The translations under genes were made by a program, and so were the position numbers. DNA of 40,739 bases from a virus. The DNA lies in the IMG/VR virus record IMGVR_UViG_3300033144_005755, positions 1 to 40,739 of that record. One strand, 5' to 3'. Under the pieces are notes generated by a model. That model saw only the letters and a list, made by a program, of their open reading frames with translations. It had not been told where the DNA came from and searched no databases. Shown piece after piece: positions 1-40,739 of this stretch (positions are counted from its first letter, which is position 1; each line of letters opens with the position of its first letter).

Positions 1-114
1 TATATTGATGGTGTCCTAATCGATGCCGCTGATTACACTATCATCACCTCAGTAGAAAGCGGATCGGGGCTTGTTGCTCTAGTAGAATTTGATGTTCTCC
101 CGTCCCTTATCCTG
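1..114. repeat. Terminal overlap, left copy (circular contig)
   Basis: These 114 bases are identical to 40626-40739 and lie in the same reading frame of the hub gene. Exact identity at both contig ends is what an assembler leaves when a circular or circularly permuted genome is linearised. It is therefore probably not a biological terminal repeat. Unit length would be about 40,625 bp. Confidence 0.95.
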
Positions 115-1386
115 AGTACCGCTCTTGAGATAGTTGACCCCCTTGCCATAACTGTCGAGAACGATGGGACTCTTGACACCTTCCAGAAGACGACAACATC
201 TCTTCCTAATAGTTTCTCTCGAACATCACCAGGAACCAATACAGATAACTTTAGCTTCGCAGCTAGACCTACCGGCACGTTCTTTTTTGATGAGGTGGAG
301 TATGTATCAGAGTTCGGATGGGCTCTTGGTGGAACTACAGGAGACTATGTAAGGTTAAGCTTGCGTATAGATAGTGAAACTATAATCATTTGGTCTAGGA
401 CCAGACTATCTGGCGGAAATATATCTTCTTATGGCGACGGGACAGCATTGGTTAAATTTCTATCAGACGACACAACAGTACAGGCTCGTTTCGAAGTGAG
501 TGGTTCAGGTGGAAGTCTTGTTGGCAACACTCTGGTCGTGAACAGAACCGTAAACACAGCTTCAACCGTCACTGCAGAAAAGACAGACCCAGCGCTCCTG
601 ACCGGAAGCGAGACCGTAAGCACTGTTCTTGCTGGTGATATTACGGTTGATTGCATAGGCTACAACCTGACCAGGCCCGATGAGATCATAGAGAGCCTGC
701 TCCTGACCTACGGCAACGGCGTCCAGGCGGGCGACCTTGACGCCTCTGTCACGGGAGACCCTGGCTACTCCACGAATTACCCCCTGGGATTCGTCGTCGC
801 GCAGCAGTCCGACCTCATGACGCTTTGCCGGAAGATCGCATGGCAGACCCGCAGCCGGTTTTTCTGGGACTCCGGGACGGCCCATATTCGCCTGGTCCCA
901 GAGGCTGCAGAAGCCGCCGACGACACCGTGGGCGTGAATGACATCATCCTCGGGCAACTCTCAAGCGGATGGACGCCTCGGGCGCAAATCATAAACAAGA
1001 TCGACGCGCCCTATGGGGTCGATTATGACACCAAGGATTTCAAAGCGATTGAGTCGGATTCTGATGCTACCTCAATCTCCACCTATGGCACGCGTGACGG
1101 CTCCCCCAAGTACAATCTGGATCTGGTCCAGGATGGAACGACAGCCGCCAACGTCGTGGCGCAGGGCATCGAGTCTTTCAAAGACCCTCGGCGGGTGGCG
1201 ACCGTATCCACCAATCTGTCATTTGCCGCCGTCGAGCGGGGGGACATCCTGGCGATCACCCACCCGGACCAAGAGGATGGATGGACGGCCCGTAAATTCG
1301 AGGTGATGGAAACGCATTTCAACCCAGGATCGGCCAACGGGCCGATTGCCGACACGATCCGATTCACATGCGAGGAAACCTCCTGA
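1..1386 (+). CDS. Tail hub / tip protein, C-terminal part (continues from 39804)
   Basis: This is the C-terminal part of a protein that starts at 39804 and crosses the contig join; frame 1 is open from base 1 to the TGA at 1384. Joined across the 114-base overlap it gives about 735 residues. By position (after tape measure and a small distal-tail-type protein, before fibre genes) and by its beta-rich sequence it is a baseplate/tail-hub protein of the type that carries the receptor-binding fibre. From about base 660 the sequence is GC-rich and reads like a conserved hub domain; the stretch before it, back to about 40240, is clearly more AT-rich, suggesting an exchanged or inserted receptor-side domain. 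The stop overlaps the next start as TGATG. Function is inferred from context and general likeness, not from a diagnostic motif. Confidence 0.8.
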   Translation, partial: YIDGVLIDAADYTIITSVESGSGLVALVEFDVLPSLILSTALEIVDPLAITVENDGTLDTFQKTTTSLPNSFSRTSPGTNTDNFSFAARPTGTFFFDEVEYVSEFGWALGGTTGDYVRLSLRIDSETIIIWSRTRLSGGNISSYGDGTALVKFLSDDTTVQARFEVSGSGGSLVGNTLVVNRTVNTASTVTAEKTDPALLTGSETVSTVLAGDITVDCIGYNLTRPDEIIESLLLTYGNGVQAGDLDASVTGDPGYSTNYPLGFVVAQQSDLMTLCRKIAWQTRSRFFWDSGTAHIRLVPEAAEAADDTVGVNDIILGQLSSGWTPRAQIINKIDAPYGVDYDTKDFKAIESDSDATSISTYGTRDGSPKYNLDLVQDGTTAANVVAQGIESFKDPRRVATVSTNLSFAAVERGDILAITHPDQEDGWTARKFEVMETHFNPGSANGPIADTIRFTCEETS

Positions 1387-1760
1387 TGCCTGAAACCATC
1401 GACTTCGTGACCGGGGACGAACTGCCCATTTTCGAGGTGACGATCAAGGACCAGAACACGGCGGCAATCGGGAAGACCCTGAACTCTGCCGATCCGGACA
1501 CGTGGGCGCCCCTTGACCTGACCGGCAAGACGGTCGCGGCTCTCTGGCGGGTGGCAGGATCGACGGACACGCCCACCAGTATCACCGGATCAGTCCAAAC
1601 CCCTGCGACCGTCGGGCGGGTCAATGTCTCCATGGGTTCGGGCGGGTTCTCGGCGGCGGGACGGTACGAAATGGAGTTTCAAGTCACCACAACCGCAACA
1701 TCGAAAATACAGACCGTCCCAGAAAAACTCCTGATCGACGTTCGGGATGCGACATCATGA
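1386..1760 (+). CDS. BppU N-terminal-like baseplate protein
   Basis: 124 residues starting at the ATG that overlaps the hub stop. An upstream in-frame start at 1368 would lie inside the hub gene and is not needed. The layout resembles BppU N-terminal (Ig-like) domains of baseplate upper proteins: an early acidic segment DELPIFEVTIKD, then DLTGKTVAALWRV near residues 44-56, then a strand-rich half ending EMEFQVTTT...LLIDVRD. Such domains usually link the hub to fibres. It is short compared with full BppU proteins and lacks the coiled-coil and head parts, so it may act as a stand-alone adaptor. It sits between hub and fibre genes and is translationally coupled on both sides (TGATG before, ATGA after). 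Confidence 0.65.
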   Translation: MPETIDFVTGDELPIFEVTIKDQNTAAIGKTLNSADPDTWAPLDLTGKTVAALWRVAGSTDTPTSITGSVQTPATVGRVNVSMGSGGFSAAGRYEMEFQVTTTATSKIQTVPEKLLIDVRDATS

Positions 1761-1897
1761 ACCTATTAACGATCACGGCTGATTGGGTCAAGCTGCGCCT
1801 GACAGGCGTTCGGGTGGCATTCAGGCGGTTCTTCGGGGCCAGGCTGAACACATCTCGACTCAACACTTTCCGCCTCAATAAGCGAAGGAATTTCTGA
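1757..1897 (+). CDS. 46-residue basic small protein between tail genes
   Basis: The start ATG overlaps the previous stop (ATGA at 1757) and its stop overlaps the fibre start (ATGA region at 1895-1899), so the frame is coupled at both ends. The product is very basic (many Arg and Lys, C-terminal half LNTFRLNKRRNF) with an amphipathic N-terminal half and no transmembrane segment long enough to be convincing. I do not recognise a family. The double coupling is the main support. It could be a tail assembly factor, or merely a coupling ORF that delivers ribosomes to the long fibre gene. Confidence 0.55.
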   Translation: MNLLTITADWVKLRLTGVRVAFRRFFGARLNTSRLNTFRLNKRRNF

Positions 1898-4800
1898 TGG
1901 CCGTTAAAATATCAAATGACGCTGGCTCAACCCTCACCAACGCCATCAACGACTCCGTAACCTCAATTTTGGTGGACGATGCCAGCACCTTCCCCGACAT
2001 TTCCGGCGGACACCACTGCTACGCGACTATGGAGGGGCTGAACGGAGTGGAGGTGGTCAAATGCACCACCATCACCGGAAACACCCTGACCGTGGAGCGC
2101 TCCCAAGATGACACGCCTGCGCTGGCCTTCTCGGCAGGCGACACGATTGACTTGTTTCTAAATAATGCGTTCCTGAACGACCTCCAGGCCCAGGAGGTGA
2201 GCGGCCCGGCCACCTCGACAGACAACGCTGTTCCTCGGTTCGACGGAGTGGACGGGAACGTCATCCAGGATTCCGGCGTCACAATCGACGACTCTGACAA
2301 CCTAACCACGCCTGCCAAAGTGACTGCGGCAACCGTTCAATTGTCGGGAGGGGATGGGGATGCAGGCACATTCTCATGGAACGCTGACGAGGAGACGGCG
2401 GACCTGGTTCTTGGTGCCGCAACACTCCAATTAGGCCAAGAAATCCATGTTCATGTGCGGAACGCGTCCGGGGTAGAGATCGTGGACGGTGAAGCTGTGA
2501 TGGCGACCGGCACCATCGGAATGTCTGGCCGAATTACAGTCGCAAAATCAGTGGCGGACGGGTCGATTGATGGGCGGTTCATGCTCGGCGTTGCCACGGA
2601 AACAATTGCCAATGGGGCAGATGGTAAAATAACCCACTTCGGGAAGGTCCGTGGGGTTGACACTTCTGACTGGGATGAGGGGGACGTGCTGTGGTTTGAC
2701 GCTGCGACTCCTGGGGCGCTGACCTCTACGGAGCCTGACGCGCCCAATCTGCGCATGGCGGTCGCCTTCGTTGTCACTGATCATGCATCTTCGGGGGCGT
2801 TGATGGTCAGAGTGCCGAGCGTCAATGATTTAAACGATGACCAGCGCGTCCAGATATCCAGCATTGCCGATGGAGATTTTCTCCAGTGGGTAAACAGTAA
2901 TCTCAGATGGCAAAACACTGCCGGACCAGTTATCACAACTGCGTCGAATGTCGGCGGCGCGACAGAGGTATTCAAGCAGAAGGCCGGTAACGACCTGGAA
3001 TTCCGCACGTTCGATGTAGACTGGGCAGTCGTGGACGGGGACACCCTCACCCAGACAGCTGCCCAGCACGCAATGGAGCATTTGCCGAATGGGTTTTTGA
3101 CGGACACAACCACTCTTGTGGTAACGTCGAATGGATCGACTGTTACCGCCACGCTTGACAATCTGGATTCTCCAGGAACAAATATCGAGGCCTGGTTTTC
3201 TGACCATGCCCACGCGGTCGTCCTGTCTGCGTCTGCGCCCCTAACCCCAGGCTCGGACACATCCCCAACCCTCAATTATATTTACATCCTCGCGAGCAAT
3301 GACACCCTGACCGTATCGGATGTGGGTTGGCCAGGGGAGGAGCACGCCAAACTCGGGACTGTGCTTTGCCAGTCGGCGGCTACGGTCCAGTCCGAAGGGG
3401 CGTACAAGGTGCACAAGTGGAGCGACCAGCCTACCGGCGCCCTGGATTGCGGCCACCTCGTGCACGTCAACGAATGGATCAGAAACCAGCCTGCGACCTG
3501 GAAGGATGGCGTCGCGGTTACTGTGACTGGATCAGGGACTGCGACCATGACGGTCGCTACTGCCTCCGGGAACGTCTACCAGCTTCATGAGCACGCTTTC
3601 CCAGCCTTCGGAGGTCCATCGGATTTCTTCGTGGTGAATGATTCAGGAACGGCCTTCATCAAGCGGGCCGCGCTTTCCGCCATCACTGCGGACTCCACCG
3701 GGGCGTCGATCACAAACAGGACCATAGGCTGCGTCCTCTGGGGATGTGTCTCCGAGGATTCTGGGGATTGCAAGCTGTTTATTAATTTACCAGGCGGGTC
3801 TTACGGCAACGCCAAACCCGAAGATGTGCGGGAAGATGCCAACCGATACACCGACTTCTCTATCCCTGATGACTTCAAGGGTACAGGGTTCCTTATTCGT
3901 CGCCTGGTCTTTGGCCTCACTGGCGGGAATTACACCCTTTTTGATGACACCAGCGACGACCTGCGAGGATTCTCCCCCAACACGGCCCCAGGTGGATCGG
4001 CGGGAACATCTGTTGAGTTCACAGACAACACTTTCCGAATCCAAGATGATGGTGACAATACCAAAGAAATAGCCTTCCAGGCCAGCGGTATCACCACAGG
4101 CAACACCCGCACGATCACCATGGGCGACGCAGATGTCACCCTTGCGACCGCGACGGACGCCATAGAAGGCCTATCAGAGAAATCCACAGATGCGGAAGCA
4201 GTCGCAGGATCGGCGGACAGAGTAATCACCCCTGCGAACCTGATCGCAAAGATGGCGGCGCCTGGGCCGATTGGCTCGGGGACACGATCATCCGCAGCCG
4301 TAACAACCATTGTCGCAGCGGGAACAACTGCCATTACCGGATTATCCACATTCACGGCGTCGGGGGCTTGGGCGGCAGTGTTTGGGACAGACACTGCGTC
4401 ACAGGTGAGGCTTTCAGACACTACGATTGCAGCATATTCAGACAATGCGTCAACCCCTGCTGACCTGACTGTCGGAATCGGCGGGGTGAATGTAATTATT
4501 TCCCAGGTTGATATCAATTCTGGGGCTATCGACGGGGTTGCAATCGGGGCTAGCTCCCCAGCAACAGAGGCCACGGTAGACAACTTGAAGATCGACGGGA
4601 ACACGATCTCTGCGATCTCAGGCGCGATAAACATCACCCCTGAGGCAGGTTCTGCCATTGTTCTGGACGGTGCAATAAGCGTTGACGGTGACGTTGTGAC
4701 CGGGGCGGGGTCTATCACCTCGACGTCATTTGTGGGGGCTTTGACTGGAAACGCATCGACGGCCACCAGCGCCACTACATCCGCCAGCGCCACCACGGTA

Positions 4801-5460
4801 TCCGGGGCGACCCAGGCAGCAATCACCAGCGCGGCCAATCTTGCCACGGTTGGTGCTCTGAACGCTGGGTCCATCACGTCAGGATTCGGAAATATCAATA
4901 TTGGCGCGTCAAGCATTGACACTACGGGCGCGGTTTCTGTAGGGACCTTTACGTCAACAGGAGTTGACGACAACGCCTCGGCAGAATCAATAAACATTGA
5001 CTCAAACGGGGCAGTAACAATGCCCCTCACGCCAGCATTCTTCGCATACAATAGCGCCTCAGATACCACCGCCACCGGGGACGGAACAGTCGTTACAGTT
5101 GAGCTTGATACTGAGGTTTTTGACCAAGGAGGCGACTTCACGGCGAACACTTTAACCGCACCCGTTACTGGATGTTATCCATTAAATGCCCTAGCAACAG
5201 TTGAGAGTATCGGGGCTGGGCACACCAGCATGGAGCTTAATATCGTAACCAGCAACAGGTCATCTAGGCGATGGATCAACCCCTTCGCTGTTGCTGGGGC
5301 TGGGAACGTGCTGGGGCTCGACATGAGCGTTGTTGCTGACATGGACGCCAACGATACGGCTACTGTGACAGTAACAGTAACCGGTGACACAAAAACTGTC
5401 GGCATTACTGGCTCAGGCGCGGCAATGTTTACATTCTTCTCTGGTTTCTTGGCCTGTTAA
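1897..5460 (+). CDS. Long tail fibre with C1q-like C-terminal knob
   Basis: 1187 residues. The first 90 residues carry an attachment-type motif (DSVTSILVDDASTFP, then ITGNTLTVERSQ, then FLNNAFLNDL) that is similar in style to a motif in the hub near 40390-40500. The middle is long, Ala/Thr/Gly-rich and repetitive, as expected of a trimeric fibre shaft; around residues 760-785 there is the phage motif STDAEAVAGSADRVITPANL. The last 140 residues (from about FFAYNSAS) resemble a C1q/TNF-like jelly-roll tip: EVFDQGGDF, then LTAPVTGCYPL, then MDANDTATVTV, ending FFSGFLAC. The gene therefore most likely encodes the receptor-binding fibre. It follows the small coupled gene and is followed by a fibre-associated small gene at 5477. 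Base composition drifts more AT-rich toward the 3' end. Confidence 0.85.
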   Translation: MAVKISNDAGSTLTNAINDSVTSILVDDASTFPDISGGHHCYATMEGLNGVEVVKCTTITGNTLTVERSQDDTPALAFSAGDTIDLFLNNAFLNDLQAQEVSGPATSTDNAVPRFDGVDGNVIQDSGVTIDDSDNLTTPAKVTAATVQLSGGDGDAGTFSWNADEETADLVLGAATLQLGQEIHVHVRNASGVEIVDGEAVMATGTIGMSGRITVAKSVADGSIDGRFMLGVATETIANGADGKITHFGKVRGVDTSDWDEGDVLWFDAATPGALTSTEPDAPNLRMAVAFVVTDHASSGALMVRVPSVNDLNDDQRVQISSIADGDFLQWVNSNLRWQNTAGPVITTASNVGGATEVFKQKAGNDLEFRTFDVDWAVVDGDTLTQTAAQHAMEHLPNGFLTDTTTLVVTSNGSTVTATLDNLDSPGTNIEAWFSDHAHAVVLSASAPLTPGSDTSPTLNYIYILASNDTLTVSDVGWPGEEHAKLGTVLCQSAATVQSEGAYKVHKWSDQPTGALDCGHLVHVNEWIRNQPATWKDGVAVTVTGSGTATMTVATASGNVYQLHEHAFPAFGGPSDFFVVNDSGTAFIKRAALSAITADSTGASITNRTIGCVLWGCVSEDSGDCKLFINLPGGSYGNAKPEDVREDANRYTDFSIPDDFKGTGFLIRRLVFGLTGGNYTLFDDTSDDLRGFSPNTAPGGSAGTSVEFTDNTFRIQDDGDNTKEIAFQASGITTGNTRTITMGDADVTLATATDAIEGLSEKSTDAEAVAGSADRVITPANLIAKMAAPGPIGSGTRSSAAVTTIVAAGTTAITGLSTFTASGAWAAVFGTDTASQVRLSDTTIAAYSDNASTPADLTVGIGGVNVIISQVDINSGAIDGVAIGASSPATEATVDNLKIDGNTISAISGAINITPEAGSAIVLDGAISVDGDVVTGAGSITSTSFVGALTGNASTATSATTSASATTVSGATQAAITSAANLATVGALNAGSITSGFGNINIGASSIDTTGAVSVGTFTSTGVDDNASAESINIDSNGAVTMPLTPAFFAYNSASDTTATGDGTVVTVELDTEVFDQGGDFTANTLTAPVTGCYPLNALATVESIGAGHTSMELNIVTSNRSSRRWINPFAVAGAGNVLGLDMSVVADMDANDTATVTVTVTGDTKTVGITGSGAAMFTFFSGFLAC

Positions 5461-5476
5461 TAAAGGACTTAAAAAA

Positions 5477-5764
5477 ATGTCACGGACAGTTATTGTAGAG
5501 ATTTCAGATATCGACCAGCTTACACTTGAAAACGACCTGCTTGACCTGGATGATTGGGTTCAGAAAGCAGTTACCGGGAAGATCCAGAACTGCAAAAAAC
5601 GTTTTATTCGCGACTGGCAGCCACGGCTCTTCAATGACCCTAACGTTACAGAGATTCCAGCGACCCCTGAGGCGTTCATTCTGTCGGTCGTTGCGCGGGA
5701 TGACTACCAGAACAGGGTCGCCCGTGACGCAGCGGAGGCGGTCGCCAGGGAAGGGGTACAATGA
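5477..5764 (+). CDS. Small conserved phage protein downstream of fibre
   Basis: 95 residues. The ATG at 5477 follows AAAGGACTTAAAAAA, which contains the ribosome binding site; the in-frame upstream start inside the fibre gene is unlikely. The sequence is mixed helical, with LENDLLDLDDWVQKAVTGK near the N-terminus and an alanine-rich end (VARDAAEAVAREG). Small proteins with this N-terminal pattern are common next to tail fibre or lysis genes in siphophages and have no known function. It overlaps the endolysin start (ATGA at 5761). A role in fibre assembly or as a tail accessory protein is only a guess from position. Confidence 0.75.
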   Translation: MSRTVIVEISDIDQLTLENDLLDLDDWVQKAVTGKIQNCKKRFIRDWQPRLFNDPNVTEIPATPEAFILSVVARDDYQNRVARDAAEAVAREGVQ

Positions 5765-6150
5765 CAACCACAAACTACACGAAAAACTTCACAAACAAGG
5801 AGCTTCGCTGCCGTTGCGGATGTGGCTCCCGTGAGATGCCCCAGCGAGGCACGCAGGAGCGGCTCCAGCTCGTCAGAACTCGTTTTGGTAGGCCCGTATA
5901 CCTGACAAGCGCAAAGCGATGCAAGCGCCACCCTGTTGAGTCGAAAAAGGGAACCCCTGGAACCCATTATGAAGGCTTTGCCCTTGACCTAAAGGCTCAG
6001 GGCGCCCACGCCTTGGAGTTGATGGTTATCGCCATAGAGGAGGGCTTTCACGGGGTCGGCGTGAGCCAGAAAGGAAGCGGGAGATTCATTCACCTTGACG
6101 ACGCCCCTGACGCCCCTGGGCGCCCACGGCCTTGGATATGGAGCTATTGA
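5761..6150 (+). CDS. Peptidase M15-type endolysin
   Basis: 129 residues with the zinc-peptidase pattern of the M15 (D-Ala-D-Ala / L-Ala-D-Glu carboxypeptidase) family: YLTSAKRCKRHP (residues 47-58), then H69-YEGFAL-D76 and F-I-H111-L-D. His69, Asp76 and His111 are the likely zinc ligands. The length is typical of single-domain M15_3 lysins; there is no separate wall-binding domain and no signal peptide, so export probably depends on a holin. It would cut the peptide stems of peptidoglycan at lysis. It sits with two membrane-protein genes in a lysis cassette at the end of the late operon, with ATGA overlaps at both ends. Confidence 0.85.
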   Translation: MTTTNYTKNFTNKELRCRCGCGSREMPQRGTQERLQLVRTRFGRPVYLTSAKRCKRHPVESKKGTPGTHYEGFALDLKAQGAHALELMVIAIEEGFHGVGVSQKGSGRFIHLDDAPDAPGRPRPWIWSY

Positions 6151-6416
6151 TGGGAGATGACAAAGAGAGGGAAGAGCAGGTCGCCTTGATTGTTGAGGTT
6201 GTGCGCAGGGTGCTGGACAAATCAAGGTTCGTGGACGCGGAAACCCACAGGGTTCACCATACGTTTGTGGATGAAGAGATCGAACGCAGGCACCGAAAGA
6301 GGGAGTTATGGGACAAGGTGGCCCAGCAAGTCATGGGGGCGGCGATAATCGGCGCTGGGCTCATCATGTTGACTGCATTGGGGCAGTGGGGTCTGGCGAA
6401 ATTTGGGGTAGGATGA
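6150..6416 (+). CDS. Single-pass membrane protein of the lysis cassette
   Basis: 88 residues from the ATG that overlaps the endolysin stop; a TTG at 6132 in the same frame is less likely because it lies inside the endolysin. The N-terminal 60 residues are charged and helical (ERRHRKRELWDKV). They are followed by one hydrophobic segment, about VMGAAIIGAGLIMLTALGQW, and a short tail. One C-terminal transmembrane segment and the place next to the endolysin suggest a holin-like or regulatory lysis protein. The family is not recognised with certainty. Confidence 0.75.
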   Translation: MGDDKEREEQVALIVEVVRRVLDKSRFVDAETHRVHHTFVDEEIERRHRKRELWDKVAQQVMGAAIIGAGLIMLTALGQWGLAKFGVG

Positions 6417-6444
6417 TAAAATTCAACCGGATAAGGGAAAAACC

Positions 6445-6612
6445 ATGAAAGACCTACTCGAATTCATCGTCAACCACGGCCCGATTGTCGTTGCCATCGC
6501 CTCCCTCATCGCCGCAGCCACCCCAACGCCCAGGGATGACGGGTGGATCAGGACCCTTTACAAGATCCTGGACCTCCTGGCTGTGAACGTTGGGAAGGCC
6601 AAGCAGACCTAA
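6445..6612 (+). CDS. 55-residue holin-like membrane protein
   Basis: This small gene starts at the ATG at 6445 after GATAAGGGAAAAACC. The product begins MKDLLEFIVNHG and has one hydrophobic segment (PIVVAIASLIAAATP) followed by a Trp-containing amphipathic helix ending NVGKAKQT. Very small proteins with the pattern TPTP-charged-W and NVGKAK at the end recur in phage lysis cassettes. I therefore call it holin-like; pore formation is inferred. It is the last gene of the rightward late operon and its 3' end converges with, and overlaps, the tail of a leftward gene (6548-6877). Confidence 0.7.
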   Translation: MKDLLEFIVNHGPIVVAIASLIAAATPTPRDDGWIRTLYKILDLLAVNVGKAKQT

Positions 6613-6877
6613 AGCCGCCATTGTGGTTGATGGGGCAGGGCTGGGGATCGTCGCGTCCGACGCACTCCTGACCCGCCTCCCTTCTAGGTCCTTGGCGGCA
6701 ACCCTGAAACTCCCGCCCCACAGGTGCAGTCACCGCGAAGAACTGGCCGTGCTGGGGGCATGTGTATCCATTGGCCTGCTCTCCCAATGTCAGGCCAGAG
6801 CAAGTGCAAACCTGCAAGGAGCAACCCCCGAATGTCTCCCAGTGACTCTTTGATGCTCCGCATTTACACCTCTCCAT
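6548..6877 (-). CDS. Cysteine-rich small protein, last gene of leftward block A
   Basis: 109 residues; the start follows a GAGGGTGAG ribosome binding site that overlaps the stop of the upstream gene. The N-terminal half has paired Cys/His (CKCG near residue 4, CTCSG near 24, CPQHG near 40), like a small zinc ribbon. The C-terminal half is low-complexity, rich in Gly, Pro and Arg, and overlaps the rightward holin-like gene by 65 bases. The true protein may be important only in its first 50 residues. No function assigned. Confidence 0.5.
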   Translation of the reverse strand: MERCKCGASKSHWETFGGCSLQVCTCSGLTLGEQANGYTCPQHGQFFAVTAPVGREFQGCRQGPRREAGQECVGRDDPQPCPINHNGGFRSAWPSQRSQPGGPGSCKGS

Positions 6878-6880
6878 GAC

Positions 6881-7468
6881 TCACCCTCTTTCTTCTCCCA
6901 TAGGGGACGGGGCCCCCAGGGCGGCATCGACCGACTTCCGGACATCCTTCAAGGCCGATTCGTAGGCCGTTTCGTTGTCAAACCGAGCCCTGAGCCGGTC
7001 TCTCAGTTCGGTGATTTTTTTGGTCCGCCCGGAAAGCGCGACCTCAAGCTCCCTGATCCGCTTCACGATAATTTCCTGGCCCCGGTCGGCGATTAACCCG
7101 GCCATCGTCGCCCGTAGCTTGGCGTTTTCGGCATGCTGCTCAAGGATGGTATCCTGTTGATCTTTAAGGCCGCTTTCGATTGTCCCCACATAACCACTCA
7201 GCCCGTCCCGCGCCCACAACTTCATCCTGTCGCCCTCATCGACGGACATTGTGGCGATACCTCGCAGGGTGTCTGCATGGCCTTTCCGCTGTAGTTTTTG
7301 ATGGTCACGCTCCTCCCGCAGTCGCCCGACCTCGGCATGAAGATCATCAAGATTAACGAGTTTCAGGTCTCCATCGCAGGGCCAGCAAATAAAACTGGAA
7401 CTCTCGGCCTCATACCGAGACCGCACGTCCTCGCAAATTACACACTCGTAGAAAATCCGTCTGGTCAT
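6881..7468 (-). CDS. Zinc-ribbon plus coiled-coil protein
   Basis: 195 residues. The first 40 carry two Cys pairs (CVIC near residue 9 and CWPC near 28), a likely zinc-binding knuckle. The rest is a long heptad-rich helix with many Glu, Arg and Leu (about residues 45-170), predicted coiled coil, and the C-terminus is short and basic/acidic mixed. It starts at an ATGA overlap with the annealase stop (7465-7468), so it is in the recombination operon. Such proteins are frequent in phage early regions and have no established role. It could be a scaffold or DNA-associated factor. Confidence 0.75.
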   Translation of the reverse strand: MTRRIFYECVICEDVRSRYEAESSSFICWPCDGDLKLVNLDDLHAEVGRLREERDHQKLQRKGHADTLRGIATMSVDEGDRMKLWARDGLSGYVGTIESGLKDQQDTILEQHAENAKLRATMAGLIADRGQEIIVKRIRELEVALSGRTKKITELRDRLRARFDNETAYESALKDVRKSVDAALGAPSPMGEERG

Positions 7469-8388
7469 GGCCCATCCTCCATCTGTTCAATATTTTTGAT
7501 CATATCCGCAGAAATCAGTGGGCCGCCGTCCAGCTCAACCCCGCCCCTCTCCTCGGTGGTCACGATCCCATCATAAAAACCTCCATCGGTCAGATGTACT
7601 TTCACCTTCATGCCCGGGGCGATGTGCGGCCAGAGTGATACGTGTTCCTCCGAGGGCGGTGGCGTGGGCTTTTTGGCACCCTTCTTTTTGGCAGGCTGCC
7701 TCTCTGCGTCCAGGGCGGCTCTGATGGCGACGGATGTGCTGGCGCCCTGGGCCTGATCATAGACGCCAGGGGAGACCTCAACAAGATCCATGTCAGCAAC
7801 CTCCTCCCTGATCCCGATCCCCTTCAGCACGTCAGGGAAAACGTCCCGCAGCGCGAACGAGCGCGCCCGCATCTGCATCATCCGTTTCGGGTACTTGGAC
7901 CACACCGGGCCACCGGCAAGCCCGGCTGTTTTGGCGTCGGCCATGCTGAACTCGCGGGAAACCACATCATCCCCCTTGCGCTTAATCTTGCAGACGGCTT
8001 TCGCGGCCTGCCCTTCTCCGACGATAGATTCCTGGATCTTATCCAACAACCCAGATGCCCTTACAAGCCCTAGGGCGGCATCCCCCCAAACCGAAGGGCG
8101 CCCGTTGATCGGGGCTATATTCTGGACTGACTGCATGGGGGATAGCCCTATCTCCAGGCCCATTTGAAGCACCACGAACACCTGCTCCTGGGTCTTGATG
8201 TCTTTCGGGGTCATCCCTGACCGCGCCATCACTCCTGAGAGCGCCCAGAGCTGGTCAAATGTTTGTGGGATTAATCCACCCCTGACCGGACCTCCGGTCT
8301 GAAATGCCTGCATAACCCCCCGCTTTTCATCTTTACTCTCTGCAGCGCCTATGAATGTGGTCTGGTCCTGGTTCTGGTTATGCTGCAT
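7465..8388 (-). CDS. recT: RecT-family single-strand annealing protein
   Basis: 307 residues from the ATG at 8388, chosen because it follows GAGGAGAGAGAG; a longer in-frame start upstream lies inside the exonuclease gene. RecT hallmarks are visible: TQEQVFVVLQMGLEIGLSPM (about residues 75-95), then a segment with NGRPSVWGDAALGLVRASG (about 100-120), then WSKYPKRMMQMRARSFALRD (about 165-185), which in RecT and Bet-like proteins belongs to the DNA-binding/oligomer core. The C-terminal 90 residues are Lys/Pro-rich and more variable. It would anneal complementary single strands produced by the exonuclease encoded just upstream (8399-9190), as in RecE/RecT, for recombination-dependent replication and repair. 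Confidence 0.88.
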   Translation of the reverse strand: MQHNQNQDQTTFIGAAESKDEKRGVMQAFQTGGPVRGGLIPQTFDQLWALSGVMARSGMTPKDIKTQEQVFVVLQMGLEIGLSPMQSVQNIAPINGRPSVWGDAALGLVRASGLLDKIQESIVGEGQAAKAVCKIKRKGDDVVSREFSMADAKTAGLAGGPVWSKYPKRMMQMRARSFALRDVFPDVLKGIGIREEVADMDLVEVSPGVYDQAQGASTSVAIRAALDAERQPAKKKGAKKPTPPPSEEHVSLWPHIAPGMKVKVHLTDGGFYDGIVTTEERGGVELDGGPLISADMIKNIEQMEDGP

Positions 8389-8398
8389 CTCTCTCTCC

Positions 8399-9190
8399 TC
8401 AGTCCGCCCAGGGCGGCATCTCAAGTTTATGTATCCCGCCTGGATATCCAGGCCACTCTCCGGTCTCCTGACAGCGCGCAAAGGCTTTCAGGTCCTCCTG
8501 GTACTGCTCCCGCCCCCTCTGAACCCATGCAGAATCCAACTGGTAACACATCACCCCGTAGGGCTTTTTCTTCTCGACCGCCACAAACAGGAAATCCTTC
8601 ACGGGGCCGACCAGGGCTTCATGCCCATCTGTGTACAGAGGCTGCTGGACGTGGTAGCGGTACTTCTCCACCGCCCGCATGAATGCTTTAGGGCGTGCGT
8701 CTTCGGTGGATTTGAGATCCAGTATGACGGTCCCATAGCCCTTTATTTTCCGCACACAGTCGATGCGGGACTTCATCGGGACGCCGGTCTTTTTGTCGTT
8801 CCAGATGTAGGTGACTTCAGATTCCCCGCCATCCATGATCGAGCCGATATCTTCATGGGCGCGCACCGCATCGGCCATCCCATGTACCCGCTCCATTCCT
8901 GCGGGTGTCACCAGGGTCGTGTCGGGCGATTCCTCCCAGGCCGCGCGCCACGCTTTCGTACCCCATGTTTTCGTTGGACCAACCTGAACCAGATCGGCTT
9001 TCTCCGGCTCCAAGGCCAGTAGGTGCAGGGCTCGCCCGAACTCCAGTGCCTCGCTCTGATCGTCTATGTGCGCGGCAAAGTGGGCCGGGCTCCTGCTGAT
9101 GAGCTTCAGCCCTCCGTTGTTGGCAACCTCGGCCCTAGGGAGGGCGAGGTATTCTGAGAAAGGGAGGTCGGTGTAGATTCCAGGGTTCAT
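8399..9190 (-). CDS. RecE-like PD-(D/E)XK exonuclease
   Basis: 263 residues from the ATG at 9190. The pattern is that of the exodeoxyribonuclease VIII C-terminal / YqaJ-like nuclease fold: an N-terminal SEYLALPR...SPAHF module, the helix FGRALHLLALEP (GxxxH, residues 52-56), the acidic strand SRIDCVRK (Asp144) and the core D158-L-K160, followed by a helix with YHVQQPLYTDG (Gln in the usual position). These residues coordinate the metal for double-strand DNA end resection. It partners RecT, encoded directly downstream with a 10-base gap. Its stop is not fused to RecT and both have strong ribosome binding sites, consistent with co-expression. Confidence 0.88.
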   Translation of the reverse strand: MNPGIYTDLPFSEYLALPRAEVANNGGLKLISRSPAHFAAHIDDQSEALEFGRALHLLALEPEKADLVQVGPTKTWGTKAWRAAWEESPDTTLVTPAGMERVHGMADAVRAHEDIGSIMDGGESEVTYIWNDKKTGVPMKSRIDCVRKIKGYGTVILDLKSTEDARPKAFMRAVEKYRYHVQQPLYTDGHEALVGPVKDFLFVAVEKKKPYGVMCYQLDSAWVQRGREQYQEDLKAFARCQETGEWPGYPGGIHKLEMPPWAD

Positions 9191-9474
9191 TGTGAACCAC
9201 CAACCCACCTCGCCTCTCCAGTCTCAACACCTTCCCCCCACCCTTCAACTTTGGCCTTGCGGATCAACCCCCTGGCTTCAATCAATCCCTTGGCGGCATC
9301 CTCTGTAACATCAAGCCACCCCCCTTCGCCAGGGGTCAGGTCTTGCAGCGACCACGAAGAGCAAGGACCGAAAGGTGGCTTTCCTGTGCAATGCAGGATC
9401 AATCCGCCAGTATCCCACTCTTTCAGAATCTCTTTTACGTCGCTTATCCACTCATCAATAAATTCGGTGGTCAT
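9187..9474 (-). CDS. Hypothetical protein upstream of exonuclease
   Basis: 95 residues starting MTTEFIDEWISDVKEI. Acidic, with aromatic residues and a Gly/Pro-rich middle; no membrane segment and no motif I recognise. Coupled at both ends by ATGA overlaps (9187-9190 with the exonuclease, 9471-9474 with the gene before). The arrangement supports a real gene in the recombination operon, without pointing to a function. Confidence 0.65.
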   Translation of the reverse strand: MTTEFIDEWISDVKEILKEWDTGGLILHCTGKPPFGPCSSWSLQDLTPGEGGWLDVTEDAAKGLIEARGLIRKAKVEGWGEGVETGEARWVGGSQ

Positions 9475-9752
9475 TTGCCTTCCTTTGGTGGCGCATTACG
9501 GACGTCCTCACCCAGTATGACATCGATCATGGTCTCCCAGATGCGCACGACTTCAGCGCGGCTTTCTACTGGCTCCACAAGGGGCGCTGTCATGTTGTGG
9601 TCAGCCTCCCGTATCGCCTCAATGACTGCGCGCACTCGGGCCACCTCAAAGCGCCGACGAGCTTCTTCAAGCTCTTCCCAGGGAGGTGCCATGGGAAAGT
9701 TTCGGTAGCTCGCCTCGTAGCTGGCTTTTGCCGCCTTCTTGATCATGTTCAT
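9471..9752 (-). CDS. Helical hypothetical protein
   Basis: 93 residues, rich in Ala, Glu and Arg, predicted mostly helical (WEELEEARRRFEVARVRAVI near residues 25-44). No catalytic or zinc-binding pattern. Overlaps both neighbours by ATGA. Belongs to the leftward recombination operon; function unknown. Confidence 0.65.
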   Translation of the reverse strand: MNMIKKAAKASYEASYRNFPMAPPWEELEEARRRFEVARVRAVIEAIREADHNMTAPLVEPVESRAEVVRIWETMIDVILGEDVRNAPPKEGK

Positions 9753-9931
9753 ATTGCCAGCTCCCAGTGCAGGCTATTGCCGACTTCAACTTTACGGCAA
9801 AAGCCCTTTTTTACCAGTCTCCCCAGGGCGGCGGCCTCAGACGAGCTCGTCCGAACCCAATGGATACGAACGCCTTCTGTCTTTATGAGGCGCTTTAACG
9901 CCGTCCCTTCCATGTGTGTCAGTGCAGCCAT
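9749..9931 (-). CDS. 60-residue wHTH-like small protein
   Basis: The start was placed at 9931 because that ATG follows an AAGGAGAGTG ribosome binding site; a longer frame upstream has none. The product (MAALTHMEGTALKRLIKTEG...) looks like a compact winged-helix core: a helix, then RTSSSEAAALGRLVKKGFCRKVE, then a short strand pair. It may bind DNA, but the call rests on pattern alone. Stop overlaps the next gene's start. Confidence 0.6.
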   Translation of the reverse strand: MAALTHMEGTALKRLIKTEGVRIHWVRTSSSEAAALGRLVKKGFCRKVEVGNSLHWELAI

Positions 9932-10173
9932 TTCACTCTCCTTGTCGAGCGGCCCCTGGCCTGGGCCTGAGCTGGGCGGGGCCGCTCTTGGTTTGCGTTC
10001 ATTAGCCCGCTCCATACACCGGCCTTGTCGGTGCGGTTGATCGGGCGGCTATGTCGGCATTCTTGGCAAAGTGGACCATCGCGGGCATGGTATGGCCAGG
10101 GCTCCACGGATGAAGCCAGCGGGACATATACCCAGGGTATTTCGAAAATTGGGCAGTGTGTTATCATGATCAT
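9919..10173 (-). CDS. Cysteine-containing small protein
   Basis: 84 residues from an ATG that overlaps the upstream stop (10170-10173). The middle contains CQECRHSRPINRTDKAG, a single Cys pair, with another Cys near the start (THCP), so a small zinc site is possible. The C-terminus is Arg/Gln-rich and overlaps the next gene by 13 bases. Coupling supports translation; function unknown. Confidence 0.5.
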   Translation of the reverse strand: MIMITHCPIFEIPWVYVPLASSVEPWPYHARDGPLCQECRHSRPINRTDKAGVWSGLMNANQERPRPAQAQARGRSTRRVKWLH

Positions 10174-10391
10174 TGTTCGTCGGACCCCTCAACGTAAAGC
10201 CTCTCCAGGAGCGCGAGGGCGTACGCCGGAGGGTGGTCATCAGTCTTCCCCTGCGCAAGCCACTGCAAAACCCTGCCCTCGGTCACTCTTTCGTCGTATT
10301 TCTTGATCGCCTTATTGAGCATGTGGGCGATGTCAACGGCCCCCAGGTCTCGGTCGGCTTTGATTTGGATTAAGTGCTCTGTTCTGGTCAT
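10170..10391 (-). CDS. Helical small protein, HTH-like
   Basis: 73 residues. The start at 10391 was chosen because it overlaps the membrane-protein stop (ATGA); a longer in-frame version would run into that gene. The sequence has two amphipathic helices with AVDIAHMLNKAIKKYDERVTEG, followed by VLQWLAQGKTDDHPPAYALAL, similar in feel to Cro-like helix-turn-helix helices but with no certain match. Possibly a small early regulator. Confidence 0.6.
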   Translation of the reverse strand: MTRTEHLIQIKADRDLGAVDIAHMLNKAIKKYDERVTEGRVLQWLAQGKTDDHPPAYALALLERLYVEGSDEQ

Positions 10392-10663
10392 TTTAATATA
10401 CGCCCCAAAGCCCACACAAATGAGACCATCAGCGCCGAGAATACAGCGCACGCAAAAAACACAATTGACAGTGCGCGCGGCACTTCCCAGGGCAACAAAG
10501 CAAACACCACAGAGGCAAATCCTGAAGCTAAAACGATGCCTCCAAAGTATGAAACACCTAACTTTTCCTCATCTGTAAATTCCATACCTGCTCTCCATCT
10601 GGCTGCGTTCACTGCGATGCCTGCGATGGCCCATATACTCACATATCTGAATGCAGAAAACAA
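10388..10663 (-). CDS. Multi-pass small membrane protein
   Basis: 91 residues with three hydrophobic stretches: about residues 8-22 (VSIWAIAGIAVNAA), 38-56 (SYFGGIVLASGFASVVFALL) and 63-84 (ALSIVFFACAVFSALMVSFV). A short acidic loop lies after the first (EFTDEEK). It is an inner-membrane protein by sequence. Superinfection exclusion or host membrane modification are common jobs for such early phage proteins, but nothing specific can be seen. Confidence 0.65.
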   Translation of the reverse strand: MFSAFRYVSIWAIAGIAVNAARWRAGMEFTDEEKLGVSYFGGIVLASGFASVVFALLPWEVPRALSIVFFACAVFSALMVSFVWALGRILK

Positions 10664-10691
10664 CAGGAAAAGCGAACCTTTTGAGAATTAT

Positions 10692-11324
10692 TTAGGGGGG
10701 ATCGATGGCGCCGGTCAAAGCCGCCCTTGCCCACGCCCCAATATGCCAGGCGTAAGCTGGCGGAACGCTCTCCACAATCTCCGCTCTGGTCATCCAGTCA
10801 ATACCCATGGCCTCGGAGAATGCCGCTGTGGTGTGCTTATCCTTGCGGTGGCGACACCCACCACCATGAACAGAGACAGCCTTACCCTCCTTCACCATGC
10901 CTCGGTAAGCCGTAGATTTGAGCGCCTGCACATAGAAATTTGTCTCGAACCACCGCTCGCGAATCACCTTCAGCCCATCGAACATGGTTCCGTCCAGTTT
11001 CAGAGTCGTGTTGAGCGGCGACCGTGGGACGTTCTCTATGACATACAGGGGGCCGGAGGCTTTCAGCTTCTCCCGGATCGGGGCAATAAGGTCTGGGTGG
11101 CGGTCCTTGTGCTGCGGCTTTGTCAGGCAAGAGTACCGCTGGCAGGGCGGGGATGCCCAGACCAGATCAAATCGACTGAAGTCAATCTGCATCACATCTG
11201 CCTGGATGAACGGGAACGGGTATCTTGGTTGTGGTTTGATATCCACCCCGACCACATCGAACCCGGCCAGATGAAGGCCCATGGCCGATCCGCCAGCGCA
11301 GCAAAATAAATCGAGAGCTATCAT
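10692..11324 (-). CDS. Compact DNA (cytosine-5) methyltransferase
   Basis: 210 residues with C5-methyltransferase motifs in order: motif I DLFCCAGGSAMG (residues 5-16) for S-adenosylmethionine binding; motif IV ASPPCQ with the catalytic Cys61; motif VI ENVP (97-100); a late AYAWHIGAWARAAL segment equivalent to motif X near the C-terminus. It is much shorter than host enzymes (usually 300 or more), with only about 70 residues where the target-recognition domain should be, so specificity may be loose or depend on a partner. It probably protects phage DNA from host restriction. The gene lies between a cysteine-rich small gene (ATGA overlap at 11321) and the membrane-protein gene, about 28 bases away. 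No cognate restriction enzyme gene is next to it. Confidence 0.88.
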   Translation of the reverse strand: MIALDLFCCAGGSAMGLHLAGFDVVGVDIKPQPRYPFPFIQADVMQIDFSRFDLVWASPPCQRYSCLTKPQHKDRHPDLIAPIREKLKASGPLYVIENVPRSPLNTTLKLDGTMFDGLKVIRERWFETNFYVQALKSTAYRGMVKEGKAVSVHGGGCRHRKDKHTTAAFSEAMGIDWMTRAEIVESVPPAYAWHIGAWARAALTGAIDPP

Positions 11325-11587
11325 TTACCCCTCCTCAGTTCCGCCAGAACCACCTCAGGCCTCGCCGCAAGATGCGCCGGAACCCCCAGCGCCTGTTCCC
11401 CACAAATGGCACACACGCCCATTTCCAAACCCTGGAGGGTCTGGTAATCCCCGAGTTTCGTGAAGCATCCCCCGACGCCGGCATACGGAACGCAGACATG
11501 GAGGCCGCGCAGGATCTTCCGGCAGGTGTGGCACTCGCGGGCTTCCTGGCCGATCAGGGCGCAGTCGGGCGGACATGGGGCGGTCAC
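11321..11587 (-). CDS. Cysteine-rich zinc-binding-type protein
   Basis: 88 residues with three Cys-x2-Cys or similar pairs: CPPDC (residue 5), CHTCRK (19) and CAICGEQ (59), plus isolated Cys between. This is a likely double zinc ribbon. Coupled by ATGA to the methyltransferase downstream and by ATGA to the gene upstream. Function unknown; small zinc-ribbon proteins are unusually frequent in this genome. Confidence 0.65.
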   Translation of the reverse strand: MTAPCPPDCALIGQEARECHTCRKILRGLHVCVPYAGVGGCFTKLGDYQTLQGLEMGVCAICGEQALGVPAHLAARPEVVLAELRRGK

Positions 11588-12036
11588 AGCGGATCTTCCA
11601 GGGCTTTATCAATGGTACTTACCAGGGTCTTGAGCTTGACGTCTAGACTCTCGTCTGTTTTTGCTGGTTCTCCTCTTGCGCGCTCCATGTAGTCACGCAC
11701 CTTTGTGCAGGTGGGATCGACGTGCAACCCCTCCACCAGGGCATCGTCTGAAATACGACTCGCCCCGCAGATGCACTCTTGCCGAAGTCCGGCCACCACT
11801 CTCTGTAGGCGCCCGATCTCGTTCGCGATCTCGTTCGCGCTCTCGTCCGCGGCCATCTTCCTGGCCCTTTCGACCCAGACATCATGGCAGCACTCAGGGC
11901 AAGGAACCCAGCGACTGGCGTGTTTACTTGGATGGTGCCCCTGGATCTTCGCGGACCCGTCACATGTACCGCACTTCATAGCCCCCCCCCACTTGCTGGG
12001 CATATCGGCGCGAAGATTTTTCACTAAATCATCCAT
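11584..12036 (-). CDS. DnaJ-type zinc finger plus coiled-coil protein
   Basis: 150 residues. An N-terminal zinc site CGTCDGSAKIQGHH...CPECC resembles one repeat of DnaJ cysteine-rich domains; a second pair CICG lies near residue 88. Between them is a Glu/Ala/Asn-rich helix with a short repeat (NEIANEIG). A run of nine G (coding strand, 11982-11990) occurs in codons 15-18, just before a second possible start (MKCGTCDG), so polymerase slippage could switch the long form off while leaving the internal start usable. Directly follows the capsid-like gene (1-base gap). Confidence 0.7.
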   Translation of the reverse strand: MDDLVKNLRADMPSKWGGAMKCGTCDGSAKIQGHHPSKHASRWVPCPECCHDVWVERARKMAADESANEIANEIGRLQRVVAGLRQECICGASRISDDALVEGLHVDPTCTKVRDYMERARGEPAKTDESLDVKLKTLVSTIDKALEDPL

Positions 12037-12954
12037 CTAAGCCACCGACAACACAGCATGCGCGTTGCCTCGATTTATCGTGATGGCCGCACTGTCCCCG
12101 TCCAGGCGAAGGTGCATGTGCTTTCTGTTGATGAAGTAGCAGCGCTTCTCCCATGGAACGTCGTAGTCGTCCGCGTCGTCCATATCCCTAAAGTCCGGGT
12201 TCCAGATCACCGGCACACCATAGAAGGTGATTTCACTGTTGCCCGCTTCCATTATGCGCTCCGAGAAACCATGCGCGTTGAGCTGGCCGTAGGTGGTGAG
12301 CAGGAAGTTACGCATGTCGTCGATGAAATGCTTGCCCGCCATAATGAAGTCAGGGCGCCCGCCGTTGCGGATACAGGCCAGCCAGGCGGCATCCATCCTG
12401 GTGATCGTGTCGCCGGTGGTAGCGAGTCCGGTGGCGACATGGTTGCGCCACCACTCATTACCCGCTATAGAGCGGTCGATGCCGCCCACAACTCCAGTGG
12501 CGGGGCTCAAGGAAACCAGGCGCGCCAAGTCCGCCAGGGCGATGGCTTCATTAATATAAATGTGCCTCACGGGGAAGAATCGCGCCTGCTCGGTGGCGTC
12601 GCGCTTGTTATATGTCACCGCCCTGCTGCCGTTGAACCACTGGAAGTTGGTTTGGTAGCGGAAGCGCAACTCCTCAACAAAAGCGCCCCCCTCCCGTGGC
12701 TCTCCCTGCTTGTAGGCATGCCTCAGGGCGGCCATAAATACCCCACCCCCTTCCGGGAAAGGTGTGGGGGTTTGAGGTTTTGGGGTGGTTTCCGCCTGCC
12801 CCCCTGCACCATTAATGAACCCCCTCAGAGTGGACGACAGATCATTACTGCCCAAGCCGCTAAGAAGGACCTCTTTCCACTCATCAAGTGTCATGGTGGC
12901 CGTCATGGTGTACTTGGCCGGTCCTTGGCGTTCCTGCTCAAAACTAACACTCAT
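12037..12954 (-). CDS. Shortened foreign phage capsid-like protein (chimera)
   Basis: 305 residues. Residues 1-60 (MSVSFEQE..., then TMTLDEWKEVLLSGL) resemble small early-region phage proteins: the TL-EW motif recurs at 19645-19881. After a Pro/Thr linker, from about residue 90 on, the sequence reads like a tailed-phage major capsid protein: FRYQTNFQWFNGSRAVTYN, then ARLVSLSPATGVVGGIDR, NEWWRNHV, then DFIMAGKHFIDDMRNFL, then GVPVIWNPDF and a strand-rich C-terminus. The usual N-arm and part of the spine-helix region (between INEAIA and LADLARL) seem missing. The phage's own capsid gene is at 33304 and belongs to a different family. So this is either captured debris or a repurposed capsid protein, expressed in an early leftward operon. 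An 11-base overlap and a normal frame argue that it is translated. Confidence 0.65.
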   Translation of the reverse strand: MSVSFEQERQGPAKYTMTATMTLDEWKEVLLSGLGSNDLSSTLRGFINGAGGQAETTPKPQTPTPFPEGGGVFMAALRHAYKQGEPREGGAFVEELRFRYQTNFQWFNGSRAVTYNKRDATEQARFFPVRHIYINEAIALADLARLVSLSPATGVVGGIDRSIAGNEWWRNHVATGLATTGDTITRMDAAWLACIRNGGRPDFIMAGKHFIDDMRNFLLTTYGQLNAHGFSERIMEAGNSEITFYGVPVIWNPDFRDMDDADDYDVPWEKRCYFINRKHMHLRLDGDSAAITINRGNAHAVLSVA

Positions 12955-13426
12955 TTAGCTCTCCTTCGTTGGTGTTTTCGCGGATGTCCCGCTTCTCCAT
13001 CGCCCGATCATAAAGCCCCTGGTCCCTGTCATCACTCTCGCCATGGACATGGCTATCCAGGCGATGCTCCCACCCATGAAGGATCTCATCCAGGCCGGAG
13101 ACCGCAGAGAGGGCAGCCAAGTAGGCCGGATCGTCCTTGTCGATGAAATGCGTCCTGGAGCTTACCAGAGCCTTACCAAGGATCTCCTGAATGGTCCATA
13201 GATCCTCCCGCCCAAGCTTCCCGGCCTTGGCTCTGCGGTGGAGCTCTTTCAGGAGGTCGGCGTCGGGAATAGACAGCATGCTTAATGGGTAAACTCCGAC
13301 AGCTTCGTGGTCTGGGTGGCGATCCTGGAACTCCTCAACAGCGGCTTTTTCAGACTCTGCTGAAATGGAATAAGGGCAAAGCTTTCCAAAAAAGCTAGCT
13401 CTCCATATGACGACAAATACCCTCAT
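12944..13426 (-). CDS. Hypothetical protein between adaptor-like and capsid-like genes
   Basis: 160 residues; start at 13426 chosen for the ATGA overlap with the adaptor-like stop (a GTG nine bases upstream is possible). N-terminus hydrophobic/basic (MRVFVVIWRASFFGK), then a mixed acidic helical body with SEKAAVEEFQDRHPDHEA and a C-terminal LDEILHGWEHRLDSHVHGE. No domain recognised. Sits between two head-like genes and overlaps the capsid-like start by 11 bases. Confidence 0.6.
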   Translation of the reverse strand: MRVFVVIWRASFFGKLCPYSISAESEKAAVEEFQDRHPDHEAVGVYPLSMLSIPDADLLKELHRRAKAGKLGREDLWTIQEILGKALVSSRTHFIDKDDPAYLAALSAVSGLDEILHGWEHRLDSHVHGESDDRDQGLYDRAMEKRDIRENTNEGELNEC

Positions 13427-14058
13427 AACCCACACCTTCCGGGATAGCCGCGCCTGAGCCGTGCGAGCAGGGCCGTCAACATGTCGGATTCAACCTGAAC
13501 GTCGGGCTGCCGGTAGTGCAGTTTTGCCGATACCAGGGCGTGCTGAAACACAAGGACATCGTCCACCGTGGCCCGGTCCTCGTCCTGGGTGAAGCGGGTG
13601 GGCTTCTGGTAGTATTCGATGCGCAGGGGGTAGACGGCGTTTGGCGGCGGCCTAATTTCTAACCGCTGGCCTCGCTGGTAATTCAACGGTCTGGCTTCTT
13701 CCAATTCTTCAGCTGGCCATTTGTACATATCGGTCACTTCATGTAACCTGATCCAGCCAGCGGCATTGCGCCCACGATGGTAAATAAACACTTCCACGAT
13801 ACGTACCGGCTCGCAGTCGTCGGGATAATCGTAGAGGGTCTGACCGACGACGGTGACGATGTTGTCCTCAGCATTGTCCTCGGTGGTTTTCCGCAGCTCT
13901 TCGAAGTCGTACTGGTAGTACATGCCCTCTTGGGCCGCCTGAAGGAATTTGTTTAAGAGCGTCAGGTTTACGTTGGATGACACCCTGGTTCCGAAGCCAA
14001 GCCTGGCAGAAAGCTCTGTTCGCAGCTCCCTCAGGGTTCGTTTAAGTGGTAGGGCCAT
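13423..14058 (-). CDS. Phage head-tail adaptor-like protein (SU10-adaptor type)
   Basis: 211 residues from the ATG at 14058, which follows AAAAGGAAACC. The order of segments matches phage adaptor proteins related to P22 gp4 / SU10 adaptors: RTLRELRTELSARLGFG, LLNKFLQAAQEGMYYQYDFE, then VGQTLYDYPDDCEPVRIVEV, then YPLRIEYYQKPTRFTQDEDR and ATVDDVLVFQHALVSAKLHY. It appears full length. In other phages it sits in the head operon and joins portal to tail. Here it lies in a leftward early operon, with a capsid-like gene two genes on, while the phage's own connectors lie at 35709-36974. It therefore looks imported from another phage; whether it still works in virions is unknown. Confidence 0.7.
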   Translation of the reverse strand: MALPLKRTLRELRTELSARLGFGTRVSSNVNLTLLNKFLQAAQEGMYYQYDFEELRKTTEDNAEDNIVTVVGQTLYDYPDDCEPVRIVEVFIYHRGRNAAGWIRLHEVTDMYKWPAEELEEARPLNYQRGQRLEIRPPPNAVYPLRIEYYQKPTRFTQDEDRATVDDVLVFQHALVSAKLHYRQPDVQVESDMLTALLARLRRGYPGRCGL

Positions 14059-14060
14059 GG

Positions 14061-14213
14061 TCAAGGTTTCCTTTTCGTGCGGGTTAGATCTAGGGGCGCT
14101 TCTCTCAGCACCATGGGCGTCTTTTTGCGGAGGTAAAGCCACCAAAATACAGCGCATACGGCGCCAACAATAGCTAAGTAGGCTATAAACCCTACGGCTG
14201 CACCACCCATCAT
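14061..14213 (-). CDS. 50-residue single-pass membrane protein
   Basis: Begins MMGG after a GGAGGGCGCC ribosome binding site; the ATG overlaps the upstream stop (ATGATG at 14213-14208). One transmembrane segment, about AAVGFIAYLAIVGAVCAVFWW, then a basic tail (LYLRKKTP...TRTKRKP), so N-out/C-in is expected. Ends two bases before the adaptor-like start. Function unknown. Confidence 0.65.
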   Translation of the reverse strand: MMGGAAVGFIAYLAIVGAVCAVFWWLYLRKKTPMVLREAPLDLTRTKRKP

Positions 14214-14392
14214 GGCGCCCTCCTTGTGATCCCGCAGCGCTGGCACTCTTCTGAGCCTTCAAAGGCCGGTACGCCCCACCCCTCAATCGGCATCCAGTCA
14301 TGCAAGAACCAGCACTTGCGATTGCGCACACTTACCCTCATGCGCTCAAGGCGCTCTTTGAGTGGAGCGGGCTTTTTGATGGCTTTATTCAT
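14210..14392 (-). CDS. DUF1660-like zinc-binding small protein
   Basis: 60 residues with the pattern CWFLHDW (Cys27, His31) and ECQRCGITR (two Cys near the C-terminus), as in small prophage proteins of the DUF1660 type, which probably bind one zinc ion. The N-terminus is basic (MNKAIKKPAPLKERLERMR). Coupled to neighbours by ATGA at both ends. No known function. Confidence 0.65.
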   Translation of the reverse strand: MNKAIKKPAPLKERLERMRVSVRNRKCWFLHDWMPIEGWGVPAFEGSEECQRCGITRRAP

Positions 14393-14931
14393 TTTTTTCC
14401 CTCCAGTGCCTTCTCCATCAGGCAGACAGCTTGATAATACTCGCTTTCTTGTCCGTATTTAGCAGCCACGGCTTTTTTTGCTTCCGGGGAAGGGCCCCAA
14501 AAACACCCGATCTGAAACATGACCCGATCTTCCCATTTGACCGCAAAAATAATACGGCCTTCATTGCCAAGAGGGCCGTATGATCGAATGCCTTTCGCGC
14601 CTTCCATGCGAGCACCTTCCAGGCGAGCGCCTGCCAGGCGAGCGCCTTCCAGGTCAGCGCCTTCCATGCTTGCGCCTACCAGGTTTGCGCCTACCAGGTT
14701 TGCGCCTTCCATGCTTGCGCCTTCCAGGTCAGCGCCTTCCATGCTTGCGCCTACCATGCTTGCGCCTACCAGGTTTGCGCCTACCAGGTTTGCGCCTACC
14801 AGGTCAGCGCCTGCCAGGTCAGCGCCTGCCAGGTCAACGCCTGCTCTGACCGCAGCTTCAAGGCATAACTTGACCGAACCGACTTCGGCCCCAAAAAGAA
14901 CTTCACTTGAAAATGTTTTTATTTCGACCAT
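14389..14931 (-). CDS. Pentapeptide-repeat protein, first gene of leftward block A
   Basis: 180 residues from the ATG at 14931, placed by its GGAGGCGGGC ribosome binding site. Residues 30-114 are 17 near-perfect pentapeptides (AGADL, VGANL, VGASM, EGADL and EGARL types), which fold as a right-handed quadrilateral beta helix. After them come about 65 unique residues (YGPLGNEGRIIFAVKWEDR...) rich in aromatic and charged residues. Pentapeptide proteins include DNA mimics that protect or inhibit gyrase (Qnr, MfpA) and many of unknown role. The consensus A(D/N)LXX is kept, but Met and Arg fill many positions, so gyrase binding cannot be claimed. It is promoter-proximal, divergent from a Cro/YdaS-like gene, and is expected to be an early protein. 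Confidence 0.8.
   Translation of the reverse strand: MVEIKTFSSEVLFGAEVGSVKLCLEAAVRAGVDLAGADLAGADLVGANLVGANLVGASMVGASMEGADLEGASMEGANLVGANLVGASMEGADLEGARLAGARLEGARMEGAKGIRSYGPLGNEGRIIFAVKWEDRVMFQIGCFWGPSPEAKKAVAAKYGQESEYYQAVCLMEKALEGKK
14590..14844 (-). repeat. 15-bp tandem repeats encoding pentapeptides
   Basis: Seventeen in-frame 15-base units (plus-strand form like GCGCCTTCCATGCTT and GCGCCTACCAGGTTT) run through the pentapeptide gene. Neighbouring units are nearly identical at DNA level, including synonymous positions, and pairs such as GCGCCTACCAGGTTT occur in tandem several times. This implies recent unit duplication and copy-number change by slippage, not old divergence. Each gain or loss keeps the frame and changes helix length by one fifth-turn face set. 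Confidence 0.85.
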
Positions 14932-14978
14932 GCCCGCCTCCCATTTATTTTTATGATTTTCTCTGCTGCCCCAACCAT

Positions 14979-15016
14979 GCAAAATTATTTGCAGAGTGTC
15001 AAGCAAAAAAGTTTGC
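14979..15016. promoter_or_regulatory. Operator-like pair, control module A
   Basis: Two copies of the same interrupted palindrome occur: GCAAA-ATTA-TTTGC at 14979-14992 and GCAAA-AAAG-TTTGC at 15003-15016, centres 24 bases apart. The right copy overlaps the -35 box of the rightward promoter; the left copy lies between a TTGACA box (minus strand, 15002-14997) and the start of the leftward operon. Arms and spacer length are identical in both, as expected for binding sites of a dimeric HTH protein, most simply the regulator encoded at 15049. Confidence 0.65.
14997..15002 (-). promoter_or_regulatory. Possible -35 box of leftward promoter A
   Basis: TTGACA on the minus strand is a perfect -35 hexamer facing the pentapeptide gene. 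Seventeen bases on, the sequence is CATGGT, a poor -10 (three of six consensus positions), so the promoter may be weak or need an activator. Its spacer contains the left GCAAA-N4-TTTGC site. Confidence 0.35.
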
Positions 15017-15041
15017 GTTCCCTGGGATATTTTGGTATCCA
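15013..15041 (+). promoter_or_regulatory. Rightward promoter A, near-leaderless
   Basis: TTGCGT (15013-15018), 17-base spacer, TATCCA (15036-15041). Transcription would begin about 7 bases further, at or next to the ATG at 15049, so the regulator mRNA would be leaderless or nearly so. An inverted repeat GGATA-N6-TATCC (15025-15040) spans the spacer end and the -10 and could be a further operator. Confidence 0.5.
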
Positions 15042-15048
15042 TAGGGGC

Positions 15049-15282
15049 ATGAAAAATGAAATGAAAAAAGCGCTGGAAAAAGCGGTTGTGATTCTCGGGG
15101 GGGTGGTTTGTATGGCGAGGGCGTGCGATGTCAACCACCAGAATGTGCAGTCATGGAGGAAGAGAGGCTGGCTTCCAGATGTAAAATGCAGGCTGGTCGA
15201 ACTGCTTACCGGGGGCAAGGTCACGCGCTACCAGCTCAGGCCGGATGTTTTCGGGAAATCGTCAGAGGATTCCTTGCCATGA
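15049..15282 (+). CDS. Cro/YdaS-like HTH regulator A
   Basis: 77 residues. The N-terminal 65 fit the YdaS/Cro small-repressor pattern: MKKALEKAVVILGGVVCMARACDVNH, then the recognition-helix region QNVQSWRKRGWLP, then DVKCRLVELLTGGKVTRYQLRPDVF. YdaS-type proteins use the same order (a helix pair, then WxxRGxxP, then a C-terminal helix with TRxxLRPD). It is first in a rightward operon, divergent from the pentapeptide gene. Repression of the two flanking promoters through the GCAAA-N4-TTTGC sites is inferred. A second start at 15061 is possible. The stop overlaps the next start (ATGA, 15279-15282). Confidence 0.8.
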   Translation: MKNEMKKALEKAVVILGGVVCMARACDVNHQNVQSWRKRGWLPDVKCRLVELLTGGKVTRYQLRPDVFGKSSEDSLP

Positions 15283-15482
15283 GTGACACAGGCAAGCTCA
15301 GGTCGCCGCTGAGGGACTTTGAGCTGTGTGGCCCATCAATCGGGTTCGTGACATGTGCAGATTGCATTAGGAACAGCAACAGGTACGCTATCGGGCCGAG
15401 AATGAATCAGACTTGGTTCGCTCCGGCAAAGTCCTGGGGTAATTGCCGATCCTTCGAAAAAGAACCAGAAAGTGAGGGGTGA
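15279..15482 (+). CDS. Cysteine-containing small protein
   Basis: 67 residues beginning MSDTGKLRSPLRDFELCG; Cys at about 17, 26 (TCADC, 26-29) and 55, so a zinc site is plausible. ATGA overlap with regulator A; ends exactly one base before the radical SAM start. I do not recognise a family, though the FxTCADC...WGNC pattern suggests a compact metal-binding fold. Co-transcription with the radical SAM enzyme is likely. Confidence 0.65.
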   Translation: MSDTGKLRSPLRDFELCGPSIGFVTCADCIRNSNRYAIGPRMNQTWFAPAKSWGNCRSFEKEPESEG

Positions 15483-16361
15483 ATGGCCCAGAAAATCGCG
15501 CTCCACGATGCCGACCAAACAAGGTTCCCAAATCTAGCCTTGATGAAGCTGTCGGCATACCACAAGGCCCGAGGGCATGAGGTGGAGTGGTGGAATCCCA
15601 TGGTTAGCTACGACGAAGTTTTTTCGTCAAAGGTTTTTACGTTCACGGATGAGGACGCCTATCTCCCTGGGTCGGCCAGGCGGGGTGGGACCGGGTACGG
15701 ATCTCCAGAGGTTCTACTGGATGAGGTTGAGCACATCATGCCGGATTACAGCCTTTATCCCGATCTTGGTCACTCGGTCGGGTTCCTGACGCGGGGATGT
15801 AGCCGTAAATGCACATGGTGCGTTGTCCCGGAGAAAGAGGGAGGAATCCGCGCTCACGCCGACATCGATGAGTTCCTGGCCCACAAAGAGGTGGTGATGA
15901 TGGACAACAACGTACTAGCCCACCCCCACGGCCTACAGCAAATAGAGAAACTGGGAGGAATGAGGGTCAAGGTCGATTTCAACCAAGGGCTTGATTACCG
16001 GATGATTGATGATGCGGTCGCGCGGCTCCTGGGGCGCCTGAAATGGCGTGATTTTATCCGGCTGGCCTGTGATGACTCAAGCCATATAGACGGCTTCCGG
16101 AGGGCGGTGGAGCGGTTGAGATGGCACAACGTCAATCCAGCCCGGATCTTCGTCTACATGCTGGTGAAGGACGTAGAGGAAGCGGTGGAGCGGGTGCGGT
16201 TTCTGAAGGGGCTTTACCTCCATCCCTTCGCCCAACCGTACCGGGGTCCGGACGGGGTGGTTGCCTCCCAGGAGGCGCGTGATTTTGCCAGATTCGTGAA
16301 CCACAAGGCGACGTTTAAGAAAACCACATGGGAAGAATATAAAGCGAGGAAAAATGCCTAA
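15483..16361 (+). CDS. Radical SAM protein with B12-binding-like N-terminus
   Basis: 292 residues. The cluster motif C-x3-C-x2-C is present as GCSRKCTWC (Cys106, Cys110, Cys113), which binds a 4Fe-4S cluster and S-adenosylmethionine. The first 90 residues (IALHDADQTRFPNLALMKLS, then GHEVEWWNP) resemble the Rossmann-like cobalamin domain found in front of many radical SAM enzymes, but no DxHxxG cobalamin ligand is seen, so it may be cofactor-free. Later parts (VVMMDNNVLAHPH, then VKVDFNQGLDYRMID) fit a partial TIM barrel. The substrate is unknown. Phage radical SAM enzymes can modify nucleotides, RNA or proteins. It is in an operon with SSB and near a methyltransferase operon, which makes nucleic acid modification one option. 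Confidence 0.85.
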   Translation: MAQKIALHDADQTRFPNLALMKLSAYHKARGHEVEWWNPMVSYDEVFSSKVFTFTDEDAYLPGSARRGGTGYGSPEVLLDEVEHIMPDYSLYPDLGHSVGFLTRGCSRKCTWCVVPEKEGGIRAHADIDEFLAHKEVVMMDNNVLAHPHGLQQIEKLGGMRVKVDFNQGLDYRMIDDAVARLLGRLKWRDFIRLACDDSSHIDGFRRAVERLRWHNVNPARIFVYMLVKDVEEAVERVRFLKGLYLHPFAQPYRGPDGVVASQEARDFARFVNHKATFKKTTWEEYKARKNA

Positions 16362-16641
16362 TTTTAGGATCACACCTTTCGAGCCGACCAAGGAACAGAT
16401 TGCCGCGATGACAGTAGAGCTGAGGGATCATTATGGACTTGATCTCTGGCACCGACCGGATGCACTCCGCGCCGCCTACCAGGCAGGGCTTGGCGCGGCC
16501 CCTGACTCTGATCATGTCCTGGTCCCCAAAGAGCTGATCCAGAAGATTGTCAACCGGGACATGTCATCCCCAAGAAGTGAGCTTAGGGCTCTGATGGCTG
16601 AGCTTGGCGGGCTTCTTTTCGAAGAGGAGGGTAAGACATGA
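16354..16641 (+). CDS. Hypothetical helical protein
   Basis: 95 residues, beginning MPNFRITPFEPTKEQIAAMT. Overlaps the end of the radical SAM gene by 8 bases. A helix-rich acidic protein with ALRAAYQAGLGAA, a segment common in small phage early proteins of unknown function. No catalytic motif. Stop overlaps the next start. Confidence 0.7.
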   Translation: MPNFRITPFEPTKEQIAAMTVELRDHYGLDLWHRPDALRAAYQAGLGAAPDSDHVLVPKELIQKIVNRDMSSPRSELRALMAELGGLLFEEEGKT

Positions 16642-16994
16642 TTGAGCGAGTAGCAGAGGCGCTATGGAATGTGACAAATCCGCATGTCGCCTACAAGGAC
16701 GCGCCGGAGAGTGACAAGGCATGGCTTCGAGCTGAAGCCCGCGCCGCCATCTTCGAAACCCTGACCTTCACGGCAGAAAACGGAATGAAGGCGGCGCTGA
16801 TCGGGGAGTTCCATGAGTACGTCGCCATCCAGTGCCCTGAATGCTCTTCTGAGCCGGAGCCAAACGAAGGCTGCGAAACCTGCCATGGGGTCGGTGAGTG
16901 TCGGGAGCGGGTCGGGGTGAGCTGGACAACCATCAAAGCCATCGCGAAGGCTGCGCGGGAATACGCGCTGCCACAGAAGGAGGTAAAACCATGA
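16638..16994 (+). CDS. Zinc-ribbon hypothetical protein
   Basis: 118 residues. The N-terminal MIERVAEALW...AAIFETL is a frequent phage early-protein opening. In the middle CPECSSEPEPNEGCETCHG supplies two Cys pairs, like a DnaJ-type knuckle, followed by a predicted helix (TIKAIAKAAREYA). Coupled by ATGA overlaps on both sides. Function unknown. Confidence 0.7.
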   Translation: MIERVAEALWNVTNPHVAYKDAPESDKAWLRAEARAAIFETLTFTAENGMKAALIGEFHEYVAIQCPECSSEPEPNEGCETCHGVGECRERVGVSWTTIKAIAKAAREYALPQKEVKP

Positions 16995-17215
16995 TGGGCC
17001 TGGAAGAGATCAAAGAAGAGGCGCTGGGGATTTTCAGAACCAAAGGGAGGGAAGAGGCTATGGGCTCACTGATTTCACGGTCTCAGGGGAGGTTTGGGAC
17101 TAGTGTTGAATTGCAGGCTGTGCACATCGCCGTTTATGGGGGCGCCTCGCCCATCAGCTTGATTGAAAGCTTCATCAATAATGTGGAATTTCAACACGCA
17201 GAAGAGGGGGAATAA
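16991..17215 (+). CDS. Hypothetical small protein upstream of SSB
   Basis: 74 residues from the first of two ATG codons at 16991, which overlap the preceding stop. Mixed alpha/beta, with [17 protein letters not shown] and [15 protein letters not shown]; slightly acidic C-terminus. One-base overlap with the SSB start, so expression is probably coupled to SSB. No recognisable domain. Confidence 0.7.
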
Positions 17216-17637
17216 TGTCATCACTCAATCTAGCGCAGCTCATCGGCAACCTGGGCCAGGACCCAGACGTGCGCAGCATGCCCAACGGAAAGGTGGTCGC
17301 CAACCTGAGCGTGGCGACGAGCGAGTCGTGGAAATCAAAGGAGACCGGGGAGCGCAAGGAAAAAACAGAATGGAACCGGGTGGCTGTCTTCGGCCAGTCC
17401 GCAGACTTTGCCAGCAAGTACCTGAAAAAGGGTAGCAAGGTCTACGTCGCGGGCAAGCTTCAAACCCGCAAATGGACCGACAAGCAGGGCGCTGACCGCT
17501 ACACCACGGAGATCGTGGTCCAGGACTATGGTGGGACGCTGATGTCGCTGGAGACTCGATCTGCTGCCAAGGGCGCGGGCGGCGCCCAGCAGGATCATGA
17601 TCATGCCCCCAGCTTTAACGTAGACATCCCATTTTAA
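17215..17637 (+). CDS. ssb: Single-stranded DNA-binding protein
   Basis: 140 residues with an OB-fold in the first 110: [24 protein letters not shown], then [36 protein letters not shown], then [14 protein letters not shown]. The C-terminus ends DIPF after a short linker, the acidic tip by which bacterial SSB proteins recruit partners. It coats single strands at replication forks and recombination intermediates; RecT and the exonuclease act on the same substrates. It is shorter than E. coli SSB (177), the usual phage size. Strong operon context. Confidence 0.93.
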
Positions 17638-17649
17638 GGAGAGGGTGAC

Positions 17650-17832
17650 ATGTTCGTTATTTTAAAATCAACCTGCAAGTCAACGGTGACCTTAATCGGG
17701 CCGTATGCGTCAAGGAAAATCGCCAACAGAGTGGCCCTAAGACTTGGGACTGCTTCAGTGAAAAGCAAGTGGTATTCTTTATTTGAAGTTAAGGCCGTAA
17801 AAGCCCCGAAAGGCCCGGAAGTGGTGCGATGA
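17650..17832 (+). CDS. 60-residue basic hypothetical protein
   Basis: Starts at 17650 after AAGGAGAGGGTGAC. Basic (Lys/Arg about 20 percent), with a beta-rich N-terminus (MFVILKSTCKSTVTLIG) and a helix ASRKIANRVALRLG. Could bind nucleic acid. Overlaps the next gene by ATGA. No family recognised. Confidence 0.65.
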   Translation: MFVILKSTCKSTVTLIGPYASRKIANRVALRLGTASVKSKWYSLFEVKAVKAPKGPEVVR

Positions 17833-18041
17833 TACCACTGGGACACATCCTTTATTTAACAGCAGCAAGGATAGAGCACATGCCACCACTTAACCACAAT
17901 CTTTATCTGATCGCATCTGGGTTCGCTGGGATCGCCGAAGGGGTGATAATGGTGCTTTCTTTGGGGTTCTGCGCGCCTCAATTATCTTACGGTCTAATGA
18001 TGTGGCATATGGCCCACCAGCCTGGAGAGAATAAGGTATGA
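17829..18041 (+). CDS. Small membrane protein
   Basis: 70 residues with two hydrophobic stretches (LYLIASGFAGIAEGVIMVLS and a weaker SYGLMMWHMA), preceded by MIPLGHILYLTAARIEHMPP. Coupled at both ends. Early membrane proteins in phages often affect superinfection or host envelope, but no specific sign is visible here. Confidence 0.6.
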   Translation: MIPLGHILYLTAARIEHMPPLNHNLYLIASGFAGIAEGVIMVLSLGFCAPQLSYGLMMWHMAHQPGENKV

Positions 18042-18379
18042 GCCACGAGGAGGATGTAGCCGATAGGCTGAAACAGAGAGCCAGGAGGCTAGACTTTACA
18101 CCAAGGATTGATCAATCAACGGAGAGAGAAATGAGCAAGCAAGCAGGAAGCGTAATCGCCGACCAGCTGGACCAGTACGTCCAACGCTACGAGCGCCTGG
18201 ATGTAGAAAAAAAGGACATCACCGGCGCCCAAGGGGACTTAAAACACGAACTCACGGCCAACGGCTACGACCCGAAAGTCTTCATGGAGCTGATCCGGAT
18301 CCGGAAGATGGACCCTGGCGTGGCGGCTGAGCGGGGCTCCCTCCTGGATCTCTACAAAAACGCCATGGGCATGGGCTGA
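18038..18379 (+). CDS. GapR-like (DUF2312) DNA-binding protein
   Basis: 113 residues. The C-terminal 75 (from about residue 32) fit the GapR/DUF2312 pattern: DQLDQYVQRYERLDVEKKDI, then LKHELTANGYDPKVFMELIRIRK and a last helix LLDLYKNAMG. GapR proteins are helical dimers that clamp overtwisted DNA and help replication and topoisomerase action. The first 31 residues are a separate piece. A second start at 18131 with GAGAGAGAA in front would give just the GapR domain, so two forms are possible. Lies two genes after SSB. Confidence 0.75.
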   Translation: MSHEEDVADRLKQRARRLDFTPRIDQSTEREMSKQAGSVIADQLDQYVQRYERLDVEKKDITGAQGDLKHELTANGYDPKVFMELIRIRKMDPGVAAERGSLLDLYKNAMGMG

Positions 18380-18425
18380 GGGTCGTCGTCGTTTAAATAT
18401 CAGAACCAACCGAAAAGGAAAAACA

Positions 18426-18560
18426 ATGCAGAACAAACAGAACACCAAGACTGACATGTTGTGGAATCTGGCCTACGGGCTGGCCATCATCATCGGTGCC
18501 GCCCCCCCCTGCCCCTCTTCTGGAGCACTTCGCTCCTCAACTAGAAAGGAAGAGCAATGA
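18426..18560 (+). CDS. 44-residue small protein before SPFH gene
   Basis: Starts after GAAAAGGAAAAACA and overlaps the SPFH start (ATGA, 18557-18560). The N-terminal half has a short hydrophobic stretch (LWNLAYGLAIIIGAAPP); the rest is Ser/Arg/Glu. A run of eight C (18502-18509) sits in the frame; a one-base change there would alter the C-terminus. Could be a small membrane partner of the SPFH protein, or a coupling ORF. Confidence 0.45.
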   Translation: MQNKQNTKTDMLWNLAYGLAIIIGAAPPCPSSGALRSSTRKEEQ

Positions 18561-19501
18561 ACAACAATCAAACTCATGTCTTTGACGTAGTTCGCCCCCA
18601 CATCACCCTGAAGAAGGCTATGTCTGGCATCCTTGGGCTCATCACTCTCATCACCCTCCTCGGGTGTTTCTACACCGTCCCTGAGGGGCATATCGGCGTT
18701 TTGACCCGCTTCTCCAAGGCAATAGGCCAGGTCGAGCCAGGCCTACACTGGAAGGCCCCGTTCATTGAATCTGTCCTTGAGGTAGATGTAAGGACCCGCA
18801 AGAACCTGGAGAAAATGTCTGTGGCGACGGCGGAACAGATGCCCTCGAACGCCGCCGTGAGTGTAAACTGGAGTGTCCCCGCTGGGGAGGTTTTGGGACT
18901 CTTCAAACAGTACGGGTCCCTCAGTCAATTTGAGGCCAAGATCCTTGACCCTCGGGTCAGGAATGCAGCCAAGGAGGCTGTGGCAAAATACACCGCCGAG
19001 CAGATCATCCGAAACAGGGAGATCGTCGTTGGAGACATGCGGGAATCTCTGATCAAGCACCTTGAGGGATTCGTGGTCACCATTCACAGTGTCCAGCTTG
19101 AGGATATCAAATTCCCCGCGTCGTACACCGGCGCCGTGAATCAGAAACAGATCGCGCTTCAGGACGCCCAAAAAGAAGAGCATAAACTGACCAAACAGAA
19201 GTTCGTGGCTCAACAGAGAGTTCAAACGGCTGAAGCTGAAGCGGCAGCGGAAGTGGCGAGAGCTACGGCGGAAGCTTTTGCGATTGAGGCCAAGGCCAAA
19301 GCTGAAGCGGCTGCTATACGGATGAAGGGACTGGCAGAGGCTGCCGCCATTAAGGCAAAAGCCGCCGCTCTAAAGTCCAACCCTCTGATCATTGAACTGA
19401 CCAAGGCGCAGCAATGGAACGGCACCGTCCCGACCATGATCACCGGTGGAAACACAGGATTCCTGATGCAGGTTCCAGGACTGGTGGGCAGCAAAAAATA
19501 A
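18557..19501 (+). CDS. SPFH-domain (HflC/stomatin/prohibitin-like) membrane protein
   Basis: 314 residues. An N-terminal transmembrane segment (about 22-39, MSGILGLITLITLLGCF) is followed directly by the SPFH domain: TVPEGHIGVLTRFSKAIGQV, PGLHWKAPFIESVLEVDVR, then a long body with VRNAAKEAVAKYTAEQII, TIHSVQLEDIKFP. Then comes an Ala/Glu/Lys-rich coiled coil (about 210-280), as in prohibitins and HflC. It should form large membrane rings. In E. coli HflK/HflC enclose the FtsH protease and change the lysis-lysogeny choice of lambda; a phage copy could compete with host HflKC, organise a membrane patch for replication, or protect a phage protein from FtsH. These are inferences. A hairpin terminator follows at 19587-19631. 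Confidence 0.85.
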   Translation: MNNNQTHVFDVVRPHITLKKAMSGILGLITLITLLGCFYTVPEGHIGVLTRFSKAIGQVEPGLHWKAPFIESVLEVDVRTRKNLEKMSVATAEQMPSNAAVSVNWSVPAGEVLGLFKQYGSLSQFEAKILDPRVRNAAKEAVAKYTAEQIIRNREIVVGDMRESLIKHLEGFVVTIHSVQLEDIKFPASYTGAVNQKQIALQDAQKEEHKLTKQKFVAQQRVQTAEAEAAAEVARATAEAFAIEAKAKAEAAAIRMKGLAEAAAIKAKAAALKSNPLIIELTKAQQWNGTVPTMITGGNTGFLMQVPGLVGSKK

Positions 19502-19521
19502 CGGCGTGATGTTGGACTAGA

Positions 19522-19580
19522 GCCTCCCAAGGACGGAGGCGCAGTTCCGGCAAGGATGCCTCCCAGGTGCGAACTGCGCC
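19522..19580 (+). other. Foldable 3' untranslated segment with alternative pairing
   Basis: GGCGCAGTTC (19538-19547) pairs perfectly with GAACTGCGCC (19571-19580). GGAGGC (19535-19540) can pair with either of two GCCTCC copies (19522-19527, 19558-19563). The two arrangements exclude each other, as in attenuators. It lies directly before the terminator, so it may tune termination or protect the 3' end. Confidence 0.5.
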
Positions 19581-19586
19581 AATCAG

Positions 19587-19631
19587 CCCCGGCCCGCCCT
19601 GCCAAAGGACAAGGGTCGGGGTTTTCTTTTT
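19587..19631 (+). terminator. Rho-independent terminator after SPFH gene
   Basis: CCCCGGCCC (19587-19595) pairs with GGGTCGGGG (19613-19621), nine base pairs with one G-U, followed by TTTTCTTTTT. This is the most textbook terminator in the window. The two genes after it (19645-20243) need read-through or another promoter. Confidence 0.8.
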
Positions 19632-19644
19632 AAACTGAGGAGAG

Positions 19645-19881
19645 ATGATGAAGGCCAGATTCAAGTTTACCAACCCGGACGAGATGGAAGCAGAGATGGT
19701 TCTCCAGATGACGTTGGGAGAATGGAAGCGTTTGCGTGGCCAATTATCAGAGAGCCGCCACCACCACCCATCAGGCCAGCTCCATGATTCAGTCGCTAGC
19801 CTTGTTAAGGGATTCTCTGCGCAGTATGAGCTGGCGGGATCCAGGACGGAACTGGTGACACCAGAGGATGAGGGGGCCTGA
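19645..19881 (+). CDS. Small early protein with TL-EW motif
   Basis: 78 residues; ATGATG at 19645 after TGAGGAGAG. Residues 17-30 (VLQMTLGEWKRLRGQL) share the M-TL-x-EW motif with the N-terminus of the capsid-like chimera (TMTLDEWKEVL), so the two probably carry the same small domain. The C-terminal part is Ser/Glu-rich. The domain is common in phage early proteins; its function is not known. Confidence 0.65.
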   Translation: MMKARFKFTNPDEMEAEMVLQMTLGEWKRLRGQLSESRHHHPSGQLHDSVASLVKGFSAQYELAGSRTELVTPEDEGA

Positions 19882-19883
19882 CC

Positions 19884-20243
19884 ATGGAGCGCATGTCGTC
19901 CGTCGACTACCTAAAGGCCATCAAGAAAGGCAAGAAGAACAAGTACAACGCCAAGCGGACGATAGTGGACGGAATAAACTTCCCTTCAGAGCTGGAGGCG
20001 TCCTATTATAGCCATCTGAAGATACGCGTACTTGCCGGAGAGGTTCTTTACTTCCTCCGGCAAGTGCCGTTCCACCTACCGGGCGGCGTCAAGTATGTGG
20101 TCGATTTTATGGAGATCCACGCCGACGGGTCGGTTCACTACGTGGACGTCAAAGGGAAGGAGACTAGAATGTTCATAACGAAGAAAAAGATAGTCGAGGC
20201 GCTCTACCCGGTGGAGATAGAGGTGGTTAAGCGACTACCCTAG
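19884..20243 (+). CDS. DUF1064 nuclease-like protein
   Basis: 119 residues. The sequence fits DUF1064, a phage family with an endonuclease-like fold: KYNAKRTIVDGINFPSELEA near residues 21-40 (Glu in the SELEA helix), YFLRQVPFHLP, then KYVVDFMEIHADG (Asp) and VHYVDVKGKETRMF (the D-x-K). These form the E...D...DxK set of restriction-endonuclease-like enzymes. Family members are thought to resolve branched DNA. The gene ends three bases before a leftward gene, so two operons converge here with almost no spacer. Confidence 0.82.
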   Translation: MERMSSVDYLKAIKKGKKNKYNAKRTIVDGINFPSELEASYYSHLKIRVLAGEVLYFLRQVPFHLPGGVKYVVDFMEIHADGSVHYVDVKGKETRMFITKKKIVEALYPVEIEVVKRLP

Positions 20244-20246
20244 CCC

Positions 20247-20444
20247 TTATGGGCGCTCCTGGGCATTGTCGAAGTGGTGTGGTTTAGTAAACTCCTCCCA
20301 GATCTCTGACCCCTCTATGAACCTTAAGGTGTCCTCGTAGGCCAGCTTGAAGCACGGGGCGTCATCCTGACCAGCTTGGCGGATTCTGATATTGAGGAAC
20401 TCTTTTACCTCTTCGGCTGTCATGTTTGCATCAATTCTGGTCAA
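20247..20444 (-). CDS. Hypothetical small acidic protein
   Basis: 65 residues starting at a TTG at 20444 or, more conservatively, at the ATG at 20423. Acidic and helical (MTAEEVKEFLNIRIRQAG, then YEDTLRFIEGSEIWEEF). Last gene of leftward block B, converging on the DUF1064 gene. A short GCCC-TTAT-GGGC hairpin lies between them. Function unknown. Confidence 0.6.
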   Translation of the reverse strand: MTRIDANMTAEEVKEFLNIRIRQAGQDDAPCFKLAYEDTLRFIEGSEIWEEFTKPHHFDNAQERP

Positions 20445-20454
20445 GCGGTGAGTC

Positions 20455-20586
20455 TCAAACCCCCTTCGGCTTCCCGAAAAGTGTTTGCTTGAGGAATTCC
20501 AGGGAGCATTGGGAGCAGCGCCTTCCCGGGTTGTCCATGGGGCCTCCGCAGTCCGGGCAGATCGGGGGCTGTTTTACTGGCTTCAT
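20455..20586 (-). CDS. 43-residue zinc-ribbon microprotein
   Basis: Starts at the ATG overlapping the upstream stop (ATGA at 20586-20583) after GAGGGGGAGGGGCTCCA. The product has CPDCGGPM and CSQC, two Cys pairs 13 residues apart: a textbook small zinc ribbon, then FLKQTLFGKPKGV. A longer open frame on the same strand (20441-20692) overlaps it but has no sensible composition. Function unknown; similar in type to 22196-22396 and 26723-26890. Confidence 0.72.
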   Translation of the reverse strand: MKPVKQPPICPDCGGPMDNPGRRCSQCSLEFLKQTLFGKPKGV

Positions 20587-20933
20587 TGGAGCCCCTCCCC
20601 CTCTTCAAAGTCCAGCTCGATCTTTTTGCAGGCAATGCGATCTGGTCCAGCATTATCGTCGGCCCACTCCTTGCTCGATGCCACAATAACAATCTCTCCT
20701 CCCCTGTATATATTCAACCACACCGTCCGCTCGAAGCGCGACTTTATTTCGATCAGGTCGTGGTGGTGGTCGCCCACCCCCTCTGTGTGCGTGCCGCCAG
20801 GTTGGTGGGTATGGGTGATCCCGTTTTTAGCCATAGAGATAACCGGGGCGTAGGGTGCGCAGGGCCGATCAACACAAAGAACTCTGGCTACCTCTCCGTT
20901 GCGATAACGGTATTTTTTGGCGATGTCAATCAT
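20583..20933 (-). CDS. Hypothetical beta-rich protein
   Basis: 116 residues; ATG at 20933 after GGGGAGAGAGCAA. N-terminus IDIAKKYRYRNGEVARVLCVD is typical of small SH3/tudor-like phage proteins; a His-rich segment (THTHQPGGTHTEGVGDHHHD, about 40-60) could bind metal. The C-terminal half is mixed. Coupled to both neighbours by ATGA. Not recognised as a named family. Confidence 0.7.
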   Translation of the reverse strand: MIDIAKKYRYRNGEVARVLCVDRPCAPYAPVISMAKNGITHTHQPGGTHTEGVGDHHHDLIEIKSRFERTVWLNIYRGGEIVIVASSKEWADDNAGPDRIACKKIELDFEEGEGLQ

Positions 20934-21013
20934 TTGCTCTCTCCCCTGGATTTGGCGATGGCGTCGCGCGCCATTTCGTAAATAGTATTATCCGGCAGAT
21001 ACTCACATTTCAA
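20930..21013 (-). CDS. 27-residue microprotein, TTG start
   Basis: A TTG start overlaps the upstream stop (TTGA at 21013-21010) and the stop overlaps the downstream ATG (ATGA at 20933-20930). Product MKCEYLPDNTIYEMARDAI plus eight residues. Without it there would be a 76-base hole in an otherwise gapless operon. The double overlap is the evidence; there is no homology argument. Confidence 0.45.
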   Translation of the reverse strand: MKCEYLPDNTIYEMARDAIAKSRGESK

Positions 21014-21393
21014 GGCTTCAATCCGATAATGGCGGCAACCTGGCGCAACTGATCCACAGAAGCACTCTGAAGTGATTCGGTGATTCTGTGTCGATGGCCC
21101 TCCACCCACACATCGTCCTCCTTCACCTTGTCCGTGAAGATCATGGGGTGGGCTAGGGACTCGCCTCTTTTTTCTCGGAAAGGATCTTTTTTAGGCACCT
21201 TGAACAGCTCATAATCAGCTCTAGGCGCTGCGATAATCCATGAACGACTGGTCTCTCCAGGCACAACCACAGGGTAATATTTTTCGGCGTAAATAGGCAT
21301 GCCTCGGTATACCCCTGGAGGAACCTCGGCGTAGATACGCCGGTTGCCGTCAAACGCCCAAAACTCGGACCCAACTTTGATTTTTTCGCTCAT
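21010..21393 (-). CDS. Hypothetical protein, SH3-like N-terminus
   Basis: 127 residues from the ATG at 21393 (after AAGGGGAGTGGA; overlaps the upstream stop by ATGA). The first 60 residues (KIKVGSEFWAFDGNRRIYAE, then YAEKYYPVVV) look like a small beta barrel; the C-terminus is helical (SVDQLRQVAAIIG). No catalytic residues evident. Function unknown. Confidence 0.7.
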   Translation of the reverse strand: MSEKIKVGSEFWAFDGNRRIYAEVPPGVYRGMPIYAEKYYPVVVPGETSRSWIIAAPRADYELFKVPKKDPFREKRGESLAHPMIFTDKVKEDDVWVEGHRHRITESLQSASVDQLRQVAAIIGLKP

Positions 21394-21755
21394 TCCACTC
21401 CCCTTGCTTTCAGTGCTATGATGCATTTGGCCAGGATGATGTCCTTGTGCTGCTCACTGGCCCCTAGGCCCCCCTCACGGCGCGGGTACGCCTTAGCCGC
21501 CCACCCGCCTCTCCATAATTCAAACCCTGACCAGAACCAATCATCCAGCAGAAGAGACCAGGATTCGTCGTGGGATGTGGTGTAGGGGATGATGTCCCCC
21601 CAGCCCTTTCCTGTCGGACCGTTGGACCATTGCGCCCCGCCGTTACGCCTGTAGAGCTTAGCATCCTCCGGCACCTCCCCAATCGCCTTCGCCACGGCCA
21701 GGGAAAGCTCTGCCGAGCCTGCCTCAGCGGCCTGGAGTTCTTCGATTATGGCCAT
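21390..21755 (-). CDS. Hypothetical Trp-rich protein
   Basis: 121 residues, starting at the ATG at 21755 (AAGGAGACAGCGCAA in front). Helical N-terminus (MAIIEELQAAEAG), then a Trp/Gly-rich stretch (WSNGPTGKGWGD, then DDWFWSGFELWRGGW). The last part, EQHKDIILAKCIIALKARG, is helical. Its layout is like small phage proteins that are built from a cofactor-free globular fold, but I cannot name one. Coupled by ATGA to the next gene. Confidence 0.7.
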   Translation of the reverse strand: MAIIEELQAAEAGSAELSLAVAKAIGEVPEDAKLYRRNGGAQWSNGPTGKGWGDIIPYTTSHDESWSLLLDDWFWSGFELWRGGWAAKAYPRREGGLGASEQHKDIILAKCIIALKARGVE

Positions 21756-21772
21756 TTGCGCTGTCTCCTTTT

Positions 21773-21958
21773 TTATGCGCCTTGCTGAGGTGGGAATCGG
21801 CAGGTCCAACACTTAGAGGATTCATATTCTTCCTTTTGCTTCTCCGCGAACTCACGCCCAGTGAAGAAGTAAAGCCCCCTATGCCCGCAGGAGTGGGTAA
21901 CGTCCAGGGTGACTCCAAGACCATCAGTCCGATTGGTAATCGTGGCTTCTTCGCTCAT
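21773..21958 (-). CDS. 61-residue zinc-binding microprotein
   Basis: Contains SCGHRG (Cys, His) and CWTCRFP near the C-terminus, four ligands for one zinc ion. The middle is charged (REFAEKQKEEYESSK). ATG at 21958 follows TGGGAGCACGAT, a weak ribosome binding site. Upstream lies a gene-poor segment bounded by a 19-bp inverted repeat. Function unknown. Confidence 0.65.
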   Translation of the reverse strand: MSEEATITNRTDGLGVTLDVTHSCGHRGLYFFTGREFAEKQKEEYESSKCWTCRFPPQQGA

Positions 21959-21989
21959 ATCGTGCTCCCATTGGTCTGAAATAATACAA

Positions 21990-22204
21990 AATCAATAGAG
22001 GTGGGCGGGTGGCTGGCAGCCATCGCCTATTATCAGGACCGCATCCCCCTTGCCAAAGGGAGGGCGGCAGCCTTGCGTTCGCGGGTCTCTTTGAGGTACG
22101 TGAAGACCGCATTCAATCCGCTCAAGACGGAGCCGTTTAACCCAGGTCTGTTCTCCACTGTCTTTCCATGGGCACTTTACAGGCGCCGCCCACCTCTATT
22201 GATT
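21990..22204. repeat. 19-bp perfect inverted repeat bounding a 177-base non-coding segment
   Basis: AATCAATAGAGGTGGGCGG at 21990-22008 is matched by its exact reverse complement at 22186-22204. The right arm includes the last codons and the TAG stop of the zinc-ribbon gene (22196). The interval holds smaller inverted repeats (for example GCGGGTCT at 22080-22087 with AGACCGC downstream) and no convincing gene, in a genome that otherwise has no gaps. It could be a small insertion with terminal inverted repeats, though no target duplication is visible, or a large RNA hairpin in the leftward transcript. Confidence 0.75.
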
Positions 22205-22396
22205 CTGTTTGGCTTTTTTGACCGCCACAAGGAAGTCAGGTGGAGCGCCTGTTTTGTGGGTAAAAAGGCCGCCATACGACGTAGATAGAGCAAAGCAGTC
22301 TGGGCACTGAAGCCAGAACCCATGCATCCAGATAGTTTTGCCGCAGTTTCTGCATTGGCAGACTGGGACTGCCTCTTTTTTCTGTCCTGATGTCAT
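22196..22396 (-). CDS. 66-residue double-CxxC zinc-ribbon protein
   Basis: CQCRNCG (residues 13-19) and CPDCFAL (31-37) form a zinc ribbon, with TIWMHGFWLQ between. The C-terminus is basic (VAVKKAKQNQ). ATGA overlap with the pentapeptide gene upstream (22393-22396). The stop lies inside the right arm of the 19-bp inverted repeat. Function unknown. Confidence 0.7.
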   Translation of the reverse strand: MTSGQKKEAVPVCQCRNCGKTIWMHGFWLQCPDCFALSTSYGGLFTHKTGAPPDFLVAVKKAKQNQ

Positions 22397-22995
22397 GATC
22401 CCCCCTCCACCGCGTTAAGCGCCTTTTCCACAGCTTCGCTCATGGCGTCGAATGATGAATCATCATGGCAGCCTGCGCTATTGTAGCTCCGGGTCGCTTT
22501 GACCGCTTCCAGGAGGAGGGGATGCTCCGCCACCACCTCCTCCAGCAAGTCCACGGCATTGAACTGGCTCTTGAACATTCCTTTGGTCTTGATGTCGTCC
22601 AGCTTCTCTTGGTGGGTCATATTGTGGTCCTCTCCAGATGAATCTCGGCCATCCATAGGGCATGTTCCCCAGTCCTGTGGAAGACCTACGGGGGGGTTCT
22701 TTGGGTCAAAGCGGGCGCTCAACACCTGTTCCCTGGTAAGATTGATAGAGTCAGTGAAATCAACCCCAGATATATCAGCACCTTCAATATCTGTTTCGAG
22801 GAAATCAGCCCCACGGAGATCGGCGCCATGAAAATTACACCCCTGGAACTCTAATCTGAAAAAGTCCGCGTTTTGGAAATCTACATTTTTCCCGGCAGGA
22901 TTGAATTTGAGGGCAGTTATGACCAGCGCCTGTATGTCAGCTTTAGGCTGTCTACTGCCAGGGATGTTTCTGCGGTTACGCTCAGGCCGACTCAT
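22393..22995 (-). CDS. Pentapeptide-repeat protein with fused C-terminal domain, first gene of leftward block B
   Basis: 200 residues; ATG at 22995 after CTGGAGAGCGAACG. Residues about 35-90 carry pentapeptide repeats of the aromatic type (VDFQNADFFRLEFQGCNF, ADLRGADF, ADISGVDF), followed by INLTREQVLSARFDPKNPPV, a known closing motif of such proteins. From about residue 126 a second part begins (MTHQEKLDDIKTKGMF...) with its own Met at 22620 preceded by a GGAGAGG ribosome-binding-type sequence. So it is probably two genes fused in frame or one gene with an internal start. The gene is promoter-proximal and divergent from regulator B, the same arrangement as at 14389-15282. Confidence 0.78.
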   Translation of the reverse strand: MSRPERNRRNIPGSRQPKADIQALVITALKFNPAGKNVDFQNADFFRLEFQGCNFHGADLRGADFLETDIEGADISGVDFTDSINLTREQVLSARFDPKNPPVGLPQDWGTCPMDGRDSSGEDHNMTHQEKLDDIKTKGMFKSQFNAVDLLEEVVAEHPLLLEAVKATRSYNSAGCHDDSSFDAMSEAVEKALNAVEGGS

Positions 22996-23006
22996 CGTTC
23001 GCTCTC

Positions 23007-23083
23007 CAGTTGGTGTCGATGCCCTCTACTGCCACCTAAGATAAGCCAACTGAAGAGAGACTGCAAGGGAAAACTTTCAGTTG
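23007..23083. promoter_or_regulatory. Operator-like CAGTTG sites, control module B
   Basis: Three copies: CAGTTGG at 23007-23013, its reverse complement CCAACTG at 23046-23052, and CAGTTG at 23078-23083. Their flanks also match (CTCTCCAGTTGG, CTCTTCAGTTGG, ACTTTCAGTTGC). One lies between the -35 and -10 of the leftward promoter and one overlaps the -35 of the rightward promoter, ideal for a repressor to control both. The sequence differs from module A sites, so each regulator probably has its own operators. Confidence 0.55.
23038..23066 (-). promoter_or_regulatory. Leftward promoter B
   Basis: On the minus strand TTGCAG (23066-23061), a 17-base spacer, TATCTT (23043-23038). It points at the pentapeptide gene (start 22995), leaving a leader of about 35 bases with a GGAGAG site. 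A CAGTTGG site fills the spacer. Confidence 0.6.
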
Positions 23084-23109
23084 CCTGAACCTATAAAATA
23101 GGGTATACA
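23081..23109 (+). promoter_or_regulatory. Rightward promoter B, leaderless
   Basis: TTGCCT (23081-23086), 17-base spacer, TATACA (23104-23109). The expected start of transcription is about 23116, the A of the regulator's ATG, and no ribosome binding site is present in front of that ATG. A leaderless message is thus likely, as for lambda cI from PRM. Confidence 0.6.
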
Positions 23110-23115
23110 TTAAAA

Positions 23116-23394
23116 ATGAGCTTACAAAAAAGGATTTACACGCATTTCGGGGGGGCTGAAGGCCTCGCCAAAGCACTCAAAATCTGGCCGTCCGCTATTT
23201 CAATGTGGAAGGGACGAATCCCAGACGCCAGGGCTTACCAGATTGAAAGCCTCTCCAAGGGGGAATTCACTGCGAAGAGTATTATAGCCGCCAAGAAGAG
23301 GGCGGACAAGAAGGCTATTGAGATGATGCTTGTGGCCGCCAGAGAGAGGGCAGCAAAGAAGGCTTCGGCGCTGGAGGTATCAGATAATGCGTGA
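23116..23394 (+). CDS. Cro/YdaS-like HTH regulator B
   Basis: 92 residues. The first 55 match the YdaS/Cro pattern: YTHFGGAEGLAKALKIWPSA, ISMWKGRIPDARAYQIESLS, GEFTAKSI. The W-x-x-G-x-I-P segment corresponds to W-x-x-R-G-x-x-P in regulator A. The C-terminal 35 residues are a Lys/Ala-rich helix (KKRADKKAIEMMLVAARERA). It has no ribosome binding site and the promoter is set for leaderless expression. It overlaps the replication gene by 8 bases, so regulator and initiator are co-transcribed, the order of lambda cro-cII-O without cII. Confidence 0.8.
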   Translation: MSLQKRIYTHFGGAEGLAKALKIWPSAISMWKGRIPDARAYQIESLSKGEFTAKSIIAAKKRADKKAIEMMLVAARERAAKKASALEVSDNA

Positions 23395-24274
23395 GTATGG
23401 CGTCGTGTTCCACAGCTTCTGGACAAAGCCAGAATTGAGAGATTTGAACGATTTTGAAAAATTGCTCGCACTCTACCTGCTCACAGGACCACACACGACA
23501 GCTATCGGAGTGTTCAGGATTCCAAAAAGCTATATAGTTGAAGACCTTAGGGGGTCATTGCAAACTGTTACGAAAGGGTTGAAGAACCTTTCCGAAACCC
23601 TGTTTCTCGGCTATTGCTCTCACTCATCAATGGTTTTCCTCCCCTCATTTTTAAAATATAACCCGCCGCAAAACCCAAACCAGAGAAAAAACCTGCTAAA
23701 ACTGTACGAAGCCATACCGAAAAACTTCTCTTATTTCAAAGAGTTGCAGGTTATTTTGGGGCGGTTTGACTGCCCTGTGAACATCCCTGAAAACAAACCC
23801 TTTCAGAACCCTTTACAAACCCTTTCGAAACCAGGACCAGGACCAGGACCAGGACCAGGACCAGAAGTAACAGCATTGTCGGGCAAGCCCGACGCCGGGG
23901 CCGGGGGGAATTCCTCCGCTCTCTATGCTGAAGTTTTTGAACACTGGCAGAAAACCATGGACCACCCAAAGGCAAACTTCGATCCGAAGAGAAAAGCCCT
24001 CATCAAGACGGCACTGGGCTGGAAGTATTCTGTCCAAGATCTCAAGGACGCCATCACAGGATGCTCGAACACACCCCACAATGTCGGAATGAACAAACAG
24101 GGGACGCGCTACGACGGCCTGAACGTGATTTTGAAAGACGCCTCCCAGATTGACCGCTTCATGGCAAATTTTCAAAACCCTCCCCGCCCGATGTCGGAAG
24201 CGGATCACCGGACCCACACCAACAAACTGGCTGGGCAGGAATTTATTGATGACGTATTGAGGGGCGAGAAATGA
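23387..24274 (+). CDS. Replication initiator (lambda O-like)
   Basis: 295 residues from the ATG at 23387. N-terminal winged-helix type region: MREYGVVFHSFWTKPELRDL, LALYLLTGPHTTAIGVFRIP, then LRGSLQTVTKGLKNLSETLF. A Pro/Gly-repeat linker (about residues 148-162, PGPGPGPGPG) joins it to a C-terminal domain (YAEVFEHWQKTMDHP, then LIKTALGWKYSVQDLKDAI) as in O-like and DnaD-like replication proteins. The linker DNA consists of short tandem repeats and may be the origin, as in lambda. The helicase-loader candidate follows at once. Start overlaps regulator B; stop overlaps the next start (ATGA). Confidence 0.8.
   Translation: MREYGVVFHSFWTKPELRDLNDFEKLLALYLLTGPHTTAIGVFRIPKSYIVEDLRGSLQTVTKGLKNLSETLFLGYCSHSSMVFLPSFLKYNPPQNPNQRKNLLKLYEAIPKNFSYFKELQVILGRFDCPVNIPENKPFQNPLQTLSKPGPGPGPGPGPEVTALSGKPDAGAGGNSSALYAEVFEHWQKTMDHPKANFDPKRKALIKTALGWKYSVQDLKDAITGCSNTPHNVGMNKQGTRYDGLNVILKDASQIDRFMANFQNPPRPMSEADHRTHTNKLAGQEFIDDVLRGEK
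23796..23864 (+). other. Candidate replication origin: iterons inside the initiator gene
   Basis: AACCCTTT occurs three times at exactly 11-base spacing (23796, 23807, 23818), followed by CCAGGA repeated five times plus CCAG (23831-23864). Upstream, 23640-23740 is the A/T-richest part of the gene. In lambda the origin likewise lies within gene O as iterons beside an A/T-rich stretch. The repeat codes for the flexible linker, so it costs the protein little. Confidence 0.5.
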
Positions 24275-24888
24275 ACGGCCAGGATGTGAAAGCATTCACA
24301 GAAATGATCCAAGCCCTGTCAGAGGTTTACAAAAACCCTCTCAGCAAGTTCGCCATAAAAATCTATTGGAATGCTCTGAAAGGCTACCCCCTTGAAAGCC
24401 TCCTGAAGGCCGGGGAGAGCCTGGCGAAGTCGCTGAGGTGGATGCCAAAGCCAGCGGATTTTGTGGAGGCGATTGATGGGGGGGTCGGGGACCGATCAGC
24501 CCATGCTTGGCACAAGGTCAAAAGGGCAATTGAGGATGTGGGCGCCTACCGGTCGGTGGTGTTCGACGATCCGTTAATCCACGCCACCGTCATGTCAATG
24601 GGGACGTGGCCTGAGATCTGTCGCACACCGATCAAGGAGCTGCCTTTTGTCGCCAAGAGGTTTGAGAGCACCTACCGGGCCGCCGAACAGAACCCCCCAG
24701 AGAGCCACCAGGGCAAGCTGATCGGGATATCGGACGGGGGCAACATGGGGAGGCACGATGGCCACGTGAGGCCACCAGTCATGATCGGAGACGTGAAGAG
24801 GGCGGCAGAGGTTTTGAGGATCGGGGAAATCGGGGGAGGTGGTGGGCACCGCTCCTTGCCCGGGTCTCTATTGGGTGGGATCGGGTGA
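24271..24888 (+). CDS. DUF6475 protein, helicase-loader candidate
   Basis: 205 residues. The sequence fits phage DUF6475 proteins: FTEMIQALSEVYKNPLSKFA, IKIYWNALKGYPLESLLKAG, RWMPKPADFVEAIDG, then WHKVKRAIEDVGAYRSVVFD and ELPFVAKRFESTYR. The family usually sits next to initiator genes in the slot where lambda P or DnaC-like loaders are found, and loading of the host DnaB helicase is the likely task; this is inference from context. The C-terminal 50 residues are Gly-rich and disordered. No helicase or polymerase gene is present, so host enzymes must be used. Confidence 0.72.
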   Translation: MNGQDVKAFTEMIQALSEVYKNPLSKFAIKIYWNALKGYPLESLLKAGESLAKSLRWMPKPADFVEAIDGGVGDRSAHAWHKVKRAIEDVGAYRSVVFDDPLIHATVMSMGTWPEICRTPIKELPFVAKRFESTYRAAEQNPPESHQGKLIGISDGGNMGRHDGHVRPPVMIGDVKRAAEVLRIGEIGGGGGHRSLPGSLLGGIG

Positions 24889-24927
24889 TGGGCTTGGAAG
24901 ACCGCAGGACAACGAAGGAGATGGAGA

Positions 24928-25398
24928 ATGTATAGTTTGCCGGAAAAACAGGAGTACGATTATCACTGTGACAGCGACTCCCCCCATATGACGGTAACAT
25001 TCCGCATTGACGGTGACAGCCCGCCAGAGTGGATGGAGGAGTTTATGAAATCATTAGTGACCCGCGCTCCCCTGCCACGCGGCGGGGCGACTGTAGAGGC
25101 CGTGGCGAGGGGTCGGTACATGCATCGGGATGAAAGGCCGCAGGATGACAACGAAGGAGAGAGAATAATGGAAACAGAAGTACGTCTTGGAGCTGTCGCG
25201 GTTGGCCTGGAGACGCTCGGGGAACATATTGACGCCCGAGTCGTTCGAAACGCCGCCGAGGAGATTGAGGAGTTGAGGGCGAAGAATGTTCAGATGAGGG
25301 AGGCGTTGGACATGATCGCCAGCATGGAACCGTGGACGGCAGAACGCTACCAAGCCATAGCCCGAGCCACCATGAGGGCTTTGGAGGGGAAGAGATGA
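24928..25398 (+). CDS. Hypothetical protein, probable fusion of two small genes
   Basis: 156 residues; ATG at 24928 after AACGAAGGAGATGGAGA. The first 75 residues (MYSLPEKQEYDYHCDSDSPH...) and the last 77 (METEVRLGAVAVGLETLGEH...) look unrelated. The second part has its own Met at 25168 behind AACGAAGGAGAGAGAATA. The two ribosome-binding regions are near copies, each preceded by an AGG-CCGCAGGA-like sequence, so a small-gene unit was probably duplicated and the frames then joined. The C-terminal part is helical (AAEEIEELRAKNVQMREALD). The short form is likely also made. Confidence 0.6.
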   Translation: MYSLPEKQEYDYHCDSDSPHMTVTFRIDGDSPPEWMEEFMKSLVTRAPLPRGGATVEAVARGRYMHRDERPQDDNEGERIMETEVRLGAVAVGLETLGEHIDARVVRNAAEEIEELRAKNVQMREALDMIASMEPWTAERYQAIARATMRALEGKR

Positions 25399-25664
25399 GC
25401 GATCAAATCGTAAAAATTAACGGCTTTAGTTTTTCGGTGCTCAGCACTGTGGCCGATGAGATTGAGGGGTTGAGGGCTGAGCGGGACCAGGAAAAAGGGA
25501 TGATGGAAGAAGTTGCGACCCTTCGGGACCAATTCGCCATGGCGGCGCTGACTGGTTATTGCGCTTCGGGTTCTGAGTCAGGGAGGCCTCTCGTATATTT
25601 GTCTGAACTTGCCTACGAGCAAGCCGACTCCATGATGATCGCCATGAAGAGGGAGAGGGAGTGA
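25395..25664 (+). CDS. Hypothetical helical protein
   Basis: 89 residues; ATG at 25395 overlaps the preceding stop and follows GGAGGGGAAGAG. Begins MSDQIVKINGFSFSVLST, then VADEIEGLRAERDQEKGMM, a helical stretch similar to the EIEELRAKN helix in the gene before, so the two may be paralogous in part. Function unknown. Confidence 0.65.
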   Translation: MSDQIVKINGFSFSVLSTVADEIEGLRAERDQEKGMMEEVATLRDQFAMAALTGYCASGSESGRPLVYLSELAYEQADSMMIAMKRERE

Positions 25665-25668
25665 GGTG

Positions 25669-25848
25669 ATGCGGAATGAGTCGATAAAGCGTTTCGTGTG
25701 GTTCACCTGCCTCGTGATATGCGCGCTCCCGGTCTGGGCGCTATGGCTCGCGCTCCGGGGAATTGCGCACTTTGGCGAGAGTTTGGGGTTTTGGATGGAT
25801 CGGCGCGATCCCCCCTTTCCGGGGTGGGGGTTTTTCTTCAAAGACTGA
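25669..25848 (+). CDS. Small membrane protein
   Basis: 59 residues from ATG 25669 (a GTG three bases earlier is possible). One transmembrane segment, about FVWFTCLVICALPVWALWLA, a Gly/His middle, and an aromatic, proline-rich end (PPFPGWGFFFKD). Gene spacing is normal and a GAGTGAGGTG site precedes it. Unknown function. Confidence 0.65.
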   Translation: MRNESIKRFVWFTCLVICALPVWALWLALRGIAHFGESLGFWMDRRDPPFPGWGFFFKD

Positions 25849-25858
25849 GGAGGAGGTT

Positions 25859-25957
25859 ATGGCTGGGTGTCTTGCGTTTTTGATCTACTGGTTTTTCGCA
25901 GGCGTTGATGGCGCCGGCCTGCTGATTCCTTGGTACGGGAGCATTCTTTTTATCTGA
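25859..25957 (+). CDS. 32-residue hydrophobic microprotein
   Basis: ATG at 25859 follows GAGGAGGAGGTT, one of the strongest ribosome binding sites in this block. The product MAGCLAFLIYWFFAGVDGAG continues LLIPWYGSILFI, hydrophobic throughout, so a membrane microprotein. No family. The strength of its site is the main argument that it is real. Confidence 0.6.
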   Translation: MAGCLAFLIYWFFAGVDGAGLLIPWYGSILFI

Positions 25958-25973
25958 AAAATAGGAGATACAG

Positions 25974-26156
25974 GTGATTGCTTTACTTCACAAGCTATAT
26001 TCAATGCCGGAATGGTGGGACGAGAAGTGTGAATCTGTTCCGGTCAACGGGCATCTGGTGATTCGTCGCCATGACAAGGAACCTCATTATTTTGACGACG
26101 CCTACGCTGAGTGGCTCCCCCTTTCAGGGCTGGAGAATGGGCTCCCTTTGGTATGA
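25974..26156 (+). CDS. Hypothetical protein, GTG start
   Basis: 60 residues from GTG 25974, which follows ATAGGAGATACAG. Sequence MIALLHKLYSMPEWWDEKCE, then NGHLVIRRHDKEPHYFDDAY and AEWLPLSGL; a little like the end of DUF551-type phage proteins (W-x-P motifs), not certain. Stop overlaps the next start by ATGA. Confidence 0.6.
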   Translation: MIALLHKLYSMPEWWDEKCESVPVNGHLVIRRHDKEPHYFDDAYAEWLPLSGLENGLPLV

Positions 26157-26368
26157 GTGAGGCTATGGACAAAATCAGAGAAGACCTGAAAAAGGCTTCG
26201 GATCAGTGCGGATTCTTACTCTCCCATAAAGACCCTGTTGTGCGAGGTTTTGCTCTGGGCGTGATGGCAGCTTTGGTCTACCTCAATGGGGAGAGTGGTG
26301 GCGTTTACCCCGACCTCATTTTGGGCGCTGACGGTGAATGGTATGGGACAGATTCCAAAGGAGGGTGA
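26153..26368 (+). CDS. Hypothetical small protein
   Basis: 71 residues from the ATG at 26153 overlapping the previous stop. Helical N-terminus (MDKIREDLKKASDQCGFLLS), then VVRGFALGVMAALVYLNGES, a moderately hydrophobic helix, and a Gly/Asp-rich end. Function unknown. Confidence 0.6.
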   Translation: MSEAMDKIREDLKKASDQCGFLLSHKDPVVRGFALGVMAALVYLNGESGGVYPDLILGADGEWYGTDSKGG

Positions 26369-26369
26369 G

Positions 26370-26699
26370 ATGAAAGAGTTCAAAGTTGGCGACCAGAGAA
26401 GAGATCGCTGCCAAGTCCCTGGGAGAGTAATCAGCGAAGGCCTGAAAAAGAGACGCGAGGTGTGGAACCGGGAAACGTGGATCGTTGCCGGACACCCTGG
26501 GAGAGTAATCAGGTTTGCAGCAGTTCCAAAAGTAGGGATGGAGGGGGTAGTATTCCTCTATGCCCACCTCACCGTGAAGGCCGAAGAGATTAGGGATAAA
26601 ACCCCATGGTGGCAGCACAAGAAGAAGGCGCGGCGGGCAGAAAATTACAAAAGGATCGCCGAGAAGTACAAAGGCCTCTGGACGGTAGAGTGGGCTTAA
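26370..26699 (+). CDS. Basic protein with internal duplication
   Basis: 109 residues from ATG 26370 (AAAGGAGGGTGAG in front). The start MKEFKVGDQ is shared with the gene at 26900 (MRKFKVGDK). The motif PGRVI occurs twice, at residues 17-21 and 43-47, encoded by an exact 18-base repeat 78 bases apart. The C-terminus is very basic (WWQHKKKARRAENYKRIAEK). A nucleic-acid-binding SH3/KOW-like protein is possible. Confidence 0.65.
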   Translation: MKEFKVGDQRRDRCQVPGRVISEGLKKRREVWNRETWIVAGHPGRVIRFAAVPKVGMEGVVFLYAHLTVKAEEIRDKTPWWQHKKKARRAENYKRIAEKYKGLWTVEWA

Positions 26700-26722
26700 T
26701 TTTATAAGGAGGGGATATCAGC

Positions 26723-26890
26723 ATGGGTCAGACGAATAAAAAATGCAACCGGTGCGAGAAGCCCGCGACCCAATACGCCATGCGCGAGAAAGAATGGGTC
26801 TGCGATATCCACATGTGCGACGCATGGAAAGAACGGCGGGAGGCTGAAGAGGCTGCTGTCTTCTTTCCCTCCGCAGATGATTTCAAATAG
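26723..26890 (+). CDS. 55-residue zinc-ribbon microprotein
   Basis: ATG at 26723 follows AAGGAGGGGATATCAGC. CNRCEKPAT and CDIHMCDAW give Cys-x2-Cys and Cys-x2-His-x-Cys ligands for one zinc, then an acidic helix (ERREAEEAAVFF). Resembles small zinc fingers of phage early regions; function unknown. Confidence 0.72.
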   Translation: MGQTNKKCNRCEKPATQYAMREKEWVCDIHMCDAWKERREAEEAAVFFPSADDFK

Positions 26891-26899
26891 GAGGGTTAG

Positions 26900-27190
26900 A
26901 TGAGAAAATTCAAAGTTGGCGACAAAGTGGAATGGACATCCCAGGCGAGGGGGCGCTCAAGGAAAAAGAAAGGAAAAGTGGTTGCTATAGCTCCGCCTGC
27001 CCCAGTGGAATGCTGGGTGATGCCATACCTTCGACATTACAAGCCGAAGGGGTTCAGTCGTGGGCGTGAAATGTTCGACGGCGCCCTCAGGAAAGAGGAA
27101 ACGTATTTGGTTGAGGTCCAGAAGGGCGGTAAAGCCATGCCGATACTCTACGCCCCCCGGACCACCCACCTTCGCCTCGTGTCGCGATAA
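26900..27190 (+). CDS. KOW/SH3-like basic protein
   Basis: 96 residues; ATG at 26900 after GGAGGGTTAG. Opens MRKFKVGDKVEWTSQARGRS then KKKGKVVAIAPPAPVE, the pattern of small hypervariable SH3/tudor barrels common in phages and RNA-binding proteins; ends THLRLVSR. N-terminus paralogous to 26370-26699. Last gene before the late promoter. Confidence 0.7.
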   Translation: MRKFKVGDKVEWTSQARGRSRKKKGKVVAIAPPAPVECWVMPYLRHYKPKGFSRGREMFDGALRKEETYLVEVQKGGKAMPILYAPRTTHLRLVSR

Positions 27191-27218
27191 AGGGTAAATG
27201 TGAAATAAAACATATGCA

Positions 27219-27248
27219 TTGACTTTGTGTGTTGGCCCTGTATACAAT
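27219..27248 (+). promoter_or_regulatory. Strong sigma70-like late promoter
   Basis: TTGACT at 27219-27224 and TATACA at 27241-27246 (16-base spacer), or TACAAT at 27243-27248 (18-base spacer). It is the best consensus match I see in the window and stands after the last early gene and before the terminase genes. Transcription would begin about 27253, exactly where the first stem of the leader RNA begins. Confidence 0.75.
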
Positions 27249-27253
27249 GTCTC

Positions 27254-27480
27254 GACACAGCGAAATGCGGAGCATGACTGGGTGTACGGCCCTGACGGCA
27301 AATCAGACACCGCTGTGTTCCGGGTCACTCCCGGAGTCCACCTCACCTCCCGGTCAAAACTCTCGGAGGTGAGGCGGGACACATTCCTTGGCCTTCCGCC
27401 TCCCCTCCCTCTCCGGGCGGAAGGCTTGTGGCGCCCCCGCACGCCGCCGCAGCCTGTAAAGCTGTCAGGCGGCGGGGGCA
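27254..27480 (+). ncRNA. Structured leader RNA of the late operon, five hairpins
   Basis: No gene with its own start signal occupies 27191-27506. Five stems can be read directly. P1: ACACAGCG 27255-27262 with CGCTGTGT 27311-27318. P2: TCCGGG 27319-27324 with CCCGGA 27330-27335, five-base loop. P3: GTCC-a-CCTCACCTCC 27336-27350 with GGAGGTGAGG-cg-GGAC 27365-27380. P4: GCCTTCCGCC 27391-27400 with GGCGGAAGGC 27416-27425, loop all pyrimidine but its last base. P5: 27433-27445 with GGCGGCGGGGGC 27468-27479, one bulged A. None is followed by a T run, so they are not terminators. The RNA starts at the predicted transcription start and runs into the late genes, which suggests a cis-acting element (antitermination of the put type, stability or translation control). 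A separate small RNA or a packaging site are alternatives. No match to a known family is claimed. Confidence 0.7.
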
Positions 27481-27506
27481 GCCCAATAAAGCAGACAGAG
27501 GAACCC

Positions 27507-27689
27507 ATGCAGTATCCCCGCACCACCGCATTGCATGATTCCATCGCCAAACTGAGGCGTGAAGGCGAAACCGTCAAGAGAATCACCTCCTTTGTCGTCT
27601 GGGGTATCACCCTGACAATCCTCCCTCCTTTAATGTTCTTTGTTGTCAGACAGCCATGTGTTGTCGCGACTATTGGAGCCTGGTTTTGA
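27507..27689 (+). CDS. 60-residue single-pass membrane protein
   Basis: ATG at 27507 after CAGAGGAACCC. A basic N-terminal half (ALHDSIAKLRREGETVKRI) then a hydrophobic segment, about SFVVWGITLTILPPLMFFVV. The same frame is open upstream through the leader RNA, but without a start signal and with odd composition, so the short form is preferred. First gene of the late transcript; unknown function. Confidence 0.65.
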   Translation: MQYPRTTALHDSIAKLRREGETVKRITSFVVWGITLTILPPLMFFVVRQPCVVATIGAWF

Positions 27690-27883
27690 GCGATAAAGCC
27701 TGTGAGGAGTGTTGCTGGTTTCATGATGCTGACTTTGAGCGGTGGAATGAATGCCGTAGGCTGCCGCCAGCACAAGGAGACATGCCAGGAGGGTATGGTA
27801 CAGGAATGCGCGCATCATGGCCCATTATGTCCCCAATGGAATGGTGTGGAGCATTTGAAAAGAGACCTCCGGGGGAGGCATGA
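27656..27883 (+). CDS. Cysteine-rich phage protein (CRRxPP / WCG type)
   Basis: 75 residues. Cysteines at the start (CC, then CEECC), ECRRLPPAQ in the middle and SMEW-CGAFE-type ending (PMEWCGAFEKRP). The combination of C..C, CRRxPP, a WP-containing stretch and WCGxFE recurs in small phage proteins of unknown function and suggests a metal site. Overlaps the preceding gene by 34 bases and the next by ATGA. No clear ribosome binding site at 27656. Confidence 0.68.
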   Translation: MCCRDYWSLVLSDKACEECCWFHDADFERWNECRRLPPAQGDMPGGYGTGMRASWPIMSPMEWCGAFEKRPPGEA

Positions 27884-28131
27884 GCGAGCCAATGGACGAG
27901 ATGGTCAGGGAGCTTCAGGAGAACCTTCGTTCCCTTGAGTCCTTGAAAGCAAAAACAGAGGAAGCCAGGCTTAAGGCGAGACTAGAGCTATCCAGGATTA
28001 TAAGGGAGTGCTGCGGAGATCCTGATGCGGCGCACGTTTTGGCTGACGTGGCGCTAACATCCCTCCTGAGGGATCTGGGCCTTGGAGATGTCGCTGACGC
28101 CTTCGAGTCAATCGGCAAGTGGTATGCTTGA
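27880..28131 (+). CDS. Helical hypothetical protein before terminase
   Basis: 83 residues, ATGA overlap at 27880. Mostly helical and acidic: MVRELQENLRSLESLKAKTE, then a Leu/Ala-rich second half (HVLADVALTSLLRDLGLGDV). Position just ahead of the terminase small subunit is frequent for small helical proteins in siphophages. No domain recognised. Confidence 0.7.
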   Translation: MSEPMDEMVRELQENLRSLESLKAKTEEARLKARLELSRIIRECCGDPDAAHVLADVALTSLLRDLGLGDVADAFESIGKWYA

Positions 28132-28142
28132 GGCGGGATCTT

Positions 28143-28598
28143 ATGGCTGGCGGTAGGCCGACCAAATATAAAGAGGAATTCGCGGATCAAGCAAGGAAAC
28201 TTTGCCTGCTCGGAATGACCAACGAAAACCTTGCATCATATTTCGAGGTGAGCCCCTCCTCTATTGACATGTGGCTGACAAAACACGATCACTTTTCAAG
28301 TGCCGTAAAAGAAGGGCGCCAACTGGCAGACGCAGATGTTGCCAATTCACTCTTCCGTAGAGCAGTAGGGGCGGTCGTCCCTGAGAATAAGGTTATTTGC
28401 CATGAGGGCATATTTACGACCGTCCCAACCGAGAAGCATTTCCCCCCAGATACAGCGGCTTGTATTATTTGGCTGAAAAACCGTCAGCCCGGCAAGTGGC
28501 GGGAGAAGCCCTCTGATCATGATGGTGACGATGACAAGGTGAAGAGGTTCAACGAGCGCGCAAAAGATCTGAAGGATCAGGCCAATGCTGACGGGTAG
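28143..28598 (+). CDS. terS: Terminase small subunit
   Basis: 151 residues from ATG 28143. N-terminal GRPTKYKEEFADQARKLC is the classical opening of phage terminase small subunits and DNA-binding helix-turn-helix proteins; a recognition helix follows (TNENLASYFEVSPSSIDMWL). The central helices (FSSAVKEGRQLADADVANSL, ACIIWLKNRQPGKWRE) fit the oligomerisation core; the C-terminus is charged. It binds the packaging site and hands DNA to the large subunit, encoded with a 14-base overlap. The packaging site should be nearby; the structured region at 27254-27480 is one candidate. Confidence 0.88.
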   Translation: MAGGRPTKYKEEFADQARKLCLLGMTNENLASYFEVSPSSIDMWLTKHDHFSSAVKEGRQLADADVANSLFRRAVGAVVPENKVICHEGIFTTVPTEKHFPPDTAACIIWLKNRQPGKWREKPSDHDGDDDKVKRFNERAKDLKDQANADG

Positions 28599-29886
28599 GC
28601 TTGCGCCTCTTAGGCCTCACCCTGAGCAACAGCGGCTTATGCGGTCCAATGCCCGCTTCAAGGTTGTTCCTGCTGGTAGGCGATCTGGCAAAACTGAAAT
28701 CGCCAAGCGTATTCTTGTGCGCGAAGGGTTTAATGCGTACCACCCTGACGGATGTAGATTCTTCGCAGCAGCACCCACCAGAGACCAAGCTAAATCGATC
28801 TACTGGGACGACCTAAAAAAGATGGTCCCCCGTGATTTCCTTGACGAGGCGCCCAGGGAATCAACTTTATCTTTGACCCTCCTGAACGGGAACCAGATAC
28901 ACGTTTTAGGCATGGATAAGCCTGAGCGGGTCGAAGGCAGCCCATGGGACGGCGGCGTGCTGGACGAGTACGCCAACATGAAGGCAAAGACATGGGGGGC
29001 GCATGTTCGCCCCGCCCTTGCAGATCGGAATGGGTGGGCAATATTGCTCGGCGTGCCAGAGGGTAGGAATCATTATTTCGACACCTACCAGCGCGCCCAG
29101 ATCACTGAAGACTGGGACACCTTCACATGGCCTTCATCGGATATCCTTCCCGCCGAGGAAGTGGAAAGCGCCCGCCGTGATTTGGATGAGTTGACTTTCC
29201 GCCAAGAGTACATGGCTGATTTCGTCTCTTTCCACGGCGCGGCGTACCACTCTTTTGATCGGAACATCCACCTCGACAAACTGAAATACGACCCCCGCGC
29301 CCCCCTGGTATTCTGCTTCGATTTCAACGTTGCCCCCGGAGTGGCGGCGGTGTGCCAAGAGCAGACCCTGCCCAACAGCCTGGAAGGGACTGGCGTCATT
29401 GGAGAGGTTTGGATTCCCAGGAACAGCAACACCCCCGCCGTTTGCCGGAAGCTGGCATCTGATTGGGGCGATCACCACGGAGAGGTTGTGGTCTATGGTG
29501 ATGCCACAGGCGGCGCCCGGGGAACGGCCAAGGTATCCGGATCTGACTGGGATCTTGTGAGGCAGGTTCTTCATCCAGTATTCGGCGACCGGCTGACGTT
29601 CAAAGTCCCCCGGTCAAACCCCCGAGAACGGCAACGACTCAACGCCATAAACTCCCGGCTGAAGTCCATGAGCGGGGATGTCCGGATGATGATCGACCCG
29701 GTGAAGGCGCCCCATGTCGTGAAGGATATGGAGGGGGTTAAAATTCTCGAAGGATCGGCGGGAGAGATCGACAAAAAGTCCACCCCGGAGCTGACCCACA
29801 TCTCTGACGGCCTTGGCTACTACGTCCAGAAAGAGCACCCATTGCGCGGGCAGAAGCTGAAGCCTGTAAATCATCGGTGGAGTTGA
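28585..29886 (+). CDS. terL: Terminase large subunit
   Basis: 433 residues. ATPase: Walker A GRRSGKT at residues 31-37, Walker B-like GGVLDEY about residue 125. Nuclease: FDFNVAPG about 230 with the metal-binding Asp, GDATGG about 293, and HISDGLGYYV near the C-terminus supplying the last acidic residue. This is the ordinary two-domain packaging motor that translocates DNA into the prohead through the portal encoded next, and cuts it. Length is typical. It starts 14 bases before the small-subunit stop, after AAGGATCAGGCC. Confidence 0.93.
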   Translation: MLTGRLAPLRPHPEQQRLMRSNARFKVVPAGRRSGKTEIAKRILVREGFNAYHPDGCRFFAAAPTRDQAKSIYWDDLKKMVPRDFLDEAPRESTLSLTLLNGNQIHVLGMDKPERVEGSPWDGGVLDEYANMKAKTWGAHVRPALADRNGWAILLGVPEGRNHYFDTYQRAQITEDWDTFTWPSSDILPAEEVESARRDLDELTFRQEYMADFVSFHGAAYHSFDRNIHLDKLKYDPRAPLVFCFDFNVAPGVAAVCQEQTLPNSLEGTGVIGEVWIPRNSNTPAVCRKLASDWGDHHGEVVVYGDATGGARGTAKVSGSDWDLVRQVLHPVFGDRLTFKVPRSNPRERQRLNAINSRLKSMSGDVRMMIDPVKAPHVVKDMEGVKILEGSAGEIDKKSTPELTHISDGLGYYVQKEHPLRGQKLKPVNHRWS

Positions 29887-29887
29887 T

Positions 29888-31306
29888 ATGCCTCACATAG
29901 ACGACATCACCGACGAGCACCCAGTCTACACGGACAACAAAGTCCAGTGGGAGTACCTGCGTCGGTCGTTTAATGGTGGCAATGAGTATAAGGAGGGATG
30001 TTACCTCTTCGAGTATGAAAAAGAAGACCCCGTCAGTTATAAAAAAAGGCTGGACAACACCCCCCTGGAAAACCATTGCAAGGGGACCATACAGGTCTCC
30101 CAGTCGTTCTTGTGGCGCGTCGGGCCTGTCCGTGACTTAGACTCCTTGAAAGAAGACCCGGTCGCCCAAGATTTCCTGAATGACGCTGATTTTGACGGGT
30201 CGTCTTTAAATGCGTTCATGCATAACGCCTCGACATGGGCCAGCGTCTACGGGCATGTCTGGATCGTCGTTGACCGCCCATCTGTTGACGCTAAAAATGG
30301 AGCGGAAGAGATCGCCGTGGGCGTTCGTCCCTACTCTATGATGTTCACCCCCGAGAGGGTGACAAATTGGAGGTACGAGAAAACCGGATCAGGGATGATG
30401 GAGTTGGCACTCCTGGTTATTATCGAGGACGAGACCGCGGAGGCTAAATTCTTCAGAGTATGGACACCAGAGACGATCTCCCTTTGGAGGGTTGAGACTG
30501 GGGAAGCAAAGGGGGGTGTTGAGAATATCCCGACCCTGGAAGGGCCAGAGATCCCCAACCCCCTGGGCTACATCCCCGCAGACCCCCTTTATGCCCAAAA
30601 GTCAGACACCAGGGGTAAGGGCGTGTCAGATATTGGCGACATAGCAGACCAGCAGCGGTCGATTTACAATTGCAACTCTGAAGTAGAGCAGGCGATACGT
30701 ATTGAGGTTCACCCATCATTGGTTGTAACCCAGGATGTCGCAAACAATTCGACATCTGGCGCTGGCAGTATGGTCATTATTCCAGAGGACATCGATCCAC
30801 ATTTAGTCCCCCGATTGCTCCAGGTTTCAGGATCAACTGTTGACGGCATCCTGGCCAACATCAAGAGGACAGGCGAGACGATTGATAAAATGGCCCACAT
30901 GGGCTCTGTCCGAGGGACTGCTACAACTGAGCAATCAGGAATTGCCAGGAAAATGGAATTTCAGCTTCTTTCAGCCAGCCTCTCCAAAAAGGCCGACCAG
31001 CTTGAGTTGACCGAGGAGCATATGTGGCAGTTCTTCGCGGACTGGCAGGGGCAGAAGTGGAACGGTGTGATTGATTACCCTGATTCGTTCGACCTGACAG
31101 ACGCAGACGCAGAGCTCGACCTCCTGATGAAGGCGTCGGCGGCAGGGGTAGAATCAGACACGTTGAGCCGGGAGATCGACAAAAAGATTGCTGAACTGAT
31201 CGTAGAGGGCGAGGTTTTGGATTCTGTCAATGTGGAGATAGACGCCGCCCCGATTGATGAGCTTGACGCCCTGACGGAAGATCTGGCCGATGCCGATCAA
31301 TCGTGA
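29888..31306 (+). CDS. Portal protein
   Basis: 472 residues, one base after the terminase stop. An N-terminal region with wing-like features (YKKRLDNTPLENHCKGTIQV), the stretch NAFMHNASTWASVYGHVWIV, then ADQQRSIYNCNSEVEQAIRI and a clip/stem region before the C-terminal helices (GVESDTLSREIDKKIAELI), as in DUF4055-type portals. It forms the dodecameric ring at the unique vertex, binds the terminase during packaging and the connector afterwards. Order terminase, portal, minor head protein supports the call. Overlaps the next gene by 17 bases. Confidence 0.88.
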   Translation: MPHIDDITDEHPVYTDNKVQWEYLRRSFNGGNEYKEGCYLFEYEKEDPVSYKKRLDNTPLENHCKGTIQVSQSFLWRVGPVRDLDSLKEDPVAQDFLNDADFDGSSLNAFMHNASTWASVYGHVWIVVDRPSVDAKNGAEEIAVGVRPYSMMFTPERVTNWRYEKTGSGMMELALLVIIEDETAEAKFFRVWTPETISLWRVETGEAKGGVENIPTLEGPEIPNPLGYIPADPLYAQKSDTRGKGVSDIGDIADQQRSIYNCNSEVEQAIRIEVHPSLVVTQDVANNSTSGAGSMVIIPEDIDPHLVPRLLQVSGSTVDGILANIKRTGETIDKMAHMGSVRGTATTEQSGIARKMEFQLLSASLSKKADQLELTEEHMWQFFADWQGQKWNGVIDYPDSFDLTDADAELDLLMKASAAGVESDTLSREIDKKIAELIVEGEVLDSVNVEIDAAPIDELDALTEDLADADQS

Positions 31307-32225
31307 GTTTGTCAAACTGCTCGGGGACGACAGGCAGCGCCTGCTTGACATCACTCGCCGCGAGCACCAGACGCAACTTGACCGCGTTCTGTCTGCGATT
31401 GAAGCAGAGACTATCTCCCTGGCCGCAGCACTCCCCCTGAAGGATGGGAGGCTGTTTGACGCGCAGGCAGCGATTGATTTTAGGCTGAGCTTGAGGAACG
31501 TAATCGGCCAGGAGATTAAGGGGTTCCAGAGGGACATGGACCCCGGGTACACCCAGGCAGTGAGAACAATTCTGTCGCAGCAAGGCCAGCTTGATCTTCC
31601 GGATCTTCTGACCACGGCGCAGCGGGACACGATCCGCCGCCTCAAAACACTCCACTTTCAAGGATTTGATGATGTGGCGCAGGCTTTTCAAAGTCAGATG
31701 GTCAAGCAGGTTTTTGATGCAACGCTGCTCGGGACACGCCCAGCTGTGCTGATGCAGGATCTGTCCAAGACCATCCAGGGCGTTTTCTCTTTGGCGGATA
31801 CTGAGGAGGCTGCGGAGCTTGTGGAGTTCATCAAGGACAATCGTGAAGACCCTAGCATGGATGTTCAGGTGGCCGATGCGGCGAAAAGAATTCACACCCT
31901 GGGACGAGATATCCTCGGGGTGAACATGCGGAGCCGTACCAATCAAATGGTGTTCGACTCCCTGTTCCAGTTTTCGGCGCAAGCGTCAGCCGAGATCGCC
32001 AAGGAAACCGGCCTGAATCATTTCTGGTACAGGGGCGCAATCCGCAAAACCTCGCGGAAATGGTGCAGGGATCATGTCGGAGACGTTCTGACCAAGGAAG
32101 AAGTAGACGGATGGCGCGACTTCAACTGGCAGGGTAAGGCGCCGGGAGATCCAATGATTGTTCGGGGCGGGTACAATTGCCGCCATTCTTTTATCCCGGT
32201 CGATCCTGACTGGCTGAAGGCTTGA
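31290..32225 (+). CDS. Minor head protein, SPP1 gp7 / Mu F-like
   Basis: 311 residues. Long helical N-terminal part (LLDITRREHQTQLDRVLSAI). The C-terminal third holds the SPP1gp7/Mu-F pattern: FWYRGAIRKTSRKWCRDHVG with Cys, and PMIVRGGYNCRHSFIPVD, where the G-x-x-C-R-H motif is diagnostic. These proteins are injected or internal head proteins that associate with the portal and help DNA entry. Position right after portal is canonical. Confidence 0.88.
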   Translation: MPINREFVKLLGDDRQRLLDITRREHQTQLDRVLSAIEAETISLAAALPLKDGRLFDAQAAIDFRLSLRNVIGQEIKGFQRDMDPGYTQAVRTILSQQGQLDLPDLLTTAQRDTIRRLKTLHFQGFDDVAQAFQSQMVKQVFDATLLGTRPAVLMQDLSKTIQGVFSLADTEEAAELVEFIKDNREDPSMDVQVADAAKRIHTLGRDILGVNMRSRTNQMVFDSLFQFSAQASAEIAKETGLNHFWYRGAIRKTSRKWCRDHVGDVLTKEEVDGWRDFNWQGKAPGDPMIVRGGYNCRHSFIPVDPDWLKA

Positions 32226-32226
32226 T

Positions 32227-32598
32227 ATGGGAAATCGTCCACCAAAAGTAAAGCTCAATAAGCACGAACCACTCCGAGACCAGTACAGCGACGGCACTGG
32301 GTCGTATTGGGGCGTCGCCAAACTTATCGATGACACCAAGGACCTGAAGCCTTTCGACGCTCCTCTAGCCTCGCTCGATTTAAGTGGTGAGATTTGGGAT
32401 GGCTACAACATGGTAGGTCTTGCGCGCCACTGTAAAAGGGTCGCCGACGCAGATCTGTCAAAGCCAATCATTATTGCGTGGAATGGGTCAGTTGCAGATG
32501 GGCGTCACCGTATTATCAGGGCGTTAATCGAAGGGAAAAGGACTATCAGGGCAGTCCGTATGCTGTGGAGGCCAGGCCCATGCGGAAGCGATAAATAG
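32227..32598 (+). CDS. ParB/sulfiredoxin-like domain protein
   Basis: 123 residues; start one base after the preceding stop. The C-terminal half, PIIIAWNGSVADGRHRIIRA then LIEGKRTIRAVRM, is the ParB N-terminal (nuclease/CTPase-like) signature with DGRHRI. The first half (MGNRPPKVKLNKHEPLRDQY...) is unmatched. ParB-like domains are found in DNA modification and nuclease proteins, and are unusual between a minor head protein and scaffold. It could act on packaged or injected DNA, or be a recently inserted gene. No ParA gene or centromere is seen. Confidence 0.7.
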   Translation: MGNRPPKVKLNKHEPLRDQYSDGTGSYWGVAKLIDDTKDLKPFDAPLASLDLSGEIWDGYNMVGLARHCKRVADADLSKPIIIAWNGSVADGRHRIIRALIEGKRTIRAVRMLWRPGPCGSDK

Positions 32599-32667
32599 CA
32601 CAACAAGGCAGCCAAATCATAACCCACGGCGGAAGCCGGGAACCACCACTCGAAAGAGGGAAGAAAA

Positions 32668-33288
32668 ATGGAAACCACCGACGCAACCACGGCGGAAGCC
32701 GGGCAAGACCAGAAAGAGAAGACGTTCACCGAGGCAGAAGTCAATCAGATGATGACTGACCGATGGAAGAAGGAGGCGAAGCAGTCTTCAATTGATGCCA
32801 CTGAATTCAACAGGCTGAAGGAGGCTGAGGAAGCCAGGATCGAAGAGGATCAGAAGAAGCGCGGCGAGTACGAGGCCATCATCAAAGGCCACGCTGAGAA
32901 GAATGGCGCGCTTGTCTCAGCCCTGCGGGAAGAGATCCGGGCGCAAAAGGTGGACGGCGCAATCATGACCGCAGCGACCAGCGGAGACGCAGTGTCGCCT
33001 GATCAAGTGGTTGCTCTCCTGAAAGGCCGCGTGAAGCTCAGCGATGACGGCAAAGCTGAAATCGTGGACATGAAAGGCGCGCCCCAGTTCACCAAGGACG
33101 GAAGCCCGGAAACAGTCGGCGGCCTGGTGGAAGAGTTCCTCGCCAGCAACCCGCATTTTAAGAAAGCCCGTCCCGGTGGCGGGGGCTCGTATAAAGGCGA
33201 TCTCCACGAACGGGACATGACCGCCGAAAAACTGAAAAAACTGCCGCCAACTGAGCGGCTAACGCTACATCGAGAACAAAACCCTTAA
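32668..33288 (+). CDS. Scaffolding protein
   Basis: 206 residues; ATG at 32668 after AAAGAGGGAAGAAAA. Acidic, helical and low in aromatics: FTEAEVNQMMTDRWKKEAKQ, then a long coiled region, a Gly-rich segment (ARPGGGGSYKGD), and a basic C-terminal helix (MTAEKLKKLPPTERLTLHRE) that would bind the capsid protein. Pattern and place directly before the capsid gene fit DUF4355-type scaffolds. A 17-base direct repeat flanks the start codon (32624-32640 and 32687-32703). Confidence 0.85.
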   Translation: METTDATTAEAGQDQKEKTFTEAEVNQMMTDRWKKEAKQSSIDATEFNRLKEAEEARIEEDQKKRGEYEAIIKGHAEKNGALVSALREEIRAQKVDGAIMTAATSGDAVSPDQVVALLKGRVKLSDDGKAEIVDMKGAPQFTKDGSPETVGGLVEEFLASNPHFKKARPGGGGSYKGDLHERDMTAEKLKKLPPTERLTLHREQNP

Positions 33289-33303
33289 AGGAAAACATGA
33301 ACC

Positions 33304-34233
33304 ATGGCACTTACCCTCATTGAAGCCGCAAAACTGGACGATGGCAACATCGTGCGCCAGGCCATCACCGAATTCTATGCGGGGTCGTCTGCGATCCTGG
33401 AAACAATGACCTTCGATAGCATCCCAGGAGGGTCGCTGACCCATAACCAGGAGGGCACCCTCCCTGGGATCGGTTTTCGTGGCTTCAATGAGGCCTACAC
33501 CCCATCGACTGGTGTAATCAACCCTGTGACCGAGGTTCTCTCTATCGCCGGTGGAGAGTTGGACGTGGATCGAGCCATGATTCAAACTCGCGGCGCAGGT
33601 ATTCGGTCAACCCAGGAGCGCATGAAGGCCCGCGCCCTTGGCCTTGCCTGGACGCAGAACTTTATCAAGGGTGATTCTGAGTCTGAGCCCCGAGAGTTCG
33701 ACGGGCTTCAGGTTCGCCTGGTCAATGACCAGCTCGTGGCTGCTGGCTCGACAGCGAACGGAACCGCCCTCTCCCTGGCCGTTCTCGACGAGGCGATTGA
33801 CCAGACCCTTGAGCCGACCCACCTGATCATGAATAAGGCGATGGCTCGGCTGATGAACACGGCATCCAAGACGGCTTCCATCGGCGGCGACATCCAGCGC
33901 ACCATGAACCAATTCGGGCGGCGTGTTCTGTCCTATGACGGCTTGCCGATCCTGACCCTCGACCTGGACAACAACGGCGACTCCATCATTACCGGCACCG
34001 AGGCTGCGAGTTCAGGCAATGCCACCGCAACCTCGATTTACGTCGTTTCTTTCACCGAGAATGGTGTCCAGGGCATCCAGAATGGAAACATGATGGTTGA
34101 TGACCTTGGTATGCTTCAGGCTCAGCCGCAGATGCGCACCCGCATCGAGTGGTTGAGCGGAATCGCTCTTTTCAACGGTCGCGCGGCTACCCGCCTCTGG
34201 ACCATCCTCTCCACCGGCACCGTGACGGCCTAA
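33304..34233 (+). CDS. Major capsid protein (HK97-fold)
   Basis: 309 residues after GGAAAACATGAACC. N-arm MALTLIEAAKLDDGNIVRQA, then FDSIPGGSLTHNQEGTLPGIGF, spine-helix region with GIRSTQERMKARALGLAWTQ, then EPTHLIMNKAMARLMNTASK and a P/A-domain end GIALFNGRAATRLWTI. This pattern is common for small siphophage capsid proteins with a separate scaffold. Length without a delta domain agrees with the separate scaffold gene. It is unrelated at sequence level to the capsid-like chimera at 12037-12954. Confidence 0.88.
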   Translation: MALTLIEAAKLDDGNIVRQAITEFYAGSSAILETMTFDSIPGGSLTHNQEGTLPGIGFRGFNEAYTPSTGVINPVTEVLSIAGGELDVDRAMIQTRGAGIRSTQERMKARALGLAWTQNFIKGDSESEPREFDGLQVRLVNDQLVAAGSTANGTALSLAVLDEAIDQTLEPTHLIMNKAMARLMNTASKTASIGGDIQRTMNQFGRRVLSYDGLPILTLDLDNNGDSIITGTEAASSGNATATSIYVVSFTENGVQGIQNGNMMVDDLGMLQAQPQMRTRIEWLSGIALFNGRAATRLWTILSTGTVTA

Positions 34234-34245
34234 AGGACAAATACC

Positions 34246-34665
34246 ATGCCCGTTAATCAACAGTACCCCTACGACGCAGAACTCAACCTCAAGGACTCAG
34301 GCTCCGTTACGTCGTCCGGCGCTGAATCGACCATCGTCGATATTGGCGCAGGAATTATCGAAGACGGCGTTATCGTCATCGATGTGACGACCCTGGAAGT
34401 CGCTTCCACCGACGAAATCTACACCATCTGTCTGGAGGGCTCGAACGTCGCTGCCATGACCTCTGGAAGCGTGACACTGGCCCGAATCGAGATGGGCAAC
34501 GCAGCCGCCCCAGCCGATGCCGATACCGCCACCGGTCGCTTTATCGTTCCATTCCAGAACGAGCAGAACAACACCCTGTACCGATACGTCCGCGCCCACA
34601 CCATCGTGGCGGGAACCATCGACTCCACGGGAATCACTTACTCCGCTTTCATTTCGACTCGCTAA
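34246..34665 (+). CDS. Capsid cement/decoration protein (Bbp16-like)
   Basis: 139 residues, 12 bases after the capsid gene. Beta-rich: YDAELNLKDSGSVTSSGAES, IVDIGAGIIEDGVIVIDVT, then YTICLEGSNVAAM, FIVPFQNEQNNTLYRYVRAH and a terminal strand TYSAFISTR. This layout (N-terminal tether, D-x-G-x-G strand, L-x-S or L-E-G-S strand) matches Bbp16-family cement proteins that stabilise capsids. Equal copy number with the capsid is expected; a strong ribosome binding site (AAAGGACA) precedes it. Confidence 0.72.
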   Translation: MPVNQQYPYDAELNLKDSGSVTSSGAESTIVDIGAGIIEDGVIVIDVTTLEVASTDEIYTICLEGSNVAAMTSGSVTLARIEMGNAAAPADADTATGRFIVPFQNEQNNTLYRYVRAHTIVAGTIDSTGITYSAFISTR

Positions 34666-34677
34666 GGAGAGACGATC

Positions 34678-35298
34678 ATGGCAGGTGAAAGAAAAGTAGC
34701 CGTGGAAGTGGCGGTCAATGACAACATAAAGCGGATCGTGCGGGAAAACCTCGCCGAGACCGTTGACGGCATTGGGGCGATCCCGACCGCCGTCAAATCA
34801 AACATTATCCCCCAGGAAAAGGGGGATGGCGTCACCCATCAAACCGTTTTGACCGTCTCTGCACTGGCCCAGGCGGTCATCAACGCCACCGAGTACCAGG
34901 GCGATGCGATTTATGTGTTTCCTGAAGGCCGAATCCTGATCCTTGGATGCACCATGTCCATCGGCCAGACCACCACCTCGGCCATTGCAGGAACCATCAA
35001 CTCTGGCTCGACTGGCGTTATTGGTCTTGGTTCCGCAACGGCATCTGCAACCACCCTCGCCACCACGATGGTGGACATGATGCCCAGCACCGAGTTCGTG
35101 TCTTCGGCCACCATCAACGTGCAGGGAACGGTGGTCGGGGCGCCCTTGGCGGCGTCTGCGCAGATTGACGGGACCAGCACCCAGGTCTCGATGTACTTCA
35201 ACAGCGCATACGCCACCACGGGAGACGTTGACGCTGACGGAACCCAGGAGTTCAACGGGACCATTACCGTCACCTGGCAGAACCTGGGCGACTATTAA
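34678..35298 (+). CDS. Head decoration or accessory structural protein
   Basis: 206 residues after AAGGAGAGACG. Short helical N-terminus (VNDNIKRIVRENLAETVDGI), then a Ser/Thr/Ala/Gly-rich beta body (YVFPEGRILILGCTMSIGQT, VSMYFNSAYATTGDVDADG, TITVTWQNLGDY). Composition and order suggest a capsid-surface protein next to the cement protein. No certain family. A strong hairpin follows at 35317-35357. Confidence 0.7.
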   Translation: MAGERKVAVEVAVNDNIKRIVRENLAETVDGIGAIPTAVKSNIIPQEKGDGVTHQTVLTVSALAQAVINATEYQGDAIYVFPEGRILILGCTMSIGQTTTSAIAGTINSGSTGVIGLGSATASATTLATTMVDMMPSTEFVSSATINVQGTVVGAPLAASAQIDGTSTQVSMYFNSAYATTGDVDADGTQEFNGTITVTWQNLGDY

Positions 35299-35316
35299 CC
35301 ACCATTATGTGCCAAG

Positions 35317-35357
35317 GTAAGTGTGTACACTTTTAGCGTAAAGGTGTACGCACTTAC
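35317..35357 (+). other. 18-bp hairpin between head and connector genes
   Basis: GTAAGTGTGTACACTTTT pairs with AAAGGTGTACGCACTTAC (18 pairs counting two G-U) around the loop AGCGT. It is the longest hairpin stem I found in a gene-free gap. There is no T run after it. Probable functions are an RNase III-type processing site or a stability element that raises head-gene mRNA relative to downstream mRNA; a protein-binding palindrome (GTGTACAC core) is also possible. Confidence 0.7.
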
Positions 35358-35380
35358 AGGAACGCACAGGAGCAGAATCA

Positions 35381-35716
35381 ATGCCGAGAATCGATACCAT
35401 TTTCACCCCCGATGGCAAGCCTCATCAATGCTTCGCCGTTGATGCGACCGAGAAGGTCAAGCATTGCAATTACACCCGCGATATGCCGAAGCTGGTCACT
35501 ATCTACGGCGCCAAGGGCGAGGAGTACAAATGCTACCCCGTGGAAGCCGCCGAGAAGGTCGCCAATGATGGATTCACCGCCGATAAGCCTGAGCATGTGA
35601 AGGCCACTCGCAAACGGAAATCCAAGCCGAAGGAAGAGCTTTTCGAGCCGACCGCCACCACCAAAGGAGACGAGTTGAGAGCCATGACTGATACCGAAGC
35701 CGCCTCCGATGGCTGA
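35381..35716 (+). CDS. Small protein with internal repeat
   Basis: 111 residues; start after CACAGGAGCAGAATCA. Two similar halves: GKPHQCFAVDATEKVKHCNYT (about 13-32) and EEYKCYPVEAAEKVANDGFT (about 47-66), each with Cys and EKV, suggesting a duplicated module. The C-terminus is basic then acidic (ATRKRKSKPKEELFE). Position after the cement proteins and before connectors suggests a head-completion role. Overlaps the next gene by 8 bases. Confidence 0.65.
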   Translation: MPRIDTIFTPDGKPHQCFAVDATEKVKHCNYTRDMPKLVTIYGAKGEEYKCYPVEAAEKVANDGFTADKPEHVKATRKRKSKPKEELFEPTATTKGDELRAMTDTEAASDG

Positions 35717-36119
35717 TTTCTCAAAAGATACCGACCTCGTTAAATATCAGTTCGATATTATGAAGTTTGGGGTTGATTCATGGACTCAATTCCATGCCGA
35801 CGCGAAGAGCGACATCCTGGTGGATTTGCGCCTGGATTGGTTCCCTAAAACAGGGTATCGAGGAGACCTTGATCCGGACCTTCTCACAGACTCACAATGG
35901 CTAAGGGCAAGCGTTTATAGGGTGTTGGGCTGGTATGCCTACGGCCAGCTTTCAAACGAGGAGGGGGATAAGTTCGATAGACTAATGAAAGCCTATCAAA
36001 GTAGATATGGGGTAGAGTTCAACTCCATTGTGTCTGATGGCGTGGAATACGATTTCGACGAGGATGGGACCGTGGACGACAGCGAAAAGGCCGGGTTCGA
36101 CAACAGGCGCAGCCGATGA
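35709..36119 (+). CDS. Head-tail connector-like protein with EF-hand motif
   Basis: 136 residues. The helical core (VKYQFDIMKFGVDSWTQFHA, then ASVYRVLGWYAYGQLS, then FDRLMKAYQSRYGVEF) is typical of gp6/gp15-type adaptor proteins that bind the portal. Near the C-terminus DFDEDGTVDDSEK matches a calcium EF-hand/dockerin loop (D-x-D-x-D-G-x-x-D-x-x-E), an unusual addition. Calcium could stabilise the virion connector. ATGA overlap with the next gene. Confidence 0.72.
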   Translation: MADFSKDTDLVKYQFDIMKFGVDSWTQFHADAKSDILVDLRLDWFPKTGYRGDLDPDLLTDSQWLRASVYRVLGWYAYGQLSNEEGDKFDRLMKAYQSRYGVEFNSIVSDGVEYDFDEDGTVDDSEKAGFDNRRSR

Positions 36120-36556
36120 AGGTCTCTTTTCGTGTAGAGGGGGAGAAGGAGGCTATCAAATCTATAGGCTTCTTTTCTTTCAGGCGTGCATCTTCACGCC
36201 GCCGCAGGAAAGCATTTGGCCGGGCGGCTGCGTCTGTTTTGACGGACATCCAGCTGCGAACCCAGAAGGGTAGGGGGCTGAAAGGGGCCTTCAATGGATA
36301 CACCCTGTCAACTCTGCTGCAGAAGATCAAAAAGGGGCAACAGACCAGGCCAGTCAACCTGTCCGACACAAACCTGATGCTGGACAACATGAAAAGCAAT
36401 GGGCGCCCTCGATTCGGAACGGTCTTCTTTGGCAGTCGAGGCAGCACCAAGAAAGCGTTCCACACCGACCAGAAGCGCCCATGGTTCGGCATGAAGAAAG
36501 AGGAAGTGGATAAAGCGATGGAGGTGTTCAGTGGCAGTATCTTCGGGCGCAAGTAA
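36116..36556 (+). CDS. HK97 gp10-like head-tail joining protein
   Basis: 146 residues, basic. N-terminal MKVSFRVEGEKEAIKSIGF, then the Arg-rich helix RRRRKAFGRAAASVLTDIQL, C-terminal WFGMKKEEVDKAMEVFSG. Matches the style of HK97 gp10 / virion morphogenesis proteins that seal the head-tail interface. Overlaps the tail terminator gene by 26 bases. Confidence 0.7.
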   Translation: MKVSFRVEGEKEAIKSIGFFSFRRASSRRRRKAFGRAAASVLTDIQLRTQKGRGLKGAFNGYTLSTLLQKIKKGQQTRPVNLSDTNLMLDNMKSNGRPRFGTVFFGSRGSTKKAFHTDQKRPWFGMKKEEVDKAMEVFSGSIFGRK

Positions 36557-36974
36557 GCGGGAGCGGATCACACTGGAGGTGGTCGAGACGCTCCAGGGCA
36601 TGGTGGCGCCGAAACCTGGGATCGTCTCAAGGGACGTTCTCGACCCGGAGAATGAACTCTCCTCAGCTCAGTTCCCGGCCATTAGCGTCCAATCAGCTGA
36701 CGGGGAGAAGGCGCCTGGGGCAAAAGGTTTTTATGACGCGGTATTGACCATAACTTTTGAAGGGTTCGTCAAAGGCCCGAACGACTTAGACAAAAAAAGG
36801 AATGAGCTTATCGCGGGCATAGAGAGAACACTTTCCCTAGATATCACCAGGAAGGGCCTTGCTACCGACACCAGATTCACGGGCGAGGCGACAGATGCGG
36901 GAAGCGCCTCCACAGACGCTGCAGTCTTGATGGTAATTGAAGTTGACTACACATACGAAAAAGGAAACCCCTGA
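36531..36974 (+). CDS. Tail terminator (minor tail U-like)
   Basis: 147 residues; GTG start at 36531, which lies inside the preceding gene behind GGAGGTGTTCA. The order (a helical N-terminus, then FPAISVQSADGEKAPGAKGF, YDAVLTITFEGFVKG, LDKKRNELIAGIERTLSLD) is that of tail terminators/gpU-like proteins, which cap the tail tube. Placed exactly before the tube gene, as in most siphophages. One-base overlap with the next gene. Confidence 0.72.
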   Translation: MAVSSGASKRERITLEVVETLQGMVAPKPGIVSRDVLDPENELSSAQFPAISVQSADGEKAPGAKGFYDAVLTITFEGFVKGPNDLDKKRNELIAGIERTLSLDITRKGLATDTRFTGEATDAGSASTDAAVLMVIEVDYTYEKGNP

Positions 36975-37375
36975 TGGCTAAACAGCTTGGAGATGCTGGC
37001 ATCGTTGAATTTGGAGCGACTGCCGTTGCGCAAATTACCGGATGGTCCTTGTCGGTCGAGCCTATAGTTGCTGAAGGGCGCTCCGTCGGCGACCTAGCAA
37101 TGGACCGGGAATACATCGCGCAAGACTGGACTGCTACCATTGAAGGGTGGTTCCAGGACAGCGACACAGGCGGACAGGATGAATTGATCACTGCCCTTGT
37201 CGGAACCAAGATAGCCGACCTGGAGCTTCACACCAGCTCGGCAAATCAGTGGACTAGCACCAGCGCCCTTCTGACTTCCTATGAATCAGAGTCGTCAGGA
37301 GATGGCGGCTACATAACCTTCTCTGCAACTCTATCCTGCGCGGGAGCAGTCATTGCCTTTGGGGTTATTCCCTAA
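36974..37375 (+). CDS. Major tail tube protein
   Basis: 133 residues, starting MAKQLGDAGIVEFGATAVAQ. Beta-rich: ITGWSLSVEPIVAEGRSVGD, DWTATIEGWFQDSDTGGQD, then TSALLTSYESESSGDGGYI. This resembles short siphophage tail-tube proteins (a WxxxxxG strand pair followed by a loop). Six-fold rings stack around the tape measure protein. Precedes the tail chaperone gene with a one-base overlap. Confidence 0.78.
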   Translation: MAKQLGDAGIVEFGATAVAQITGWSLSVEPIVAEGRSVGDLAMDREYIAQDWTATIEGWFQDSDTGGQDELITALVGTKIADLELHTSSANQWTSTSALLTSYESESSGDGGYITFSATLSCAGAVIAFGVIP

Positions 37376-37983
37376 TGGCCTTCGTCTGCGTTGACCTGAG
37401 AGCCACCCAGGAATATGTCTCGGTCAATGACCCGGCCATTGACCACGCAAAGTCTGATCTTTCCGCGTATGATCGAACGCTTGACCGTTCTTTCTTAGCC
37501 TTCAATGATGGGATGGAGCCGACTGTTTTCACGTTCGGGGCTATTTCCTCGAAAGAATTCACAAAGGCCAATGATGCCCATATTCAGGCCAAGGCAAACG
37601 ATTTGCAGGATGCTGGAATCAAACCTTTCGGCCTTATGCGTGAAATGGTAGCGCTTGGATTGCGGGGCGTGGAAAACGCTCTAAAGGCTGATGGTGAAAC
37701 TAAATTTAGGCTGGACATACAGCCAGGAAATCCAAGCCGCGTGAAAGAGCGGTCGATGGACCACCTTCAGCAGTGGGGCGTCATCGAGGAGCTTGGTGAT
37801 GTGATCAGGCGCAAGAACTCCATGGATGCTGACGAAAAAAAGCCGTTGGCGCCCTCTTCGCAACCTTCCACGGAAAGCCAGTTAAATGGGACTGCTCCGC
37901 ATGCGACGAAGGGGAAAAACACTTCAGGGGGTGCGAAGGGAAGGCAAAGATCCAAACGAAAACCCAAGAAGGGGAGTTTATAA
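37375..37983 (+). CDS. Tail assembly chaperone, short form (gpG-like)
   Basis: 202 residues in frame 0. Helical body with DLRATQEYVSVNDPAIDHAK, FGAISSKEFTKANDAHIQAK, and the core LMREMVALGLRGVENALKAD. The C-terminal 45 residues after the slip site (PLAPSSQPSTESQLNG...KRKPKKGSL) are disordered and basic. By place (between tube and tape measure) and by the slip site at 37836 this is the lambda gpG equivalent, which coats the tape measure protein during tail assembly. Confidence 0.82.
   Translation: MAFVCVDLRATQEYVSVNDPAIDHAKSDLSAYDRTLDRSFLAFNDGMEPTVFTFGAISSKEFTKANDAHIQAKANDLQDAGIKPFGLMREMVALGLRGVENALKADGETKFRLDIQPGNPSRVKERSMDHLQQWGVIEELGDVIRRKNSMDADEKKPLAPSSQPSTESQLNGTAPHATKGKNTSGGAKGRQRSKRKPKKGSL
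37836..37842 (+). other. -1 ribosomal frameshift slip site A-AAA-AAG
   Basis: The G frame reads GAC GAA AAA AAG CCG here; A-AAA-AAG is the canonical slippery heptamer (as in dnaX). A -1 slip continues as GCC GTT GGC... into an open frame. That frame is closed upstream by TGA at 37830-37832 and open to 38168. Confidence 0.85.
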
Positions 37984-38168
37984 AAACATGCCCTATAAAG
38001 CTTAAGCGTCCCATGGATGCGTACATAAGGCCGTTCAGTTATTGGGACCGAGGGCTCTTCCCGAACGCGGGGACATGGGCGGACCAGCCCCATAAACTGG
38101 TGCAGATCATGGACGTAATAACGATGAAGCGGGACCAGAGACAGAGAGAGAAAAATGGCGAAAAATGA
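37842..38168 (+). CDS. Tail assembly chaperone frameshift extension (gpT-like part of gpGT)
   Basis: Reached by the -1 slip at 37836-37842; there is no own start. 108 residues follow, with AVGALFATFHGKPVKWDCSA, C-x2-C then a later C (HFRGCEGKA), then FIKTCPIKLKRPMDAYIRPF, SYWDRGLFPNAGTWADQPHK, then IMDVITMKRDQRQREKNGEK. This domain is conserved in the style of gpT-like extensions and would bind tube or tape-measure protein. Total fusion is about 264 residues. It ends 13 bases into the tape measure gene. The extension has the better conserved look, so frameshifting is almost certainly real. Confidence 0.82.
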   Translation, partial: AVGALFATFHGKPVKWDCSACDEGEKHFRGCEGKAKIQTKTQEGEFIKTCPIKLKRPMDAYIRPFSYWDRGLFPNAGTWADQPHKLVQIMDVITMKRDQRQREKNGEK

Positions 38169-39402
38169 CCGGCAGATGCGGATCATCATTAAGGTTAAAG
38201 ATATTGGCTCCCGCGTTCTCAAGACAATAACAAGGTCATTTGTGCGCCTCGGGAAGACAATTAAAGGTATCGGCAGATCTTTCACAAGCCTGAAAGCCCT
38301 GGGCGCTGGCCTGTTTGTTGGATTTGGTATAAAGAAAGCGCTTGATTCGTTCCAGCGGCTTGACGCAACCATGAAGGGACTGGGTAGTATTGCCAAGGCG
38401 ACCGGGGTTGATATGGCAGACGCCCAGAAAGCGGCGCAGGATCTCGCCGCCGACGGCCTGGCAACCGTGGCCGAGACAGCGCAGGGGTTGAAAAACCTCC
38501 TGTCGGCAGGTTTCGGGCTGCAAAAGTCAATCGATCTCATGAGGGCATTTAAGGATTCTGCTGCGTTCGGTCGTCAGGCCGCGCTTGGGTTCGGGGAATC
38601 CATCGTAGGTGCTACGGAAGGCCTGAAGAACAACAACTCCATGCTGGTTGACAACGCGGGAGTGACAAAGAACCTGTCAGTTCTACACAAGGAATATGCA
38701 ACTACGATTGGAACCACAGTCGGAAAGCTGACCCAGGCTCAAAAGCGCCAAGCTGAATATGTGGGCATTCTCCAGGAAACCAAAAACCAGGCCGGGGACG
38801 CGCTGAAAGCGACTGAGGGCTACGGTGGTCAGGTTGCCAAGCTGAATACAAAACTCCAAACGATGCTGCAGACCGTTGGTGAAAAGCTTGCGCCTGTCGT
38901 TTCAAAATTCATTAAGAATGCTGTCATTCCTGCTATTGAAGCATTTACTAAATGGTTCAAAAGCTCTGAAACCATAAACACTGCTCTAAACTGGATTACT
39001 GAAACCCTTAAAGACATTCAGAGAGTAGGTTTTGAGAATTGGATTGATGGGCTTGTCGCCAAAATGAAGGAGGCGATTAAACCCATCTTGGAGTTTGCCT
39101 CTACCATGAACAAGGCGTTCAGTTTCATTAGAGAAGTAACAGACTTTGTTGGCCTGACAGACGAAGCCCCTAAAGGGCCTGTGAGAGACTTCGGGACCTT
39201 CAGGGGGACCGCAAGCGGATCGAGAGATTTAGGCACAGTTGGTAATGAAATCGGCCCTGCTCGGGGGCGGAACCTTGGGACCATAGGGCCGAACGGTGAA
39301 CAAACCAGCCCAGACATAGGAGGAGCAAGGGAGAGCATGACGGTCCTAAAAGGCGACTGGATCAATGCAGGCAACCCACAACCGCAACTGAAGGGGGGGT
39401 GA
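38155..39402 (+). CDS. Tape measure protein (short)
   Basis: 415 residues, helical, with a basic N-terminus (RVLKTITRSFVRLGKTIKGI) and hydrophobic middle (LGAGLFVGFGIKKALDSFQR), then repeated amphipathic helices (SIAKATGVDMADAQKAAQDL, LSAGFGLQKSIDLMRAFKDS) and LNTKLQTMLQTVGEKLAPVV, a known tape-measure segment. About 0.15 nm per residue would give a tail near 60 nm, short for a siphophage. The last 80 residues are Gly/Arg/Pro-rich. Starts inside the gpT part (overlap 14 bases). Confidence 0.82.
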   Translation: MAKNDRQMRIIIKVKDIGSRVLKTITRSFVRLGKTIKGIGRSFTSLKALGAGLFVGFGIKKALDSFQRLDATMKGLGSIAKATGVDMADAQKAAQDLAADGLATVAETAQGLKNLLSAGFGLQKSIDLMRAFKDSAAFGRQAALGFGESIVGATEGLKNNNSMLVDNAGVTKNLSVLHKEYATTIGTTVGKLTQAQKRQAEYVGILQETKNQAGDALKATEGYGGQVAKLNTKLQTMLQTVGEKLAPVVSKFIKNAVIPAIEAFTKWFKSSETINTALNWITETLKDIQRVGFENWIDGLVAKMKEAIKPILEFASTMNKAFSFIREVTDFVGLTDEAPKGPVRDFGTFRGTASGSRDLGTVGNEIGPARGRNLGTIGPNGEQTSPDIGGARESMTVLKGDWINAGNPQPQLKGG

Positions 39403-39405
39403 CGA

Positions 39406-39807
39406 ATGGCAACAGTAGCAGTCGTTCTCTACTTCCCGACCAAGGGGGCGCCGACAACCACTTTGACCCTGGTTGCTCCTGAGCAGCCCTATTCGATGCG
39501 CCAGCCTGTCAAGAGGAATACTGTGATAACCTCTGACGGCGGTACTGTCACGGTCTACGCCCAGGCCGCGACACAGTACCATTACAGCATGGATATGCGC
39601 ATCCCAAACTCGACCATGCTTGATAACTTTATCGCGTTTTTCGACACAGTGGTCGATGGTATGGTGAAGACCTTTGAGATGGACGACACAGAGGGGAACG
39701 CTGTAACCGCTTGCAGGTTCTCCCATGACACGCTTGAGGGGCGGCTCACCCTCCTCAAAAAAGATGCTCTCTACAGGATTAAAATTGGGATATTCTCGGC
39801 GCCATGA
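39406..39807 (+). CDS. Distal/minor tail protein
   Basis: 133 residues; ATG at 39406, three bases after the tape measure stop. Beta-rich with YFPTKGAPTTTLTLVAPEQP, QYHYSMDMRIPNSTMLDNFI, then FFDTVVDGMVKTFEMDDTEG, and SHDTLEGRLTLLKKDALYRI. The arrangement tape measure, small beta protein, hub is standard for siphophage tips. ATGA overlap with the hub gene. The exact family is not certain. Confidence 0.7.
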   Translation: MATVAVVLYFPTKGAPTTTLTLVAPEQPYSMRQPVKRNTVITSDGGTVTVYAQAATQYHYSMDMRIPNSTMLDNFIAFFDTVVDGMVKTFEMDDTEGNAVTACRFSHDTLEGRLTLLKKDALYRIKIGIFSAP

Positions 39808-40739
39808 GGACGACCACCGCAAACTTTGACACCGCCGCCGCCGCCTCTGGGTCAACGCCTGTATGGCTCATGGAGGTGGACGCCTCAGGGGGGACGGTCT
39901 ATTACGCCGACCGGACCATCAATGACGGCACCAACGCCTATGTTGCCCAGATTCTCTCCTGGACTGGCATGTCTTCCGTTTCGGACCGGATGAGCGGCGG
40001 CGGGATCGCATCCAATACCGTTGTCACCTTCCAAGACGTTGGCACTTCCATTGCCACCAAGCTCCTGATTGACACCGAGGTCCGGATCTACCTCTGGTTC
40101 GAGGGCGCAACCCCAGCCCTGGGCGCGGCGGATCGGCTCCTGATCTATCGTGGAGTCATCTCCGACCCCATCGGCACCACCACGACAACGATCACGGCGA
40201 CGATTGCGCCCATTGAGATCTTTTTCAATTCAGTTGTTGGAAAGAAAATAACCACTGACACCTTTGCGAATGTGAACCGTGACGGAATAGGGGCCATGGC
40301 TCCGGTAATCTACGGGTCAGTTCAGAGGTCCAAGTGCTATCCAATTGATATTGGCGGGCGCACTTCACTTGCCGAAGACATAGACGATTCAGTTACCACG
40401 ATTCCCTTGACAGATGCGTCTGATTTCTCCGCGACTGGGACAGTCCAGATCAATTCAGAGCTTATTGCATATACTGGCAATTCTTCCAATAATCTGACCG
40501 GGGCGACGAGGGGGTCGGGTGGGTCTGATGCTGCTCCCCATACTCGCGGCTCAGGAGTTGCTGAAACACAGGCATCCTATTCCTACCTAATCGCAGGACA
40601 TGCAATCACCAGCGCAAGCGCTGTGTATATTGATGGTGTCCTAATCGATGCCGCTGATTACACTATCATCACCTCAGTAGAAAGCGGATCGGGGCTTGTT
40701 GCTCTAGTAGAATTTGATGTTCTCCCGTCCCTTATCCTG
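39804..40739 (+). CDS. Tail hub / tip protein, N-terminal part (continues at 1-1386)
   Basis: Starts at the ATG at 39804 overlapping the preceding stop and is open to the contig end; codon 275 is base 40626, which equals base 1, so the frame carries on across the join. N-terminal region reads like a tail-tip domain (VWLMEVDASGGTVYYADRTI, ASNTVVTFQDVGTSIATKLL, DRLLIYRGVISDPIGTTTTT). From about base 40240 the composition becomes more AT-rich, with a DDSVTTIPLTDASDFSATG motif like the N-terminus of the long fibre. Full length about 735 residues. Function by position and general similarity. Confidence 0.82.
   Translation, partial: MRTTTANFDTAAAASGSTPVWLMEVDASGGTVYYADRTINDGTNAYVAQILSWTGMSSVSDRMSGGGIASNTVVTFQDVGTSIATKLLIDTEVRIYLWFEGATPALGAADRLLIYRGVISDPIGTTTTTITATIAPIEIFFNSVVGKKITTDTFANVNRDGIGAMAPVIYGSVQRSKCYPIDIGGRTSLAEDIDDSVTTIPLTDASDFSATGTVQINSELIAYTGNSSNNLTGATRGSGGSDAAPHTRGSGVAETQASYSYLIAGHAITSASAVYIDGVLIDAADYTIITSVESGSGLVALVEFDVLPSLIL
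40626..40739. repeat. Terminal overlap, right copy
   Basis: Identical to 1-114. Removing one copy closes the circle and rejoins the hub gene in frame. Confidence 0.95.

Follow-up and report, generated by a model that had tools for sequence, protein, structure and literature searches.

The locus considered here raises the question of what function is served by about 230 bases, densely filled with inverted repeats, that lie between a promoter-like site and the terminase genes of a virus. The window, that is, the whole stretch of DNA analyzed, is the whole virus record IMGVR_UViG_3300033144_005755, with a length of 40,739 bases. The reading favored here, with a probability of roughly 0.42, is that this stretch is the 5′ untranslated RNA of a lambdoid-like late operon. 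It would be the equivalent of the lambda pR′ (6S) leader by position and architecture, would have no terminator, and would act in cis on the late transcript. It is referred to as the leader below.

Bases 1–114 of the record are identical to bases 40626–40739. This exact 114-bp terminal overlap is within a tail-region reading frame, which is open to the record end and onward from the record start. The record is therefore taken as complete and circular, and it probably represents a full phage genome (~40.6 kb) that was assembled as a circle. On this view, the late operon is considered to continue over the record end; it would extend from near 27.5 kb to ~6.15 kb, about 19 kb in total. The early block encodes a P22-type Cro (P22_Cro), a replication-initiation/DnaD-like (O-like) protein, a helicase-loader-like (P-like) protein, SSB, and a Holliday junction resolvase. 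The leader is followed by a membrane-protein-like ORF of 60 aa, then by two small ORFs, and by the genes for the terminase small subunit (TerS), the terminase large subunit (TerL), the portal, and the major capsid protein. This gene order is lambdoid, with the predicted late promoter at the place of lambda pR′. The phrog_11941 gene is located at the position of lambda Q, and it is not a recognized Q. The TerS protein shows at most 51% identity to phage TerS proteins. The coordinates are summarized in Table 1.

Several other genes were observed in the window. Two major-capsid families are present in this single, apparently complete genome. One is of the podovirus type (NF033394, phrog_9953; 12037–12954, − strand) and is inside the early region, and the other (phrog_212; 33304–34233, + strand) is in the late operon. 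An SU10-type adaptor gene (13423–14331, − strand) adjoins the podovirus-type capsid gene. These two genes were possibly acquired from another phage, or the assembly is possibly chimeric. Tandem 15-bp repeats (14597–14842; 5.5 copies, 45-bp unit) were found in a pentapeptide-repeat-like gene on the − strand, and a second gene matching the same families is at 22393–22995. The early block also includes a gene for a prohibitin/SPFH-like membrane protein (phrog_200) at 18557–19501.

Table 1. Positions of the predicted promoter, the leader domains, and the neighboring genes in the window. P is the predicted pair probability.
Feature	Position	Strand	Description
Upstream gene, phrog_11941	26900..27190	+	Unknown function; immediately 5′ of promoter
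Sigma-70-like promoter	27219..27248	+	TTGACT-N18-TACAAT, 10/12 consensus; predicted start ~27255
Leader domain 1	27255..27318	+	−19.8 kcal/mol; 7-bp closing helix ACACAGC/GCTGTGT, P 0.96; weak inner hairpins, 0.27–0.38; starts at predicted +1
Leader domain 2	27319..27335	+	−10.1 kcal/mol; hairpin TCCGGG/CCCGGA, P 0.98
Leader domain 3	27336..27380	+	−26.5 kcal/mol; GTCC/GGAC and 10-bp perfect CCTCACCTCC/GGAGGTGAGG, P 0.95–0.99
Leader domain 4	27390..27426	+	−21.5 kcal/mol; 12-bp GGCCTTCCGCCT/GGGCGGAAGGCT, C-rich 13-nt loop, P 0.94
Leader domain 5	27427..27485	+	−40.3 kcal/mol; long GC-rich hairpin GGC-GCCCCCGC-CGCC-GCAGC / GCTGT-GGCG-GCGGGGGC-GCC, P 0.84–1.00
Shine-Dalgarno-like GAGGAA of first downstream ORF	27498..27503	+	From sequence
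First downstream ORF, 60 aa	27507..27689	+	From sequence; apparently one membrane span; no homologue found
Terminase small subunit (TerS)	28119..28598	+	Likely start ATG 28143; phrog_309, E 7.7e-45
Terminase large subunit (TerL)	28585..29886	+	Pfam Terminase_6N; closest viral relatives 61–62% identical

The promoter had been described in the initial annotation as the best in the window. This description stands for its consensus score and for its being the sole + strand site among the five best, and it fails in that four − strand sites tie with it (spacers 15–19). Promoter-like sites are no commoner in the window than in shuffled sequences, and the start site is therefore inferred. The evidential value of the promoter is its location. 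It is in an AT-rich gap, its end is 6 nt from domain 1, and the predicted +1 is the first base of that domain, with the terminase, portal, and capsid genes downstream. It is likely that the leader is transcribed, with a predicted start at ~27255.

The RNA of 27255–27486 (232 bases) was predicted to fold with −122.3 kcal/mol, compared with a mean of −94.4 for dinucleotide shuffles (sd 5.0, z −5.64), none of which was as stable (0/200). Five consecutive, self-contained exterior domains constitute the predicted fold, while five domains each at least −10 kcal/mol strong were seen in none of 150 shuffles. The pair probability of the main and outer helices is 0.94–1.0; pairing in the interior of the first domain is uncertain. 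Every domain is already formed in the computed fold of the RNA prefix ending with that domain, which would suit co-transcriptional folding. The − strand is a weaker folder against its own shuffles (z −3.88) than the + strand. No T run follows domain 5, and no terminator with a T run was found in the leader. The claim in the initial annotation of at least five stems in about 230 bases, with neither a gene nor a T run, is thus borne out. The first stem had been placed near the predicted transcription start, and domain 1 indeed begins there. The region 27250–27506, for which folding had been proposed, is also significantly structured (z −4.96).

The GC content of the leader reaches 0.71, compared with ~0.5 in the neighbors, and a shift of GC and strand composition is centered on it. 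When the whole window was scanned (160-nt windows, n = 1016), three leader windows ranked 2nd, 6th, and 10th. Some coding windows elsewhere fold as strongly as these; thus, the leader stands out by the run of adjacent windows, not by the strength of a single window. A simple RhoTermPredict-like rule matched no Rho site in the leader, despite the excess of C over G. Rfam gave no gathering-level match in the window (best sub-threshold score 22 bits versus 60), and scans for tRNA and tandem repeats revealed nothing in the leader.

Searches for relatives of the leader were performed by several routes. With blastn, no match was found in phages, and only chance matches of 24–40 nt were found in plasmids. 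Scans of viral contigs with TerL, TerS, the portal, the 60-aa ORF, the upstream gene, and the open frame across the leader recovered no leader homologue. Patterns based on the domain 3 and domain 4 stems yielded 12 stretches, which are partial matches only and were selected by the pattern itself. A covariance model of the leader, built from one sequence and thus prone to miss diverged relatives, found no relative in 69 sources and 12 records, nor in any of 289 alphaproteobacterial genomes (best E 0.23). The upstream regions of the closest TerL relatives match the leader neither by sequence nor by the covariance model. The nearest TerL relatives are mostly without such a structured region, and one of them, ctUtU524 (L067), has a structured gap before TerS without detectable similarity to the leader. 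Among ~65 loci, the structured windows upstream of terminases proved on inspection to be only unrelated hairpins or coding sequence, and in the gaps in L064, L008, and the L065 region the fold is not significant. Since no homologue was found, covariation speaks neither for nor against the predicted fold, which is the main weakness.

In the favored reading, RNA polymerase would start at ~27255, and the emerging RNA is computed to fold, in the 5′-to-3′ direction, as a series of five independent hairpins. This array would act in cis as an element for recognition or loading at the polymerase during elongation. The outcome would be read-through of the ~19-kb late operon, either with an unrecognized phage protein or with none. 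The array may also shield the 5′ end of the RNA, and the start of the first gene would be left no more masked than by chance. The observations in favor are the z of −5.64, the five domains, the + strand bias, the match with +1, the composition shift, the lambdoid order, the lack of coding homology, and the folded late leaders of lambda and HK022. The points against are promoter-like sites not above chance, the lack of a homologue, the scarcity of such a region among the nearest TerL relatives, and lambda comparator coordinates that are presumed. The leader itself has no terminator, and the + strand of the late region contains few convincing ones, so that antitermination seems less necessary. 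The leader is folded in the model and likely transcribed, and may act on the polymerase or on message stability.

A passive role, in which the leader stabilizes the message at its 5′ end or serves as an RNase processing region (5′-end-dependent decay or an RNase III cut) with no effect on the polymerase, is somewhat unlikely. It is consistent with a hairpin that lies right at the 5′ end and with the GC-rich helices, and with the lack of a terminator and of leader-specific Shine-Dalgarno masking, so that neither attenuation nor masking is indicated. One or two hairpins would do for this role, however, and five in 232 nt exceed what known 5′ stabilizers need. Coding offers another explanation. 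The frame 27219–27689 is open for 156 codons and its codon score of −0.04 is the best of the six frames, as would be expected if the leader coded for the N terminus of a longer protein. The score is, however, below those of all tested genes (+0.04 to +0.23) except a 75-aa ORF, and at this GC content two open frames out of six are to be expected. No protein relatives of the frame were found in phages, PHROGs, and IMG/VR, and the next likely start, ATG 27507, already has a good Shine-Dalgarno, with GAGG five bases 5′. This longer protein and a separate small RNA, which would have no terminator to end it, are taken together as quite improbable. The leader is probably untranslated, and the earlier view of a folded leader that runs into the terminase and structural genes is supported. 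In lambdoid phages, lysis genes often occupy this place; by analogy, a holin-like role for the 60-aa ORF is conceivable.

Translation control, also raised in the initial annotation, is not supported in the form of Shine-Dalgarno masking by the leader. The linker UUCCUU (27384–27389) can pair with the Shine-Dalgarno GAGGAA with a probability of 0.72 in a short transcript, and in some longer transcripts partners further downstream take over. The cost of opening the Shine-Dalgarno is not above that in shuffled leaders, 120 of 150 of which are at least as masked. A conditional, attenuator-like switch, in which the 3′ arm of the third domain would pair with the 5′ arm of either that domain or domain 4, is very unlikely. 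The alternative helix of domains 3 and 4 (−24.2 kcal/mol) is reached by only 1.15% of shuffles, and with the first arm blocked it would gain a probability of ~0.59 versus 0.34 for domain 4. Nevertheless, it was chosen after the fact, purine- and pyrimidine-rich arms cross-pair readily, and the free fold gives domain 3 a probability of 0.99. Moreover, domain 4 is no terminator, and a 35-aa upstream ORF (27265) is without a Shine-Dalgarno. A cos or pac site for DNA packaging, in which the inverted repeats would function at the DNA level, is the least probable of the explanations considered. It agrees with the position 660 bases 5′ of TerS and with the good fold of the inverted repeats as single-stranded DNA (z −6.1). 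Against it, the TerS is of the phrog_309 type, as in CUS-3/P22-like phages, which perform headful packaging that begins at a pac located within the TerS gene. The terminal overlap inside a tail-region gene is as expected of a circular or permuted genome, the RNA fold is biased to the + strand, and multi-copy direct repeats are absent.

The initial annotation saw no Q-like antiterminator gene and proposed a cis-acting antitermination RNA akin to put of HK022. The former observation was confirmed for the Q families PF06530 and PF03589 and for the PHROG antitermination families, none of which was found in the record. PF06323 also had no match in the record, which is uninformative because the control matched nowhere either. 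An antiterminator could be encoded by the uncharacterized genes near the promoter, with those at 26286–27190 as candidates, or a Q of a new family could be present. The putL and putR sites of HK022, whose RNA suppresses termination without a phage protein by binding the beta′ zinc-binding domain, were located by their mutual similarity and confirmed by the annotation in relatives. A put covariance model was built from 11 aligned putL/putR sequences; it contains only 8 base pairs and is dominated by sequence. This model had no match in the window at E up to 10, and its best partial score in the leader with the filters off was 1.2 bits. Kinship with put is thus not supported, and the leader appears not to be a put family member as tested. 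HK022 put serves early operons, and it is ~70 nt long with two stem-loops (PMC9378689).

A put-like, protein-independent antitermination RNA is unlikely. It would fit a leader that begins at +1 like putL and heads a long operon, in a complete-looking record without any tested Q family. It is opposed by the lack of a put match, by the leader being three times the length of put, by the late genes of HK022 having Q while put is for early operons, and by the uncharacterized genes near the promoter that could encode an antiterminator. The Q-dependent late leader of lambda also has five hairpins, and so folding alone does not indicate Q-independent antitermination. Of the proposed antitermination RNA, therefore, the part that no tested Q family was found stands, and the support from put and from folding does not. 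That a five-domain cis RNA of ~230 nt alone would drive host RNA polymerase through the whole late operon, replacing Q, is improbable. If true, it would mean RNA-only control of late genes in a temperate-like phage. If the leader works as a late-operon RNA as favored here, a large, GC-rich array of hairpins would have been retained in the position of the pR′ leader. Such an array in a phage without a leader terminator or recognizable Q would make a leader acting alone on the polymerase directly testable. If it is a mere message stabilizer, it belongs to ordinary phage biology.

The closest known counterpart is the lambda pR′ leader (6S RNA), which is presumably 44587–44780. With the same folding tool, this lambda segment is also predicted to form a series of five hairpins, beginning at +2 (z −3.15). 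In both phages, the leader immediately follows a sigma-70-type promoter and separates the early/replication block from the late operon. Both are ~200 nt long with five hairpins in a row from +1/+2, and untranslated ahead of the first late gene. In the lambda leader, the last hairpin and its U run make up the tR′ terminator, whereas no U run or tR′-like intrinsic terminator is seen here. Lambda Q is beside the promoter, whereas no tested Q family is found here and the phrog_11941 gene is present instead. A lambda-type leader is further marked by a Q-binding element and a sigma-dependent promoter-proximal pause. The leader here is longer and more stable with much higher GC, and no sequence similarity to the lambda leader was detected. 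Because the terminator and a recognizable Q are missing, the leader is not assigned to the lambda pR′ leader family; it is most likely of the pR′ kind by its position and hairpin layout.

Like the leader, putL and putR of HK022 are RNAs that fold where a phage transcript begins, and they differ in size, number of stem-loops, and the operons served. The late leader of HK022 is a further parallel. The whole Q-S gap is significantly structured (z −4.24) and is, as here, a non-coding region heading the late operon; it differs in sequence, in the Q gene before it, and in a hairpin with a T run inside. In ctUtU524 (MW202621), whose TerL is 60% identical, a 261-nt structured gap (11180–11440, z −4.0) is directly before TerS, although its GC is 0.45 and the leader model has no match there. 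The leader here is unusual in its lack of a T-run terminator, its higher GC, and its higher stability, while folded late-operon leaders are themselves normal in two lambdoid phages, lambda and HK022.
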